From contig CACXJZ010000019.1 of assembly GCA_902768105.1 (NCBI GenBank), positions 1 to 45,451 on the forward strand: a DNA stretch of 45,451 nt, in the 5' to 3' direction. Source of the DNA: an uncultured Prevotellaceae bacterium (GTDB taxonomy: Bacteria; Bacteroidota; Bacteroidia; Bacteroidales; Bacteroidaceae). Position 1 is the stretch's first letter. Each line of letters starts with the position of its first letter. The notes beneath the pieces were generated by a model. The model saw nothing but the letters and a program-made list of their open reading frames with translations, did not search any database and was not told where the DNA came from. Shown piece after piece: positions 1 through 45,451 of the stretch. The translations under genes and the position numbers were made by a program.

Positions 1-38
1 TTGCTTCTATTTGCACTTGCAACGGCAGTGCTTGTCAT
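1..38 (-). CDS. Possible 5' end of a gene leaving the window on the left
   Basis: An ATG at 38 on the minus strand opens a frame reading MTSTAVASANRS before the window ends. It lies about 16 nt downstream of a Bacteroidetes-type -7 box (55-62), which is the only reason to call it. Twelve codons are too few to identify a product. Confidence 0.3.
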   Translation of the reverse strand, partial: MTSTAVASANRS

Positions 39-54
39 TGTTGCTTTTCGGGGG

Positions 55-62
55 CAAAGATA
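55..62 (-). promoter_or_regulatory. -7 box TATCTTTG of a gene leaving the window
   Basis: On the minus strand the sequence reads TATCTTTG, matching the Bacteroidetes -7 consensus TAnnTTTG. A CTTG, close to the -33 TTTG, lies about 20 bp upstream. It points at the ATG at 38. Confidence 0.45.
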
Positions 63-145
63 GTATATTTCCAAGAAAAAAGCAAGTATTTAAGCAAAAA
101 AATGATTTGCTCCCTACGAAGAATAGAACGAACCGTGTATATAAC

Positions 146-190
146 TGAAAAACCTCACATGGGAATGTCCCGCGTGAGGTCTTTCTTTTG
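146..190 (-). terminator. Rho-independent terminator after the lipoprotein gene
   Basis: An inverted repeat with 7-bp outer arms (ACCTCAC / GTGAGGT, 152-158 and 174-180) and an inner GGGA/TCCC stem is followed on the minus strand by a T run (146-150). On the plus strand CTTTCTTTT follows, so it may work in both directions. It lies about 55 nt beyond the stop of the lipoprotein gene and would end the rpoN-ispG-rmuC transcript. Confidence 0.7.
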
Positions 191-235
191 TAGTATGCTA
201 CATGCGCTGCGCGCAGTAGGCATTACGTTGTTTTC

Positions 236-721
236 TTAGAATACCAAAGTGTTAGTACACTCCTTGGCGTTGAGCTTGTCGAGGTCAGCCTTGGGGATTC
301 TGCCCTTGAAGGTAATCTCAACTTCTTCGTTAGCAGGCTTGCCGAACCACTCCACCAGCTTCTTTTGGTTGTCCTCGTCAGCTGTAAGCACGATCTTGGT
401 GTCTCTGGTGTCATCCTGACGACCGCTAATCCACAGTTCGCTGGTAGCGCGTGCGTCTTTCACCTCGGTCTTGTCGCTGTGCTTGATCTTCACCGTAGCA
501 GCCACATCCAGGATGTCGCCTTCGCCTGTTACCTCAAAGCTGATGGGAGCACCGAGCTGAGGGAGGAAGCAGTTAGGACCTGTCGTTCCTGTAATGTTGT
601 TCTGTACTGAGAAGGTGTAGCCTTCAGCGGCGTCAGTTGCCGGTTCGTCACTTGTCTGCTGCTTGTTTCCGCAAGAAACCATCATGGCAACAGCTGCCAT
701 CATCAATAAAATCTTTTTCAT
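236..721 (-). CDS. Small lipoprotein of unknown function
   Basis: A 161-residue protein that begins MKKILLMMAAVAMMVSCGN: a lysine-containing n-region, a hydrophobic core and a lipobox ending at Cys17, so it should be a lipid-anchored envelope protein. The spacer after the cysteine is rich in D, E, T and A. The rest is soluble, with alternating beta-like stretches (for example EVEITFKGRIP), and no catalytic motif I recognise. It is the last gene of the minus-strand run, 60 nt after rmuC, and is followed by a hairpin terminator. The 60-nt gap is AT-rich and contains TAACTTTT, one base from a -7 box, so it may also have its own weak promoter. Function unknown. Confidence 0.8.
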   Translation of the reverse strand: MKKILLMMAAVAMMVSCGNKQQTSDEPATDAAEGYTFSVQNNITGTTGPNCFLPQLGAPISFEVTGEGDILDVAATVKIKHSDKTEVKDARATSELWISGRQDDTRDTKIVLTADEDNQKKLVEWFGKPANEEVEITFKGRIPKADLDKLNAKECTNTLVF

Positions 722-781
722 AATGATTTTTTTTAAAAGTTAATAATAAAAGTTGATATAAAAAATGATAGTTGTATGTGG

Positions 782-2092
782 TTATTCTTCCTCTGTGCCC
801 GTGTTGGGGATGCGGTGCTTGGCATCTTCCTTGACACCGAGCGACTTCATCTCGTTGGCTTTCTGTACGATGCCCATACGACCATCGAGCGAGCGGCGCA
901 TCTCCCCATAGTTCTTCTGCAGGGTGTTGATGTTGGCCTCCAGCAGGTCGGCACGCTCAATGAATAGCCCGATGCGGCTGAGCAGCTGCTCGGCCATGTT
1001 GAGTATCTTCTGCTGGTTTTCCGTCTGCCGGTGCTGCCGCCATGCTATCTGTATCATGCGTAGGATGGCAAAGAGGTTCTGCGTGGAGGTGATGAACACC
1101 TTACGCTCGAAGGCCTCGTTCCACAGCTTCGGGTCGGAGGCGAGCACGAGCTGCAGGGCTGCCTCGTTGGGTACGAACATGATGACGAAGTCAATGGGAT
1201 TGATAGGCTTCTGGTGAGTGGAGTGGCTGTTGAGCGACGAATAGTCCTTGGAGGCGAGGTCCTTGGCCTGACTGCGTACGGCACTGATGAGCCGGTCGAG
1301 GTGTATCTTCTTCAGCTGTTCGTTGGGCTCGTTGATGTAGTCGTAGTACGCCTTGATGCTCACCTTCGAGTCGATGATGACGTCCTGGTCGTCAGGATAA
1401 TGCAGGATGACGTCTGGACGCAGACGCTGGTCGTCGGTCGTAAACGACTGCTGTATGTCGTAGTCGATGCCCTGCGTAAACCCTTGTGAGTCGAGCAGCG
1501 TGGAGAGAATCTGCTCGCCCCAGTCGCCCGCCTGTTTGTTGTCACCCCGCAGGGCACGCGTCAGTCGCTGTGCCGTCTGGTCCATCTTCTCCGTCTGCTC
1601 CGACATCTGGCGCAGGCGCTCGGAGAGTGAGGCGGATGCCGCCGTACGCTTCTCGTTGCTGTCCTTGATCATCTGCTCCAGCCGGTCGAAGTCGTCCTTG
1701 ATGGGCTTTGTGAGCTGCTGCATGCTGTCAGTATTCGCCTTGTTGAGGCTTTCCACATGCTCGCTGTGCGCCTTGTTAAGGCGTTCGGTGGTCTGGTTGA
1801 GCATGGCAGAGGCAAGACTGGTGAACTGCTCTTTTGCCAGTTTCAGTTGTTCGGCAAACTGTTCCTGGCGCAGGCGGCTCTCGTCTCCATGTTGCTCCTT
1901 GATCATCTCCACCTCTTTCTGCAACACGGCACGTTCGGCATTCAGTGCAGAGAACTGGGTGTTGAGTGAGGAGAGCTGAGCGTTGAGTGTATCCTTCTCG
2001 ACCGTCAGTTGCCTAATCCTACTGTTGCGCAGGAGCCAGACTGCGATGCCTCCCACGATGATGCCTATTAATATATAGAATAGTATCTCCAT
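782..2092 (-). CDS. rmuC: DNA recombination protein RmuC
   Basis: A 436-residue protein with RmuC-family architecture. One membrane segment at about residues 3-21 (ILFYILIGIIVGGIAVWLL) is followed by a long coiled coil rich in E, Q, K and L (about 25-190) and a C-terminal nuclease-like domain with the conserved stretches GDWGEQIL, RPDVILHYP and VIIDSKVS, then FVPNEAAL. RmuC is a membrane-tethered, restriction-endonuclease-fold protein that limits inversion at short inverted repeats in E. coli. That is of interest here because the window holds inverted repeats. It starts at an ATG 20 nt after the ispG stop and appears to be co-transcribed with ispG. Confidence 0.93.
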   Translation of the reverse strand: MEILFYILIGIIVGGIAVWLLRNSRIRQLTVEKDTLNAQLSSLNTQFSALNAERAVLQKEVEMIKEQHGDESRLRQEQFAEQLKLAKEQFTSLASAMLNQTTERLNKAHSEHVESLNKANTDSMQQLTKPIKDDFDRLEQMIKDSNEKRTAASASLSERLRQMSEQTEKMDQTAQRLTRALRGDNKQAGDWGEQILSTLLDSQGFTQGIDYDIQQSFTTDDQRLRPDVILHYPDDQDVIIDSKVSIKAYYDYINEPNEQLKKIHLDRLISAVRSQAKDLASKDYSSLNSHSTHQKPINPIDFVIMFVPNEAALQLVLASDPKLWNEAFERKVFITSTQNLFAILRMIQIAWRQHRQTENQQKILNMAEQLLSRIGLFIERADLLEANINTLQKNYGEMRRSLDGRMGIVQKANEMKSLGVKEDAKHRIPNTGTEEE

Positions 2093-2112
2093 GACTTGTC
2101 TTTGTCTAATAG

Positions 2113-3525
2113 CTAACAGCCGGATGGTGAGTGGTAAGTAGATTCTATGAGTTCCAGCAGACGCTCGACAGCCTCTTCCTCAGGGATGTTCTTCAGCACG
2201 CACTCCTTGCCACGGTAGAGCGAAATCTTGCCTCGGCCGGCACCCACGTAGCCGTAGTCGGCATCGGCCATCTCGCCCGGCCCGTTGACGATGCACCCCA
2301 TGATGCCAATCTTCAGACCAACCAGATGACTGGTAGCTTTTTTGATGCGGGCGATGGTCTCCTGCAGGTTATAGAGCGTGCGACCGCAACCCGGACAGGA
2401 GATGTATTCCGTCTTGGTGAACTTGATGCGGGCAGCCTGGAGGATGGAATCAGCAAGAGAAGTGAAAAGTGAAGAGTGAAGAGTGAATAATTTGCTACCG
2501 CTTTCCGGCTGAATGATCAATTTCGTGGCCTTGCGGTCTATCAGGAGTGATCCGGCAGCCATGGCGGCTTTCAACTGCAGGGTCTCGAAGTCGGGGGCAT
2601 CAAGCACCATGTGAAGCGTATCGTCCTCTATCCACATCCGCTCCTGATTCCCCTCCTTTTGGAGGGGCAGGGGGAGGCTTCCGATGAGCTCCACGAGCTT
2701 ACGGGCTACGGGAATCTCGGCCTCCGGCTCCTCGCTGAGCGAGACGCGGATGGTGTCGCCGATGCCCTCGGTGAGCAGGGCACCGATGCCTACGGCCGAT
2801 TTGATGCGACCGTCCTCACCCTCGCCGGCCTCGGTGACGCCGAGGTGGAGGGGATAGTGCATATCCTCTGCATCCATCGTCTTAACGAGCAGGCGCACGG
2901 TAGTGACCATGACCACCGTGTTAGAGGCCTTGATGCTGATGACCACGTCGTCGAACTGTTCGCGACGGAAGATGCGCAGGAACTCCATGCAGCTCTCCAC
3001 GATGCCTTCGGGCGTGTCGCCGTAGCGCGACATGATGCGGTCGGAGAGCGAGCCGTGGTTCACACCGATGCGTACGGCCGTATGGTGCTCCTTACAGATA
3101 TTGATGAAGGGCACAAGCTTCGCCTCAATCTTCTGCAGTTCAGCAGCATACTCCTCGTCGGTATATTCCAGATGCTTGAATGTACGGCCTGGGTCAACGT
3201 AGTTGCCGGGGTTGATGCGTACCTTCTCACAATACTGGGCTGCCACGTCGGCGGTATGGGCTGTGAAGTGTACGTCGGCCACGAGGGGCTGCGTGTAGCC
3301 ATCGGCCTTCAGACGTGCAGAGATATTCTTCATGTTCTCTGCCTCACGGGTGCCCTGCGTGGTGAAACGCACCAGCTCACCACCGGCATCGATGATGCGC
3401 TTGGCCTGCGCCACGCAACCTTCGGTGTCGTTGGTATCGACGGTGGCCATCGACTGTATGCGGATGGGGTTTGTGCCGCCGATGGCGATGTTGCCGACGT
3501 GGGCTATCGTTGTTTTTCTTCTCAT
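2113..3525 (-). CDS. ispG: 4-hydroxy-3-methylbut-2-enyl diphosphate synthase (IspG/GcpE), with repeat-derived segments
   Basis: IspG converts MEcPP to HMBPP in the non-mevalonate isoprenoid pathway, using a [4Fe-4S] cluster. Residues 1-270 are the TIM-barrel domain (TNPIRIQSMATVDT near the start; VTEAGEGEDGRIKSAVGIG). The C-terminal domain carries the cluster cysteines (SCPGCGRT, GIMGCIVNGPGE). The sequence is of the plant/Bacteroidetes type, which as known to me carries a large extra domain and runs to about 600 residues. Here the protein is 470 residues and the middle is only about 90. That middle is bounded by two peptides encoded by dispersed DNA repeats: SLPLPLQKEGN (DNA 2650-2677) and SKLFTLHSSLFTS (DNA 2461-2501). 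The frame stays open and all cluster cysteines are present, so it is probably functional. It lies 23 nt downstream of purE. Confidence 0.94.
   Translation of the reverse strand: MRRKTTIAHVGNIAIGGTNPIRIQSMATVDTNDTEGCVAQAKRIIDAGGELVRFTTQGTREAENMKNISARLKADGYTQPLVADVHFTAHTADVAAQYCEKVRINPGNYVDPGRTFKHLEYTDEEYAAELQKIEAKLVPFINICKEHHTAVRIGVNHGSLSDRIMSRYGDTPEGIVESCMEFLRIFRREQFDDVVISIKASNTVVMVTTVRLLVKTMDAEDMHYPLHLGVTEAGEGEDGRIKSAVGIGALLTEGIGDTIRVSLSEEPEAEIPVARKLVELIGSLPLPLQKEGNQERMWIEDDTLHMVLDAPDFETLQLKAAMAAGSLLIDRKATKLIIQPESGSKLFTLHSSLFTSLADSILQAARIKFTKTEYISCPGCGRTLYNLQETIARIKKATSHLVGLKIGIMGCIVNGPGEMADADYGYVGAGRGKISLYRGKECVLKNIPEEEAVERLLELIESTYHSPSGC
2461..2501. repeat. Heptad (TTCACTC) element, copy inside ispG
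   Basis: This 41-bp copy differs at three positions from the identical copies at 6876-6916 and 8216-8256. It lies inside ispG, and its minus strand is translated as SGSKLFTLHSSLFTS. Unlike the three intergenic copies, no -7 box lies 8 bp beyond its TTCACT end. Confidence 0.85.
2650..2677. repeat. G-rich hairpin repeat inside ispG
   Basis: A perfect 7-bp stem, CCCCTCC - TTTT - GGAGGGG (2650-2667), is followed by CAGGGGGAGG. On the minus strand it encodes the low-complexity peptide SLPLPLQKEGN. C-rich/G-rich hairpins of this shape recur in intergenic DNA of Prevotella and relatives (recollection). A degenerate version lies in the VanZ-like gene at 13337-13356. Confidence 0.6.
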
Positions 3526-3548
3526 GGGAGTAATGGATCCTAATGGGC

Positions 3549-4055
3549 TTAGTTGGTTTTGAACTGGTACTTCAGCTCAGCTAATTCCTGATTGGCCTTC
3601 TCAATCTTGTTGCGCAGGCCGTCCTTATAGGCGGTCAGACGGGCTGCCAGCTCGTCATCGCTCAATGCGAGCATCTCGACGGCGAGGATGGCGGCGTTCT
3701 GTGCACCGTTGACACCGACGGTAGCCACGGGGATGCCCGGTGGCATCTGGATGATGGAGAGCATGGCGTCAAGACCGTCGAGCATGCCCTTGATGGGTAC
3801 GCCGATGACAGGCAGCGTGGTAGAAGCGGCAATGACACCTGGCAGTGCTGCTGCCATGCCTGCTGCAGCGATGATGACACGTATGCCACGCTCCTTGGCA
3901 CCCTTGGCAAACTGCTCTACGGCATCGGGTGTGCGGTGTGCGGAGAGGGCATTGACTTCGAACGGCACCTGCAGCTCATCGAGCAGTTTGCAGGCTTTCT
4001 CCATAACGGGCAGGTCACTGGTGCTGCCCATGATAATACTTACTTTTGCTTGCAT
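3549..4055 (-). CDS. purE: N5-carboxyaminoimidazole ribonucleotide mutase (PurE)
   Basis: A 168-residue class I PurE, which rearranges N5-CAIR to CAIR in de novo purine synthesis. The N-terminus holds the nucleotide-binding GSTSDLPVM, followed by SAHRTP (the catalytic His is in this motif), IAAAGMAAALPG and GVPIKG. I start it at the ATG at 4055 (MQAKVSIIMG). The frame stays open up to 4298, but that extension is arginine-rich, reads antisense through the preceding membrane-protein gene and has no PurE similarity. The start is 14 nt after the stop of that gene. No purK is in the window. Confidence 0.95.
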   Translation of the reverse strand: MQAKVSIIMGSTSDLPVMEKACKLLDELQVPFEVNALSAHRTPDAVEQFAKGAKERGIRVIIAAAGMAAALPGVIAASTTLPVIGVPIKGMLDGLDAMLSIIQMPPGIPVATVGVNGAQNAAILAVEMLALSDDELAARLTAYKDGLRNKIEKANQELAELKYQFKTN

Positions 4056-4069
4056 ATCTTGATTTTTTA

Positions 4070-4690
4070 TTATAGCCAGAGAATACTGAAGACGGTACAA
4101 ACGGCTCCTATGAGGAAGCCGGCAACGACCTGCGAGAGCGAGTGCTGACGCAGAATCATACGACTGGTGCCCAACAATCCTGCCACGACGAAGAGCAGGC
4201 AAAACCACCACACGGGATTGAAGCCAAAGGCGTCGGCAAACACGAACAATGCACCGGCAAAACCGCCGATAGCAGCTGTGTGATGGGAGATTTTCCACAC
4301 CACGTTAATCATGGCACACACCACCTGCACCACCAGTGCGGCAATGACGATGCTGGCCATGAAGTGGGGGATGTGCTGCTGCTCCATGAGCCACACGCAG
4401 GCGAAGTAGCAGAGGATGGATATGACGTAAGGCACCATGCGTCGCTCACGTTGTCCCAGTTCGATGGGTGTCCATCCATGGTAGCGCCTGTACAGGTGGA
4501 TGAGGAACGTGGGCAGCAGGATGGTAAACAGATAGACCATGGCGATGACCCTCAGTTTGAAGGCCCACGGATACAGGCTCAGGTAGCTGAACAGAAACAG
4601 CGCCAGCAGGCCTACCAGCGGCAGGTAAAACGGTGTGAACACCGCACTTACGATGCGTGCCCCCCAGATGATTTGTTTATCTCTTGTCAT
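4070..4690 (-). CDS. PAP2-superfamily-like integral membrane protein
   Basis: A 206-residue, very hydrophobic protein with about six membrane segments. Two motifs resemble the PAP2 phosphatase core: KISHHTAAIGG near residue 130 (the place of the P/A-SGH motif) and SRMILRQHSLSQVVAGFLIG near 175 (SR-x5-H-x3-D in the family, here with Gln in place of the final Asp). The N-terminal KxxxxxxRP motif is not obvious. It may be a lipid phosphatase with a variant active site or an inactive relative. It overlaps rpoN by 4 nt (4687-4690), which implies translational coupling, and sits just before purE. Confidence 0.75.
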   Translation of the reverse strand: MTRDKQIIWGARIVSAVFTPFYLPLVGLLALFLFSYLSLYPWAFKLRVIAMVYLFTILLPTFLIHLYRRYHGWTPIELGQRERRMVPYVISILCYFACVWLMEQQHIPHFMASIVIAALVVQVVCAMINVVWKISHHTAAIGGFAGALFVFADAFGFNPVWWFCLLFVVAGLLGTSRMILRQHSLSQVVAGFLIGAVCTVFSILWL

Positions 4691-6195
4691 ATTTTCCTCA
4701 GTCTTGCGATGGGCAGGCCTAACTGCTCACGGTATTTGGCCACGGTGCGGCGGGCGATAGGGAATCCTTGGCGAGCCAGTTCGTCCTTCAGGTCGTCGTC
4801 GCTTAGCGGCCTTTTCTTGTCTTCTCCCTCAATGATGTCGCGCAGCGCCACCTTGATGCGGCGTGTTGACAGTTGTTCGCCGCTCTCTGTCACGTAGCTG
4901 TCGCTGAAGAAGTAACGTAGTGGGAACATGCCCCAGCGCGTCTGTGCATACTTGGAGTTGCTAACACGCGAGATGGTGCTCAGGTCCAGACCAGTACGCT
5001 CTGCCACGTCCTTCAGGATCATGGGGCGCAGTGATGCCTCGTCGCCGTCCTCAAAGAAACGGTGCTGTATCTGAATGATGGCCTGCATGGTGATGGTCAG
5101 CGTGTGACGACGCATGCGGATGGCCTCGATGAAACTCTGTGCGGCATCCACCTTCTTCTTCGTATAGAGCAGGGCCTCCTTCATCTGCCGACTCATGTTC
5201 TCGCGGTTGTTCTGGTACTCCTTGAGCGTGTCGGCGAACGACTGCGAGACGTACAGCTCGGGCACCTCGCCGTTGTTCAGGTGGAACGTCACCGTACCGT
5301 CGTCCTGCGTGTCAACGATGAAGTCGGGGGTTATCTGCTGCATGGAGCGTCCCACGCTCTCGCCCAGTGAGGCACCAGGCTTGGGGTTCAGTTTGCGCAG
5401 CTCACCCATCAGCGCCTCGGCCTGGATGTCGGAGAGCTCCAACGCCTGCTGTATCTTGTCCCAGTGCTTCTTGGTGAACTCCTCGAAATACTGTGTGATA
5501 ACCTGCTCCATGAGCTCGCGCAGCCGTGAGTCGTCACGACGGCGAATTTGGAGCAGCAGACACTCCTGTAGCGAACGGGCACCGATGCCGGCAGGGTCAA
5601 AGTCCTGGAGCTTGCGCAACACACGCTCTATTTCTGCATGACTGACGTTAATGTTATGATAGATGGCCAGCTCGTCGCAGATGTTGTCCGTGCTCTTGCG
5701 TAGCAGACCGTCATCGTCGAGCGAGCCGATGAGGTACTCCATGATGTAGCGCTCCTCGTCGGTCAGCTCTATCTCGCCCATCTGGAGCTTCAGCAGGTCA
5801 TAGAACGAGGTAGTCTCACCATAGACCATCTCCTCGCGCTCCTCCTGACTGCTCATACCGCCGTGGTAGACCGGCAGTTCTTCGTCGTCGCGTCCGATGC
5901 CTGCCAGTGCGTCGTCGAGTGCTGACTGTCGCTCCTCGCGCTCATGCTGGCTGTCGAAGTCATCAGTGTTTTCAGAGGACTCTGGGCTCTCTGGGCTTTC
6001 GGAGTAGTCAGAGTATTCTGCGGGCTCAGAGGTGGTCTCCAAGGCAGGGTTGTCATCCATCTCAGCGCGCACGCGTTCGAGCAGCTGTGCTACGGGCAGC
6101 TCGACGAGCTGTGCCTGCAACAGTTGCTGCTGCGAGAAGTTCTGCGTCTGCTTGAGCGCCTGCTCCTGTCTGAGTTCCTGTATCTGACTAGGCAT
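4687..6195 (-). CDS. rpoN: RNA polymerase sigma-54 factor (RpoN)
   Basis: A 502-residue sigma-54 factor. Region I (about residues 5-52) is Gln/Leu-rich (ALKQTQNFSQQQLLQAQLVE). Region II is acidic and Ser/Glu-rich (53-115). The core-binding domain follows, then the helix-turn-helix (about 393-415, DVAERTGLDLSTISRVSNSKY) and the signature RpoN box ARRTVAKYRE (481-490), which reads the -24 element. It needs an AAA+ enhancer-binding activator for open complex formation; none is encoded in this window. It overlaps the upstream hypothetical gene by 8 nt and the downstream membrane-protein gene by 4 nt. Confidence 0.97.
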   Translation of the reverse strand: MPSQIQELRQEQALKQTQNFSQQQLLQAQLVELPVAQLLERVRAEMDDNPALETTSEPAEYSDYSESPESPESSENTDDFDSQHEREERQSALDDALAGIGRDDEELPVYHGGMSSQEEREEMVYGETTSFYDLLKLQMGEIELTDEERYIMEYLIGSLDDDGLLRKSTDNICDELAIYHNINVSHAEIERVLRKLQDFDPAGIGARSLQECLLLQIRRRDDSRLRELMEQVITQYFEEFTKKHWDKIQQALELSDIQAEALMGELRKLNPKPGASLGESVGRSMQQITPDFIVDTQDDGTVTFHLNNGEVPELYVSQSFADTLKEYQNNRENMSRQMKEALLYTKKKVDAAQSFIEAIRMRRHTLTITMQAIIQIQHRFFEDGDEASLRPMILKDVAERTGLDLSTISRVSNSKYAQTRWGMFPLRYFFSDSYVTESGEQLSTRRIKVALRDIIEGEDKKRPLSDDDLKDELARQGFPIARRTVAKYREQLGLPIARLRKI

Positions 6196-6838
6196 GATAA
6201 TATTCTTTTAATTCCTTCGCAAAGTCTGCCAGACTCTCCGTGTCACTGTTGCCGTAGCGTCGCCATACCTCGGTGCATGGCCCTAACAGACTGTTGAACA
6301 AAACGTCGCGACGGTTGAGGTAGGGGTCGATGTGCTGATAGATTTCCATCACCTCTACGACGTCGTTGGCACGGACCTTCAGCAGTCGCGAAAGCTCTTG
6401 TATCTCCGGAGTCTCGGAAACCATGGTGTTGGGCGTCAGACGGAAGTAGAGGTCGAGCACGATGATGAGTGCGGCAGGCGTCCATGGCGAGCCGTCGGTC
6501 ACGGGTTTGAAGTCCTTCTCGAACGACTCGTTCACCTCCACACCATTGTAGAACTCGTTGGCATTGCCGTAGCCTTTCATCTCGCGCAACAGCCGCACGG
6601 CACGGCTCAGGCGGCGCGGATTCTCTCCGTACCGTTCCCAGATGCGCTCGATGCGTGGCGTCTGCAGTGTGGCTATCTGGCACAGTTTGCTGAACAGTAC
6701 ACGAGGATGGATGTGCAGCTCCATCGCCAAATCGACCATGATGCGACTATACATCGGTTTCATTCCGACAGGCTTACGAAGATACACTTGCAGCAGCAAC
6801 AGCCAGTAGTCGTCCGACCAGTTTGAGGATTTTCCCAT
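6188..6838 (-). CDS. Conserved hypothetical protein upstream of rpoN
   Basis: A 216-residue soluble, probably all-helical protein beginning MGKSSNWSDDYWLLLLQVYL. I see no catalytic or metal motif; many aromatic residues and helical LL/RLLRE stretches are present. The ATG at 6838 is the start. The frame can be extended to a TTG at 6862, but that codon overlaps the -7 box at 6860-6867, so it should lie upstream of the transcript. It is first in the minus-strand run and overlaps rpoN by 8 nt, so the two are likely translated together. Function unknown; position suggests it is tied to rpoN expression, but that is inference. Confidence 0.8.
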   Translation of the reverse strand: MGKSSNWSDDYWLLLLQVYLRKPVGMKPMYSRIMVDLAMELHIHPRVLFSKLCQIATLQTPRIERIWERYGENPRRLSRAVRLLREMKGYGNANEFYNGVEVNESFEKDFKPVTDGSPWTPAALIIVLDLYFRLTPNTMVSETPEIQELSRLLKVRANDVVEVMEIYQHIDPYLNRRDVLFNSLLGPCTEVWRRYGNSDTESLADFAKELKEYYHA

Positions 6839-6859
6839 AGTTTCTTTTGATATTTGGTG

Positions 6860-6867
6860 CAAAAGTA
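6860..6867 (-). promoter_or_regulatory. -7 box TACTTTTG for the rpoN-ispG run, with heptad element upstream
   Basis: Minus-strand TACTTTTG matches TAnnTTTG and lies 21 nt upstream of the ATG at 6838. Exactly 8 bp upstream (AAATTTTG) begins the TTCACTC heptad element at 6876-6916. No TTTG occurs at the usual -33 spacing; that position falls within the heptads. Confidence 0.75.
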
Positions 6868-6875
6868 CAAAATTT

Positions 6876-6916
6876 AGTGAAGAGTGAAGAGTGAAGAGTG
6901 AAGAATTTGCTGCCGC
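6876..6916 (-). repeat. Heptad (TTCACTC) element, copy upstream of the rpoN run
   Basis: Read on the minus strand: GCGGCAGCAAATTC, then three TTCACTC heptads and a final TTCACT. It is identical over all 41 bp to the copy at 8216-8256, in opposite orientation. Its TTCACT end is 8 bp from the -7 box at 6860-6867. Confidence 0.9.
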
Positions 6917-6963
6917 TTAACCATTTTTACATTTTTTCATTCTTTCCTTTCTACATTTATCAC

Positions 6964-6971
6964 TACCTTTG
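6964..6971 (+). promoter_or_regulatory. -7 box TACCTTTG for the secreted-protein gene
   Basis: TACCTTTG matches the Bacteroidetes -7 consensus and sits 26 nt upstream of the ATG at 6998. TTTC near 6943 is a weak -33 candidate. Together with 6860-6867 it makes a divergent promoter region split by the heptad element. Confidence 0.7.
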
Positions 6972-6997
6972 CATAGAAATCATAAAAAAGAACATCC

Positions 6998-8203
6998 ATG
7001 AAGCAGTTTCTGACAACGATATTCATCCTTTGTATGGCAGTGTGCGGCATCCGTGCCCAGGTCACGGAACCCGCGGAACAGGATGACGGCATTGAGTACG
7101 AGGCCATGCAGACGGACTATGGTTATTACGGCACGACGAACGCGCTGTTCTCGACCAGCGAGACCGTCATCTGCACCTTCTCGCTGACACAAAATAAGCC
7201 CAAGGGAGAGAAGATATACCCCACGATGCTGAGCATCTGGCTGCATGCCGATGCCTTCTCTACGAAGAGTCAGGAGCTGACCATCAAGCAGATAGCTAAT
7301 GCAGGGTCGCGTGTGGTCGATGGGCAGTTCCGTCATCCTGCCACGCTGCTGCTGTCGAACGACGAAGAGGTGAAGCTGAACTTCACCATCAACAACCTGA
7401 CGGACGACCACACCCACCATACCGTCATGCTGGCGGCACCCATCTCCGACATCGACAACGTGCACAACACCGCCATGTACGGAGAACTGGCAACGAAGCT
7501 GCGCCGCTACGACATCGTGGCCATTACCATTGCTGACGTGACGCTGAGTCTGAGAATGCTGGGGTTCCATTCCGCCGCCTACATCAACGGCATCTGTAAG
7601 GAACTGATGCTGGCAGGCTGTAACACGGCATCGTTTAATGCACTGGACAGTCGTGAGGCCGACGAGTTCGACGTGAGCGGTTTCAGGTTGACGAGCCACG
7701 AGAAGAGCATCGACGAGCTGGTGTTCCATGCCTTGGGCTGCTTCCCCACCGACATCCGTCACATCAAGCCGACGACGGCTGTAGAGGTCATCCGTAAGAA
7801 TACCGAATGGATTATCGACGACGAGCCGGACTTCCACGAGTTGGAGTTTACACAGGCCGATGGCTATGACTTCAAGTATCACGGTCTGCAAATCAGTGCT
7901 GAGATGTGTTGGGAAACACCTGCAGGCAGTAGCCTGAACAACGTCAGTGCGATGGTGTTCAGTGGCTATAATTACTACTTCAAGCTGAACTCCAAAGACA
8001 AGAAGGCCGTCAAGGAGGCTTACATCGTCTTGCGTGAGGAATTGGAGGTGCTGGGCTTCCACTTGCAGCCGTTCCGTGGCGACGAGGGTGACAAAGAGCC
8101 GCTGCAGGCTACCCGTGAAACCTGTCACATAGAGACGTGCTACTACCTGAATGTCCATGACCAATATGTCATTCAGCTCAAGGTAAAGCCCTATCAAGAA
8201 TGA
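6998..8203 (+). CDS. Secreted protein of unknown function (401 aa)
   Basis: The protein starts with a signal peptide (MKQFLTTIFILCMAVCGIRAQ, cleavage likely after GIRA) and has no lipobox or further membrane segment, so it should be periplasmic or exported. The mature part is mixed alpha/beta and polar. It contains VKLNFTINNLTDDHTHHTV and a C-terminal half rich in Y, F and K, with no domain I recognise. A 405-residue open frame on the other strand (6980-8197) is a shadow: it lacks a signal or promoter. The gene has its own -7 box and is enclosed, promoter included, by a perfect 41-bp inverted repeat (6876-6916 and 8216-8256). Function unknown. Confidence 0.8.
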   Translation: MKQFLTTIFILCMAVCGIRAQVTEPAEQDDGIEYEAMQTDYGYYGTTNALFSTSETVICTFSLTQNKPKGEKIYPTMLSIWLHADAFSTKSQELTIKQIANAGSRVVDGQFRHPATLLLSNDEEVKLNFTINNLTDDHTHHTVMLAAPISDIDNVHNTAMYGELATKLRRYDIVAITIADVTLSLRMLGFHSAAYINGICKELMLAGCNTASFNALDSREADEFDVSGFRLTSHEKSIDELVFHALGCFPTDIRHIKPTTAVEVIRKNTEWIIDDEPDFHELEFTQADGYDFKYHGLQISAEMCWETPAGSSLNNVSAMVFSGYNYYFKLNSKDKKAVKEAYIVLREELEVLGFHLQPFRGDEGDKEPLQATRETCHIETCYYLNVHDQYVIQLKVKPYQE

Positions 8204-8215
8204 AAAAATAGGGGT

Positions 8216-8256
8216 GCGGCAGCAAATTCTTCACTCTTCACTCTTCACTCTTCACT
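8216..8256 (+). repeat. Heptad (TTCACTC) element, copy upstream of the phosphatase gene
   Basis: GCGGCAGCAAATTC is followed by three TTCACTC heptads and TTCACT. It is identical over 41 bp to the reverse complement of 6876-6916. An 8-nt spacer (TTTTTTTG) separates it from the -7 box at 8265-8272. Confidence 0.9.
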
Positions 8257-8264
8257 TTTTTTTG

Positions 8265-8272
8265 TAACTTTG
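8265..8272 (+). promoter_or_regulatory. -7 box TAACTTTG for the phosphatase-ligase-prfB run
   Basis: TAACTTTG matches TAnnTTTG. The start of transcription would fall near 8279-8280, which argues for translation from the ATG at 8290 or 8296 rather than 8281. The -33 position lies within the heptad element and has no TTTG. Confidence 0.75.
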
Positions 8273-8280
8273 CCCCCAAA

Positions 8281-9582
8281 ATGATACAAATGAACATGAA
8301 AAGACTATTTATTCTAACACTGACAGCTTGCTGTGTGCTCATTGCCAGTGCACAGTCGGCACGTGAGGATTTCAAGAAGGATACGCACCTGTCGGCCAGT
8401 AACTACCTGGCTTATCCGGGTCCCACACAGGGAGCACTTACGCCTGCTCCAGACGGGAAAAAGCCCTTCTATATCAGTCACTACGGTCGTCATGGTTCAC
8501 GCTACCTTGTTAATTCTGATGAGTATAAGCAACCCTATGACATACTGAAAGCTGCTGACGAGGCAGGCAAGTTGACACCCCTTGGTAAGGACGTGTTGCG
8601 TCGTGTGAAGATGATCAAGGACGAAGCGTACAACCGCTACGGTGAGTTAACTCCCTTAGGAGCCTTGCAGCACCGTCAGATAGCCAAGCGTATGTACGAG
8701 CGCTTCCCCGAGGTGTTTGAGGGCGAGGCCAACATCGATGCCAAGAGCACAATCGTCATACGCTGTATCCTCTCTATGGAGAATGAGATGCAGCAGCTGC
8801 TTATCATGAATCCCAAGCTGAACATTATCCACGATGCCTCGGAGCATGACATGTGGTATATGAATTTTTCTGACAAAGAATTACGTTCCAAGCGCCGTAA
8901 CTTTGATGTAGAAAAGGCTTACAATGATTTTGTGGCTGAGCACCGCAATTACAAGCGTGCCATGTCGGCACTCTTCAACGATAAGGACTATCTGGAGAAG
9001 AAGGTGGATGCCTGGCAGTTGAACCGTTATCTCTTCAAGCTTGCCAGTAACCTGCAGAGCACGGAGCTGCACAAGAAGATTACGTTGTACGACATCTTTA
9101 CGGATGACGAGATATACAGCAACTGGCTGATTGCCAACGCACGCTGGTACATGGATTATGGTGCCTGCCCTGCCAATGGTGGCATGCAACCCTTCACCCA
9201 GCGCAATTTGCTGCGTACCATCATCCACCAGGCCGATAGCTGTCTGCTTCTGAAGAAACCAGGTGCTACGTTACGCTTCGGTCACGAGACGATGGTGCTA
9301 CCGCTCACCTGCCTGATGGGTCTGAATGGCTATGACCTCCAGGAGACGAACTTCGACAAGCTTGAAGGCAAGGGCTGGCTCGACTACCGCGTGTTCCCTA
9401 TGGGTGCCAATATCCAGATTATCTTCTATCGTAAGAACTTCGATGACAAGGATGTCCTGGTCAAGGTGCTGCTCAATGAGAACGAGGTCAAACTCCCCAT
9501 CAAGAGCAATATGGAGCCGTATTACCGGTGGAGTGACTTCCGACAGTATTATCTTAGCAAACTCGATACTTACGGCAAATAA
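8281..9582 (+). CDS. Secreted histidine-type (acid) phosphatase
   Basis: A 433-residue member of the histidine phosphatase clan, branch 2 (acid phosphatase/phytase/MINPP-like). Visible motifs are the RHG nucleophile motif in HYGRHGSRY (His at about residue 71) and a proton-donor HE in RFGHETMVLP (about residue 335). Mature residues begin after a signal peptide, MKRLFILTLTACCVLIASAQ. In-frame ATGs are at 8281, 8290 and 8296. The last gives the cleanest signal peptide and a short leader after the -7 box at 8265-8272, so it is my preferred start. The likely role is release of phosphate from organic phosphates, perhaps inositol phosphates, in the periplasm. It is followed after 8 nt by the ligase gene. 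Confidence 0.88.
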   Translation: MIQMNMKRLFILTLTACCVLIASAQSAREDFKKDTHLSASNYLAYPGPTQGALTPAPDGKKPFYISHYGRHGSRYLVNSDEYKQPYDILKAADEAGKLTPLGKDVLRRVKMIKDEAYNRYGELTPLGALQHRQIAKRMYERFPEVFEGEANIDAKSTIVIRCILSMENEMQQLLIMNPKLNIIHDASEHDMWYMNFSDKELRSKRRNFDVEKAYNDFVAEHRNYKRAMSALFNDKDYLEKKVDAWQLNRYLFKLASNLQSTELHKKITLYDIFTDDEIYSNWLIANARWYMDYGACPANGGMQPFTQRNLLRTIIHQADSCLLLKKPGATLRFGHETMVLPLTCLMGLNGYDLQETNFDKLEGKGWLDYRVFPMGANIQIIFYRKNFDDKDVLVKVLLNENEVKLPIKSNMEPYYRWSDFRQYYLSKLDTYGK

Positions 9583-9590
9583 CAACCATT

Positions 9591-11399
9591 ATGCAAATCA
9601 ACAGTCATCTGTCTGTACTCATACGTGACCTGGCAGCCCATTGGGGCAGTCGCGAGGCGCTGATATATCAGGACTTCGGAGGTTCGGAGTGGAAGTCGTA
9701 CTCGTGGCAGCAGTTTGCCGACAAGGTGCACACCGTCTCGCTGGCTATGCTCGACTTGGGCGTGCAGCCACAAGAGAATATCGGCATATTCTCGCAGAAC
9801 TCCGTGCAGTATCTCTTTACTGACTTCGGGGCATGGGGCATCCGTGCTACCACCATTCCCTTCTATGCCACCAGTTCGGAGCAACAGATACAGTTCATGA
9901 TTAACGATGCGAAGATACGCATTCTCTTTGTGGGCGAGCAGGACCAGTATGACAAGGCACACCGCATCTTCTCATTCTGTCCCACGCTGGAGCTCATCGT
10001 TGTCTATGATCCGAAGGTGCGCATCAGTTCGCACGACCCGGGAACCATTTACTTCGACGATTTCCTGAAGAAGGGTGACTCCCACGAGCATGCGGAGCTC
10101 CTGGAGCAGCGTTATGCGGAGGCATCGATGGACGAGATAGCTAACATCCTTTATACCAGTGGCACTACGGGCGACTCGAAAGGCGTCATACTGACCTTTG
10201 GACAGTTCTATGCCGCGATGGAGGCTAACGGGCACTGTGTGCCTGTGACGGACAAGGACCGCGTGCTCAACTTCCTACCTTACACGCACATCTTTGAGCG
10301 TGGATGGGCCATACTGAGTCTCACTGTGGGTGCACGGCTCATCGTTAATACCTACCCGCAGCAGGTGCAGCAGAGCATGCGCCAGACACACCCCACCAGC
10401 ATGTCGTCTGTTCCCCGTTTCTGGGAGAAGGTCATGCAGGGCGTACAGGAACAGATAGACAATGCTAACCCCGCTAAGCGTGCCATTTTCCAGCATGCGC
10501 TGGCTGTTGGCAAGAAACATAACATTGACTACCTAAGCAAGGGACAGAAGCCCCCTATGGCGCTGCATCTGGAGTATGAGATGATTAACCGCACCATCTT
10601 CAGTCTTGTGCGTAAGGAACTGGGACTGGAGAACGCCAACATCTTCCCTACGGCAGGTGCTGCCGTCAACCCCAGTGTCGAGGAGTTCGTGCATGCCATA
10701 GGTCTGAACATGATTGTAGGCTATGGACTCACGGAAAGTCTGGCTACTGTCAGCTGTAACCACTTGGGCAAGCCCTTCACCGTAGGCGGCGTGGGCATAC
10801 CCATCGACTCCATACAAATCAAAATCAGCGACGAGGGTGAGGTAATGCTCAAGGGTCCCACGATTACCCGTGGCTATTACAACCGTGACGAGCTGACACG
10901 TGAGGCGTTCGACGAGGAAGGCTTCTTCCATACGGGCGATGCCGGCTACATGAAGGGCAACGAGCTGTTCCTGAAGGAGCGCATCAAGGACCTTTTCAAG
11001 ACCTCGAACGGCAAGTATATCGCACCGCAGATGATTGAGTCGAAGCTGCTCGTTGATAAGTACATTGACCAGATAGCCGTCATTGCCGACCAGCGTAAGT
11101 TCGTCTCTGCCCTCATCATCCCTGAGTACAAGCTTCTGGAGGATTATGCTGCCAAGCATAACATCCATTACAAGGACCGTGAGGAGCTCTGTCGCAACCG
11201 TGAGATTTACGACATGATGATGGAGCGCATCGATACCCTCCAGCAGCAGCTCGCCCATTATGAGCAGGTGAAGCGCTTTACCCTGCTGCCCCACCATTTC
11301 TCGATGGACCGTGGTGAGCTAACCAATACGCTGAAAATCAAACGTAGGGTGCTTAACGAGAACTACAAGAAAGAAATAGACGCGATGTACGCGGAATAA
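9591..11399 (+). CDS. Long-chain fatty-acid-CoA ligase / AMP-dependent synthetase
   Basis: A 602-residue adenylate-forming enzyme. The P-loop-like motif LYTSGTTGDSKG lies near residues 186-197, YGLTES in the middle (adenylate binding) and FHTGDAGY and LKERIKDLFKTSNGKYIAP towards the C-terminus (hinge and catalytic Lys region). The length and motif spelling fit the FadD15-like long-chain acyl-CoA synthetases, which activate free fatty acids with ATP and CoA; these are common in Bacteroidetes. No other beta-oxidation gene is nearby, so it more likely serves recycling of fatty acids into lipids. Start ATG 8 nt after the phosphatase stop; prfB follows after 3 nt. Confidence 0.93.
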   Translation: MQINSHLSVLIRDLAAHWGSREALIYQDFGGSEWKSYSWQQFADKVHTVSLAMLDLGVQPQENIGIFSQNSVQYLFTDFGAWGIRATTIPFYATSSEQQIQFMINDAKIRILFVGEQDQYDKAHRIFSFCPTLELIVVYDPKVRISSHDPGTIYFDDFLKKGDSHEHAELLEQRYAEASMDEIANILYTSGTTGDSKGVILTFGQFYAAMEANGHCVPVTDKDRVLNFLPYTHIFERGWAILSLTVGARLIVNTYPQQVQQSMRQTHPTSMSSVPRFWEKVMQGVQEQIDNANPAKRAIFQHALAVGKKHNIDYLSKGQKPPMALHLEYEMINRTIFSLVRKELGLENANIFPTAGAAVNPSVEEFVHAIGLNMIVGYGLTESLATVSCNHLGKPFTVGGVGIPIDSIQIKISDEGEVMLKGPTITRGYYNRDELTREAFDEEGFFHTGDAGYMKGNELFLKERIKDLFKTSNGKYIAPQMIESKLLVDKYIDQIAVIADQRKFVSALIIPEYKLLEDYAAKHNIHYKDREELCRNREIYDMMMERIDTLQQQLAHYEQVKRFTLLPHHFSMDRGELTNTLKIKRRVLNENYKKEIDAMYAE

Positions 11400-11402
11400 T
11401 AT

Positions 11403-12521
11403 ATGATTACGCAAGATCAACTGAAAGATGTGTTGGATAGGGCCGATAAGCTGAGGCACTATCTGAAGATTGACGAGAAGCAGATGGAGTTCGAGGAAGA
11501 GGACCTGCGTACGCAGGCGCCTGACTTCTGGGAGGACCCCAAGCGTGCTGAGGAACAGATGAAGAAGGTGAAGGGTATCAAGCGCTGGCTCGACGGCTAT
11601 AGGCAGGTGCGTACGCTGGCCGACGAGCTGCAGCTGGCTTTTGACTTCTATAAAGATGAGATGGTAACTGAGGAGGAGGTTGACGCTGACTATCAGCGAG
11701 CTATTGATGCCATTGAGTCGCTGGAGCTGATGAACATGCTGCGGCAGAAAGAGGACCCGATGGACTGCGTGCTCAAGATCAATAGTGGAGCCGGCGGCAC
11801 CGAGGCTCAGGACTGGGCACAGATGCTCATGCGCATGTATCAGCGTTGGGCTGAGGCTCACGGCTATAAGGTGACCATCAGTTCGCTGCTCGAAGGCGAC
11901 GATGCCGGTATCAAGAGCGTGACCATGCAGATTGAGGGTGGCGAGTATGCCTATGGTTACCTGAAAAGCGAAAACGGCGTTCACCGTCTGGTACGTGTCA
12001 GTCCGTTCAATGCTCAGGGTAAGCGTATGACGTCGTTCGCATCGGTTTTCGTATCGCCACTCGTCGATGATACCATCGAGGTGTATGTTGACCCTGCAAA
12101 GCTTTCTTGGGACACGTTCCGAAGCAGCGGTGCCGGTGGTCAGAATGTGAACAAGGTGGAGTCGGGTGTGCGTCTGCGTTATTGGTACACGGATCCTGAT
12201 ACGGGTGAGGAGGAAGAAATCCTTATTGAGAACACCGAGACACGTGACCAGCCAAAGAATAAGGAACGTGCGCTGAAGTTGCTGAAGTCGCAACTCTACG
12301 ACCGTGCCATGAAGAAGCGCTTGGAGGCGCAGGCGAAGATTGAGGCTGGCAAGAAGAAGATAGAGTGGGGTAGTCAGATACGTTCGTATGTCTTCGACGA
12401 CAAGCGTGTGAAAGACCACCGCACGAACTACCAAACCTCGGATGTGGATGGCGTGATGAACGGTAAAATCGACGATTTCATCAAGGCCTACCTCATGGAG
12501 TTTCCCGTCATGGAAGAATAG
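11403..12521 (+). CDS. prfB: Peptide chain release factor 2 (RF2), no programmed frameshift
   Basis: A 372-residue RF2, which terminates translation at UGA and UAA. The codon-recognition tripeptide SPF is at about residues 200-202 (RVSPFNAQGK) and the GGQ peptidyl-hydrolysis motif at about 245-247 (SSGAGGQNVNKVES). In many bacteria an in-frame UGA near codon 26 forces an autoregulatory +1 frameshift. Here the matching place (after ADKLRHYL) reads straight through as KIDEKQM without a stop in frame. The gene starts 3 nt after the ligase stop and is therefore likely co-transcribed with it. Confidence 0.96.
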   Translation: MITQDQLKDVLDRADKLRHYLKIDEKQMEFEEEDLRTQAPDFWEDPKRAEEQMKKVKGIKRWLDGYRQVRTLADELQLAFDFYKDEMVTEEEVDADYQRAIDAIESLELMNMLRQKEDPMDCVLKINSGAGGTEAQDWAQMLMRMYQRWAEAHGYKVTISSLLEGDDAGIKSVTMQIEGGEYAYGYLKSENGVHRLVRVSPFNAQGKRMTSFASVFVSPLVDDTIEVYVDPAKLSWDTFRSSGAGGQNVNKVESGVRLRYWYTDPDTGEEEEILIENTETRDQPKNKERALKLLKSQLYDRAMKKRLEAQAKIEAGKKKIEWGSQIRSYVFDDKRVKDHRTNYQTSDVDGVMNGKIDDFIKAYLMEFPVMEE

Positions 12522-12556
12522 AATTGTAAATGGTAAATTGTTAAATTGTAAATATT
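12522..12556. repeat. AT-rich AAATTGTAAAT repeat between prfB and the small gene
   Basis: The stretch contains near-repeats of TTGTAAATGGTAAA and TTGTTAAATTGTAAAT. The same AAATTGTAAAT word occurs on the minus strand between nusA and infB. It fills the whole spacer and reaches the start codon at 12560. Confidence 0.5.
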
Positions 12557-12559
12557 ATT

Positions 12560-12700
12560 ATGAGTCAAAAAGGAAAGGCTCGTCGTGCAGCCCGTGAAGC
12601 ACGACAGGAGAAAGAAGGCAAGCAGGTGATTAACTGGATTTTCGGAGCACTGATTCTGCTCGGAATCATCTACGTGGTTTACGCTGTAGCAACAGCATGA
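12560..12700 (+). CDS. Small single-span membrane protein (46 aa)
   Basis: A 46-residue ORF: a basic N-terminal half (MSQKGKARRAAREARQEKEG, 10 K/R) followed by one membrane segment (VINWIFGALILLGIIYVVYAV) and a short tail. The positive-inside rule puts the basic part in the cytoplasm. Its TGA overlaps the ATG of the CYTH gene as ATGA (12697-12700), a classic coupled arrangement. This, with the regular composition, is why I take it as real. The function is unknown; the basic segment could contact RNA, ribosome or acidic lipids, but that is speculation. Confidence 0.75.
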   Translation: MSQKGKARRAAREARQEKEGKQVINWIFGALILLGIIYVVYAVATA

Positions 12701-13173
12701 GCGGATTCGAAATCGAACGCAAGTTCCTTGTCCGTGGTGACGACTATAAGCGTCAGGCTTACAGTCACAGCCATATTAAACAGGGTTATATCTGTGGGGG
12801 TCGCGGACGTACTGTCAGGGTACGCCTTCGCGACGACCACGGGTACCTGACTATCAAAGGTCCCAGTACGAACGGCGGACTGAGCCGTTATGAGTTTGAG
12901 AAAGAGATAACGCTTGACGAGGCAGAGCACCTGTTCGAGCTTTGTGAGCCGGGCATCATCGAGAAGACGCGCTGGCTGGTAAAGAGTGGCAACCACACCT
13001 TCGAGGTCGATGAGTTCTTTGGCGAGAATGCTGGCCTGGTGATGGCCGAGGTAGAGCTTGCGTCAGAAGATGAAGCGTACGAAAAGCCCGATTTCATCGG
13101 AGAAGAGGTGACGGGCGACCGCCGTTACTATAACTCTTCGCTGCGAGTCAACCCCTTCTCGCAGTGGAAATAG
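12697..13173 (+). CDS. CYTH-domain protein (triphosphate tunnel metalloenzyme family)
   Basis: A 158-residue protein that begins with the CYTH signature ExExK (EIERKFLV, residues 4-11). It continues with alternating charged beta-strands (RTVRVRLRD, YLTIKG, RYEFEKEI, FEVDEFFGENAGLVMAEVEL) that would line the tunnel and bind metal and triphosphate. Bacterial members of this size hydrolyse inorganic tripolyphosphate or act as class IV adenylate cyclases; the short bacterial type here fits a triphosphatase better. It overlaps the small membrane protein gene by 4 nt. Its 3' end overlaps the convergent VanZ-like gene by 26 nt. Confidence 0.9.
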   Translation: MSGFEIERKFLVRGDDYKRQAYSHSHIKQGYICGGRGRTVRVRLRDDHGYLTIKGPSTNGGLSRYEFEKEITLDEAEHLFELCEPGIIEKTRWLVKSGNHTFEVDEFFGENAGLVMAEVELASEDEAYEKPDFIGEEVTGDRRYYNSSLRVNPFSQWK

Positions 13174-13558
13174 CCATCAAGATTATTCCAAACACGGCAC
13201 CCAGTGTGACGCCCAGCGAGTTGGCTGCAAAGTCGAACCACTCACCGTTGCGTGTGCTGGTGGCGTACTCCTGTAGCAGTTCGAGCAGGCCGCTCATCAG
13301 GATGGGGGCAAGCCAAGCCCAGAGGAAAAGTTTCATCTTCCCTCCCTTTGGAAGGACTCGGTGGTGAGCTTTGATATACTCTATCCAAATGACTGAGCAT
13401 GTGCCGCCATACATGACGAGGTGTGTCCACTTGTCGATGAACTGAACGTCGTCGAGTGGTGTTTCAGGGAAGAACGGTATCAGCGAAAGCACCCAAACCA
13501 GTGCGATGCAAAGGATGGAAAAGGGGTATTTCTTTACAAATTGCCAGCAATCTCTCAT
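13148..13558 (-). CDS. VanZ-like membrane protein
   Basis: A 136-residue protein with about four membrane segments. It carries typical VanZ-family features: SLIPFFPETPL after the first segment, FIDKWTHLVMYGG, SGLLELLQEYA and FDFAANSLGVTLGAVFG. The role of the family is not settled; VanZ itself gives low-level teicoplanin resistance. The cytoplasmic loop AHHRVLPKGGKMK is encoded by a degenerate copy of the G-rich hairpin repeat (13337-13356). The promoter is at 13579-13586, and its 3' end overlaps the CYTH gene by 26 nt, tail to tail. Confidence 0.85.
   Translation of the reverse strand: MRDCWQFVKKYPFSILCIALVWVLSLIPFFPETPLDDVQFIDKWTHLVMYGGTCSVIWIEYIKAHHRVLPKGGKMKLFLWAWLAPILMSGLLELLQEYATSTRNGEWFDFAANSLGVTLGAVFGIILMAISTARRG
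13337..13356. repeat. Degenerate G-rich hairpin repeat inside the VanZ-like gene
   Basis: CTTCCCTCCCTTTGGAAGG resembles the CCCCTCC-TTTT-GGAGGGG hairpin of ispG (2650-2667), with substitutions. It encodes part of the loop RVLPKGGK. The match is approximate. Confidence 0.4.
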
Positions 13559-13578
13559 ATTTTATTTATTTTAGGCTA

Positions 13579-13586
13579 CAAAAGTA
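13579..13586 (-). promoter_or_regulatory. -7 box TACTTTTG for the VanZ-like gene
   Basis: Minus-strand TACTTTTG lies 20 nt upstream of the ATG at 13558. It abuts the heptad element at 13589-13621, which on this strand runs in the opposite sense. Confidence 0.6.
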
Positions 13587-13588
13587 CA

Positions 13589-13621
13589 AAATTCTTTACT
13601 CTTCACTCTTCACTCTTCACT
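13589..13621 (+). repeat. Heptad (TTCACTC) element, shortened copy upstream of the NSS transporter
   Basis: This copy begins at AAATTC and lacks the GCGGCAGC part. Over 33 bp it differs at one base from 8224-8256. Its TTCACT end is again exactly 8 bp (TTTTTTAT) from a -7 box, at 13630-13637. Confidence 0.85.
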
Positions 13622-13629
13622 TTTTTTAT

Positions 13630-13637
13630 TACTTTTG
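13630..13637 (+). promoter_or_regulatory. -7 box TACTTTTG for the NSS transporter
   Basis: TACTTTTG matches TAnnTTTG and follows the heptad element by 8 bp. There is no TTTG at -33 spacing. Transcription should begin near 13644, so an apparent TTG start at 13635 cannot be used. Confidence 0.7.
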
Positions 13638-13646
13638 CAAACGATA

Positions 13647-15062
13647 ATGGATAAATCGGAGAGTACAATGGAGAAAAGAGCCAGTTTTGGAAGCAAGTTA
13701 GGTATTATTTTGGCGACGGCAGGCAGTGCCGTAGGACTGGGAAATGTCTGGCGTTTTCCTTATATGACAGGCCAGAACGGTGGTGCAGCCTTTATCATCA
13801 TCTACATTGCCTGTGTCTTTATGCTGGGCCTCCCCTGTATGCTCAGTGAATTTATTATCGGACGCAGGGCACAGTCGAACACAGCGCGTGCATACTCTAT
13901 GCTGGCCAACGGTAGCCCTTGGCGCTTGATTGGCTATTTCGGCGTCATTACCGGTTTCCTCATTACCAGCTATTATGTCGTGGTGTCAGGCTGGTGCCTG
14001 CAGTACATCTATTCCTCTGTCGTAGGACATCTCGTTGGCGATGCCGACTACGTGAGGACTTATTTCGAGAGTTTCTCTACCCATCCATGGAGGCCGGTCG
14101 TGTGCATGCTGATTTTCATGCTCATATGCCACTTCATCATTTCACGTGGTGTGGAGAAGGGCATTGAGAAGGGGTCCAAGATGATGATGCCCCTGCTCTT
14201 CATCCTGCTCATTGTCATTGCCATTGCTTCCTGTTCGTTGTCGGGCGCAGGCAAGGGCATCAGCTTCCTGTTCAATCCTGACTTCAGCAAGGTTGATAGC
14301 GACGTGTTCCTAGGCGGACTGGGGCAGGCGTTCTATTCGCTCAGTGTGGGTATGGGTTGTCTGTGCACCTATGCCAGCTACTTCAAGCGCGACACGCACC
14401 TGACGAAGTCGGCTGTGCAGATTGTCAGCATAGACACACTGATAGCCATTTTGGCTGGACTCATGATTTTCCCAGCCTTCTTTGCTATCCATCCCAATGC
14501 TCCTGAACTCATGTCCGACCCTAATCTCGCAAGCCAATATTGTGGTCCTGGTCTAGTGTTTATCACCCTGCCCAGCGTCTTCCAGCAGGCTTTTGCAGGT
14601 GTGCCTTTCCTGGGCGAGGCAGTGGCTATCTTGTTCTATGCACTATTGTCGTTGGCTGCTCTGACGTCGCTCATGTCGCTGCATGAGGTGAGCACGGCCT
14701 TCTTCCATGAGGAGCTGAACATCTCGCGTCGTCGCGGAGCCATTTATGTCTCGCTGCTTTGTGCTGTCATTGGTATATTCTGTTCGTTGTCGTTCGGCAA
14801 TACGCGCGACTGGCTGGTAATTGGCGGACGTTCGCTGTTTGACTGGTTCGACTTCCTGACAGGACAGATATTCCTGCCGATGGGTGGTCTGCTCACCAGT
14901 ATCTTCTTAGGGTGGTACGTCCCCAAGCAGCTGATTCGTGACGAGATGACCAATGGCGGAACGCTGCGAGTACGCTTCTTCTTGCTCTATCTGATTTGCG
15001 TACGTTACGTTTGTCCGCTCTGCATCATTCTCATCTTCCTTGACCAGTTTGGAATTATCTGA
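13647..15062 (+). CDS. Sodium-dependent transporter, NSS (SLC6/LeuT) family
   Basis: A roughly 470-residue transporter with about 11-12 membrane segments. The first segment holds the family's sodium- and substrate-binding signature (GSKLGIILATAGSAVGLGNVWRFPY, then GQNGGAAF). NSS proteins bring amino acids or related compounds in with Na+; the substrate cannot be told from sequence. In-frame ATGs lie at 13647 (MDKSEST) and 13668 (MEKRASFGSK). The second matches the usual short N-terminus and leaves a better leader after the -7 box at 13630-13637, so it may be the true start. The stop overlaps the ATG of the next gene by one base. Confidence 0.94.
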   Translation: MDKSESTMEKRASFGSKLGIILATAGSAVGLGNVWRFPYMTGQNGGAAFIIIYIACVFMLGLPCMLSEFIIGRRAQSNTARAYSMLANGSPWRLIGYFGVITGFLITSYYVVVSGWCLQYIYSSVVGHLVGDADYVRTYFESFSTHPWRPVVCMLIFMLICHFIISRGVEKGIEKGSKMMMPLLFILLIVIAIASCSLSGAGKGISFLFNPDFSKVDSDVFLGGLGQAFYSLSVGMGCLCTYASYFKRDTHLTKSAVQIVSIDTLIAILAGLMIFPAFFAIHPNAPELMSDPNLASQYCGPGLVFITLPSVFQQAFAGVPFLGEAVAILFYALLSLAALTSLMSLHEVSTAFFHEELNISRRRGAIYVSLLCAVIGIFCSLSFGNTRDWLVIGGRSLFDWFDFLTGQIFLPMGGLLTSIFLGWYVPKQLIRDEMTNGGTLRVRFFLLYLICVRYVCPLCIILIFLDQFGII

Positions 15063-15772
15063 TGCTGCGCGACTTCTTCTATATCCGTAAGTCCGACCGC
15101 AAAGCCATCCTCTTTGTGCTCTGCATCATGGTGGTGGCACTACTCGTTATCCTTTTTACCGACAGCCGTATGGACTCTACGCCGCAGTATAACGACTCTG
15201 TTTATAGTTCACAGTTTACAGATGATGGTTTTGGGCACAGAGGCCAGTCCTCAACCTACTATGCAACAGAGGGCGGAAGAGCGGTTGAGCGTTTCCCGTT
15301 CGACCCCAACACAGCCGACAGCAGCCAGTTGCTACGTCTGGGTCTGCGCCCTTGGCAAGTGAGGAACATCTACAAGTACAGGAGCAAGGGTGGCGTCTAT
15401 CGCAAGAAAGAGGACTTTGCACGCCTCTATGGACTTACCGTCAAAGAGTATCGTGAGCTGGAACCCTATATTCGTATTTCGTCCGACTACACCACACCTG
15501 CTTCCACGCTGTTTAGCGACAAAGAGGAGACAACCCACGAGCGCGACACATTGAAGTATCCCATCAAGACGGAGGTTCCCTCGTCAGTAAACCTGAACAC
15601 TACCGACACCATGCTTTTACGCAAGGTGCCTGGGGTGGGTGAGGCCTTTGCCCGTCGCATCATCAAGTACGGCCAGCGTTTGGGCGGCTACGTCAGTCCT
15701 GAACAGCTGCGCGAGATTGAGGACTTCCCGCCCGAGGCCATCAGTCGCCTGGAGCCTTACGTAGAGTTCTAA
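15062..15772 (+). CDS. Membrane-anchored helix-hairpin-helix protein (ComEA-like)
   Basis: A 236-residue protein with one N-terminal membrane segment (ILFVLCIMVVALLVILF, about 17-34) and a low-complexity linker. Two helix-hairpin-helix units follow: FDPNTADSSQLLRLGLRPWQVRNI at about 80-100 and VNLNTTDTMLLRKVPGVGEAFARRI at about 175-200. The second has the ComEA pattern (LPGIG-like VPGVGEAFA). ComEA-type proteins bind double-stranded DNA at the outer face of the inner membrane during uptake; Bacteroidetes have many such proteins whose role is untested. It begins at the ATG overlapping the transporter stop (TGATG). Confidence 0.85.
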   Translation: MLRDFFYIRKSDRKAILFVLCIMVVALLVILFTDSRMDSTPQYNDSVYSSQFTDDGFGHRGQSSTYYATEGGRAVERFPFDPNTADSSQLLRLGLRPWQVRNIYKYRSKGGVYRKKEDFARLYGLTVKEYRELEPYIRISSDYTTPASTLFSDKEETTHERDTLKYPIKTEVPSSVNLNTTDTMLLRKVPGVGEAFARRIIKYGQRLGGYVSPEQLREIEDFPPEAISRLEPYVEF

Positions 15773-15793
15773 CCGCTAAAATATTTTACATAT

Positions 15794-16726
15794 ATGAATC
15801 AGCAAGAGATTGACGAGAGATACATGCGACGCTGTCTGCAGTTGGCTGCTAACGGCTTGCAGAACGCACGTCCTAACCCGATGGTGGGAGCAGTAATAGT
15901 ATCTTCCACTCAACAAATTCTGGGCGAGGGCTATCATCAGCGTTGTGGTGAGGGACATGCAGAGGTGAATGCCTTTGCCTCCGTACGCCCTGAGGATGAG
16001 CCGCTGCTCAAGGATGCAACGCTCTATGTATCGCTGGAGCCTTGTTCTCATTACGGGAAGACGCCACCTTGTGCCGACCTTATTATTAAGAAGGGTGTGC
16101 GTCGTTGTGTGGTGGGCACCGTTGACCCCTTTGCTGAGGTGCAGGGACGGGGCATCCAGAAGTTGCGCGATGCTGGCATTGAGGTAACGGTGGGTGTACT
16201 CGAGGAGGAGTGTCAGTGGCTGAATCGTCGTTTCTTCACTTATCATCGTGAGCAACGCCCCTACATTATCTTGAAGTGGGCACAGTCGGCCGACGGCTTT
16301 ATTGACTGTGACTTCCAGCCCGTGCAGATTTCGAATGCCGAGACACAGATGCTCAGTCACAAGCTACGTGCTGAGGAAGATGCCATTCTCGTGGGACACA
16401 CCACTTTTACGCGCGACCAGCCGCAACTCACTGTGCGTCACTGGCCTGGTCCTGCTCCCCGTCGCATAGTGCTCACCCGCCAGCGTCCACTGCAGCAGCT
16501 CATTGCCGACCTTTATCGTCATGGCATCCAGTCGCTCATCGTTGAGGGGGGAGCCCAAACCCATCAGTCGTTCCTGGATGCCGGTCTGTGGGACGAGATA
16601 CGCCTGGAGACCTCACCCGTCATCTTTGGCAACGGCACCCCTGCAGTCCACCTTCCTGCCAATGCGCGTATCGTGAGTTCACGTACCTATGGCGACAACA
16701 GCTACACCGTTTTGTTGAAGTGTTGA
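15794..16726 (+). CDS. ribD: Riboflavin biosynthesis deaminase/reductase RibD, short reductase domain
   Basis: A 310-residue bifunctional enzyme that deaminates and then reduces the pyrimidine intermediate of riboflavin synthesis. The deaminase domain (about 1-145) has the zinc motif HAE (near residue 55) and PCSHYGKTPPC (Cys about 83 and 92). The reductase domain (about 150-310) has LKWAQSADGFID, GHTTFTRDQPQLTVR and SLIVEGGAQ. Between RRIVLTRQRP and LQQLIADLYRHG it is about 40 residues shorter than the forms I know; the usual segment with LRLP...LFDG...PTLVF is missing. Reductase activity may be altered. It starts 21 nt after the HhH gene and ends tail-to-tail with pgeF, 2 nt apart. Confidence 0.92.
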   Translation: MNQQEIDERYMRRCLQLAANGLQNARPNPMVGAVIVSSTQQILGEGYHQRCGEGHAEVNAFASVRPEDEPLLKDATLYVSLEPCSHYGKTPPCADLIIKKGVRRCVVGTVDPFAEVQGRGIQKLRDAGIEVTVGVLEEECQWLNRRFFTYHREQRPYIILKWAQSADGFIDCDFQPVQISNAETQMLSHKLRAEEDAILVGHTTFTRDQPQLTVRHWPGPAPRRIVLTRQRPLQQLIADLYRHGIQSLIVEGGAQTHQSFLDAGLWDEIRLETSPVIFGNGTPAVHLPANARIVSSRTYGDNSYTVLLKC

Positions 16727-16728
16727 GC

Positions 16729-17532
16729 CTAACCAGTAATCATGATGCCTGTAAAGATGCGTCCTGAGTTGATGCTGAGACGACGGGCGGAGAAGAATGT
16801 CTCTGATTGTTTGTAGGTGCAAACGGGGGAGACGGCGATGTTGGCAGGCGATATGCCGGCAGCCACGAGTTGCTGACGGTTGCACGCTGGCAGGTCGATG
16901 TGCCATTTGCTGCCATCGTTATCCTTTGTTGGATAACGTTGACTAATGGATTCCATATTGAAACCCTCTGCGGCAAAGGCCTCATAGACCTCGTCGCCCA
17001 CCTCGAAGCTGTCGAGGCTGATGCCTGGGCCTATCTGCACGATGATGTCGGCAGGCCGTGAGCCGTATGTGCCGGTCATCTTCGCAACAGCCTTTTCTAC
17101 AATACGCTTGACTGTTCCTCGCCAGCCGGCATGAACGGCGCAGACGGCACGATGAGTTGTGTCTGCCAGCAACACGGGGATGCAGTCGGCAGTAGAAACA
17201 CCAATGCATACGCCAGTCACATCCGTCATCAGCGCATCGACGCCTTCCAGTCGGGCCTGCTGGTCTGGGGTGGGACATTGCAGAAACGGCTCGTCAATCA
17301 CAGCCATCTGCGTCAGGTGTACCTGATGTGGCATTAGCAGACGGTCGTCGCTGATGCCCAGCAGTCCGCACAGCGCCTGTCGGTTCTGCCTGATAGCCTC
17401 TTCGCTGTCGCCGCAATAGCGGTTGATATTGAACTCACCATAACGACCTTCGCTACAACCTCCCTGCCGTGTGCTGCTAAAGGCTGTAACGCCCTCGCCC
17501 AGCGCGTAGTATTGCAGTATTGGAACAATCAT
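16729..17532 (-). CDS. pgeF: Laccase-domain protein PgeF (YfiH; peptidoglycan editing factor)
   Basis: A 267-residue protein of the multicopper polyphenol oxidase-like YfiH/DUF152 family. Conserved metal-ligand regions are visible: STADCIPVLL (Cys near 112), AVHAGWRGTVKRIV (His near 133) and the upstream MPHQVHLT. E. coli YfiH/PgeF is reported to act on misincorporated L-Ser in peptidoglycan; other members act on purine nucleosides. The start is the ATG at 17532 (MIVPILQYYALGEG). The frame is open to 17829, but that extension is arginine-rich, spans the promoter at 17560-17567 and the 22-bp repeat array, and has no family similarity. Confidence 0.9.
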   Translation of the reverse strand: MIVPILQYYALGEGVTAFSSTRQGGCSEGRYGEFNINRYCGDSEEAIRQNRQALCGLLGISDDRLLMPHQVHLTQMAVIDEPFLQCPTPDQQARLEGVDALMTDVTGVCIGVSTADCIPVLLADTTHRAVCAVHAGWRGTVKRIVEKAVAKMTGTYGSRPADIIVQIGPGISLDSFEVGDEVYEAFAAEGFNMESISQRYPTKDNDGSKWHIDLPACNRQQLVAAGISPANIAVSPVCTYKQSETFFSARRLSINSGRIFTGIMITG

Positions 17533-17559
17533 TCTTTTGCTTTTTGTTAGTTGACACCG

Positions 17560-17567
17560 CAAAGGTA
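17560..17567 (-). promoter_or_regulatory. -7 box TACCTTTG for pgeF
   Basis: Minus-strand TACCTTTG is a full match to TAnnTTTG, 27 nt upstream of the ATG at 17532. No clear -33 TTTG was seen. Confidence 0.7.
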
Positions 17568-17701
17568 CATCCTTTTTCTGAAACGGCCTAAACTTCCTCC
17601 ATATTTTATGTGGTAATACATCCGCTGCAACCCTGTCGTTCCTGGGAGGGGATGAAGAGATAGGCGTTATGAAGCAAATGGATACATGCCACCTTTTAAT
17701 C

Positions 17702-17787
17702 GTTTGCGTACGCGCAAACAACCGTTCGCGCCTACGCAAACAACTGTTTGCGCGTACGCAAACAACTGTTTGCGCGTACGCAAAAGC
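17702..17787. repeat. 22-bp tandem array of palindromic units (four copies)
   Basis: Units begin at 17702, 17724, 17746 and 17768. Units 3 and 4 carry GTTTGCGCGTACGCAAA, unit 2 is a variant (GTTCGCGCCTACGCAAAC) and unit 1 (GTTTGCGTACGCGCAAAC) is the exact reverse complement of the core of unit 3. Units are separated by AAC[CT]. Each core has 7-bp arms, GTTTGCG and CGCAAAC, around four bases. It lies about 87 bp upstream of the -33 box of the glycosyltransferase promoter. Confidence 0.85.
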
Positions 17788-17874
17788 AAAATGAAAATCG
17801 GAGCCTTCTATGCTATAATTACACCTCACAGCGTCGCCTGTTGTGGGTAATAAAACATAAATTTACAAAAAAGT

Positions 17875-17905
17875 TTTGTAATCTCGCTTTTCCTTTGTAT
17901 TTTTG
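17875..17905 (+). promoter_or_regulatory. Promoter for the glycosyltransferase-acyltransferase pair
   Basis: A -33 TTTG (17875-17878), a 19-bp gap and a -7 TATTTTTG (17898-17905) match the Bacteroidetes vegetative promoter. The ATG follows at 17931. Confidence 0.8.
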
Positions 17906-17930
17906 TAGCGAAATTGCGAAGAATGACGAG

Positions 17931-18695
17931 ATGATTCCAAAGAAGATACACTACTGCTGGCTGAGCGATGACCCGTTTCCGAAGAAGATTCGGAAGTGTA
18001 TGGATACGTGGCAGCGGACACATCCTGACTACGAGATCGTGCGTTGGAGTACCAAGAACTTCGACATCGATGCCGTGCCCTACGTGAAAGAGGCGTATGA
18101 AGCCAGGAAGTGGGCGTTTGCCGCAGACTATATCCGTATGCATGCGCTCTACACGGAGGGTGGCATCTATCTGGACTCTGACGTGGTGCTGCTGAAGCGG
18201 CTGGACGAATTTCTCGACAATGCCTTCTTCTCGAGTATGGAGTATCACCCCATACAGATTGAGAAGTGCGGCTCGATGCAGTATGTGGATAAGGACGGAC
18301 ATCGTACGGCCGACGTGTTCATTGAGGGCATACAGATTCAGGCAGCCGTGATGGGGGCCGAGAAGGGCTGTGAGTTTGTCAGGGAGGTGATGGACTGGTA
18401 TGAGGGTGAGCACTTCGTAAAGCCTGATGGTACATTGCGCACCGACCTGCTGTCGCCTTACATCTATGCCCGTGTGGCAGAGAAGCGGGGCTTCGTCTAT
18501 CAAGACAAGGACCAGCAACTGGAGGGCAGAGTACACATCTACCCCTCGGAGACGTTTGCCGGTAACAAGCATGAAGTGACGAAGAACAGCTACGCCATCC
18601 ACATGTGCGCCCACTCGTGGCACCTGACGCCTTGGGAGAAGGTGCGCCGCTTCTTCGGACTGACAAAGAAACATCAACAAGCCAATGGGATATAA
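17931..18695 (+). CDS. Glycosyltransferase, family 32-like (OCH1/capsular sugar transferase type)
   Basis: A 254-residue enzyme. It begins MIPKKIHYCWLSDDPFP, the typical start of GT32-like enzymes (IPKIIHQ-W), and has the DXD metal/nucleotide-sugar motif in IYLDSDVVLL (Asp82-Ser-Asp84), preceded by FAADYIRMHALYTEGG. It probably adds a sugar to a surface polysaccharide or lipid-linked glycan. An open frame back to 17748 runs through the repeat array and the promoter, so the ATG at 17931 is chosen. The last 11 bases overlap the next gene, an acyltransferase, which suggests shared work on the cell-envelope glycolipid. Confidence 0.9.
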   Translation: MIPKKIHYCWLSDDPFPKKIRKCMDTWQRTHPDYEIVRWSTKNFDIDAVPYVKEAYEARKWAFAADYIRMHALYTEGGIYLDSDVVLLKRLDEFLDNAFFSSMEYHPIQIEKCGSMQYVDKDGHRTADVFIEGIQIQAAVMGAEKGCEFVREVMDWYEGEHFVKPDGTLRTDLLSPYIYARVAEKRGFVYQDKDQQLEGRVHIYPSETFAGNKHEVTKNSYAIHMCAHSWHLTPWEKVRRFFGLTKKHQQANGI

Positions 18696-19665
18696 CAAAG
18701 AACGATACAGGACGCTGAAAGGCATTGCCTACTACATGGCACTCGGCGTGTGGTATGCTTTTTCGTTGTTGCCGTTCTGGGTACTCTACATCCTGAGCGA
18801 CATGATTTATGGCCTGCTCTACTACGTTGTGGGTTATCGTAAGAAGGTGGTTCGCGAGAACCTCGCGTCGTCGTTCCCAGAGAAGTCGGAGGAGGAACTG
18901 CGCAGGATTGAGCGTGGATTCTATCACTTCCTGTGCGACTACCTGATAGAGAGCGTGAAGATGATGACCATGAGCAAGAAGAACATGCGCAAACGAATGG
19001 TTTTCAAGGGTACTGACTTGCTTCAGGAATGCCTCGAGAAAGGACAGACGTGTGCCCTCTATTTTGGTCATTACTGCAACTGGGAGTGGGTGGCTACGCT
19101 ACCGCTATGGGTGAAGACGGAACCGGTCCAGATAGCTACCATCTATCATCCGCTGGAGAATCTCGTGGCTGACCGTCTGTTTCTGCGACTGCGTTCACGC
19201 ATAGGCTGTCTGTGCATCTCGATGCAGGACACACTGCGTGTCATCCTGGACTACCACAAGCGCGGCATACCCATGTGTATCGGCTATATCTCTGACCAGA
19301 AACCTTATTGGACTAACATACACCACTGGGTGAACTTCCTGAACCACGATACCCCCGTGCTGACTGGTACGGAGCGCGTTGTGCGTAAGATGAACCAGGC
19401 TGCGTTCTATCTGGACCTTCATCGCGTACGCAGAGGTTACTATGAAGGAGAGTTCAAGCTTATTTCGGATGAGCCGAAGAAACTGAAGGAGTTTGAACTG
19501 ACGGACATCTACAACAGCATGCTGGAAGAGAGCATACGTCGTGCGCCTGAATTCTGGCTGTGGAGCCATAAGCGCTGGAGCCGCACACACGAGGAGTTCG
19601 ACAGGAACTGGGAAGTTGTTGATGGCAAGGTAATGCCGAAGAAGACAGTTGAAAGTTCTTTGTAA
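18685..19665 (+). CDS. Lipid A biosynthesis acyltransferase family protein (LpxL/HtrB-like)
   Basis: A 326-residue inner-membrane enzyme. An N-terminal membrane segment (about 12-50) is followed by an HX4E catalytic motif in FGHYCNWEW (His129, Glu134), the place of the HX4D/E dyad in LpxL/LpxM acyltransferases. Further family traits are VVRENLASSFPEKS near the N-terminus, YISDQKPYW, and FLNHDTPVLTGTERVVRK, and EFWLWSHKRWSR near the end. It should transfer an acyl chain to the lipid A precursor. It overlaps the glycosyltransferase gene by 11 nt and ends 13 nt before a convergent gene, with no hairpin terminator visible. Confidence 0.93.
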   Translation: MGYNKERYRTLKGIAYYMALGVWYAFSLLPFWVLYILSDMIYGLLYYVVGYRKKVVRENLASSFPEKSEEELRRIERGFYHFLCDYLIESVKMMTMSKKNMRKRMVFKGTDLLQECLEKGQTCALYFGHYCNWEWVATLPLWVKTEPVQIATIYHPLENLVADRLFLRLRSRIGCLCISMQDTLRVILDYHKRGIPMCIGYISDQKPYWTNIHHWVNFLNHDTPVLTGTERVVRKMNQAAFYLDLHRVRRGYYEGEFKLISDEPKKLKEFELTDIYNSMLEESIRRAPEFWLWSHKRWSRTHEEFDRNWEVVDGKVMPKKTVESSL

Positions 19666-19678
19666 GTAAAGCGAGTGG

Positions 19679-21613
19679 TTAGGGAGTGAGGCGGTTTTGC
19701 GTCATGCGCTCCATATACTGCTGGATAATGGCTTTCAGTTCGCGCTCCATCTCTTGGAATTGAGAATGACCATCCAGTAGGAGGTTATGCTGCATTAGAC
19801 GGTCATCCAGTTGATAGACGGCTGTTGTCTTCTGACCATCAAACATCAATACATATCCGTTTCGTACATACTGATAGATGCCATTCAGGTAACTGACGGC
19901 CCACGTCTGCTGGCTGGGCGTGTTAAGCACGTCGATGCCAAAACCGAAATAGGGCTTCTGGTAGCCCAGCATGCCTAAGATAGTTGGCAGGATGTCTATC
20001 TGCTGGGCAATCTTGTCTTGCATTTCGCCAACGGGATGGCTGGGGTCATATATAATAATAGGTGAACAGAAACCGCCCAAATCGGTCTGGTACTCTGCGT
20101 GGTCGCTCATGTTGGTGTGGTCGCTGGTGAGTACGAAGATGGTGTTCTGGAACCAAGGCTGCTTGGAGGCAGTCTCGAAGAAGCGGCCGATGGACATGTC
20201 CGTATAGCGTATGCATTTCTGGATGGGCAGATGCTCCTCTGGGAAACGCTGCTTGTACTGCTCGGGCACCACGAAGGGATGGTGGCTTGAGGCCGTGAAG
20301 ACAGCCGTCATGAAAGGCTCGCGAAGCTTCGTCATTTCCTCTGCGTAATATTGCAGGAACGGCTCGTCCCAGATGGCCCACGTGCCGTCGAAGTCGTCAG
20401 TGCCTTTCGCCTCTTCATACTCTGTGCGTCCGTAGTAATGCTGGAAACCCGTCTTGCGGGCAAAAGCCTGAAAACCCATAGAGCCGTTTTGCGCCCCGTG
20501 GAAGAAAGCCGTCTCGTAGCCCTCCTGCTCCAATATGCCTGCCAGTCCCGTAAAGTCGTTCATGGATGCTGGCGTGAGGATGAAGGGTTCCACAAACATG
20601 GGGATGCTCGAGAGGATGCTGGGCATGCCGTCGATGCTCTTACGACCATTGCAGAAGCTATAACGGAAGGTGGTGCTGTGGGCAATGAGTGAATCGACAC
20701 AAGGTGTATAGCCCTTGTAGCGTCCCTCCTCAAGGTCTTTGTTCAGGGCACCGATGTACTCGCGGCCGAAGCTTTCAACGATAAGTACTACCACGTTCTT
20801 TTTGATAGGGGCTATAGTATCAATGCTGTCTATAGGATGATGCACAGGGCTGAAGACGGCCTCCAGCTCTGCTTCACTTTCGAAATAATGGGGAACGGTG
20901 AATACGCTCTTGCCAATGGTACGGATGAGCGAGAAGGGCGTATTGAGTACCAATGCAGCATCAGTAGGACGTGCTGCATACTGGTTGGCATTTGAGATGG
21001 TAATGGGACGCACGGCTGTGGTGAATCCGCCACGCATGCCTGCCACGCAGAGGGGAACGACCAGCACGAGCGACAACAGACAAACCACATCGTAGCGCCA
21101 CCACGACTTAAGCTGACGATGATGCAGTCTGGGCGAGGCATAAAGCTTCCAGAGTGCCACCACGACGACGACAAACAGCAGGACGAGATACCAATGTCGG
21201 AGCAGCTCGGTCATGATGATACTCGTGAGATTGCCCTCGTTCGAGAACTCGCTGAACACGGTGGTGGTGGTGCGTCGCATGGTGTATTGGAAATAGACCG
21301 AGTCCATGAGGTTGATGGCAAGCGCCAGACCGTTGACCACCACGAACACCCACTTACAGACGAGGTGCCACACGCTGTTTTCCTTCCAGTGCAGGGGGAA
21401 GAGCATCATGACGATGTAGAGCGCATTGGTATAGAGAATGGCAGATGTGTCGAACAGTAGTCCGCCACAGAAGACCTCGCCTGTATAGCTGAGGTACTGC
21501 GTATTCTCCCACGCATATTCCAGACGTGCTATCTGATAAGTAAGATAGACGAGCAGCAGGTTCCAAAGCACTGCCAGCAAGGGGGCGTATAGCTTGTTGA
21601 GTAACCGTTTCAT
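19679..21613 (-). CDS. LTA synthase-like sulfatase-domain membrane enzyme (Ser nucleophile type)
   Basis: A 644-residue protein with about five N-terminal membrane segments (1-190) and an extracytoplasmic alkaline-phosphatase-fold domain. Metal-site motifs are VVVLIVESFGREYIG (about 271), FCNGRKSIDGMPSIL (about 320, Ser as probable nucleophile where LtaS has Thr), SSHHPF and TSDHTNMSDH (about 497). In Gram-negative bacteria such enzymes transfer phosphoglycerol or phosphoethanolamine groups to envelope molecules; the acceptor is unknown here. It overlaps its upstream paralog by 4 nt (ATGA) and is the last gene of the miaB run. Confidence 0.9.
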   Translation of the reverse strand: MKRLLNKLYAPLLAVLWNLLLVYLTYQIARLEYAWENTQYLSYTGEVFCGGLLFDTSAILYTNALYIVMMLFPLHWKENSVWHLVCKWVFVVVNGLALAINLMDSVYFQYTMRRTTTTVFSEFSNEGNLTSIIMTELLRHWYLVLLFVVVVVALWKLYASPRLHHRQLKSWWRYDVVCLLSLVLVVPLCVAGMRGGFTTAVRPITISNANQYAARPTDAALVLNTPFSLIRTIGKSVFTVPHYFESEAELEAVFSPVHHPIDSIDTIAPIKKNVVVLIVESFGREYIGALNKDLEEGRYKGYTPCVDSLIAHSTTFRYSFCNGRKSIDGMPSILSSIPMFVEPFILTPASMNDFTGLAGILEQEGYETAFFHGAQNGSMGFQAFARKTGFQHYYGRTEYEEAKGTDDFDGTWAIWDEPFLQYYAEEMTKLREPFMTAVFTASSHHPFVVPEQYKQRFPEEHLPIQKCIRYTDMSIGRFFETASKQPWFQNTIFVLTSDHTNMSDHAEYQTDLGGFCSPIIIYDPSHPVGEMQDKIAQQIDILPTILGMLGYQKPYFGFGIDVLNTPSQQTWAVSYLNGIYQYVRNGYVLMFDGQKTTAVYQLDDRLMQHNLLLDGHSQFQEMERELKAIIQQYMERMTQNRLTP

Positions 21614-23421
21614 CGTTCGTTCAAATCTTTTGATGCTGCCTGCAGGATGGCTTTGGCACGCTGAATGAGTAACTCGACGTTGGGCCCCTCCGACTCTACT
21701 ACACGATTGCCGATGAAGTCGTAGTTGACAAAGCTCGTGCTGTCGTACATGGCGAAGCCGTCGTCGTAGGTGTTGATGGCGAAGGGTTGCGTGTAGGTGG
21801 TGCTCAGCACGTCGCGGCTGAACGTAAACTCATCGTGGTTCAGACCAAGCTGCCCAAATAGTGTGGCTGGCAGGTCGGTTTGGTTGCACACCTGTTCGAT
21901 GCGACGGGGCTCCTTGACGGCTCCTCCTACCCAGATCATGGGGATGTGGTTGACCAGCTTTCCACCCTCTTGGATGTCTTTATAGGGGATGCCGTGATCA
22001 GGCAGCAGGATGACGAGCGTATTCTTCCAGACAGCCGACTGGCGTAGTTTCTCAATGAAGCGTCCTACACATTGGTCGAGGTAGTAGAAGGCGTTGAGTA
22101 CCTCGTCATCCAACTGGTGTATGGGCACGTCCCAAGGCTGGTGGCTGCTCAGCGTGGAGTAACCGATGACGAAGGGTTGCTGCATGGAGGAGCTCATCTC
22201 AAAGAGACTCTCGAAGGTGATGTCGTCGCGAACGCCCCACTGCGATGTCTCCTGTTCCTCTGACGTATAGTCCTCCTTCCACTTCAGCGTCTGGAAGCCA
22301 CCTGTGATGAGGTAGCTGCGCATGTTGGTGAAGTTGATGTCGCCACCATAGAGATAGGCAGAATTGTAGCCACGTTTCTCAACCAACGTCCTGGCCATGT
22401 TGGGTAGTGTGCGCGACTTGGCGGGAATCTTCATCACAGACATTGTGGGGAATGACGGGTAGCCGCTCCACGTACAGACAGTTCCTCTGTCAGTGCGCCA
22501 CGTGTTGCCGTAACAGTTTGTGAAGTAAATACCCTCATGGGCCAGACGGTTCAGGTTGGGTGTGACGTCATTACGTCCTGCTATCTCTGTAAACTCACCG
22601 CCACAGCCTTCCAACAGGATGAGGATGATGTTAGGCGTTTGTGTTGTCAGTAATGTATCGCTACCCGTGCTTCCTGTGTTGAAAAGCTCTGCGATAAGTT
22701 GCTGGCACTGCTCATCGTCCATGAATTCATAGACCGTGTTGTTGCTGGCTGTCTTCTCGAAAGAGGCCATGAAACTGAACACGGGGTTGACGGCTGCGTG
22801 GTTGAGGAACTGGTTTTGTGAGAAATACACCTGTCCGATGTTGGTGGTCGATTCGCTGAGGCCGCCACGTATACCAATAACAATAAGTGGGATGCACGCC
22901 AGCCCAACCAGCGTTTCCAGGATGCGGTGTTGGCTACGTTTTAGGCTCCAGTGAGGGAGTGTGTAGCCTAAAAATATCAGAATGGCCAGTATGACAAGAA
23001 TGACTAACCTCAACAGGATATAGCCAGTTGTCACGCTGGCCATTGCCTCTGTGGGCGTGTCCAGATATTGCAAGCATGAGGCATCGAGCTTGAAACTCCA
23101 GAAGGGGTAGAGGCTCGTGTCTGCCACGAAAGCCAGGGCGAGTGCCACACTGATGATGCCGTAATAGCCATTGAGTAGCCAGCGCAAGGGTTTGGTATCT
23201 CCACACCAGATGGTAACAAGCGAACAGAGAAACGGTAATGTGAAGACGTAGAGGGCTGTTGACAGGTCGAGACTCAGACCGTGGGTGATGACATCCCACA
23301 TGTCGCTGCCACTAAACTCGTGGCCTTCACGACACGCAATCATGAAGCAGACTTTGGCGATGATAAACAACGCAAGCGTCCACAGATAGACCTTCAACAG
23401 ATATAAGACTCTTTGCTTCAC
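21610..23421 (-). CDS. LTA synthase-like sulfatase-domain membrane enzyme (Thr nucleophile type)
   Basis: A 603-residue paralog of the downstream enzyme, with about five N-terminal membrane segments and the same catalytic fold. Motifs are IILILLEGCGGEFTEI (about 270), CYGNTWRTDRGTVCTW (about 310, Thr as probable nucleophile), SSHQPWDVP and VILLPDHGIPY (about 473). It begins with GTG, which overlaps the ABC exporter stop as GTGA (23418-23421), and ends by a 4-nt overlap with the next gene. Two neighbouring members with different nucleophile motifs suggest two related substituents or acceptors. Confidence 0.9.
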   Translation of the reverse strand: MKQRVLYLLKVYLWTLALFIIAKVCFMIACREGHEFSGSDMWDVITHGLSLDLSTALYVFTLPFLCSLVTIWCGDTKPLRWLLNGYYGIISVALALAFVADTSLYPFWSFKLDASCLQYLDTPTEAMASVTTGYILLRLVILVILAILIFLGYTLPHWSLKRSQHRILETLVGLACIPLIVIGIRGGLSESTTNIGQVYFSQNQFLNHAAVNPVFSFMASFEKTASNNTVYEFMDDEQCQQLIAELFNTGSTGSDTLLTTQTPNIILILLEGCGGEFTEIAGRNDVTPNLNRLAHEGIYFTNCYGNTWRTDRGTVCTWSGYPSFPTMSVMKIPAKSRTLPNMARTLVEKRGYNSAYLYGGDINFTNMRSYLITGGFQTLKWKEDYTSEEQETSQWGVRDDITFESLFEMSSSMQQPFVIGYSTLSSHQPWDVPIHQLDDEVLNAFYYLDQCVGRFIEKLRQSAVWKNTLVILLPDHGIPYKDIQEGGKLVNHIPMIWVGGAVKEPRRIEQVCNQTDLPATLFGQLGLNHDEFTFSRDVLSTTYTQPFAINTYDDGFAMYDSTSFVNYDFIGNRVVESEGPNVELLIQRAKAILQAASKDLNER

Positions 23422-25247
23422 ACCTTCTGCATTTCGTTCAGTTTCTTGTAGTAACCGTCCTTCATCAACAGCTCATCGTGAGTGCCACGTTCAACAATGC
23501 GTCCCTCGTGGAGCACGCAAATCTCGTCGGCATTCTTAATGGTTGAGAGACGGTGGGCAATGGCAACGGTGGTGCGTGTCTTCATGAGTCGCTCCAAAGC
23601 GTCCTGCACCAGTCGTTCGCTCTCTGTGTCAAGGGCTGATGTAGCCTCGTCGAGAATGAGGATGGGTGGATTCTTCAAGATAGCACGTGCAATGCTCACA
23701 CGCTGGCGCTGTCCACCGGAAAGGCGTCCGCCTCGATCACCAATGTTCGTTTCGAAGCCCTGTTCGCTCTGCATGATGAAGTCGTAGGCATTGGCAATTT
23801 TGGATGCTTCAGCTATCTGTTCGTCAGTAGCAGCATCTACACCGAACGAGATGTTGTTGCGGAACGAGTCGTTGAAGAGAATGGCCTCCTGATTGACATT
23901 GCCAATGAGCTGTCGCAGGTCGTAGATGCCTAAGTCTTTCACGTTGATGCCGTCAATGAGCACCTCTCCCTCCTGTACGTCGTAGTAACGGGGAATGAGA
24001 TCGACCAGCGTCGATTTTCCGCTGCCGCTTTGTCCCACAATGGCTATGGTCTTGCCCTTGGGTATAACGAGGTTGACGTTGCGCAGTACCCACTGCTCAC
24101 CATAGCGGAACGAAACGTTGCGGAATTCAATCTGATGTTCGAACGAAGCAATATGCTTGGGTTGTTCAACTTCCTTGATGGTATTCTCGGCTAGAAGAAT
24201 CTTGTCGATACGCTCCATAGAGGCCAGTCCCTTGGGAATGCCATAACCCACCTTCGACACCTCCTTCAGCGGATTGATAATGCTGTAGAGGATGACCATG
24301 TAGTAGATGAACGTAGGACCAGAGAGTGTCTCGTTGTTGAGTACCAGCACACCACCAAACCAAAGCACGACCACAATCATGCACGTGCCCAGGAATTCGC
24401 TCATGGGGTGAGCTGCCTGCTGACGGATGTTCACTCGCATGATGTCGTTGCGATAGGTGGAGTTGATGGTGTTAAACTTCTTTTCCATTTTGTCCTCGGC
24501 ACAGAAGGCCTTGACGATGCGCAAGCCGCCCAGTGTCTCTTCCACCACACTCATGGTGTCGCTCCATAGAGCCTGTGCCTTGATGCTTTGGGCCTTCAGT
24601 TTACGTCCCATCCAACCCATGAACCAGCCGATGAGTGGAATGGTAATGATGGAGAATAGTGTCAGCTGCCAGGAGATGAGCACCAGTGTGGTGAAGTAGG
24701 AGAGTATGAGGATGGGGTTCTTGAACATGGAGTCCAGACATGCCATGATACTGTTTTCCACTTCCTGTACGTCACCTGTCATACGGGCAATGATGTCACC
24801 CTTGCGCTCCTCGGTAAAGAATCCCAAAGGCAGACTTACAATCTTCTGGTAGAGTTGGTTACGCATGTCGCGTACAACACCTGTTCGGATAGGAATCACG
24901 CTGGAGGCAGCAAAGAAGTAGGTGGCAGTCTTCATCAGCGTTGTAACAATCAGGAAGATTCCGATGAAGAGCAGCACAGTCGTGGGACCCATATCGCTGA
25001 CCATACGATTGATGTAGTAATAGAGGTTGTTGATGGATACGTCTTTGAAACTTCCCTCGTTCCATTCCATCAGCGTGGTCACCTCCACATAGTCGCCCGT
25101 CTTGAACAGAATCTGCAGGATGGGGATGAGTGATGCAAACGAAAAGATGTTCAGCAGGGCAGACAGTATGTTTAATACAACTGACAGCACCACGTATTTC
25201 CTATAGGGCGTTACGAAACGCCTGATAACCTGGATAAACTTCTTCAT
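23418..25247 (-). CDS. ABC exporter, MsbA/lipid-flippase-like (fused permease-ATPase)
   Basis: A 609-residue half-transporter: six membrane segments in about residues 15-340, then an ATPase domain with Walker A GQSGSGKST (about 405), signature LSGGQRQR (about 507), Walker B ILILDEATSALD (about 530) and the H-loop IAHRLST. The N-terminal half carries an extracytoplasmic stretch after the first segment (DYVEVTTLMEWNEGSFKD), common in Bacteroidetes relatives. It probably flips lipid A or another glycolipid. Neighbours fit this: two phospho-group transferases downstream and a lipid A acyltransferase just beyond. Start and stop overlap both flanking genes by 4 nt. Confidence 0.92.
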   Translation of the reverse strand: MKKFIQVIRRFVTPYRKYVVLSVVLNILSALLNIFSFASLIPILQILFKTGDYVEVTTLMEWNEGSFKDVSINNLYYYINRMVSDMGPTTVLLFIGIFLIVTTLMKTATYFFAASSVIPIRTGVVRDMRNQLYQKIVSLPLGFFTEERKGDIIARMTGDVQEVENSIMACLDSMFKNPILILSYFTTLVLISWQLTLFSIITIPLIGWFMGWMGRKLKAQSIKAQALWSDTMSVVEETLGGLRIVKAFCAEDKMEKKFNTINSTYRNDIMRVNIRQQAAHPMSEFLGTCMIVVVLWFGGVLVLNNETLSGPTFIYYMVILYSIINPLKEVSKVGYGIPKGLASMERIDKILLAENTIKEVEQPKHIASFEHQIEFRNVSFRYGEQWVLRNVNLVIPKGKTIAIVGQSGSGKSTLVDLIPRYYDVQEGEVLIDGINVKDLGIYDLRQLIGNVNQEAILFNDSFRNNISFGVDAATDEQIAEASKIANAYDFIMQSEQGFETNIGDRGGRLSGGQRQRVSIARAILKNPPILILDEATSALDTESERLVQDALERLMKTRTTVAIAHRLSTIKNADEICVLHEGRIVERGTHDELLMKDGYYKKLNEMQKV

Positions 25248-26560
25248 AGCACTTCTCCGAATAAGGTTGCACTTGTACTTCCCGTAATCTTGACACGCAC
25301 CGTCTCGCCAATATGGTGAATGCCCTTGGCTATCACTACGGCCTTGTTCTGTTCCGTGCGTCCCATCAGTTGCTCGCGGCTACGTTTGGCGAAACTCTCT
25401 AACAGCACGTCAAACTCACGTCCTTCGTCTTTCTTGTTCTGTTGGGCAGACAGTTCTGTCTGTAATTGGATAAGCTCGTTCAGACGGCGTATCTTCACCT
25501 CTTCAGGCACATCGTCAGGCAAATGCTTCGATGCGTATGTGCCAGGACGCTCAGAGTATTTGAACATGAAGGCAGAATCATAACTCACCTCACGCATTAG
25601 GTCAAGACTCATCTGGTGGTCGTCCTCTGTCTCGGAGTGATAACCCACGAATATATCTGTGGAAAGACCGCAGTCAGGAATGATGCGACGAATGGCAGCC
25701 ACACGGTCCAGATACCACTCACGCGTATATTTACGGTTCATGAGCTTCAGTATTCTGTCACTACCGCTCTGTACAGGCAAGTGAATGTGTTTGCAGACAT
25801 TGGGCTCTTCTGCAATCACCCGCAGCGTTTCGTCGCTCATGTCCTTGGGATGGCTGGTGGTAAAGCGTATGCGCATCTCAGGTGTCTCATGGGCAACACG
25901 ACGTAGCAAGGCAGGAAAGTCCGGAGTGTCTGGATTATCTGGTAAAGAATAGCTGTTGACGTTCTGTCCCAATAGCGTCACCTCCTTGAATCCACGATCG
26001 CGCAAGTCGCGTACCTCACGCAGGATGCTCTCCACGTCGCGACTGCGCTCACGACCACGGGTGTAGGGCACGATGCAGTAATGACAAAAGTTGTTGCAGC
26101 CACGCATGATGCTCACGAATCCGCCAACCCTTGCAGTATGCAGGCGCTGAGGCACTACGTCCTTGTAGGTCTCTGTGGTAGAAAGCTCAATGTTGATGGC
26201 CTTATGGCCAGTCTCTGCCTGTGCAATGAGGTCGGGCAGTGAGAGGTAGGCATCAGGTCCTGCTACGAGGTCACAATGGTGACACTCCAGCAGTTCCTCC
26301 TTCACGCGTTCTGCCATGCATCCAAGCACACCAATAATCAGCTTTCCGCGTTGGCGTCGCAAAGCGTTCAGTGCTTCCAGACGGTTGTAGATTTTCTGTT
26401 CTGCATTGTCGCGCACAGAACAGGTGTTCAGTAGCACAGCATCTGCATCGTTGAGGCTTTCCGTCGTTTCGTAGCCAGCCATCTGCATAACAGAGGCAAC
26501 CACCTCGGAGTCTGCCACGTTCATCTGGCAGCCGTATGTCTCAATATAAAGTTTCTTCAT
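25244..26560 (-). CDS. miaB: tRNA-2-methylthio-N6-dimethylallyladenosine synthase (MiaB)
   Basis: A 438-residue radical-SAM methylthiotransferase that modifies i6A37 of tRNAs reading UNN codons. Domains in order: the N-terminal MTTase domain with cluster Cys residues (YGCQMNVADSE, LNTCSVRD, GVLGCMAERV), the radical SAM core with CNNFCHYCIVPYTRGRERSR (about 150-170), and a C-terminal TRAM domain (about 375-438). I start at the ATG at 26560 (MKKLYIETYGCQMN). An open extension to 26602 covers the promoter. It heads a minus-strand run with the ABC exporter and two LTA-synthase-like genes, and needs [4Fe-4S] clusters that the neighbouring suf genes would supply. Confidence 0.96.
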   Translation of the reverse strand: MKKLYIETYGCQMNVADSEVVASVMQMAGYETTESLNDADAVLLNTCSVRDNAEQKIYNRLEALNALRRQRGKLIIGVLGCMAERVKEELLECHHCDLVAGPDAYLSLPDLIAQAETGHKAINIELSTTETYKDVVPQRLHTARVGGFVSIMRGCNNFCHYCIVPYTRGRERSRDVESILREVRDLRDRGFKEVTLLGQNVNSYSLPDNPDTPDFPALLRRVAHETPEMRIRFTTSHPKDMSDETLRVIAEEPNVCKHIHLPVQSGSDRILKLMNRKYTREWYLDRVAAIRRIIPDCGLSTDIFVGYHSETEDDHQMSLDLMREVSYDSAFMFKYSERPGTYASKHLPDDVPEEVKIRRLNELIQLQTELSAQQNKKDEGREFDVLLESFAKRSREQLMGRTEQNKAVVIAKGIHHIGETVRVKITGSTSATLFGEVL

Positions 26561-26577
26561 CTTTCCTAATTTGGCTG

Positions 26578-26585
26578 CAAAGGTA
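26578..26585 (-). promoter_or_regulatory. -7 box TACCTTTG for the miaB run
   Basis: Minus-strand TACCTTTG lies 18 nt upstream of the miaB ATG. The region where a -33 box should be is occupied by the hairpin terminator of rnhB. Confidence 0.7.
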
Positions 26586-26586
26586 C

Positions 26587-26619
26587 GAAAAATCCCACTC
26601 ATTATGACATGAATGGGAT
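26587..26619 (-). terminator. Rho-independent terminator after rnhB
   Basis: On the minus strand ATCCCATTCAT (26609-26619) pairs, with one mismatch, with ATGAGTGGGAT (26592-26602) and is followed by TTTTT. It lies 19 nt after the rnhB stop and ends just before the miaB -7 box. Confidence 0.75.
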
Positions 26620-26637
26620 GATATTAACAGACTTTAA

Positions 26638-27270
26638 TCAGAAATCGAAACTTAGTTGTGTGTCGCCCAAGAGGTTAAAGGACTTCCGATGGTAGGATGT
26701 GAGACCGTATTGCCGTATGGCATCGCGATGTTTTTTGGTGGGATATCCTTTGTTTGACAGCCAGTCATATTGTGGATATTCCTCTGCCAACAGGTTCATG
26801 TAGTCATCACGATAGGTCTTGGCAAGTATGCTGGCAGCAGCTATGCTGAGATATTTTCCGTCACCCTTGACGATAGTGGTGTGGGGGATTGGTGGAAGGT
26901 TGTTGGTGGAGGCGGATGAAGGGAAGTAGGGCTTAAAGCGGTTGCCATCGACGATGATGGCCTCAGGACGTATGGTGAGCTGGTCGAGGGCACGGTGCAT
27001 GGCGAGGATGGAGGCATTGAGGATGTTAATCTTGTCTATCTCCTCAGGTGTGACAATGCCCACTGCCCATGCAACAGCATCATGCTGGATAATCTCACGA
27101 AGCTGGTAGCGCTTCTTCTCCGTCAGTTGCTTCGAGTCGTTGAGTAAGTCGTTCTGATAGTCGGGGGGCAGGATAACGGCTGCAGCATAGACGCTGCCCG
27201 CCAGACAGCCGCGGCCTGCTTCGTCGCAACCAGCCTCAATCTTTCCCTCATAATAATGCGATGCTAACAT
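26638..27270 (-). CDS. rnhB: Ribonuclease HII
   Basis: A 210-residue RNase HII that removes RNA from DNA:RNA hybrids and single ribonucleotides from DNA. The motif [14 protein letters not shown] near the N-terminus gives the Asp-Glu catalytic pair. Further acidic residues are in IVDGNRF and in [16 protein letters not shown]. Length is normal for the family. It is the last gene of the long rimP-to-suf run, 14 nt after sufS, and is followed by a hairpin terminator. Confidence 0.95.
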
Positions 27271-27284
27271 TTACCTTTTTTCCT

Positions 27285-28514
27285 TTAAAACATCTGACTG
27301 ACGCGGCGGATGCCTGCTACGAGAGTATCGATTTCCTCTTTTGTATTGTAGAGGGCAAACGAGGCGCGTACGGTGCCGCTAACACCTAAGCGCTCCATCA
27401 GCGGCTGCGCGCAGTGATGCCCCGTGCGTACGGCAATGCCCAGACGGTCAAGTAGCGTGCCAAGGTCGAGGTGATGGATGTCGCCCACGTTGAAGCTAAC
27501 GACAGCGTCTTTCGTACATTGAATATTAGTCTGCGGGCCGTAAATGTGCATACCCTCAATGGTCTGAAGTTGTTCTATGCAGTAGCGGGTGAGTTCCTTT
27601 TCGTGTGCCTCGATGCCATCGAGGCCTACAGAGCGGAGGTAGTCGATGGCGGTGGCGAGGCCATGTGTGGCGATGTAGTCTGGGGTACCGGCCTCGAACT
27701 TGAATGGCAGGCGCTCGAAGGTGGTACGTTCCCACGTCACCTTGTCAATCATCTCACCGCCACCCTGATAGGGGGGCAGCTTCTCGAGCCATTCCTCCTT
27801 GCCGTAGAGCACGCCAATGCCCGTCGGTCCGTACATCTTATGTCCGCTGAAGGCATAGAAGTCACAGTCGAGTGCCTGGACGTCAATCTTCATGTGGGGC
27901 GCACTCTGCGCTCCGTCAATGAGGACAGGGATGCCGTGAGCATGAGCAAGCCGGACAATGTCAGCCACAGGGTTGATGGTGCCCAGGACGTTGCTGACGT
28001 GGGTGATGGTCAGGAGCTTGGTCCGCTCCGTCAGGTAAGTTGCGATGTCATCGCAACAGACTAAGCGGCCATCGTCGGTGATGGGCAGGTGGCGCACCAC
28101 GATGCCCAAGTGTTCAGCCTGCAGCTGCCAGGGTACGATGTTAGAGTGGTGCTCCATCTCAGTGACCAGCACCTCGTCGCCAGGCTTCATCTGTGACTGA
28201 CAGAACGAACTGGCCACAAGATTGATGGCCTCAGTGGTACCACGGGTGAAGATAATCTCCTCGATTTTGCGGGCATTGATAAACCCACGCACCTTTTCAC
28301 GAGCTGCCTCGTGCAGATCAGTTGCCTGTTGCGAGAGGTAATGCACACCGCGATGCACGTTAGCATTCACGTTGAGATATTCCTCGCGCATGGCATCGAG
28401 CACACACAGCGGCTTCTGCGTAGTGGCCGCATTGTCGAGATAAACGAGCGGCTTGCCATATACCTCTCGTTGCAGAATGGGGAAATCTTCGCGTATCTTA
28501 TTTAAATTGTACAT
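27285..28514 (-). CDS. sufS: Cysteine desulfurase SufS
   Basis: A 409-residue PLP enzyme of the SufS/CsdA class (class V aminotransferase fold) that frees sulfur from cysteine for iron-sulfur cluster assembly. The PLP lysine is in YAFSGHKMYGPTGIG (about residue 223) and the persulfide cysteine in RTGHHCAQP (about 365). Family traits such as YLDNAATTQKP and RGVHYLSQQAT are present. No SufE or SufU partner is seen in the window; it may be elsewhere. It begins 22 nt after sufD. Confidence 0.96.
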   Translation of the reverse strand: MYNLNKIREDFPILQREVYGKPLVYLDNAATTQKPLCVLDAMREEYLNVNANVHRGVHYLSQQATDLHEAAREKVRGFINARKIEEIIFTRGTTEAINLVASSFCQSQMKPGDEVLVTEMEHHSNIVPWQLQAEHLGIVVRHLPITDDGRLVCCDDIATYLTERTKLLTITHVSNVLGTINPVADIVRLAHAHGIPVLIDGAQSAPHMKIDVQALDCDFYAFSGHKMYGPTGIGVLYGKEEWLEKLPPYQGGGEMIDKVTWERTTFERLPFKFEAGTPDYIATHGLATAIDYLRSVGLDGIEAHEKELTRYCIEQLQTIEGMHIYGPQTNIQCTKDAVVSFNVGDIHHLDLGTLLDRLGIAVRTGHHCAQPLMERLGVSGTVRASFALYNTKEEIDTLVAGIRRVSQMF

Positions 28515-28536
28515 TTCTTACTCCTTTACTACTTTA

Positions 28537-29886
28537 TTACTTACAAAGCCTACAACCAGAGCATTTGTTGAGTTCACCGCGGAAGCGCTTTTCTACCAAG
28601 TAGTGCAGACGGTCGCGCAGCGGTTCCAACTGCATGTGGTCGATGACCTCGTTGATAAACGCGTTCTGCAGCAGCAGCTTGGCCTCCTGTAGCGAGATGC
28701 CTCGCTGACGCATGTAGAACAGCGCTGCATCGTTCAGCTGGCCAACGGTAGAGCCGTGGGCACACTTCACATCGTCAGCATAAATCTCCAGCATGGGCTG
28801 GGTGTACATACGTGCTTCAGGGGTAGCCGTCAGGTTCTGGTTGGTCATCTGCGACGTGGTCTTCTGAGCACCATGCTCCACCAGCACACGACCGGCAAAG
28901 GCTCCCGTCGATTTGTCATCGAGCACGTATTTGTAGAGCTCCTGCGAGCTGCAGTGAGGCACTTTGTGTACAATCAGCGTGTTGTTATCCACATGCTGCT
29001 GCTTATCGGCAATCACACAACCATAGCACTGGCATTCGGCGCCCTCGCCGCTGAACGTGAGGTCGAGTTTGTTGCGCGTGATGCCATTATGCAGGGTGAT
29101 GATGTTGTGGTTGACGCGGCTGTTAGCCTGCTGGTCAATATAGACATTGCTGACGCGAACGTTCTTGGCATGCGTCTCCTCCAGACAATAGAGGTCGAGC
29201 GACGCATTCTCGCCTACGTAAGCCTCGATGACCTGTGTAGATAGGAAGTTGCGGTCGTCAGCTGCATGGTCGCAGAAAAGCATCTTTATTTCTGCTCCCT
29301 CCTCCAAAATGAGGAGCACGCGACGGTTGACCATGAGAGCCTCTTCTCCCGCCTTTCCCCATTGGGTGGGAGCCTTCAGGATGTTAATCACCTGAATGGC
29401 GCGCTCCACCTTCACGTTTTTGGGCACATAGACATAGAGTCCATCCTGTGCCAACATGGTGTTGAGGTCGGTAGCTGCATCGTTGGCTTTACCTGCCAGG
29501 TGGTTATAATACTCACTGGTGGCAAAGTCCTTCAGCGAACCAACAATGACGCCCTCAGGCAGATGACCCTTGGGCTTCTCGTCGTGGTAGAACATGTCGT
29601 TTACCACGAAGTAGAGGCTCGTTGAGAGGTTGGGTACGTCGCAACGGAACGCATTGTAGGGATCGACAGGAATTTGCAGACGGTTCAGGTTCAGTCCGTA
29701 GTTGGGAGCGAAGAGTGCCTGCATGTCGGTATATTTGTAACGCTCGACCTTTTGGCTGGGGAAACCGGCAGACGCGAAACGGGCAAAAGCCTCGTCGCGA
29801 ACGACATTCATCGCGTCGCTGCTGTGCCCGCAAATCATCTCGCGACACTGCTGATACAAGTCAATATATTGCTTTTCACTATTCAT
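28537..29886 (-). CDS. sufD: Fe-S cluster assembly protein SufD, with a probable repeat-derived insert
   Basis: A 449-residue SufD, which with SufB and SufC forms the scaffold complex for [Fe-S] assembly. The beta-helix core holds typical stretches such as LEEGAEIKMLFCDHA, HNIITLHNGITRNKLDL and VKCAHGSTVGQLNDAALFYMRQRG near the C-terminus. Around residues 172-184 it reads KAPTQWGKAGEEA between VINIL and LMVNRRVLLIL; the homologs I recall join these parts more directly. The DNA there (29341-29373) is a G/C-rich hairpin like other dispersed repeats in the window. It begins 31 nt after sufC and precedes sufS. Confidence 0.95.
   Translation of the reverse strand: MNSEKQYIDLYQQCREMICGHSSDAMNVVRDEAFARFASAGFPSQKVERYKYTDMQALFAPNYGLNLNRLQIPVDPYNAFRCDVPNLSTSLYFVVNDMFYHDEKPKGHLPEGVIVGSLKDFATSEYYNHLAGKANDAATDLNTMLAQDGLYVYVPKNVKVERAIQVINILKAPTQWGKAGEEALMVNRRVLLILEEGAEIKMLFCDHAADDRNFLSTQVIEAYVGENASLDLYCLEETHAKNVRVSNVYIDQQANSRVNHNIITLHNGITRNKLDLTFSGEGAECQCYGCVIADKQQHVDNNTLIVHKVPHCSSQELYKYVLDDKSTGAFAGRVLVEHGAQKTTSQMTNQNLTATPEARMYTQPMLEIYADDVKCAHGSTVGQLNDAALFYMRQRGISLQEAKLLLQNAFINEVIDHMQLEPLRDRLHYLVEKRFRGELNKCSGCRLCK
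29341..29373. repeat. GC-rich hairpin-like segment inside sufD
   Basis: On the minus strand GGCTCCCACCC - AAT - GGGGAAAGGCGGGAG forms an interrupted inverted repeat. It encodes PTQWGKAGEE within SufD. The form is similar to, but not the same as, the ispG G-rich repeat. Confidence 0.45.
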
Positions 29887-29917
29887 GTCCGTCTCAGTCC
29901 GTAAAGTCCGATGCTAA

Positions 29918-30673
29918 TTACTCTTCACCGATTTCTTCCTTAATCCAGTCGTAGCCATGCTCCTGTATCTCCTTGGCCAGCTCAGGGCCACCCGTCTTGA
30001 CGATACGTCCTTTGTACAAGACATGAACGAACTGCGGTTGAATCATCTCCAGAAGACGGTCGTAGTGGGTAATGACGATGCACGAAGTCTCGGGCGTTTG
30101 TAACTTGTTCACGCCTTCAGCTACGATACGCATCGCATCCACATCCAGGCCAGAGTCCGTCTCGTCCAGAATGCTCAGCTTGGGTTCCAGCATAGCCATC
30201 TGGAAGATTTCGTTACGCTTCTTCTCACCACCGCTGAAGCCTTCGTTCACTGAACGATTGGCCAATTTTGAGTCCAACTCCACAATCTTGCGCTTCTCAC
30301 GCATCAGTTTCAGGAACTCCGCCGCATTCATCGGCTCCAGTCCCTGTGCCTTTCGTTTCTCGTTGATGGCGGCTTTCATGAAGTTCGTCATCGACACCCC
30401 AGGAATCTCCACAGGGTACTGGAATGACAGGAACAATCCCTCGTGGGCACGGTCTTCAGGCTTCATCTCCAGCAGGTTCTTGCCGTTAAAGAAGGCCTCG
30501 CCCTCTGTCACTTCATATAGCGGATTTCCCACCAGCACGGCACTGAGCGTTGACTTACCCGAGCCGTTGGGCCCCATGATGGCATGTGTCTCACCGTCCT
30601 TGATGACAAGATTGATGCCTTTCAGTATTTCCTTTTCGCCAATTTTGGCATGTAAGTTCTTAACTTCTAACAT
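29918..30673 (-). CDS. sufC: Fe-S cluster assembly ATPase SufC
   Basis: A 251-residue soluble ABC-type ATPase that drives the SufBC2D scaffold. Walker A is GPNGSGKST (about residues 34-42), the signature is in NEGFSGGEKKRNE, and Walker B reads LSILDETDSGLDVDAMRIV, the spelling typical of SufC. The H-loop is in IVITHYDRLL. It starts 6 nt after sufB and is followed 31 nt later by sufD. Confidence 0.97.
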   Translation of the reverse strand: MLEVKNLHAKIGEKEILKGINLVIKDGETHAIMGPNGSGKSTLSAVLVGNPLYEVTEGEAFFNGKNLLEMKPEDRAHEGLFLSFQYPVEIPGVSMTNFMKAAINEKRKAQGLEPMNAAEFLKLMREKRKIVELDSKLANRSVNEGFSGGEKKRNEIFQMAMLEPKLSILDETDSGLDVDAMRIVAEGVNKLQTPETSCIVITHYDRLLEMIQPQFVHVLYKGRIVKTGGPELAKEIQEHGYDWIKEEIGEE

Positions 30674-30679
30674 ATTCTA

Positions 30680-32131
30680 TTAACCTACAGTTCCTTCTAA
30701 TGATACTGATAAAAGTTTCTGAGCCTCTACTGCAAACTCCATAGGAAGTTTCTGCAACACCTCCTTGGCATAGCCGTTGACAATGAGTCCGACGGCCTGC
30801 TCCGTGGGAATGCCACGCTGGTTACAGTAAAATAGCTGGTCTTCCGAAATCTTCGAGGTGGTTGCCTCATGCTCGAAGACGGCTGTGGGGTCGTGTACGT
30901 CCATGTATGGGAACGTATGGGCACCACACTCAGAGCCTAAAAGCAGGGAGTCACACGATGAGTAGTTACGAGCATTCTCGGCACTTGATGTAGCACGAAC
31001 CAGTCCTCGGTAGGAATTCTGCGAGTGTCCTGCCGAGATGCCTTTCGAGATGATGGTCGATTTGGTGTTCTTACCCATGTGAATCATCTTCGTACCTGTG
31101 TCAGCCTCTTGATAGTTGTTGGTGACTGCCACGCTGTAGAACTCTGCCTGCGAGTTATCGCCTTTTAGTATACACGAGGGGTATTTCCACGTGATGGCAG
31201 AGCCCGTCTCCACCTGTGTCCAAGAGAGTTTGGAGTCAACACCAGCCAACAAACCGCGTTTGGTGACAAGGTTCAGCACGCCACCTTTGCCCTGCTCGTC
31301 ACCAGGATACCAGTTCTGTACGGTAGAGTACTTTACTTCGGCACGATCCTTGACGATAATCTCCACGATGGCAGCATGCAGCTGGTTCTCGTCACGCATA
31401 GGAGCCGTGCAGCCCTCGAGATAGCTGACATAAGAATCATCGTCAGCCACGATGAGTGTACGCTCGAATTGTCCTGTGTTACGGGCATTGATGCGGAAAT
31501 AGCTGCTGAGCTCCATAGGACAACGCACTCCCTTGGGTATATAGACGAATGAGCCGTCGGAGAATACCGCCGAGTTAAGGGCAGCGAAGAAATTATCGCG
31601 ATAGGGGACCACCGTTCCGAGGTACTGACGTACCAACTCACCGTGTTCCTTGATGGCTTCGCCGATAGAGCAGAAGATGACACCCTTTTCGCGGAGCTTC
31701 TCCTTGAAGGTGGTCTTGACGGAGACGGAATCCATGATGGCATCGACAGCTGTATTGCCACTCAGCGCCAGACGCTCCTCGAGGGGGATGCCGAGCTTGT
31801 CGAAGGTCTTTTCCAGTTCTGGGTCAATGATTCCGGAGTTTCCGGATTTCTTTGCTGTCGGGTCAGCGTAATAGCTGATTGCCTGATAGTCAATGGGCGG
31901 CACATGGACGTGTGCCCAAGTGGGCTGCGTCTGTTGCTGCCAGTAGCGAAAGGCCTGGAGACGGAAGTCAAGCATCCACTGAGGCTCACCTTTCTTCGAG
32001 GAGATGAGCCGGACGACATCTTCGTTCAGTCCTTTCTCTATGATGTCCGTATGTACATCCGTGGTGAAGCCGAACTCATATTTTTGTTCGGCTACTTGGC
32101 GTACAAACTCATTGCTGTTTTGGTCTTTCAT
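30680..32131 (-). CDS. sufB: Fe-S cluster assembly scaffold SufB
   Basis: A 483-residue SufB, the main scaffold on which the nascent cluster is built. Family stretches include EYEFGFTTD-like [19 protein letters not shown] near the N-terminus, [25 protein letters not shown] in the middle and [23 protein letters not shown] near the C-terminus. The cysteine in [19 protein letters not shown] corresponds to the conserved cluster/persulfide region. It follows the sensor phosphatase gene by 4 nt and is the first suf gene in the run. Confidence 0.97.
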
Positions 32132-32135
32132 GCTC

Positions 32136-34208
32136 TTACTCCTTCTCTCCTTTATTCCCTAAATACCTGATTGCCAGCATTGTCATGTCGTCGCTCTGCT
32201 CTGCTCCGGCCACAAAGTTATGAACAGCCTCAATCATCTTGCTAATGATGGCTTCAGAACTGTTCTTCCCTTCTGCTAACAGCTTTTCTGACAACTGGAT
32301 AACACGATCGATATCAAATTGGTCATGTTTTGTGTTCTCTGCCTCGTTGAGTCCGTCAGTATAGAGGAAGATGGTGGTCCCTGAGGCAACATCAATCTTC
32401 TGTTCCGTGAACTCCCAGTCGGCTACGACGCCAAGTGGAACGTTGGGGTCACAGGGGAGTGTCCCTACTCCCTGTCCGATGAGCAGAGGAATGTTATGAC
32501 CGGCATTGCAGTATTGCATGATGCCGTCAGTAAGGTTGAGCACTCCCACAAAACAAGTAACAAACATGTTCGTGTCATTACCGTTGAGCAATGAATTGTT
32601 AAGCGTATAGACAATGTGGCTTGGTTCTGCCGTATGGGTAGAGATGTTGCGGAAGAGAGAACGCGTAACGGCCATCACAAGTGAGGCAGGTACACCCTTT
32701 CCTGATACATCGCCAACGCAGAAGAACAGCTTTTCGTCGCGGATATAAAAGTCAAAGAGGTCGCCTCCCACGTCTTTGGCAGGTGTTAGCTTTCCGTAGA
32801 TGTCGATGTCATCGCGTTCGGGGTAGGGTGGGAATGTCTTCGGCAACATATCCATCTGGATATCATGGGCAACGCGCAGCTCATTCTCAATAGCGGCCTT
32901 CGATGCCGTTGTGCTCTTCAGCTCGTCAATATATTTCGTGAGCGAGTGTTGCATGTCTTCAAACGAGTCGCGCAAGAGATGTATCTCGTCGTAGCGTTTG
33001 ATTTCTGGCAATGGTGCGTTGAAGTTTCCTCTGGCAACCTCCTTGGCAGAAAGTGCAAGTTGCTTCAGCGGCTTGGTGGCACGTCTGATGACAAACCATC
33101 CGACGATACGCACGACAAACATTCCAAGTCCAATCAACAGTATCAAGCCAAGGGCCATAAGAAAGGAAAAACCATCGACCATCAGTCCAGGAACGGCAAG
33201 AGCTACCGACCAATTGGTTTCTTCCACAGGTTCATAGAACATATAGACCTGAAGCCATTCATATTCTATCCCAAAGAAGGAGAATGTCTCAGGATCTCCA
33301 TCCTCATTACTGTAAAAGCCTTTCTTGCCGTCAACCATCATGTGCCCTACATGGTCGTCAATGGTGTCGGTCGTTTCCTTTGCACGCTCGAAATAATTAT
33401 CCTCAATGGTGTTTCTCCCTACAGGATATGCAACAAACGTTCCGTCAGCGTCAATGATGAAATTCAAAGTGATGAAACGCCATTTGCGGTCTTCCAGAAA
33501 AGTGTTTACTTTCTCACTAGAATTAGTTGATACAATCTTATTGCCTTTAACATCAAGATCCAAAGAATCTTCTATCGCCTCGTTCTTGATGAGCTTATCA
33601 CTAAACCAATTGAGTGACAGATCGGCACCAAGAATGGCAACCGTCTGTCCTCGTTTGTCATGAATAGGCATCATGTATGATACCAGAGGCGTAACGGAAT
33701 CTGTGGCATCGAAGAAGGGCTTCGACCAATAGCTACTGTCAGCCTTCACTGCTTCCGTGAACCATTTGGCTTTCAGGTAGTCGTGGTCAGCACTGCCGAT
33801 AATCTTTTTCTCTACCTGTCCGCTGTCCGTCCTGACGGCATAGGGACAGAACCAATGCCCCTTCTGCGGATAGTAGTTATCGACAAAGCTGACACCACAG
33901 CTACGGATATAAGGATTCAAAGTTACGATCTCGCTCATGATATCAGACAGACGGTCGGGCTGATCGAGATTGTCTTCTATCTCTGATACGTGGTTTACCA
34001 CACCAGTACGTACATTGGATACTACCTTGTTGACTTCCGCATGGGTAATCTTCAGGTAGCCCCTGTACAGATCAAGTTCCTCTTCTTTGATGAGGTCCTT
34101 GGTCGCAGAGTAGATGAAATAGGAGGCGAGGCCCATTACAATGAGCAGCGTCCACATGATGCTCCGCGTCAGGCGTCGGGCAAAAGGTCGTAACTTGCGT
34201 TTCTTCAT
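32136..34208 (-). CDS. Membrane sensor with SpoIIE/RsbU-type PP2C phosphatase output
   Basis: A 690-residue sensor. An N-terminal membrane segment (about 15-33) is followed by a Cache-like extracytoplasmic domain (about 40-310), a second membrane segment (about 330-355), a HAMP domain with [22 protein letters not shown] (about 360-410), a short coiled coil and a C-terminal SpoIIE-type serine phosphatase. Metal-binding motifs are [12 protein letters not shown] (about 479), [14 protein letters not shown] (about 503), [11 protein letters not shown] and [12 protein letters not shown]. Such enzymes dephosphorylate STAS-domain anti-anti-sigma proteins; no STAS or anti-sigma gene is in the window. 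The start overlaps the infB stop by one base, and sufB follows after 4 nt. Confidence 0.93.
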
Positions 34209-36976
34209 TACAGCTTCTGTTCTACCTCAATCTCCATGAAGGTCTCAATGATGTCGCCCACCTGGATGTCATTGAAGTTGACGAGTGAGATACCACACTC
34301 AAAGTTGGTGGCAACCTCCTTCACGTCATCCTTGTAACGCTTCAGGGCATTGATGGCACCTGTATGAACGACGATACCATCACGAACCAGACGAGCCTTG
34401 TCGGTGCGGTGTACCTTACCCTCGATGACCATAGCACCGGCAACGGTACCCACCTTTGAAATCTTATAGACCTCACGCACCTCAACCTCGGCAGTAACCT
34501 GCTCCTTGATGACCTTGTCGAGCATACCCTCCATCGCGGAGCGGATGTCGTCGATGGCATCATAGATGACAGAGTAGGTATTGATTTCCACACCGTTGCG
34601 CTCAGCCAATTTGCGGGCGTCTGCGCTGGGACGTACCTGGAAACCGACGATGACGGCATCGGATGCCGATGCCAGCATGACATCGTTCTCAGAAATCTGA
34701 CCTACAGCCTTCGCAATGACGTTAACCTGCACCTTCTCGGTAGAGAGCTTAAGGAATGAGTCAGAAAGAGCCTCGATAGAACCGTCGGTATCACCCTTAA
34801 CGACAATATTCAGCTCGTGGAACTCACCCAGCGCGATGCGGTGCGAGATGTCGTCCAGACCAAGGGTCTTCTGTGTACGCAGGCCTTGCTCACGCTGCAG
34901 CTGTTCACGCTTGTTGGCAATCTCGCGTGCTTCCTGCTCCGTATCCATCACGTGGAACGAGTCACCGGCTGTCGGTGCACCGTTCAGACCTAAGATGATA
35001 GCGGGCTCTGCGGGCAATGCTTTCTCAATACGCTGGTTACGCTCATTGAACATGGCCTTGATGCGTCCATGACTGGTACCTGCAATAACCACATCGCCAA
35101 TCTTCAGTGTTCCGTTTGATACGAGCACGGTCGAAACGTAGCCACGTCCCTTGTCAAGTGATGACTCAATGATAGAGCCGGTAGCCTTGCGGTTGGGGTT
35201 GGCTTTCAGGTCGAGCAGCTCAGCCTCAAGCAGTACCTTCTCAAGCAGTTCATCCACGCCCATACCCTTTTTGGCCGAGATTTCCTGGCACTGGTACTTG
35301 CCGCCCCACTCCTCAACGAGCAGATTCATCTGTGCCAGATCCTCACGAATCTTGTCAGGGTTGGCACCCGGTTTGTCTATCTTATTGATAGCAAACACCA
35401 TAGGAACATTGGCGGCCTGAGCATGTGCAATAGCCTCCTTCGTGGTGGGCATGACGCTGTCGTCAGCCGCAATGATAATGATAGCAATATCGGTTACCTG
35501 TGTACCACGTGCACGCATAGCGGTGAAGGCCTCGTGACCTGGAGTGTCCAGGAAAGTAATCTGGCGACCATCCTTCAGTTTCACGTTGTAGGCGCCGATG
35601 TGCTGGGTAATACCACCAGCCTCACCTGCAATCACATTGGTGTTACGGATGTAGTCAAGCAGCGACGTCTTACCATGATCCACGTGACCCATGACGGTGA
35701 CGATAGGAGCACGGCTGACGAGACTGCTCTCGTCGTCCTCCTCTTCTTGAATGGCGTTCTGCACCTCTGCACTGACGTACTCAGTAGTAAAGCCGAACTC
35801 GTCAGCTACCAGGTTGATGGTTTCTGCATCCAAACGCTGGTTGATGCTCACCATGATGCCGATGGTCATACACGTACCAATGACTTTCGTCACGGGCACA
35901 TTCATCATCGTAGCCAGCTCGGAGACGGTCACAAACTCAGTCAGCTTCAGCACCTTGCTTTCTGCTGCCTGCTCGGCCATCTCTTCGTTCAGGCGTTCCT
36001 GAACGGCGTCACGCTTCTCGCGACGATACTTGGCACCTTTCTTGTTCTGACTCTTTGATGTCAACCGTGCCAGCGTCTCCTTGACTTGGCGTGCTACTGC
36101 CTCCTCATCAACCTCCAACGACTTCTGAGGACGGTTCTTCTTGTTCTTCTTGCCGCCACCTTGTTGCTGGTTGTTCTGCTGTCGGTTGTCCTGCTTGTTC
36201 TTCTTGTTGTTGTTTCCTGAGGGCTGATTGCTTGCTGCCTCAATGTCAACACGCTCCTTGCCGCCACGGATGCGCTCACGCTTCTTGCGCTCACCCTGTT
36301 GCTGGGCAGCCTTTTCCTCACGCTCCTTGCGACGCTCTTCCTTTGATTTCTTCTTAGGACGCGTGCTCTGGTTGATGCTCGACAAGTCAATCTTACCCAG
36401 CACGTTTACTTTCGGAGCCATCTTAGCCTCGCTCTTCAGCGTGTATATCTCAGGAGCGTTGTCTTCGAGATCTTCTTCCTCCTCAGTATCTTCCATGTCG
36501 GGCTCTTCAATCTCAGGCTCTTCCATAGGAACGTCCTCCACCTCAGGCTCTACAACAGGAGTCTCTTCTTCCTTGACGCTTTCTTGAGCGTCGTCGGCGG
36601 GCTTCTCCTCCTTGGGCTCAACAGCAGGTTTCGCAGGAGCTGGCTTCTTGCCGTTCAGAGCTTCCAGGTCAATCTTTCCGACAGGCTTGAATTGCGGACG
36701 CTGTTCTAAGAGTTCTTCAGCCTTGGTAGCTTTCTTCTCTACCTTTTCTTGCTTCTTCTCCTTGGCTTTCTTGATGAAGATTTTTTCGGCCTCGTGCTTT
36801 ACTGCCTGGTCGCCCTTGAACTCAGTGACAAGCGCATCGTATTGTTCGTCAGTGATCTTGGTTGAGGGTTTGGCATCCTCTTCAATTTCACCGAGGTTCT
36901 TCTTCTTCAGGAAGTCAACAGCGGTTTGAAGTCCTATGTTCAGTTCTGATAATACTTTATTTAATCTAACAGCCAT
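34208..36976 (-). CDS. infB: Translation initiation factor IF-2
   Basis: A 922-residue IF-2, which brings initiator tRNA to the ribosome. The N-terminus (1-70) is an IF2_N-type module. A long low-complexity region (about 70-310) follows: first acidic ([20 protein letters not shown]), then K/R/Q/N-rich ([20 protein letters not shown]). The G domain begins near residue 425 with [12 protein letters not shown] (G1), DTPGHEAF (G3) and NKIDKPGA (G4), and domains II-IV complete the protein. It begins 37 nt after nusA, across an AT-rich repeat, and its stop overlaps the next start. Confidence 0.97.
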
Positions 36977-36977
36977 C

Positions 36978-37020
36978 TATCTATTTGTGATTTGACAATT
37001 TACAATTTATTATTTACTCA
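36978..37020. repeat. AT-rich AAATTGTAAAT repeat between nusA and infB
   Basis: On the minus strand this spacer reads AATAAATTGTAAATTGTCAAAT, a near match to the spacer after prfB (12522-12556). It contains no -7 box, so it is not an obvious promoter. Confidence 0.45.
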
Positions 37021-38270
37021 AACTCTGCCTTCAGCACTTCCAGTACGTGGTCAACCGTCTCCTCTTCCAGATCAGCCTTTTCAATCAGCATCTCACGCGG
37101 AGCGTTCAGTACGGCCTTTGCAGTGTCAAGACCAATGGCCTTGATAGAGTCGATAATCCACTGGTCGATTTCATCGGCGAACTCGTCCAGATAGATGTCC
37201 TCATCCTCCTCGTTCTCGTTGAGCACACGGAATACGTCGATGGTGTATTCTGTCAGCATAGAGGCCAACTTGATGTTCATGCCGCTACGGCCGATAGCCA
37301 GAGATACTTCCTCAGGCTGCAGATAAACCTCTGCCTTGTGCTCCTCTGGGTTCAGCTTGATTTCTGTGACCTTGGCAGGCGAGAGTGCACGTTGGATAAA
37401 CAGCTGCATGTTGCTAGAGTAGTTGATGACGTCGATGTTCTCGTTGCCCAACTCACGCACGATGCCATGTACGCGACTACCCTTCACGCCAACACAGGCA
37501 CCTACAGGGTCGATGCGCTCGTCATAGCTCTCAACGGCAACCTTTGCACGTTCACCTGGCATACGGGCAATGCGCTTGATGGTAATCAGACCATCGTTGA
37601 TCTCAGGAACCTCGGCCTCCAGCAGGCGCTCCAAGAATACGGGACTGGTACGGCTCAGGATGATGCGCGGGTTGTTGTTCTCGTTCTGCACCTCCTTCAC
37701 GATGGCACGTACGGTCTCTCCCTTGTGGTAGTTGTCGTTGGGAATCTGCTCTCCCTTCGGCAGGTGCAACTCGTTGCCCTCGTCGTCGATGAGCAGCGTC
37801 TCACGTTTCCACATCTGATAGACCTCACCACTGACGATGGTTCCCACCTTGTCCTTGTACTTCTGGTAGAGCGAGTCATGCTCCAGCTCCAGAATCTTGC
37901 TGGCCAGCGTCTGGCGCAGGTTCAGGATGGCACGGCGGCCGAACTTCTGGAAGTTCACCTCTTCACTCACCTCCTCACCAATCTCGTAGTCGGGCTCAAT
38001 CTTCTGGGCCTCTGTCAGCGAAATCTCCTTGTTCTCATCCTCTACCTCGCCGTCAGCCACGACAATGCGGTTACGGTAAATCTCAAAGTCACCCTTGTCG
38101 GGGTTCACAATGACGTCGAAGTTCTCGTCCGAACCGAACATCTTGGCTATCACGTTGCGGAAGCTTTCCTCCAGCACGCTCACCAAGGTAGTACGGTCAA
38201 TGTTCTTTGTCTCTTTAAATTCTTGAAAGGTCTCAATCATTGAGGGGCCTTTCGCATTTTTTACTGCCAT
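37014..38270 (-). CDS. nusA: Transcription elongation/termination factor NusA
   Basis: A 418-residue NusA. The N-terminal polymerase-binding domain (about 1-130) is followed by an S1 domain (KVGTIVSGEVYQMWKRETLL, about 135-200), then two KH domains (RIDPVGACVGVKGSRVHGIVRELG, about 245-270, and VSLAIGRSGMNIKLASMLT, about 320-340). The C-terminus lacks the long acidic repeats of E. coli, ending in a single HhH-like segment (IKAIGLDTAKAVLNAPREML). It begins 30 nt after rimP. In E. coli NusA feeds back on its own operon. Confidence 0.97.
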   Translation of the reverse strand: MAVKNAKGPSMIETFQEFKETKNIDRTTLVSVLEESFRNVIAKMFGSDENFDVIVNPDKGDFEIYRNRIVVADGEVEDENKEISLTEAQKIEPDYEIGEEVSEEVNFQKFGRRAILNLRQTLASKILELEHDSLYQKYKDKVGTIVSGEVYQMWKRETLLIDDEGNELHLPKGEQIPNDNYHKGETVRAIVKEVQNENNNPRIILSRTSPVFLERLLEAEVPEINDGLITIKRIARMPGERAKVAVESYDERIDPVGACVGVKGSRVHGIVRELGNENIDVINYSSNMQLFIQRALSPAKVTEIKLNPEEHKAEVYLQPEEVSLAIGRSGMNIKLASMLTEYTIDVFRVLNENEEDEDIYLDEFADEIDQWIIDSIKAIGLDTAKAVLNAPREMLIEKADLEEETVDHVLEVLKAEFE

Positions 38271-38300
38271 TTTCTTTTATTTTTTTATTATTTCTGTTTC

Positions 38301-38768
38301 TTACTTAAATGCCAGCAGATACTTTGTTGACTTCACATCGCTCATCGAGAACTCCTTGTCAACATCTACCATAACGGGGCGCTTCTTGCCTTCTACATGC
38401 TGCTTCTCCTTCACGCTGACGGTAAACTGGTCACCATCGACCTTCGACAGTACTCCCTGAATCTTCTTGCCGTCCTTGGTCAGCACCTCAACGGTCTTGC
38501 CTATATGGTTCACATACTGTTGAGCCACCTTGAAGGGCTGGCCTAATCCGGCAGAACCCACTTCCAGTTCATAGTCGTCAAGCTCCTCGCCCAACTTTTC
38601 CTGCAGGAATCGGCTGAGGTCAGCACAATCCTCAATCCACACGCCATCAGCGTGGTCAATTTCTACAACAATGCGGTCGTCAGTAGTCTGAATCACATCC
38701 ACCAGGAAGTATTCATTGTTCTGCAACCACTCTTCAACTAATGTCTTTACTACGTTCTTGTCAATCAT
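38301..38768 (-). CDS. rimP: Ribosome maturation factor RimP
   Basis: A 155-residue RimP, needed for 30S subunit maturation. It shows the family core: VEIDHADGVWIEDCADLSRFLQE, YELEVGSAGLGQPFK (the usual EVSSPGLDRPL motif in a Bacteroidetes form) and a C-terminal SH3-like part with GVLSKVDGDQFTV. It starts at the ATG at 38768. An open extension to 38930 reads through the leader hairpin and the promoter and is not coding. It heads the 12-kb run that includes nusA, infB, the suf genes and rnhB. Confidence 0.93.
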   Translation of the reverse strand: MIDKNVVKTLVEEWLQNNEYFLVDVIQTTDDRIVVEIDHADGVWIEDCADLSRFLQEKLGEELDDYELEVGSAGLGQPFKVAQQYVNHIGKTVEVLTKDGKKIQGVLSKVDGDQFTVSVKEKQHVEGKKRPVMVDVDKEFSMSDVKSTKYLLAFK

Positions 38769-38789
38769 ATAACATCTGTAATTAAATAA

Positions 38790-38820
38790 GAATGAGGAGC
38801 TCTCGCGGAGCCCCTCATTC
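38790..38820 (-). promoter_or_regulatory. Stable hairpin in the leader of the rimP-nusA-infB run
   Basis: In the minus-strand RNA, GAATGAGGGGCUC pairs with GAGCUCCUCAUUC around a CGCGA loop: 13 continuous pairs including one G-U. Transcription should begin near 38826, so the hairpin lies almost at the 5' end, 22 nt before the rimP ATG. The sequence after it is UUAUUUAAUU, not a full U run. It could be an attenuator, a 5' stabiliser or a protein-binding site. Confidence 0.75.
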
Positions 38821-38833
38821 CTCTGAACGGCTG

Positions 38834-38865
38834 CAAAGGTACAACTTTTTCCGTATTCCTGCAAA
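38834..38865 (-). promoter_or_regulatory. Promoter for the rimP-to-rnhB run
   Basis: On the minus strand a -33 TTTG (38862-38865), a 20-bp gap and a -7 TACCTTTG (38834-38841) match the Bacteroidetes consensus fully. Confidence 0.85.
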
Positions 38866-38891
38866 TATTTCTCTATTTTTTTGAATTTTAT

Positions 38892-38922
38892 TTTGCATTT
38901 CGGCCGATTTACACTACCTTTG
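38892..38922 (+). promoter_or_regulatory. Promoter for the HprK-like/PqqD/ABC cassette
   Basis: A -33 TTTG (38892-38895), a 19-bp gap and a -7 TACCTTTG (38915-38922) lie 9 nt before the ATG at 38932. It is divergent to the rimP promoter, with the -33 boxes 26 bp apart. Confidence 0.85.
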
Positions 38923-38931
38923 TCCTCCAAA

Positions 38932-39804
38932 ATGGAAAAGACGTATTATTATAAAGTTGCAGGACATGTATTCATCGTTGTCAACGAGTCTGATGACGAT
39001 GTGCTGGCATGGCTTGACCATTATAAGCCGTTCCTCGTCCATGAAACAGACGAGAAAGCGGCATTTGTGCTGCACGTTATGCCGCAGGTGGAGGCTGACG
39101 GCTTCGTTGAGGAGATACATCAGGATGACGACGGTTCGGAAATCCTGGCTGGACATCTTGCCGACGGACGTCCTTGCTTTAAGTTCTTGCTTCGTAGGAC
39201 ACATGTCGCCACCATGGTGACAGACATGGATTATCACGTGGCAAGTATCAGCATGAGCAGTCAGCAGCAGTTCGGCTTGGACAATGGCCTCATGGTGATG
39301 TATGCCCTTTCCACAGCCACCCAGCTGACGGCATTGTTCCATTCAAGCGTGGTGAGCTACGACGGACGTGGCTACATGTTCCTGGGAAAGAGTGGGACGG
39401 GAAAGAGCACGCACTCAAGCCTCTGGCTGAAACACATCCAGGGTACTGAACTGGTGAACGATGACAACCCTGTGGTACGCATCGTTGACGGTGAGGCACG
39501 TGTCTATGGTTCCCCCTGGAGCGGCAAGACACCCTGTTATAAGAATATCGACTTCCCGTTGGGAGCCATCGTGCAGCTGAGCCAGGCTCCCTATAACCGT
39601 CTGCATCCATTGGTGAAGCTACAGGCCTATGCTGCCCTGGTGCCCAGCATCTCCGGTAAGCGCTGGGACGAGCGTATAGCCGAGGGGTTGCACACGACGG
39701 AGAACTGGCTGGCTGAGCATGTGTCCATCTTCCATTTGGAGTGCCTGCCCGACGAGGCTGCCGCCCGTCTCTGCTGTGAAACCGTTACCACCGCTCACAA
39801 ATGA
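38932..39804 (+). CDS. HPr kinase-like P-loop protein (RiPP-cluster type)
   Basis: A 290-residue protein. The C-terminal half resembles the HPr kinase/phosphorylase fold: P-loop GKSGTGKST (152-160) after SSVVSYDGRGYMFL, then ELVNDDNPVVR (Walker B-like Asp pair) and YGSPWSGKTPCYKN. The N-terminal 140 residues are unlike HprK and may bind another protein. HprK-like kinases outside sugar regulation occur next to PqqD-like proteins in lasso-peptide and other RiPP clusters, where some phosphorylate the precursor. I start at the ATG at 38932; the open frame upstream crosses the promoter. It overlaps the next gene by 4 nt and heads a four-gene cassette. Confidence 0.85.
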   Translation: MEKTYYYKVAGHVFIVVNESDDDVLAWLDHYKPFLVHETDEKAAFVLHVMPQVEADGFVEEIHQDDDGSEILAGHLADGRPCFKFLLRRTHVATMVTDMDYHVASISMSSQQQFGLDNGLMVMYALSTATQLTALFHSSVVSYDGRGYMFLGKSGTGKSTHSSLWLKHIQGTELVNDDNPVVRIVDGEARVYGSPWSGKTPCYKNIDFPLGAIVQLSQAPYNRLHPLVKLQAYAALVPSISGKRWDERIAEGLHTTENWLAEHVSIFHLECLPDEAAARLCCETVTTAHK

Positions 39805-40250
39805 TAAAGACCGTACCCAATAACGAAGCCATTGCCGCTGTGGCCGCACTTATCAAGGAGGGACGCCACGTGGTGCTGCCCGTCAAGGGCAACAGCATGC
39901 TGCCGTTCATCATCGGCGGACGTGAGAGCGTCGAGTTGACCCCTCCCCCCCAAGCGCAGGTGGGCGATGTGGTACTGGCATGGGTCGATGGGAGTCATTA
40001 TGTGGTGCATCGTGTCATCGCTGTCAGTCCCCAGGGGGACGTCTCGCTGATGGGCGATGGTAACATTCGTGGCGTTGAGCACTGCACTCAGCAGGACATC
40101 GTGGGCAAGGCCGTCTTCGTGGTAAGTGCTGACGGAAAGAAACGCCCGCTCCCCAACGACAGTTGGCAGTGGAGGCTCTGGAACCGTCTGCTTCCCATCC
40201 GTCGCTGGATTCTGGCCATTTACAGAAGAACAATATTGAAAATGATATGA
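39801..40250 (+). CDS. S24/S26-type peptidase (signal peptidase-like, Ser/His form)
   Basis: A 149-residue protein. The nucleophile motif is GNSMLPFI (Ser32), followed by VGDVVLAWVDGSHYVVHRVIAV (His70) and LMGDGN (Asp86). The His in place of the catalytic Lys is the arrangement of Sec11-type signal peptidases, not of the usual bacterial LepB. A basic, hydrophobic C-terminal tail (RRWILAIYRRTILKMI) may attach to the membrane; there is no N-terminal anchor. It is much shorter than LepB. Between a HprK-like and a PqqD-like gene, it is a candidate leader peptidase. It overlaps both neighbours by 4 nt. Confidence 0.82.
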   Translation: MIKTVPNNEAIAAVAALIKEGRHVVLPVKGNSMLPFIIGGRESVELTPPPQAQVGDVVLAWVDGSHYVVHRVIAVSPQGDVSLMGDGNIRGVEHCTQQDIVGKAVFVVSADGKKRPLPNDSWQWRLWNRLLPIRRWILAIYRRTILKMI

Positions 40251-40516
40251 AACAGAAAAAAGGATTTGTATTGCGCTGCGTATGCGGCGAGAATGTGATT
40301 GTAGGCGAAGGTCTCGAGACCGTGAACTTCGGTAAGCTCATCAGCCTGAACGAGTCGGCTGCCTTCATGTGGCAGCGGGCCAAGGACCTGGGCGACTTCA
40401 CGCCCCAGCAGTTGGCCGACGCCCTGCAGGAGGAGTATGAGGTCAGCGCTGAGCAGGCTCTCATCGATGCCGAGCGCATCGTCGGCGAGTGGCAGAAGGT
40501 AGGTATTGTAGAGTAA
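40247..40516 (+). CDS. PqqD-like peptide-recognition protein
   Basis: An 89-residue protein (MKQKKGFVLRCVCGENVIVG...). It has the PqqD pattern: a beta-rich N-terminal half with FGKLISLNESAAFMWQRAKD and a helical C-terminal half with TPQQLADALQEEYEVSAEQALIDAERIV. PqqD-like (RRE) proteins bind the leader of a ribosomally made peptide and present it to the modifying enzyme. The start ATG overlaps the peptidase stop (ATGA, 40247-40250). A frame open upstream to 40163 overlaps the peptidase gene and is not used. Confidence 0.88.
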   Translation: MKQKKGFVLRCVCGENVIVGEGLETVNFGKLISLNESAAFMWQRAKDLGDFTPQQLADALQEEYEVSAEQALIDAERIVGEWQKVGIVE

Positions 40517-40526
40517 AGAGCAGCTG

Positions 40527-42164
40527 ATGAGGTATATTGCATGGCTATGGCGTAACACTACGGGCATACGGCTGAACACGGCCGTACGCATCGTGATAGG
40601 TATGGCTCAGGTGTTGTTGGGCTTGCTGATGGTGTGGCTGTGCAAACGCTTCATTGACGAGACGGTCGTTAACGGCACCTTCGGCGATATCATACGCGTG
40701 GTGGCTGAGCTGGCTGTTGTCGTCATTGGCGGCATCGTGCTCCGTCAACTCTACTATTACATGAACATCAGCGCCAACACGCGCCAGACAAACGACATTC
40801 GCCTGCGCATCTTCCGTCACCTGTTCCATCGCAGGATGTTTGAGAGCGAGATTCACTCGGGCGACATCACCTCACGCCTGGAGACTGACGTCAGCACGGT
40901 GAGCGACGCCTGCACCACGTTGCTGCCCCAGTTTGTTGTGACGGGTTTCCAACTGCTGGGTGCCTTCCTGCTGATGCACTACATGGACACCACGCTGGCT
41001 TGGGTTCTGTTGCTGATGACCCCCGTGCTCGTGCTGTTGGGAAAGTTTATTGCCCGACAGCTACGCGACATGACTCGTGCCATCCGTGAGCAGGATGCCA
41101 GCATCCAGATGCTTGTGCAGGAGGGTATGGAACACAATGCCATGTTACGCTCGCTCGAAAGCGGCACGTGGCTCACTGGCCGGCTCGACAACATGCAGCA
41201 GGAGCTGAAGGGGAAAATCAGACGACGCACACGCTTCACCATCATCACCCGTTCGCTTCTCGCGGGTAGCTTCGGACTGGGTTATCTGTTTGCGTTCGTG
41301 TGGGGCGGTCTGCAACTGCGCGACGGCATCATCACGTTTGGTGTCATGACCTCGTTCCTGCAGCTCGTAGGACAGATTCAGCACCCCATCCTCAATCTGC
41401 TCAACATGGTGCCGCAGCTCATTCACGCCTCGGCCAGCATCGATCGCCTGGATGAGTTGGAACGTCTGGACGTAGAGGAGTCGAAGGACGAGAAAAACAT
41501 CATGACGGGTGCACTGGGCATCAGGATTGATGATGTGTCGTTCCGTTATGCTACGGGTGACCATTACATCCTTGAGCATTTCTCCCACGACTTCCGTCCA
41601 GGCAGCAAGACGGCTCTCGTCGGACAGACAGGTGCCGGCAAGACCACCATCTTCCGTTTGCTTTTGTCGCTGGTTCAGCCCGAAAGCGGCAGTATTGCTT
41701 TATATTTAGGTGACTCCACTCCTCACTCTTCACTTCCGGTATCTCCCTCCACCCGCTGCAACTTCATCTTCGTGCCTCAAGGCAACACGCTGCTCAGCGG
41801 TAGCATTCGCTATAACCTCCTGCTGGCCAAGCCCGATGCTACTGAGGAGGAACTCCGCCACGTGCTCCACATGGCAGTTGCCGACTTTGTGCTCGACCTG
41901 CCGCAAGGCCTTGACACAGAGTGTGGTGAACGAGGTGCGGGTCTCAGCGAAGGCCAGGCACAGCGCATCGCCATTGCCCGTGGCTTGTTGCGTCCTGGCA
42001 ATATCCTGCTGCTCGACGAAATCAGTTCGTCACTTGACGAGCAGACCGAGCGTCAGCTGTTCTCCAATATCTTCGGGAATTATCCTGACAAGACCGTCAT
42101 TATGATTTCCCACCGCCCAAGCGTCAGCGCGCTCTGCGACGAGGTCATACAAAAAGAGAACTGA
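40527..42164 (+). CDS. ABC exporter (fused permease-ATPase) of the PqqD cassette
   Basis: A 545-residue half-transporter with six membrane segments in about 1-300 and an ATPase domain: Walker A GQTGAGKTT (about 366-374), Q-loop FVPQG, a signature altered to LSEGQAQR, Walker B ILLLDEISSSLD and an H-loop in MISHRPS. No N-terminal C39 peptidase domain is present, so leader removal would need another enzyme, such as the S24/S26 peptidase encoded just before. Before the Q-loop the segment DSTPHSSLPVSPS is longer than usual and its DNA resembles the heptad repeat (41713-41735). It begins 10 nt after the PqqD-like gene. Confidence 0.9.
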   Translation: MRYIAWLWRNTTGIRLNTAVRIVIGMAQVLLGLLMVWLCKRFIDETVVNGTFGDIIRVVAELAVVVIGGIVLRQLYYYMNISANTRQTNDIRLRIFRHLFHRRMFESEIHSGDITSRLETDVSTVSDACTTLLPQFVVTGFQLLGAFLLMHYMDTTLAWVLLLMTPVLVLLGKFIARQLRDMTRAIREQDASIQMLVQEGMEHNAMLRSLESGTWLTGRLDNMQQELKGKIRRRTRFTIITRSLLAGSFGLGYLFAFVWGGLQLRDGIITFGVMTSFLQLVGQIQHPILNLLNMVPQLIHASASIDRLDELERLDVEESKDEKNIMTGALGIRIDDVSFRYATGDHYILEHFSHDFRPGSKTALVGQTGAGKTTIFRLLLSLVQPESGSIALYLGDSTPHSSLPVSPSTRCNFIFVPQGNTLLSGSIRYNLLLAKPDATEEELRHVLHMAVADFVLDLPQGLDTECGERGAGLSEGQAQRIAIARGLLRPGNILLLDEISSSLDEQTERQLFSNIFGNYPDKTVIMISHRPSVSALCDEVIQKEN

Positions 42165-42188
42165 TTTCTCAGCTCCCTTTTTCTTCAA
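42156..42188 (+). terminator. Possible weak terminator after the ABC exporter gene
   Basis: GAGAA - CTGAT - TTCTC followed by AGCTCCC and TTTTT could form a short stem and T run at the end of the cassette. The stem is only 5 bp, so this is tentative. Confidence 0.35.
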
Positions 42189-42196
42189 TCTTTATT

Positions 42197-42222
42197 GTTT
42201 AATGTTTAATCTTTAATGTTTA
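42197..42222. repeat. TTTAATGTTTAATC repeat overlapping the end of the S41 peptidase gene
   Basis: The words TTTAATG and TTTAATC alternate. The S41 peptidase's last codons (NIKD) and its TAA lie in this repeat, so the repeat supplies the present stop codon. Confidence 0.55.
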
Positions 42223-43774
42223 ATATCCTGTTGTACTCTTCCAGGTTGTTCAGCAGCCTCACCGCTTCCTGATATTGCTTGTCAGTCGGCAGTCCTGACT
42301 CCACCACGCCTGCCTGGTAGTAGTAGGCCATGATGATGTCCTGTTCAAGCATCTGCTGCAATGTCTCGCGATGACGGTCAATGTCACGCGCGATGTCGTG
42401 CTTCAACTTTGCCTTCAGCGCATCAAACTCAACCTTCGCATCATCGTAATATCCCTCAAACTGAGCCACCTTTACCAACTCGTCAAAACGCTTCTCGCTG
42501 ACGGGGTCGTACGTGAATCCGCTATCGATGACGCGCTGCTTGAAGGCGGCAAACTCAGCGTCCGTCAGGTGGAACTCCGTGGGGGCGGCAATCCTCGGAT
42601 GCTTTGCAATATACTCTGTCACGTAGTCGAACATCACCTCCGTTGAGTCCATGCGGTCCAGGTAGATGGCAATGTTGGGCAGCGTGTCGGGTTTCACCTC
42701 AATGTCGGGCTTGATGCCTTCCTCCTTCGTGATGCCGCGTCCTGAGGGCAGGTAGTAGCGCGATGTAGTCAGCTTCAGGTTGCCGTTGTAGGGCAGCTGT
42801 ATGTTTGGAATCTGCACCAGTCCCTTGCCGAACGTGCGCGTACCTATTATAATACCGCGACGCAGGTCCTGAATGGAACCGCTCGTAATTTCACTGGCCG
42901 AAGCAGTCTCGCCGTTTACAAGCACTATCAGCGGCATCACCGTGTCCACCGGCTCCAGACGCGTCACGTAGGTCGAGCTGGCACGTGCCAGTTTGCCGCG
43001 TGTCTCCACCAGCTTCACGTCCTTCGGCACCCAGAGGTTCAGGATGTCGATGCACTCCGACAGCGAACCACCGCCATTGCCGCGCAGATCCAGTATGAGC
43101 GACTTGGCGCCACGCTGCTTCAGGTCGATGAACGCACGGCGCATGGGCTTCGACGGCTCACCCACGAACGTTGTCAGGTTGATGTAGCCGATGCCGTCCT
43201 CGCGCAGGCCGTAGTAGGAAATCTCAGGCAGTTGGATGTTCCTGCGCGTAATCTTGAAGCTCATCTCCTTGCCTGTTTCCGGACGCAGTATCTTCAGCAT
43301 AAAGCTTGTGCCAGCCTCGCCGCGCAGGTGCTCGCTGACGTACGACACCGTCTTGTCGGTCATTATCGTGTCGTCAATCTGCAGGATGATGTCACCCTTC
43401 CTCAGCCCAGCCTCCGATGACGGCATACCGGCGTACGGCTCGTCAATCACCACTCGCTTCAGGCGCTGGTGATAGCGTATCAGCGCACCGATACCAGCGT
43501 ACTTGCCCGTCAGCATGGCCTTCAGGTCGTCCTTCTTGCTGGCAGGGTAATATTCTGTGTAGGGGTCCAGCGAACGGAGCATCGCGTTGATGGCGGTGCC
43601 CACAACTTCCTCGGCATCCAGCGTATCCACATACATCAGGTCAAGATTCTTGTAAATCGCGTTAAACGTGTCCAGCTGCTTGGCCACCTCAAAGTTGTGG
43701 TCACGCGTGTTCTGGGCTGTACCCGTCAGGGTAGCCACACAGAGCGAGAAAAGTATAATCCAGCGTCTTTTCAT
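42206..43774 (-). CDS. S41-family C-terminal processing peptidase
   Basis: A 522-residue secreted protease. The signal peptide is MKRRWIILFSLCVATLTGTAQ. A PDZ domain spans about residues 85-165 (GIGALIRYHQRLKRVVIDEPYAGMPSSEAGLRKGDIIL). The catalytic pair of the tail-specific proteases is visible: Ser292 in NGETASASEI and Lys317 in GTRTFGKGLVQ, 25 residues apart as in CtpA. The C-terminal 150 residues are helical and charged. It should cut periplasmic proteins near the C-terminus. It has its own promoter at 43799-43829. Confidence 0.94.
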   Translation of the reverse strand: MKRRWIILFSLCVATLTGTAQNTRDHNFEVAKQLDTFNAIYKNLDLMYVDTLDAEEVVGTAINAMLRSLDPYTEYYPASKKDDLKAMLTGKYAGIGALIRYHQRLKRVVIDEPYAGMPSSEAGLRKGDIILQIDDTIMTDKTVSYVSEHLRGEAGTSFMLKILRPETGKEMSFKITRRNIQLPEISYYGLREDGIGYINLTTFVGEPSKPMRRAFIDLKQRGAKSLILDLRGNGGGSLSECIDILNLWVPKDVKLVETRGKLARASSTYVTRLEPVDTVMPLIVLVNGETASASEITSGSIQDLRRGIIIGTRTFGKGLVQIPNIQLPYNGNLKLTTSRYYLPSGRGITKEEGIKPDIEVKPDTLPNIAIYLDRMDSTEVMFDYVTEYIAKHPRIAAPTEFHLTDAEFAAFKQRVIDSGFTYDPVSEKRFDELVKVAQFEGYYDDAKVEFDALKAKLKHDIARDIDRHRETLQQMLEQDIIMAYYYQAGVVESGLPTDKQYQEAVRLLNNLEEYNRILNIKD

Positions 43775-43798
43775 TTCCTTTAATCATTAGTTTGGCTG

Positions 43799-43829
43799 CA
43801 AAGGTACGAATAAGTGAGAACAATACAAA
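43799..43829 (-). promoter_or_regulatory. Promoter for the S41 peptidase gene
   Basis: On the minus strand a -33 TTTG (43826-43829), a 19-bp gap and a -7 TACCTTTG (43799-43806) are followed 25 nt later by the ATG at 43774. Confidence 0.85.
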
Positions 43830-43936
43830 ACAAATTATGATTTATTTTTATTGTCGAGTGAAAGTCCCTTCGACGAAGTCAGAGGTACGAATAAAATACC
43901 AAAAACACACATTTCGTGAATTTTTTTTCAAAAAAG

Positions 43937-43968
43937 TTTGCGCAATTCGAAAAAACATATTACCTTTG
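43937..43968 (+). promoter_or_regulatory. Promoter for tRNA-Asn
   Basis: A -33 TTTG (43937-43940), a 20-bp gap and a -7 TACCTTTG (43961-43968) precede the tRNA by 29 bp. Confidence 0.85.
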
Positions 43969-43997
43969 CACCCGCAATCGAGAAATCGGGCGCATCT

Positions 43998-44071
43998 GCT
44001 TCAGTAGCTCAGTTGGTTAGAGCACCTGACTGTTAATCAGGGGGTCGTTGGTTCAAGCCCATCCTGAAGCG
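43998..44071 (+). tRNA. tRNA-Asn (anticodon GUU)
   Basis: A 74-nt cloverleaf. The acceptor stem is GCTTCAG / CTGAAGC, the D arm GCTC-AGTTGGTTA-GAGC, the anticodon arm CCTGA-CTGTTAA-TCAGG with anticodon GTT, and the T loop TTCAAGC. One pair in the T stem (T-T) is mismatched. The CCA end is not encoded (G then CAATC). A terminator follows 22 nt later. Confidence 0.95.
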
Positions 44072-44530
44072 CAATCAAAAGCACCTGACAATGAGAGAGT
44101 TAGACGAAAGTTTAACTCTCTTTTTTTGTTTCCAATTTGTTCAGGCGGAACACGTAGGGAACACGCTGTCGGTGGTTTGACCATGAAAAACGGAAAATCT
44201 TGGCTGCTCATTGCTTATCGGTTGATACCTTATTTTAAGGTCGTATTCTGTTATCTCTTGACCAGAATCGGCTCAAATCCATAAGTTAAATAATCCTAAT
44301 CCCAAGTCGGTTGGAAGCTCCTTGCGTCATTTTTGGAATGTTGCTCACATGGTCATTGATGGACTATGGAGAAACCATACAGCCACTGAAAAGCCTGTGA
44401 TTTGTAAAGATTCTGAACTATCAAGGCACAAAGAAGCCCGCCAACTGACCTCGAACTTTTATCAAATGCCATAAGTGGTCGACTTTCGAGCGTGACGGGT
44501 GCTTCCGGTTTTATAATGACACGAAAATAT
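44072..44530. other. 459-bp region between tRNA-Asn and the broken rep gene
   Basis: Apart from the terminator at 44093-44127 I see no gene, promoter or clear repeat. Short open frames on both strands look random. It may be decayed DNA of a mobile element, given the tRNA on one side and the plasmid-type gene on the other. Confidence 0.6.
44093..44127 (+). terminator. Rho-independent terminator after tRNA-Asn
   Basis: AGAGAGTTA (44094-44102) pairs with TAACTCTCT around GACGAAAGTT, followed by a run of seven T's (44121-44127). A textbook terminator. Confidence 0.85.
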
Positions 44531-45451
44531 CTATCTATAGCTGAACAAATCTTGTTCAATAGGCTTCTGTTTGCGTTTTGTGGGCGCATTCATTGGCTCT
44601 AATGACCATCCGAACTCCTTCAGATTGACTCTGAGCGCATACTTAATAATGCTATTCCGGCGGTAGGCATCTGTTCCACTCCTGAATTTCGGCTGCTTCT
44701 CCTTGTCTTGGATTACCTGAATCACCTGCATGTAACTATCGTAGCTTCTGCCAGCCTTCAAACGGATCTGCTTCATGTAATAAAACACCTCATCTTCATG
44801 CAGATAATGGCCGAGTAGCGTCTGCAGGGCAACCTCTTGGGCATCCTTGCCAGCATTGTACCAAACATTCTCTCTCATTCGTTGATGGATGTCAGTGTGT
44901 TCTACAGGCTCCGCATACTCTTCAAATGGAGATAATGGTTCGTCGCCCTTCTGCCAGGGCTTTTCAAGTCCTTCCTTGGGAAATTCCTTAGTGTAGATGA
45001 AGATAAATATTGACGAGACCTTACCTCCGCGCCCCTTACGAGGCCCTTCTTGGAAGTCGAACCAGAGATTCGAGTGCTTGGCAGCATACAGTTCAAACAG
45101 CTCCATCTGGGTTGCCTCCAGTATAAACTGATCGGTACTACCCTCTTCTTATAGACATGCCCTTGCGCTTTCTCTCCACTGTCGAGGAAACGGAAGTCAC
45201 CACAGAACTGGCTGCACAGCTCATACATCTTCTGCGAATACTTCGACCTGAGCAGCATGGCCGTTCCGAGATCGAAGGTCGTGAAACTCTTGGATATATC
45301 TATCAGGTACGGCATAATCTCTGGCGATACACGCACGTCGTACAAGCCTGTTTCAGTATTATAGAAGAACGAGTCCACCCAGTGAACCTCTCCCCTGATT
45401 AGCTGTCCCTGCTCATTCTTGAACGTCACGGGAACCAGCTTCTTTGCAAGT
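44531..45451 (-). pseudogene. Rep_3-type plasmid replication initiator, frameshifted and cut by the window edge
   Basis: Read from the right edge, the first frame carries GEVHWVDSFFYN, SPEIMPYLIDISKSFTTFDL and LLRSKYSQKMYELCSQF, the pattern of RepB/Rep_3 initiators (winged-helix). The match is lost after KKRVVPIS and resumes in another frame as EATQMELFELYAAKHSNLWFDF, continuing to the TAG at 44531. Adding one A to the AAA at 45125-45127 (one T on the coding strand) would restore a single reading frame (VVPISFILEATQMEL). It is therefore either a recent pseudogene or a sequencing error. The N-terminus lies outside the window. It marks plasmid-derived or mobile DNA next to a tRNA gene. Confidence 0.8.

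Follow-up and report, generated by a model that had tools for sequence, protein, structure and literature searches.

Three putative promoters in the window, the stretch of 45,451 nucleotides analysed here, carry the same TTCACTC repeat in front of the -7 box, which raises the question whether this repeat is the operator of a shared regulator, a promoter element or a copy of something more widely dispersed. The original prediction had located three arrays, each 8 bp from a TAnnTTTG box, and both their positions and this gap were recovered in 3/3 cases. Array 1, (TTCACTC)3TTCACT, lies at 6876..6902 on the minus strand, with the head GCGGCAGCAAATTC at 6903..6916 and the -7 box TACTTTTG at 6860..6867, both on the same strand. 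Array 2 is found on the plus strand (8230..8256) between an identical head GCGGCAGCAAATTC (8216..8229, plus) and the box TAACTTTG (8265..8272, plus). Array 3 (13595..13621, plus) is without the GCGG head and is followed by TACTTTTG (13630..13637, plus); on its far side, again at 8 bp, a reverse -7 box (13579..13586, minus) gives a box-to-box distance of 43 bp. In all three cases the TTCA of the array stands at a gap of 10 bp from the box. The number of heptads needed correction, as each array comprises four and not three, the first unit of array 3 being degenerate (TTTACTC). Moreover, a fourth array of four heptads had been overlooked at 2461..2487 on the minus strand. It runs in frame within ispG (GcpE family; 2113..3525, minus; SKLFTLHSSLFTS), and so does its head GCGGTAGCAAATTA (2488..2501, minus). 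The window holds 14 matches to TTCACTCTTCACT with at most 2 mismatches, 1.43 being expected, and none of 100 shuffles reached 14. In an Rfam search of the window, tRNA was the sole match.

Across the genome (G000), TTCACTCTTCACT has 126 exact matches and the reversed pattern 0, and copies occur both between genes and, in frame, within coding sequences. The repeat often consists of a 14-bp head, GCGGYAGCAAATTC, and four 7-bp units (27 bp). The unit number was exactly four in 49 of the 56 TTCACTC arrays read in G000, and in 129 of 201 arrays of the named contigs, where a minimum of four units had been the condition for retrieving a locus; as arrays are copied, such counts are less independent than they appear. 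The arrays consist of perfect 7-bp tandem units like a heptanucleotide microsatellite, but their number does not vary freely. We consider it probable that each TTCACTC array is a copy of a dispersed repeat, one species-favoured form of a broader tendency to short heptad arrays in the genus, and that this repeat is compatible with promoters and is not an operator.

A fixed distance between array and box throughout the genome had been set beforehand as one of two tests on which the prediction would stand or fall. A TAnnTTTG box was faced by 22 of the 56 arrays, and 21 of these lay at 8-10 bp, so that the distance held; the gaps were 8 bp in 13 arrays, 9 bp in seven, 10 bp in one and 16 bp in one. 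Two further arrays adjoin a box on their other side only, and 32 of the 56 have no box in reach. The orientation was also biased, with 22 arrays directed towards a box and 3 opposite. The named contigs contain at least 123 arrays on at least 117 loci; among those listed, a box within 30 bp follows eight arrays, at 8 bp in seven and at 9 bp in one.

The sigma-ABfr promoters of Bacteroidota are described, in the accessible part of the account, as having TAnnTTTG at -7 and TTTG near -33 (PMC7366714). Promoters here share the -7 box, and TTG or TTTG at 19-20 bp is among their most enriched upstream words, whereas the heptad promoters have the -7 box without TTG at the -33 position. For the window such a contrast had already been drawn, and it was recovered: arrays 1-3 have no TTTG or TTG at -33 and five other boxes have TTTG at 19-20 bp. 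Several more window boxes, some of them strong, have neither. In the three sets in which it was counted, TTG at -33 (gap 19-21) was found at 0 of 46 heptad-abutted boxes and at 280 of 752 other boxes; its absence from 46/46 arises partly by construction, since the array occupies that place. We propose that at promoters the array would overwrite the -33 region and end at a 16-bp core, composed of an 8-bp, mostly A/T stretch and TAnnTTTG, and that its role may be that of an alternative upstream promoter element with a flexible sequence rather than that of an operator. An alternative upstream element had been one of the two functions predicted, and it gains support from the fixed spacing, the absent -33 TTG and the phase of the units. 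That the heptad-adjoined boxes are active promoters is what we infer.

The sequence in this slot is exchangeable. TCTCCTC, CTCTAAA and TAAACTT arrays stand behind the same head and in the same promoter slot in the same genome, and the head keeps the same distance of about 38 bp from the -7 box with these heptads as with TTCACTC. Besides, CAAA was found at a gap of 38-40 bp upstream in 30 of 92 boxes. Natural boxes have a preferred TTCA of their own, which lies at a gap of 11 bp in 72 of 1174 boxes (7.4 per offset expected) and at 10 bp in 12. Within single genomes of the genus this enrichment reached Poisson p values from 0.04 to 3e-8 in 8/9, and in the named pool 4e-15; TTCA at this gap was found in 0/94 boxes of four genomes of other families and in 0/11 of G067. 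The accessible part of the sigma-ABfr account contains no mention of TTCA 11 bp upstream (PMC7366714).

When the phase of the arrays was rotated, the natural phase had a mean rank of 2.14 of 7 over 20 units (p 5e-6) with a matrix that included G000 and its relatives. The test was repeated with a matrix from boxes of G016 and G040 only, two genomes in whose promoter profile the TTTCA block is weak, and gave a mean rank of 2.43 (19 units, p 2e-4), or 2.76 (p 0.003) for positions -24 to -18 alone; with this matrix AAAAGTG (6), AATTATG (5), AAGAGTG (4.8), AAACTTT (4) and AATTAGT (4) ranked poorly. For TTCACTC arrays the observed phase came first in 5/23, second in 17/23 and third in 1/23. Their commonest spacing of 8 bp puts TTCA at a gap of 10 bp, 1 bp off the natural peak. 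Arrays of 19-20 different units tend to be phased as if supplying the TTCA of ordinary promoters. We suggest that an array-bearing promoter could stay usable because this phase sets a TTCA-like sequence within 1 bp of the natural place.

The description as a dispersed promoter module proved too narrow, as 16 of the 56 arrays lie in frame within ORFs. These are 13 ORFs, 12 of them with a Pfam match; they belong to ordinary, in some cases essential, protein genes and include hisS, fmt and a type III glutamine synthetase gene besides ispG of the window. The survey covered those 32 arrays that lack a box in reach, and the count of 16 excludes arrays at gene ends as well as two overlapping ORFs of at least 200 aa (rows 11 and 43) that are likely in the wrong frame. 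The insert is absent from the best solved homologue of four proteins, namely HisRS, Fmt, the hydrolase and glutamine synthetase, and orthologous protein loops carry another heptad or none in place of TTCACTC. Among the loci listed, 55 of 123 arrays of the named contigs fell into the class without a long ORF, which includes the eight box-followed arrays because the promoter test there spanned too short a stretch. The codon phase was distributed 53:13:2 (n=68, among the loci listed), a bias that may owe part to the head, which brings TAG into one frame when it reads GCGGTAG. That intact coding arrays run in the sense orientation only adds no independent evidence, since all frames of their antisense strand contain TGA. 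Proteins would appear to tolerate the array in loops, signal peptides and ends, and a TTCACTC sense strand free of stops in any frame would help this tolerance.

How the copies arose is a separate matter. Arrays 1 and 2 look like the inverted ends of an inserted segment of 1,381 bp (6876..8256, no strand assigned), flanked by inverted copies of head and array and enclosing a 401-aa orphan ORF (6998..8203, plus). This ORF had no Pfam, PHROG or NCBIfam match; searches of 59 further genomes of the genus for a homologue, and of viral contigs for a relative, were likewise negative. In 12 of the 59 relatives the two genes that border the segment in G000, the phosphatase gene and the ORF upstream of rpoN, are directly divergent. 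Three more relatives, G046, G074 and G016, carry 0.7 to 3.1 kb between this divergent pair, and extra DNA at this site is therefore not unique to G000. The flanks of the segment are A/T-rich, and the corresponding sites of the twelve relatives were too diverged to define an empty site. A gene cassette was rejected as an account of the whole family, as arrays 1 and 2 are the sole ones in the window to enclose an ORF, an orphan, and no mover was identified.

Head and array could form the terminal inverted repeat of an element, MITE-like or gene-carrying, whose transposase acts in trans, single arrays being remnants. Besides the orphan ORF, seven close inverted pairs speak for this in G000: their heads all lie inside, they measure 66-109 bp from start to start, and no pair of the opposite arrangement was found within 200 bp. 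Two inverted pairs are in frame in adjacent genes, and of the 19 arrays in IMG/VR contigs, 8 fall within ORFs of at least 100 aa, two of the eight being identical in sequence. However, no transposase came to light at the ORF between arrays 1 and 2, which gave no family match, and head and boundaries differ among copies. The interiors of the pairs, compared by eye, are mostly unrelated, with partial likeness between two pairs on one contig (C29). Furthermore, the transporter promoter is equally long with and without the array, as box-to-box distances are 43 bp both in G000 and in G072, which has no TTCACTC there. We regard an origin as mobile-element ends as unlikely.

Slippage at each locus separately, by which every array would be a heptanucleotide microsatellite grown up to the limit set by the core promoter or the protein structure, appears unlikely to us. 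Period 7 was the commonest tandem period at loci of relatives not chosen for repeats (44 arrays, followed by period 14 with 21 and period 8 with 19), and a difference of exactly three heptads (21 nt) separates the Fmt of G051 from that of G053. Heptamers are also reported to be over-represented in bacteria, for which the accessible part of one report suggests polymerase slippage (PMC4692102). Against this, the same heptad, often with the same head and in four units at dozens of unlinked loci, is not readily expected from independent slippage. Per megabase, period 8 exceeded period 7 in G044, G060 and G050, and period 12 exceeded it in G048 and G016; period 14 equalled it in G067, and in G040 periods 7 and 8 each occurred at 2 per Mb. 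Heptads are therefore not universal in the genus.

The operator proposed originally, through which a single regulator would bind TTCACTC arrays and control the downstream genes jointly, is very improbable. A known comparison for a heptad operator is the omega protein of plasmid pSM19035. The near-fixed site length, the fixed distance to the -7 box and the one dominant orientation would all suit such a site. But the same array lies in frame inside housekeeping genes, other heptads take its place behind the same head, and the genes downstream in the window are unrelated, with no evident common function. We therefore rejected a shared operator, since the site is not limited to regulatory regions and its heptad sequence is interchangeable. 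Taken together, the evidence argues against the operator of one regulator and for a dispersed promoter-compatible repeat. Template-directed writing of a species-favoured array at breaks or fixed sites by a telomerase-like or reverse-transcriptase-like enzyme in trans would suit the species-favoured units, the near-fixed length and the apparent overwriting at equal length, but it is purely inferred and we give it hardly any credence.

Similar repeats have been described elsewhere, here compared on the accessible parts of the reports. Rickettsia palindromic elements are likewise short dispersed repeats of several families, inserted in frame in unrelated metabolic genes; they are palindromes of about 150 bp with a conserved peptide (PMC10969869), whereas the arrays here are non-palindromic tandem heptads of 27-41 bp that also stand at promoters, at a fixed distance. 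The GGGAATC heptamers of Xanthomonas share the dispersed heptamer unit, mostly in four copies, and the close inverted pairs, but are G-rich and 89-93% intergenic (PMC4692102), while many arrays here are in frame and many are promoter-locked. Heptamer arrays are also known as TAACTGA in Beggiatoaceae, Cyanobacteria and some Bacteroidetes, and other heptamers occur in intergenic regions of some Bacteroidetes (PMC4679880). In the best-studied genome most TAACTGA arrays immediately precede a start codon, and a role in translation was proposed (PMC4679880), whereas the point of reference here is the -7 box. The BrickBuilt MITE of Porphyromonas gingivalis, another member of the Bacteroidota, contains a tandem repeat within a dispersed element and shows bidirectional promoter activity; its unit is 23 bp, and it is described as always intergenic and is far longer than the array here (PMC4596501).

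The preferred reading, a dispersed promoter-compatible repeat, can be extended, although we hold the extension to be rather unlikely. The repeat would then be a self-spreading unit of about 41 bp, serving both as an exchangeable upstream promoter half and as a translated insert, whose unit sequence changes from species to species under constant period, number and promoter phase, and divergent boxes in the genus would stand on a 10.5-bp ladder. Period, number and phase would be kept because 7 is close to the spacing between the TTG and TTTCA blocks of the genus (about 7-8 bp), and because a set of three units spans two turns of the helix as well as seven codons. If true, one short repeat shapes transcription starts as well as protein sequences, essential enzymes included, in a large genus of gut and rumen bacteria; their promoter code includes a further signal, TTCA at 11 bp on the upstream side of the -7 box, and divergent promoters follow a helical rule. 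This bears on how repeats spread without breaking genes.

The helical ladder of 10.5 bp between divergent -7 boxes was significant in the pooled sets (121 pairs, of which 13 at spacing 12 may be orthologous). In G016 and G040 combined it was weak (R 0.38, p 0.03), and for G000 by itself it fell short of significance (n 13, p 0.13). When the boxes were relaxed, a weaker signal also showed in the same-strand control (R 0.25, p 0.0006), at a best period of 10.6, and the convergent control gave R 0.17 (p 0.03) with a best period of 7.3. If the extended reading is true, four-unit arrays fit this ladder exactly, with 8+27+8 = 43.

The TTCACTC repeat is dispersed and of near-fixed length, lies at a fixed distance from -7 boxes and also occurs in frame in genes. 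Rereading of the window confirmed the three intergenic arrays of the original prediction (array 1, 6876-6902 minus; array 2, 8230-8256 plus; array 3, 13595-13621 plus) together with their 8-bp gaps and TAnnTTTG boxes. The window holds 14 repeat matches compared with 1.43 expected, a number reached in 0 of 100 shuffles, and its genome (G000) 126 exact 13-mers of the repeat versus none for the reversed pattern. Context was read for 56 G000 arrays, taken from 54 array ends and their neighbours and each with at least two exact units. Exactly four units were found in 49 of the 56 when one mismatch per unit was allowed. A -7 box was faced by 22 arrays, at 8 bp (13 arrays), 9 bp (seven), 10 bp (one) or 16 bp (one); two further arrays adjoined a box at the opposite end alone, and array 3 is adjoined by boxes on both sides. 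In a separate pool of named contigs (at least 117 loci, 123 arrays among the matches listed), 8 of these 123 listed arrays had a box within 30 bp downstream, seven at 8 bp and one at 9 bp. Accordingly, the predicted fixed spacing between array and box stands, both genome-wide and in the named contigs. Most of the matching named contigs bear Prevotella titles, which is the basis for relating the genome to Prevotella; the exact 31-bp array was also seen in contigs under the titles Verrucomicrobia, Dysgonamonadaceae, Sulfurovum and Epsilonproteobacteria (loci L108, L123, L152, L161).

The element had been regarded as a promoter module, but it is not restricted to promoters. No box was in reach of 32 of the 56 G000 arrays, and 16 of these 32 lie in frame within 13 ORFs (at least 200 aa, with at least five residues on either side of the array). 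Two more candidate host ORFs were left out as likely wrong frames. Pfam families were matched by 12 of the 13 hosts, namely GcpE/IspG (array 4, 2461-2487 of the window), a SAM methyltransferase with PUA-like domain which we take to be RlmI-like, a RecF/SMC protein, Fmt with formyltransferase N and C domains and two arrays in tandem, a GH42/DUF5597 protein, a DUF4129 protein, a GH77 glucanotransferase, a type III glutamine synthetase, a carbon-nitrogen hydrolase, histidyl-tRNA synthetase (HisRS), a NigD-like protein and an aspartyl-protease/PDZ protein. In alignments with the best solved homologue the inserts of HisRS, Fmt, the hydrolase and glutamine synthetase appear as extra or unaligned residues. 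In the latter two proteins two inverted arrays are both in frame, and the antisense one has lost its TGA, TTAACTC replacing TTCACTC. Moreover, 68 of the 123 named-contig arrays among the matches listed lie within a sense ORF of at least 150 aa, as do 8 of 19 IMG/VR arrays within ORFs of at least 100 aa. In three exported-looking proteins (L045, L046, L097) the in-frame array forms part of a signal-peptide-like stretch, e.g. AFFTLHSSLFTSC. The window ispG (2113-3525) encodes a 470-aa form; in many other genomes of the genus the open frame exceeds 600 aa, with a middle stretch unmatched by the window protein.

The heptad is interchangeable. At orthologous protein loops relatives hold other repeats or none. 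The HisRS loop carries TTCACTC in G000 and its relative G067, TCTCACC in G049 and CAATGCT in G071, and the Fmt loop TTCACTC in G000, G050 and G053, ATTATCC in G049 and, following a head shared with TTCACTC arrays, CTCCACT in G023; Fmt of G051 has a single unit and is 21 nt shorter than that of G053. The hydrolase loop of G053 contains a CAATGTT-like heptad and the glutamine synthetase loop of G060 an octad. For IspG, the TTCACTC peptide recurs in G067, and other heptads were found in G022 (L245) and G044 (L247). Among loci of relatives picked without regard to repeats, seven was the commonest tandem period (44 arrays), though not in every genome. G044 has octad arrays (GGAGTTAA), arranged as inverted pairs with four units per array (L408, 6279-6383; L411, 19239-19359), and the same variant unit stands in both arms as if one had been copied from the other.

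Many arrays are preceded by a 14-bp head, GCGGYAGCAAATTC. Its core, GCGGYAGCAAA, has 36 copies in the G000 genome versus three of the reversed pattern, and among 30 loci examined the core was sometimes followed by no heptad array. Where a -7 box lies downstream, the array behind the head is made of TTCACTC, TCTCCTC, CTCTAAA or TAAACTT units, and the distance from head to box is about 38 bp, with one shorter case of 25 bp (L291). All seven close inverted array pairs have their heads inside. Some process acting in trans would copy the unit. At L088 a gap of 11 bp without a -7 box separates the end of an array from the 5' end of the tRNA-Ser gene downstream (1602-1687 minus).

Of the 59 other genomes of the genus, 12 have the phosphatase gene directly divergent from the ORF upstream of rpoN, with no more than 250 bp separating the two matches. 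Three more relatives have both genes divergent at 0.7, 1.8 and 3.1 kb, and in the remaining ones they are far apart, on other contigs or were not found. Eleven of the 12 intergenic stretches contain a divergent box pair within 130 bp, five with boxes 12 bp apart. The matches in G000 are separated by 1,445 bp; the additional DNA consists of inverted arrays 1 and 2 around a 401-aa ORF, which has a homologue in 0 of the 59 other genomes and gave no match in the family search. The repeat is associated with a segment that relatives were not found to have. Since arrays 1 and 2 enclose this segment and the genes are directly divergent in 12 relatives, two of the three predicted promoters probably belong to a single bidirectional promoter, with an array capping each half. 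The third is the transporter promoter, where the divergent boxes are 43 bp apart both in G000, with an array, and in G072, without TTCACTC; here the array would have replaced sequence and not lengthened the region.

Regarding promoter function, TTG, the usual upstream signal near -33, was found at 19-21 bp in none of 46 heptad-abutted boxes (23 from G000, 17 from named contigs, six from relatives) versus 280 of 752 other strict boxes, an absence that is partly by construction because the array occupies that place. The content of this result is that heptad-capped boxes precede genes that should be expressed, e.g. rpoN and prfB. The information profile of heptad-free boxes showed TTG at about -23 to -20 and a second block, TTTCA, at -16 to -12, which was clear in two sets and weak in the relatives G016 and G040. 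TTCA stood 11 bp from the box in 49 of 725 boxes (10 times expectation), in 16 of 353 from G016 and G040 (5.8 times) and in 72 of 1174 of the pooled set. At this gap it was significant in the named pool and in eight of nine genomes of the genus taken singly, and was found in 0 of 94 boxes in four genomes of other families. In the window, a promoter-like site at 17560-17567 minus has TTCA at this distance. TTCACTC arrays spaced 8 or 9 bp from the box place TTCA at a gap of 10 or 11. When arrays were rotated through seven registers and each was scored with the natural-promoter matrix, the observed register had a mean rank of 2.14 of 7 (20 units; simulated p 5e-6). A matrix derived only from G016 and G040 boxes without a period-7 run gave 2.43 (19 units; p 2e-4), and 2.14 (p 5e-6) with -17 to -9 scored alone; some units scored poorly. 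G016 has one TTCACTCTTCACT match in all, and period-7 arrays are rare in G040 (2 per Mb). The array would supply an upstream promoter contact, and the capped boxes are putatively active. The parts of the promoter literature examined make no mention of TTCA 11 bp upstream of TAnnTTTG.

In the loci read (L101-L493) and the window, distances between the divergent boxes GCAAAnnTA and TAnnTTTGC cluster near 12, 33, 43, 64, 75, 85, 96, 106 and 115 bp. For 121 divergent pairs, counted after merging similar loci, R was 0.61 at 10.5 bp, also the best period among 6-16, and this ladder was kept in 105 pairs without a heptad run. Some single sets showed it weakly or not at all, and a control gave a weaker signal of the same period. 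We take the ladder as a real but incidental regularity, which accommodates a 27-bp array flanked by two 8-bp spacers. In a largely open-access literature on bacterial heptamer repeats, palindromic and in-frame elements, Bacteroidetes promoters and helical spacing of divergent promoters, none of the matches listed describes the repeat element, the ladder or the TTCA signal in its title or the opening of its abstract, which does not prove that no description exists. Besides, the window contains at 17713-17784 a 22-bp tandem unit in 3.3 copies with an internal palindrome, CGCAAACA..TGTTTGCG.
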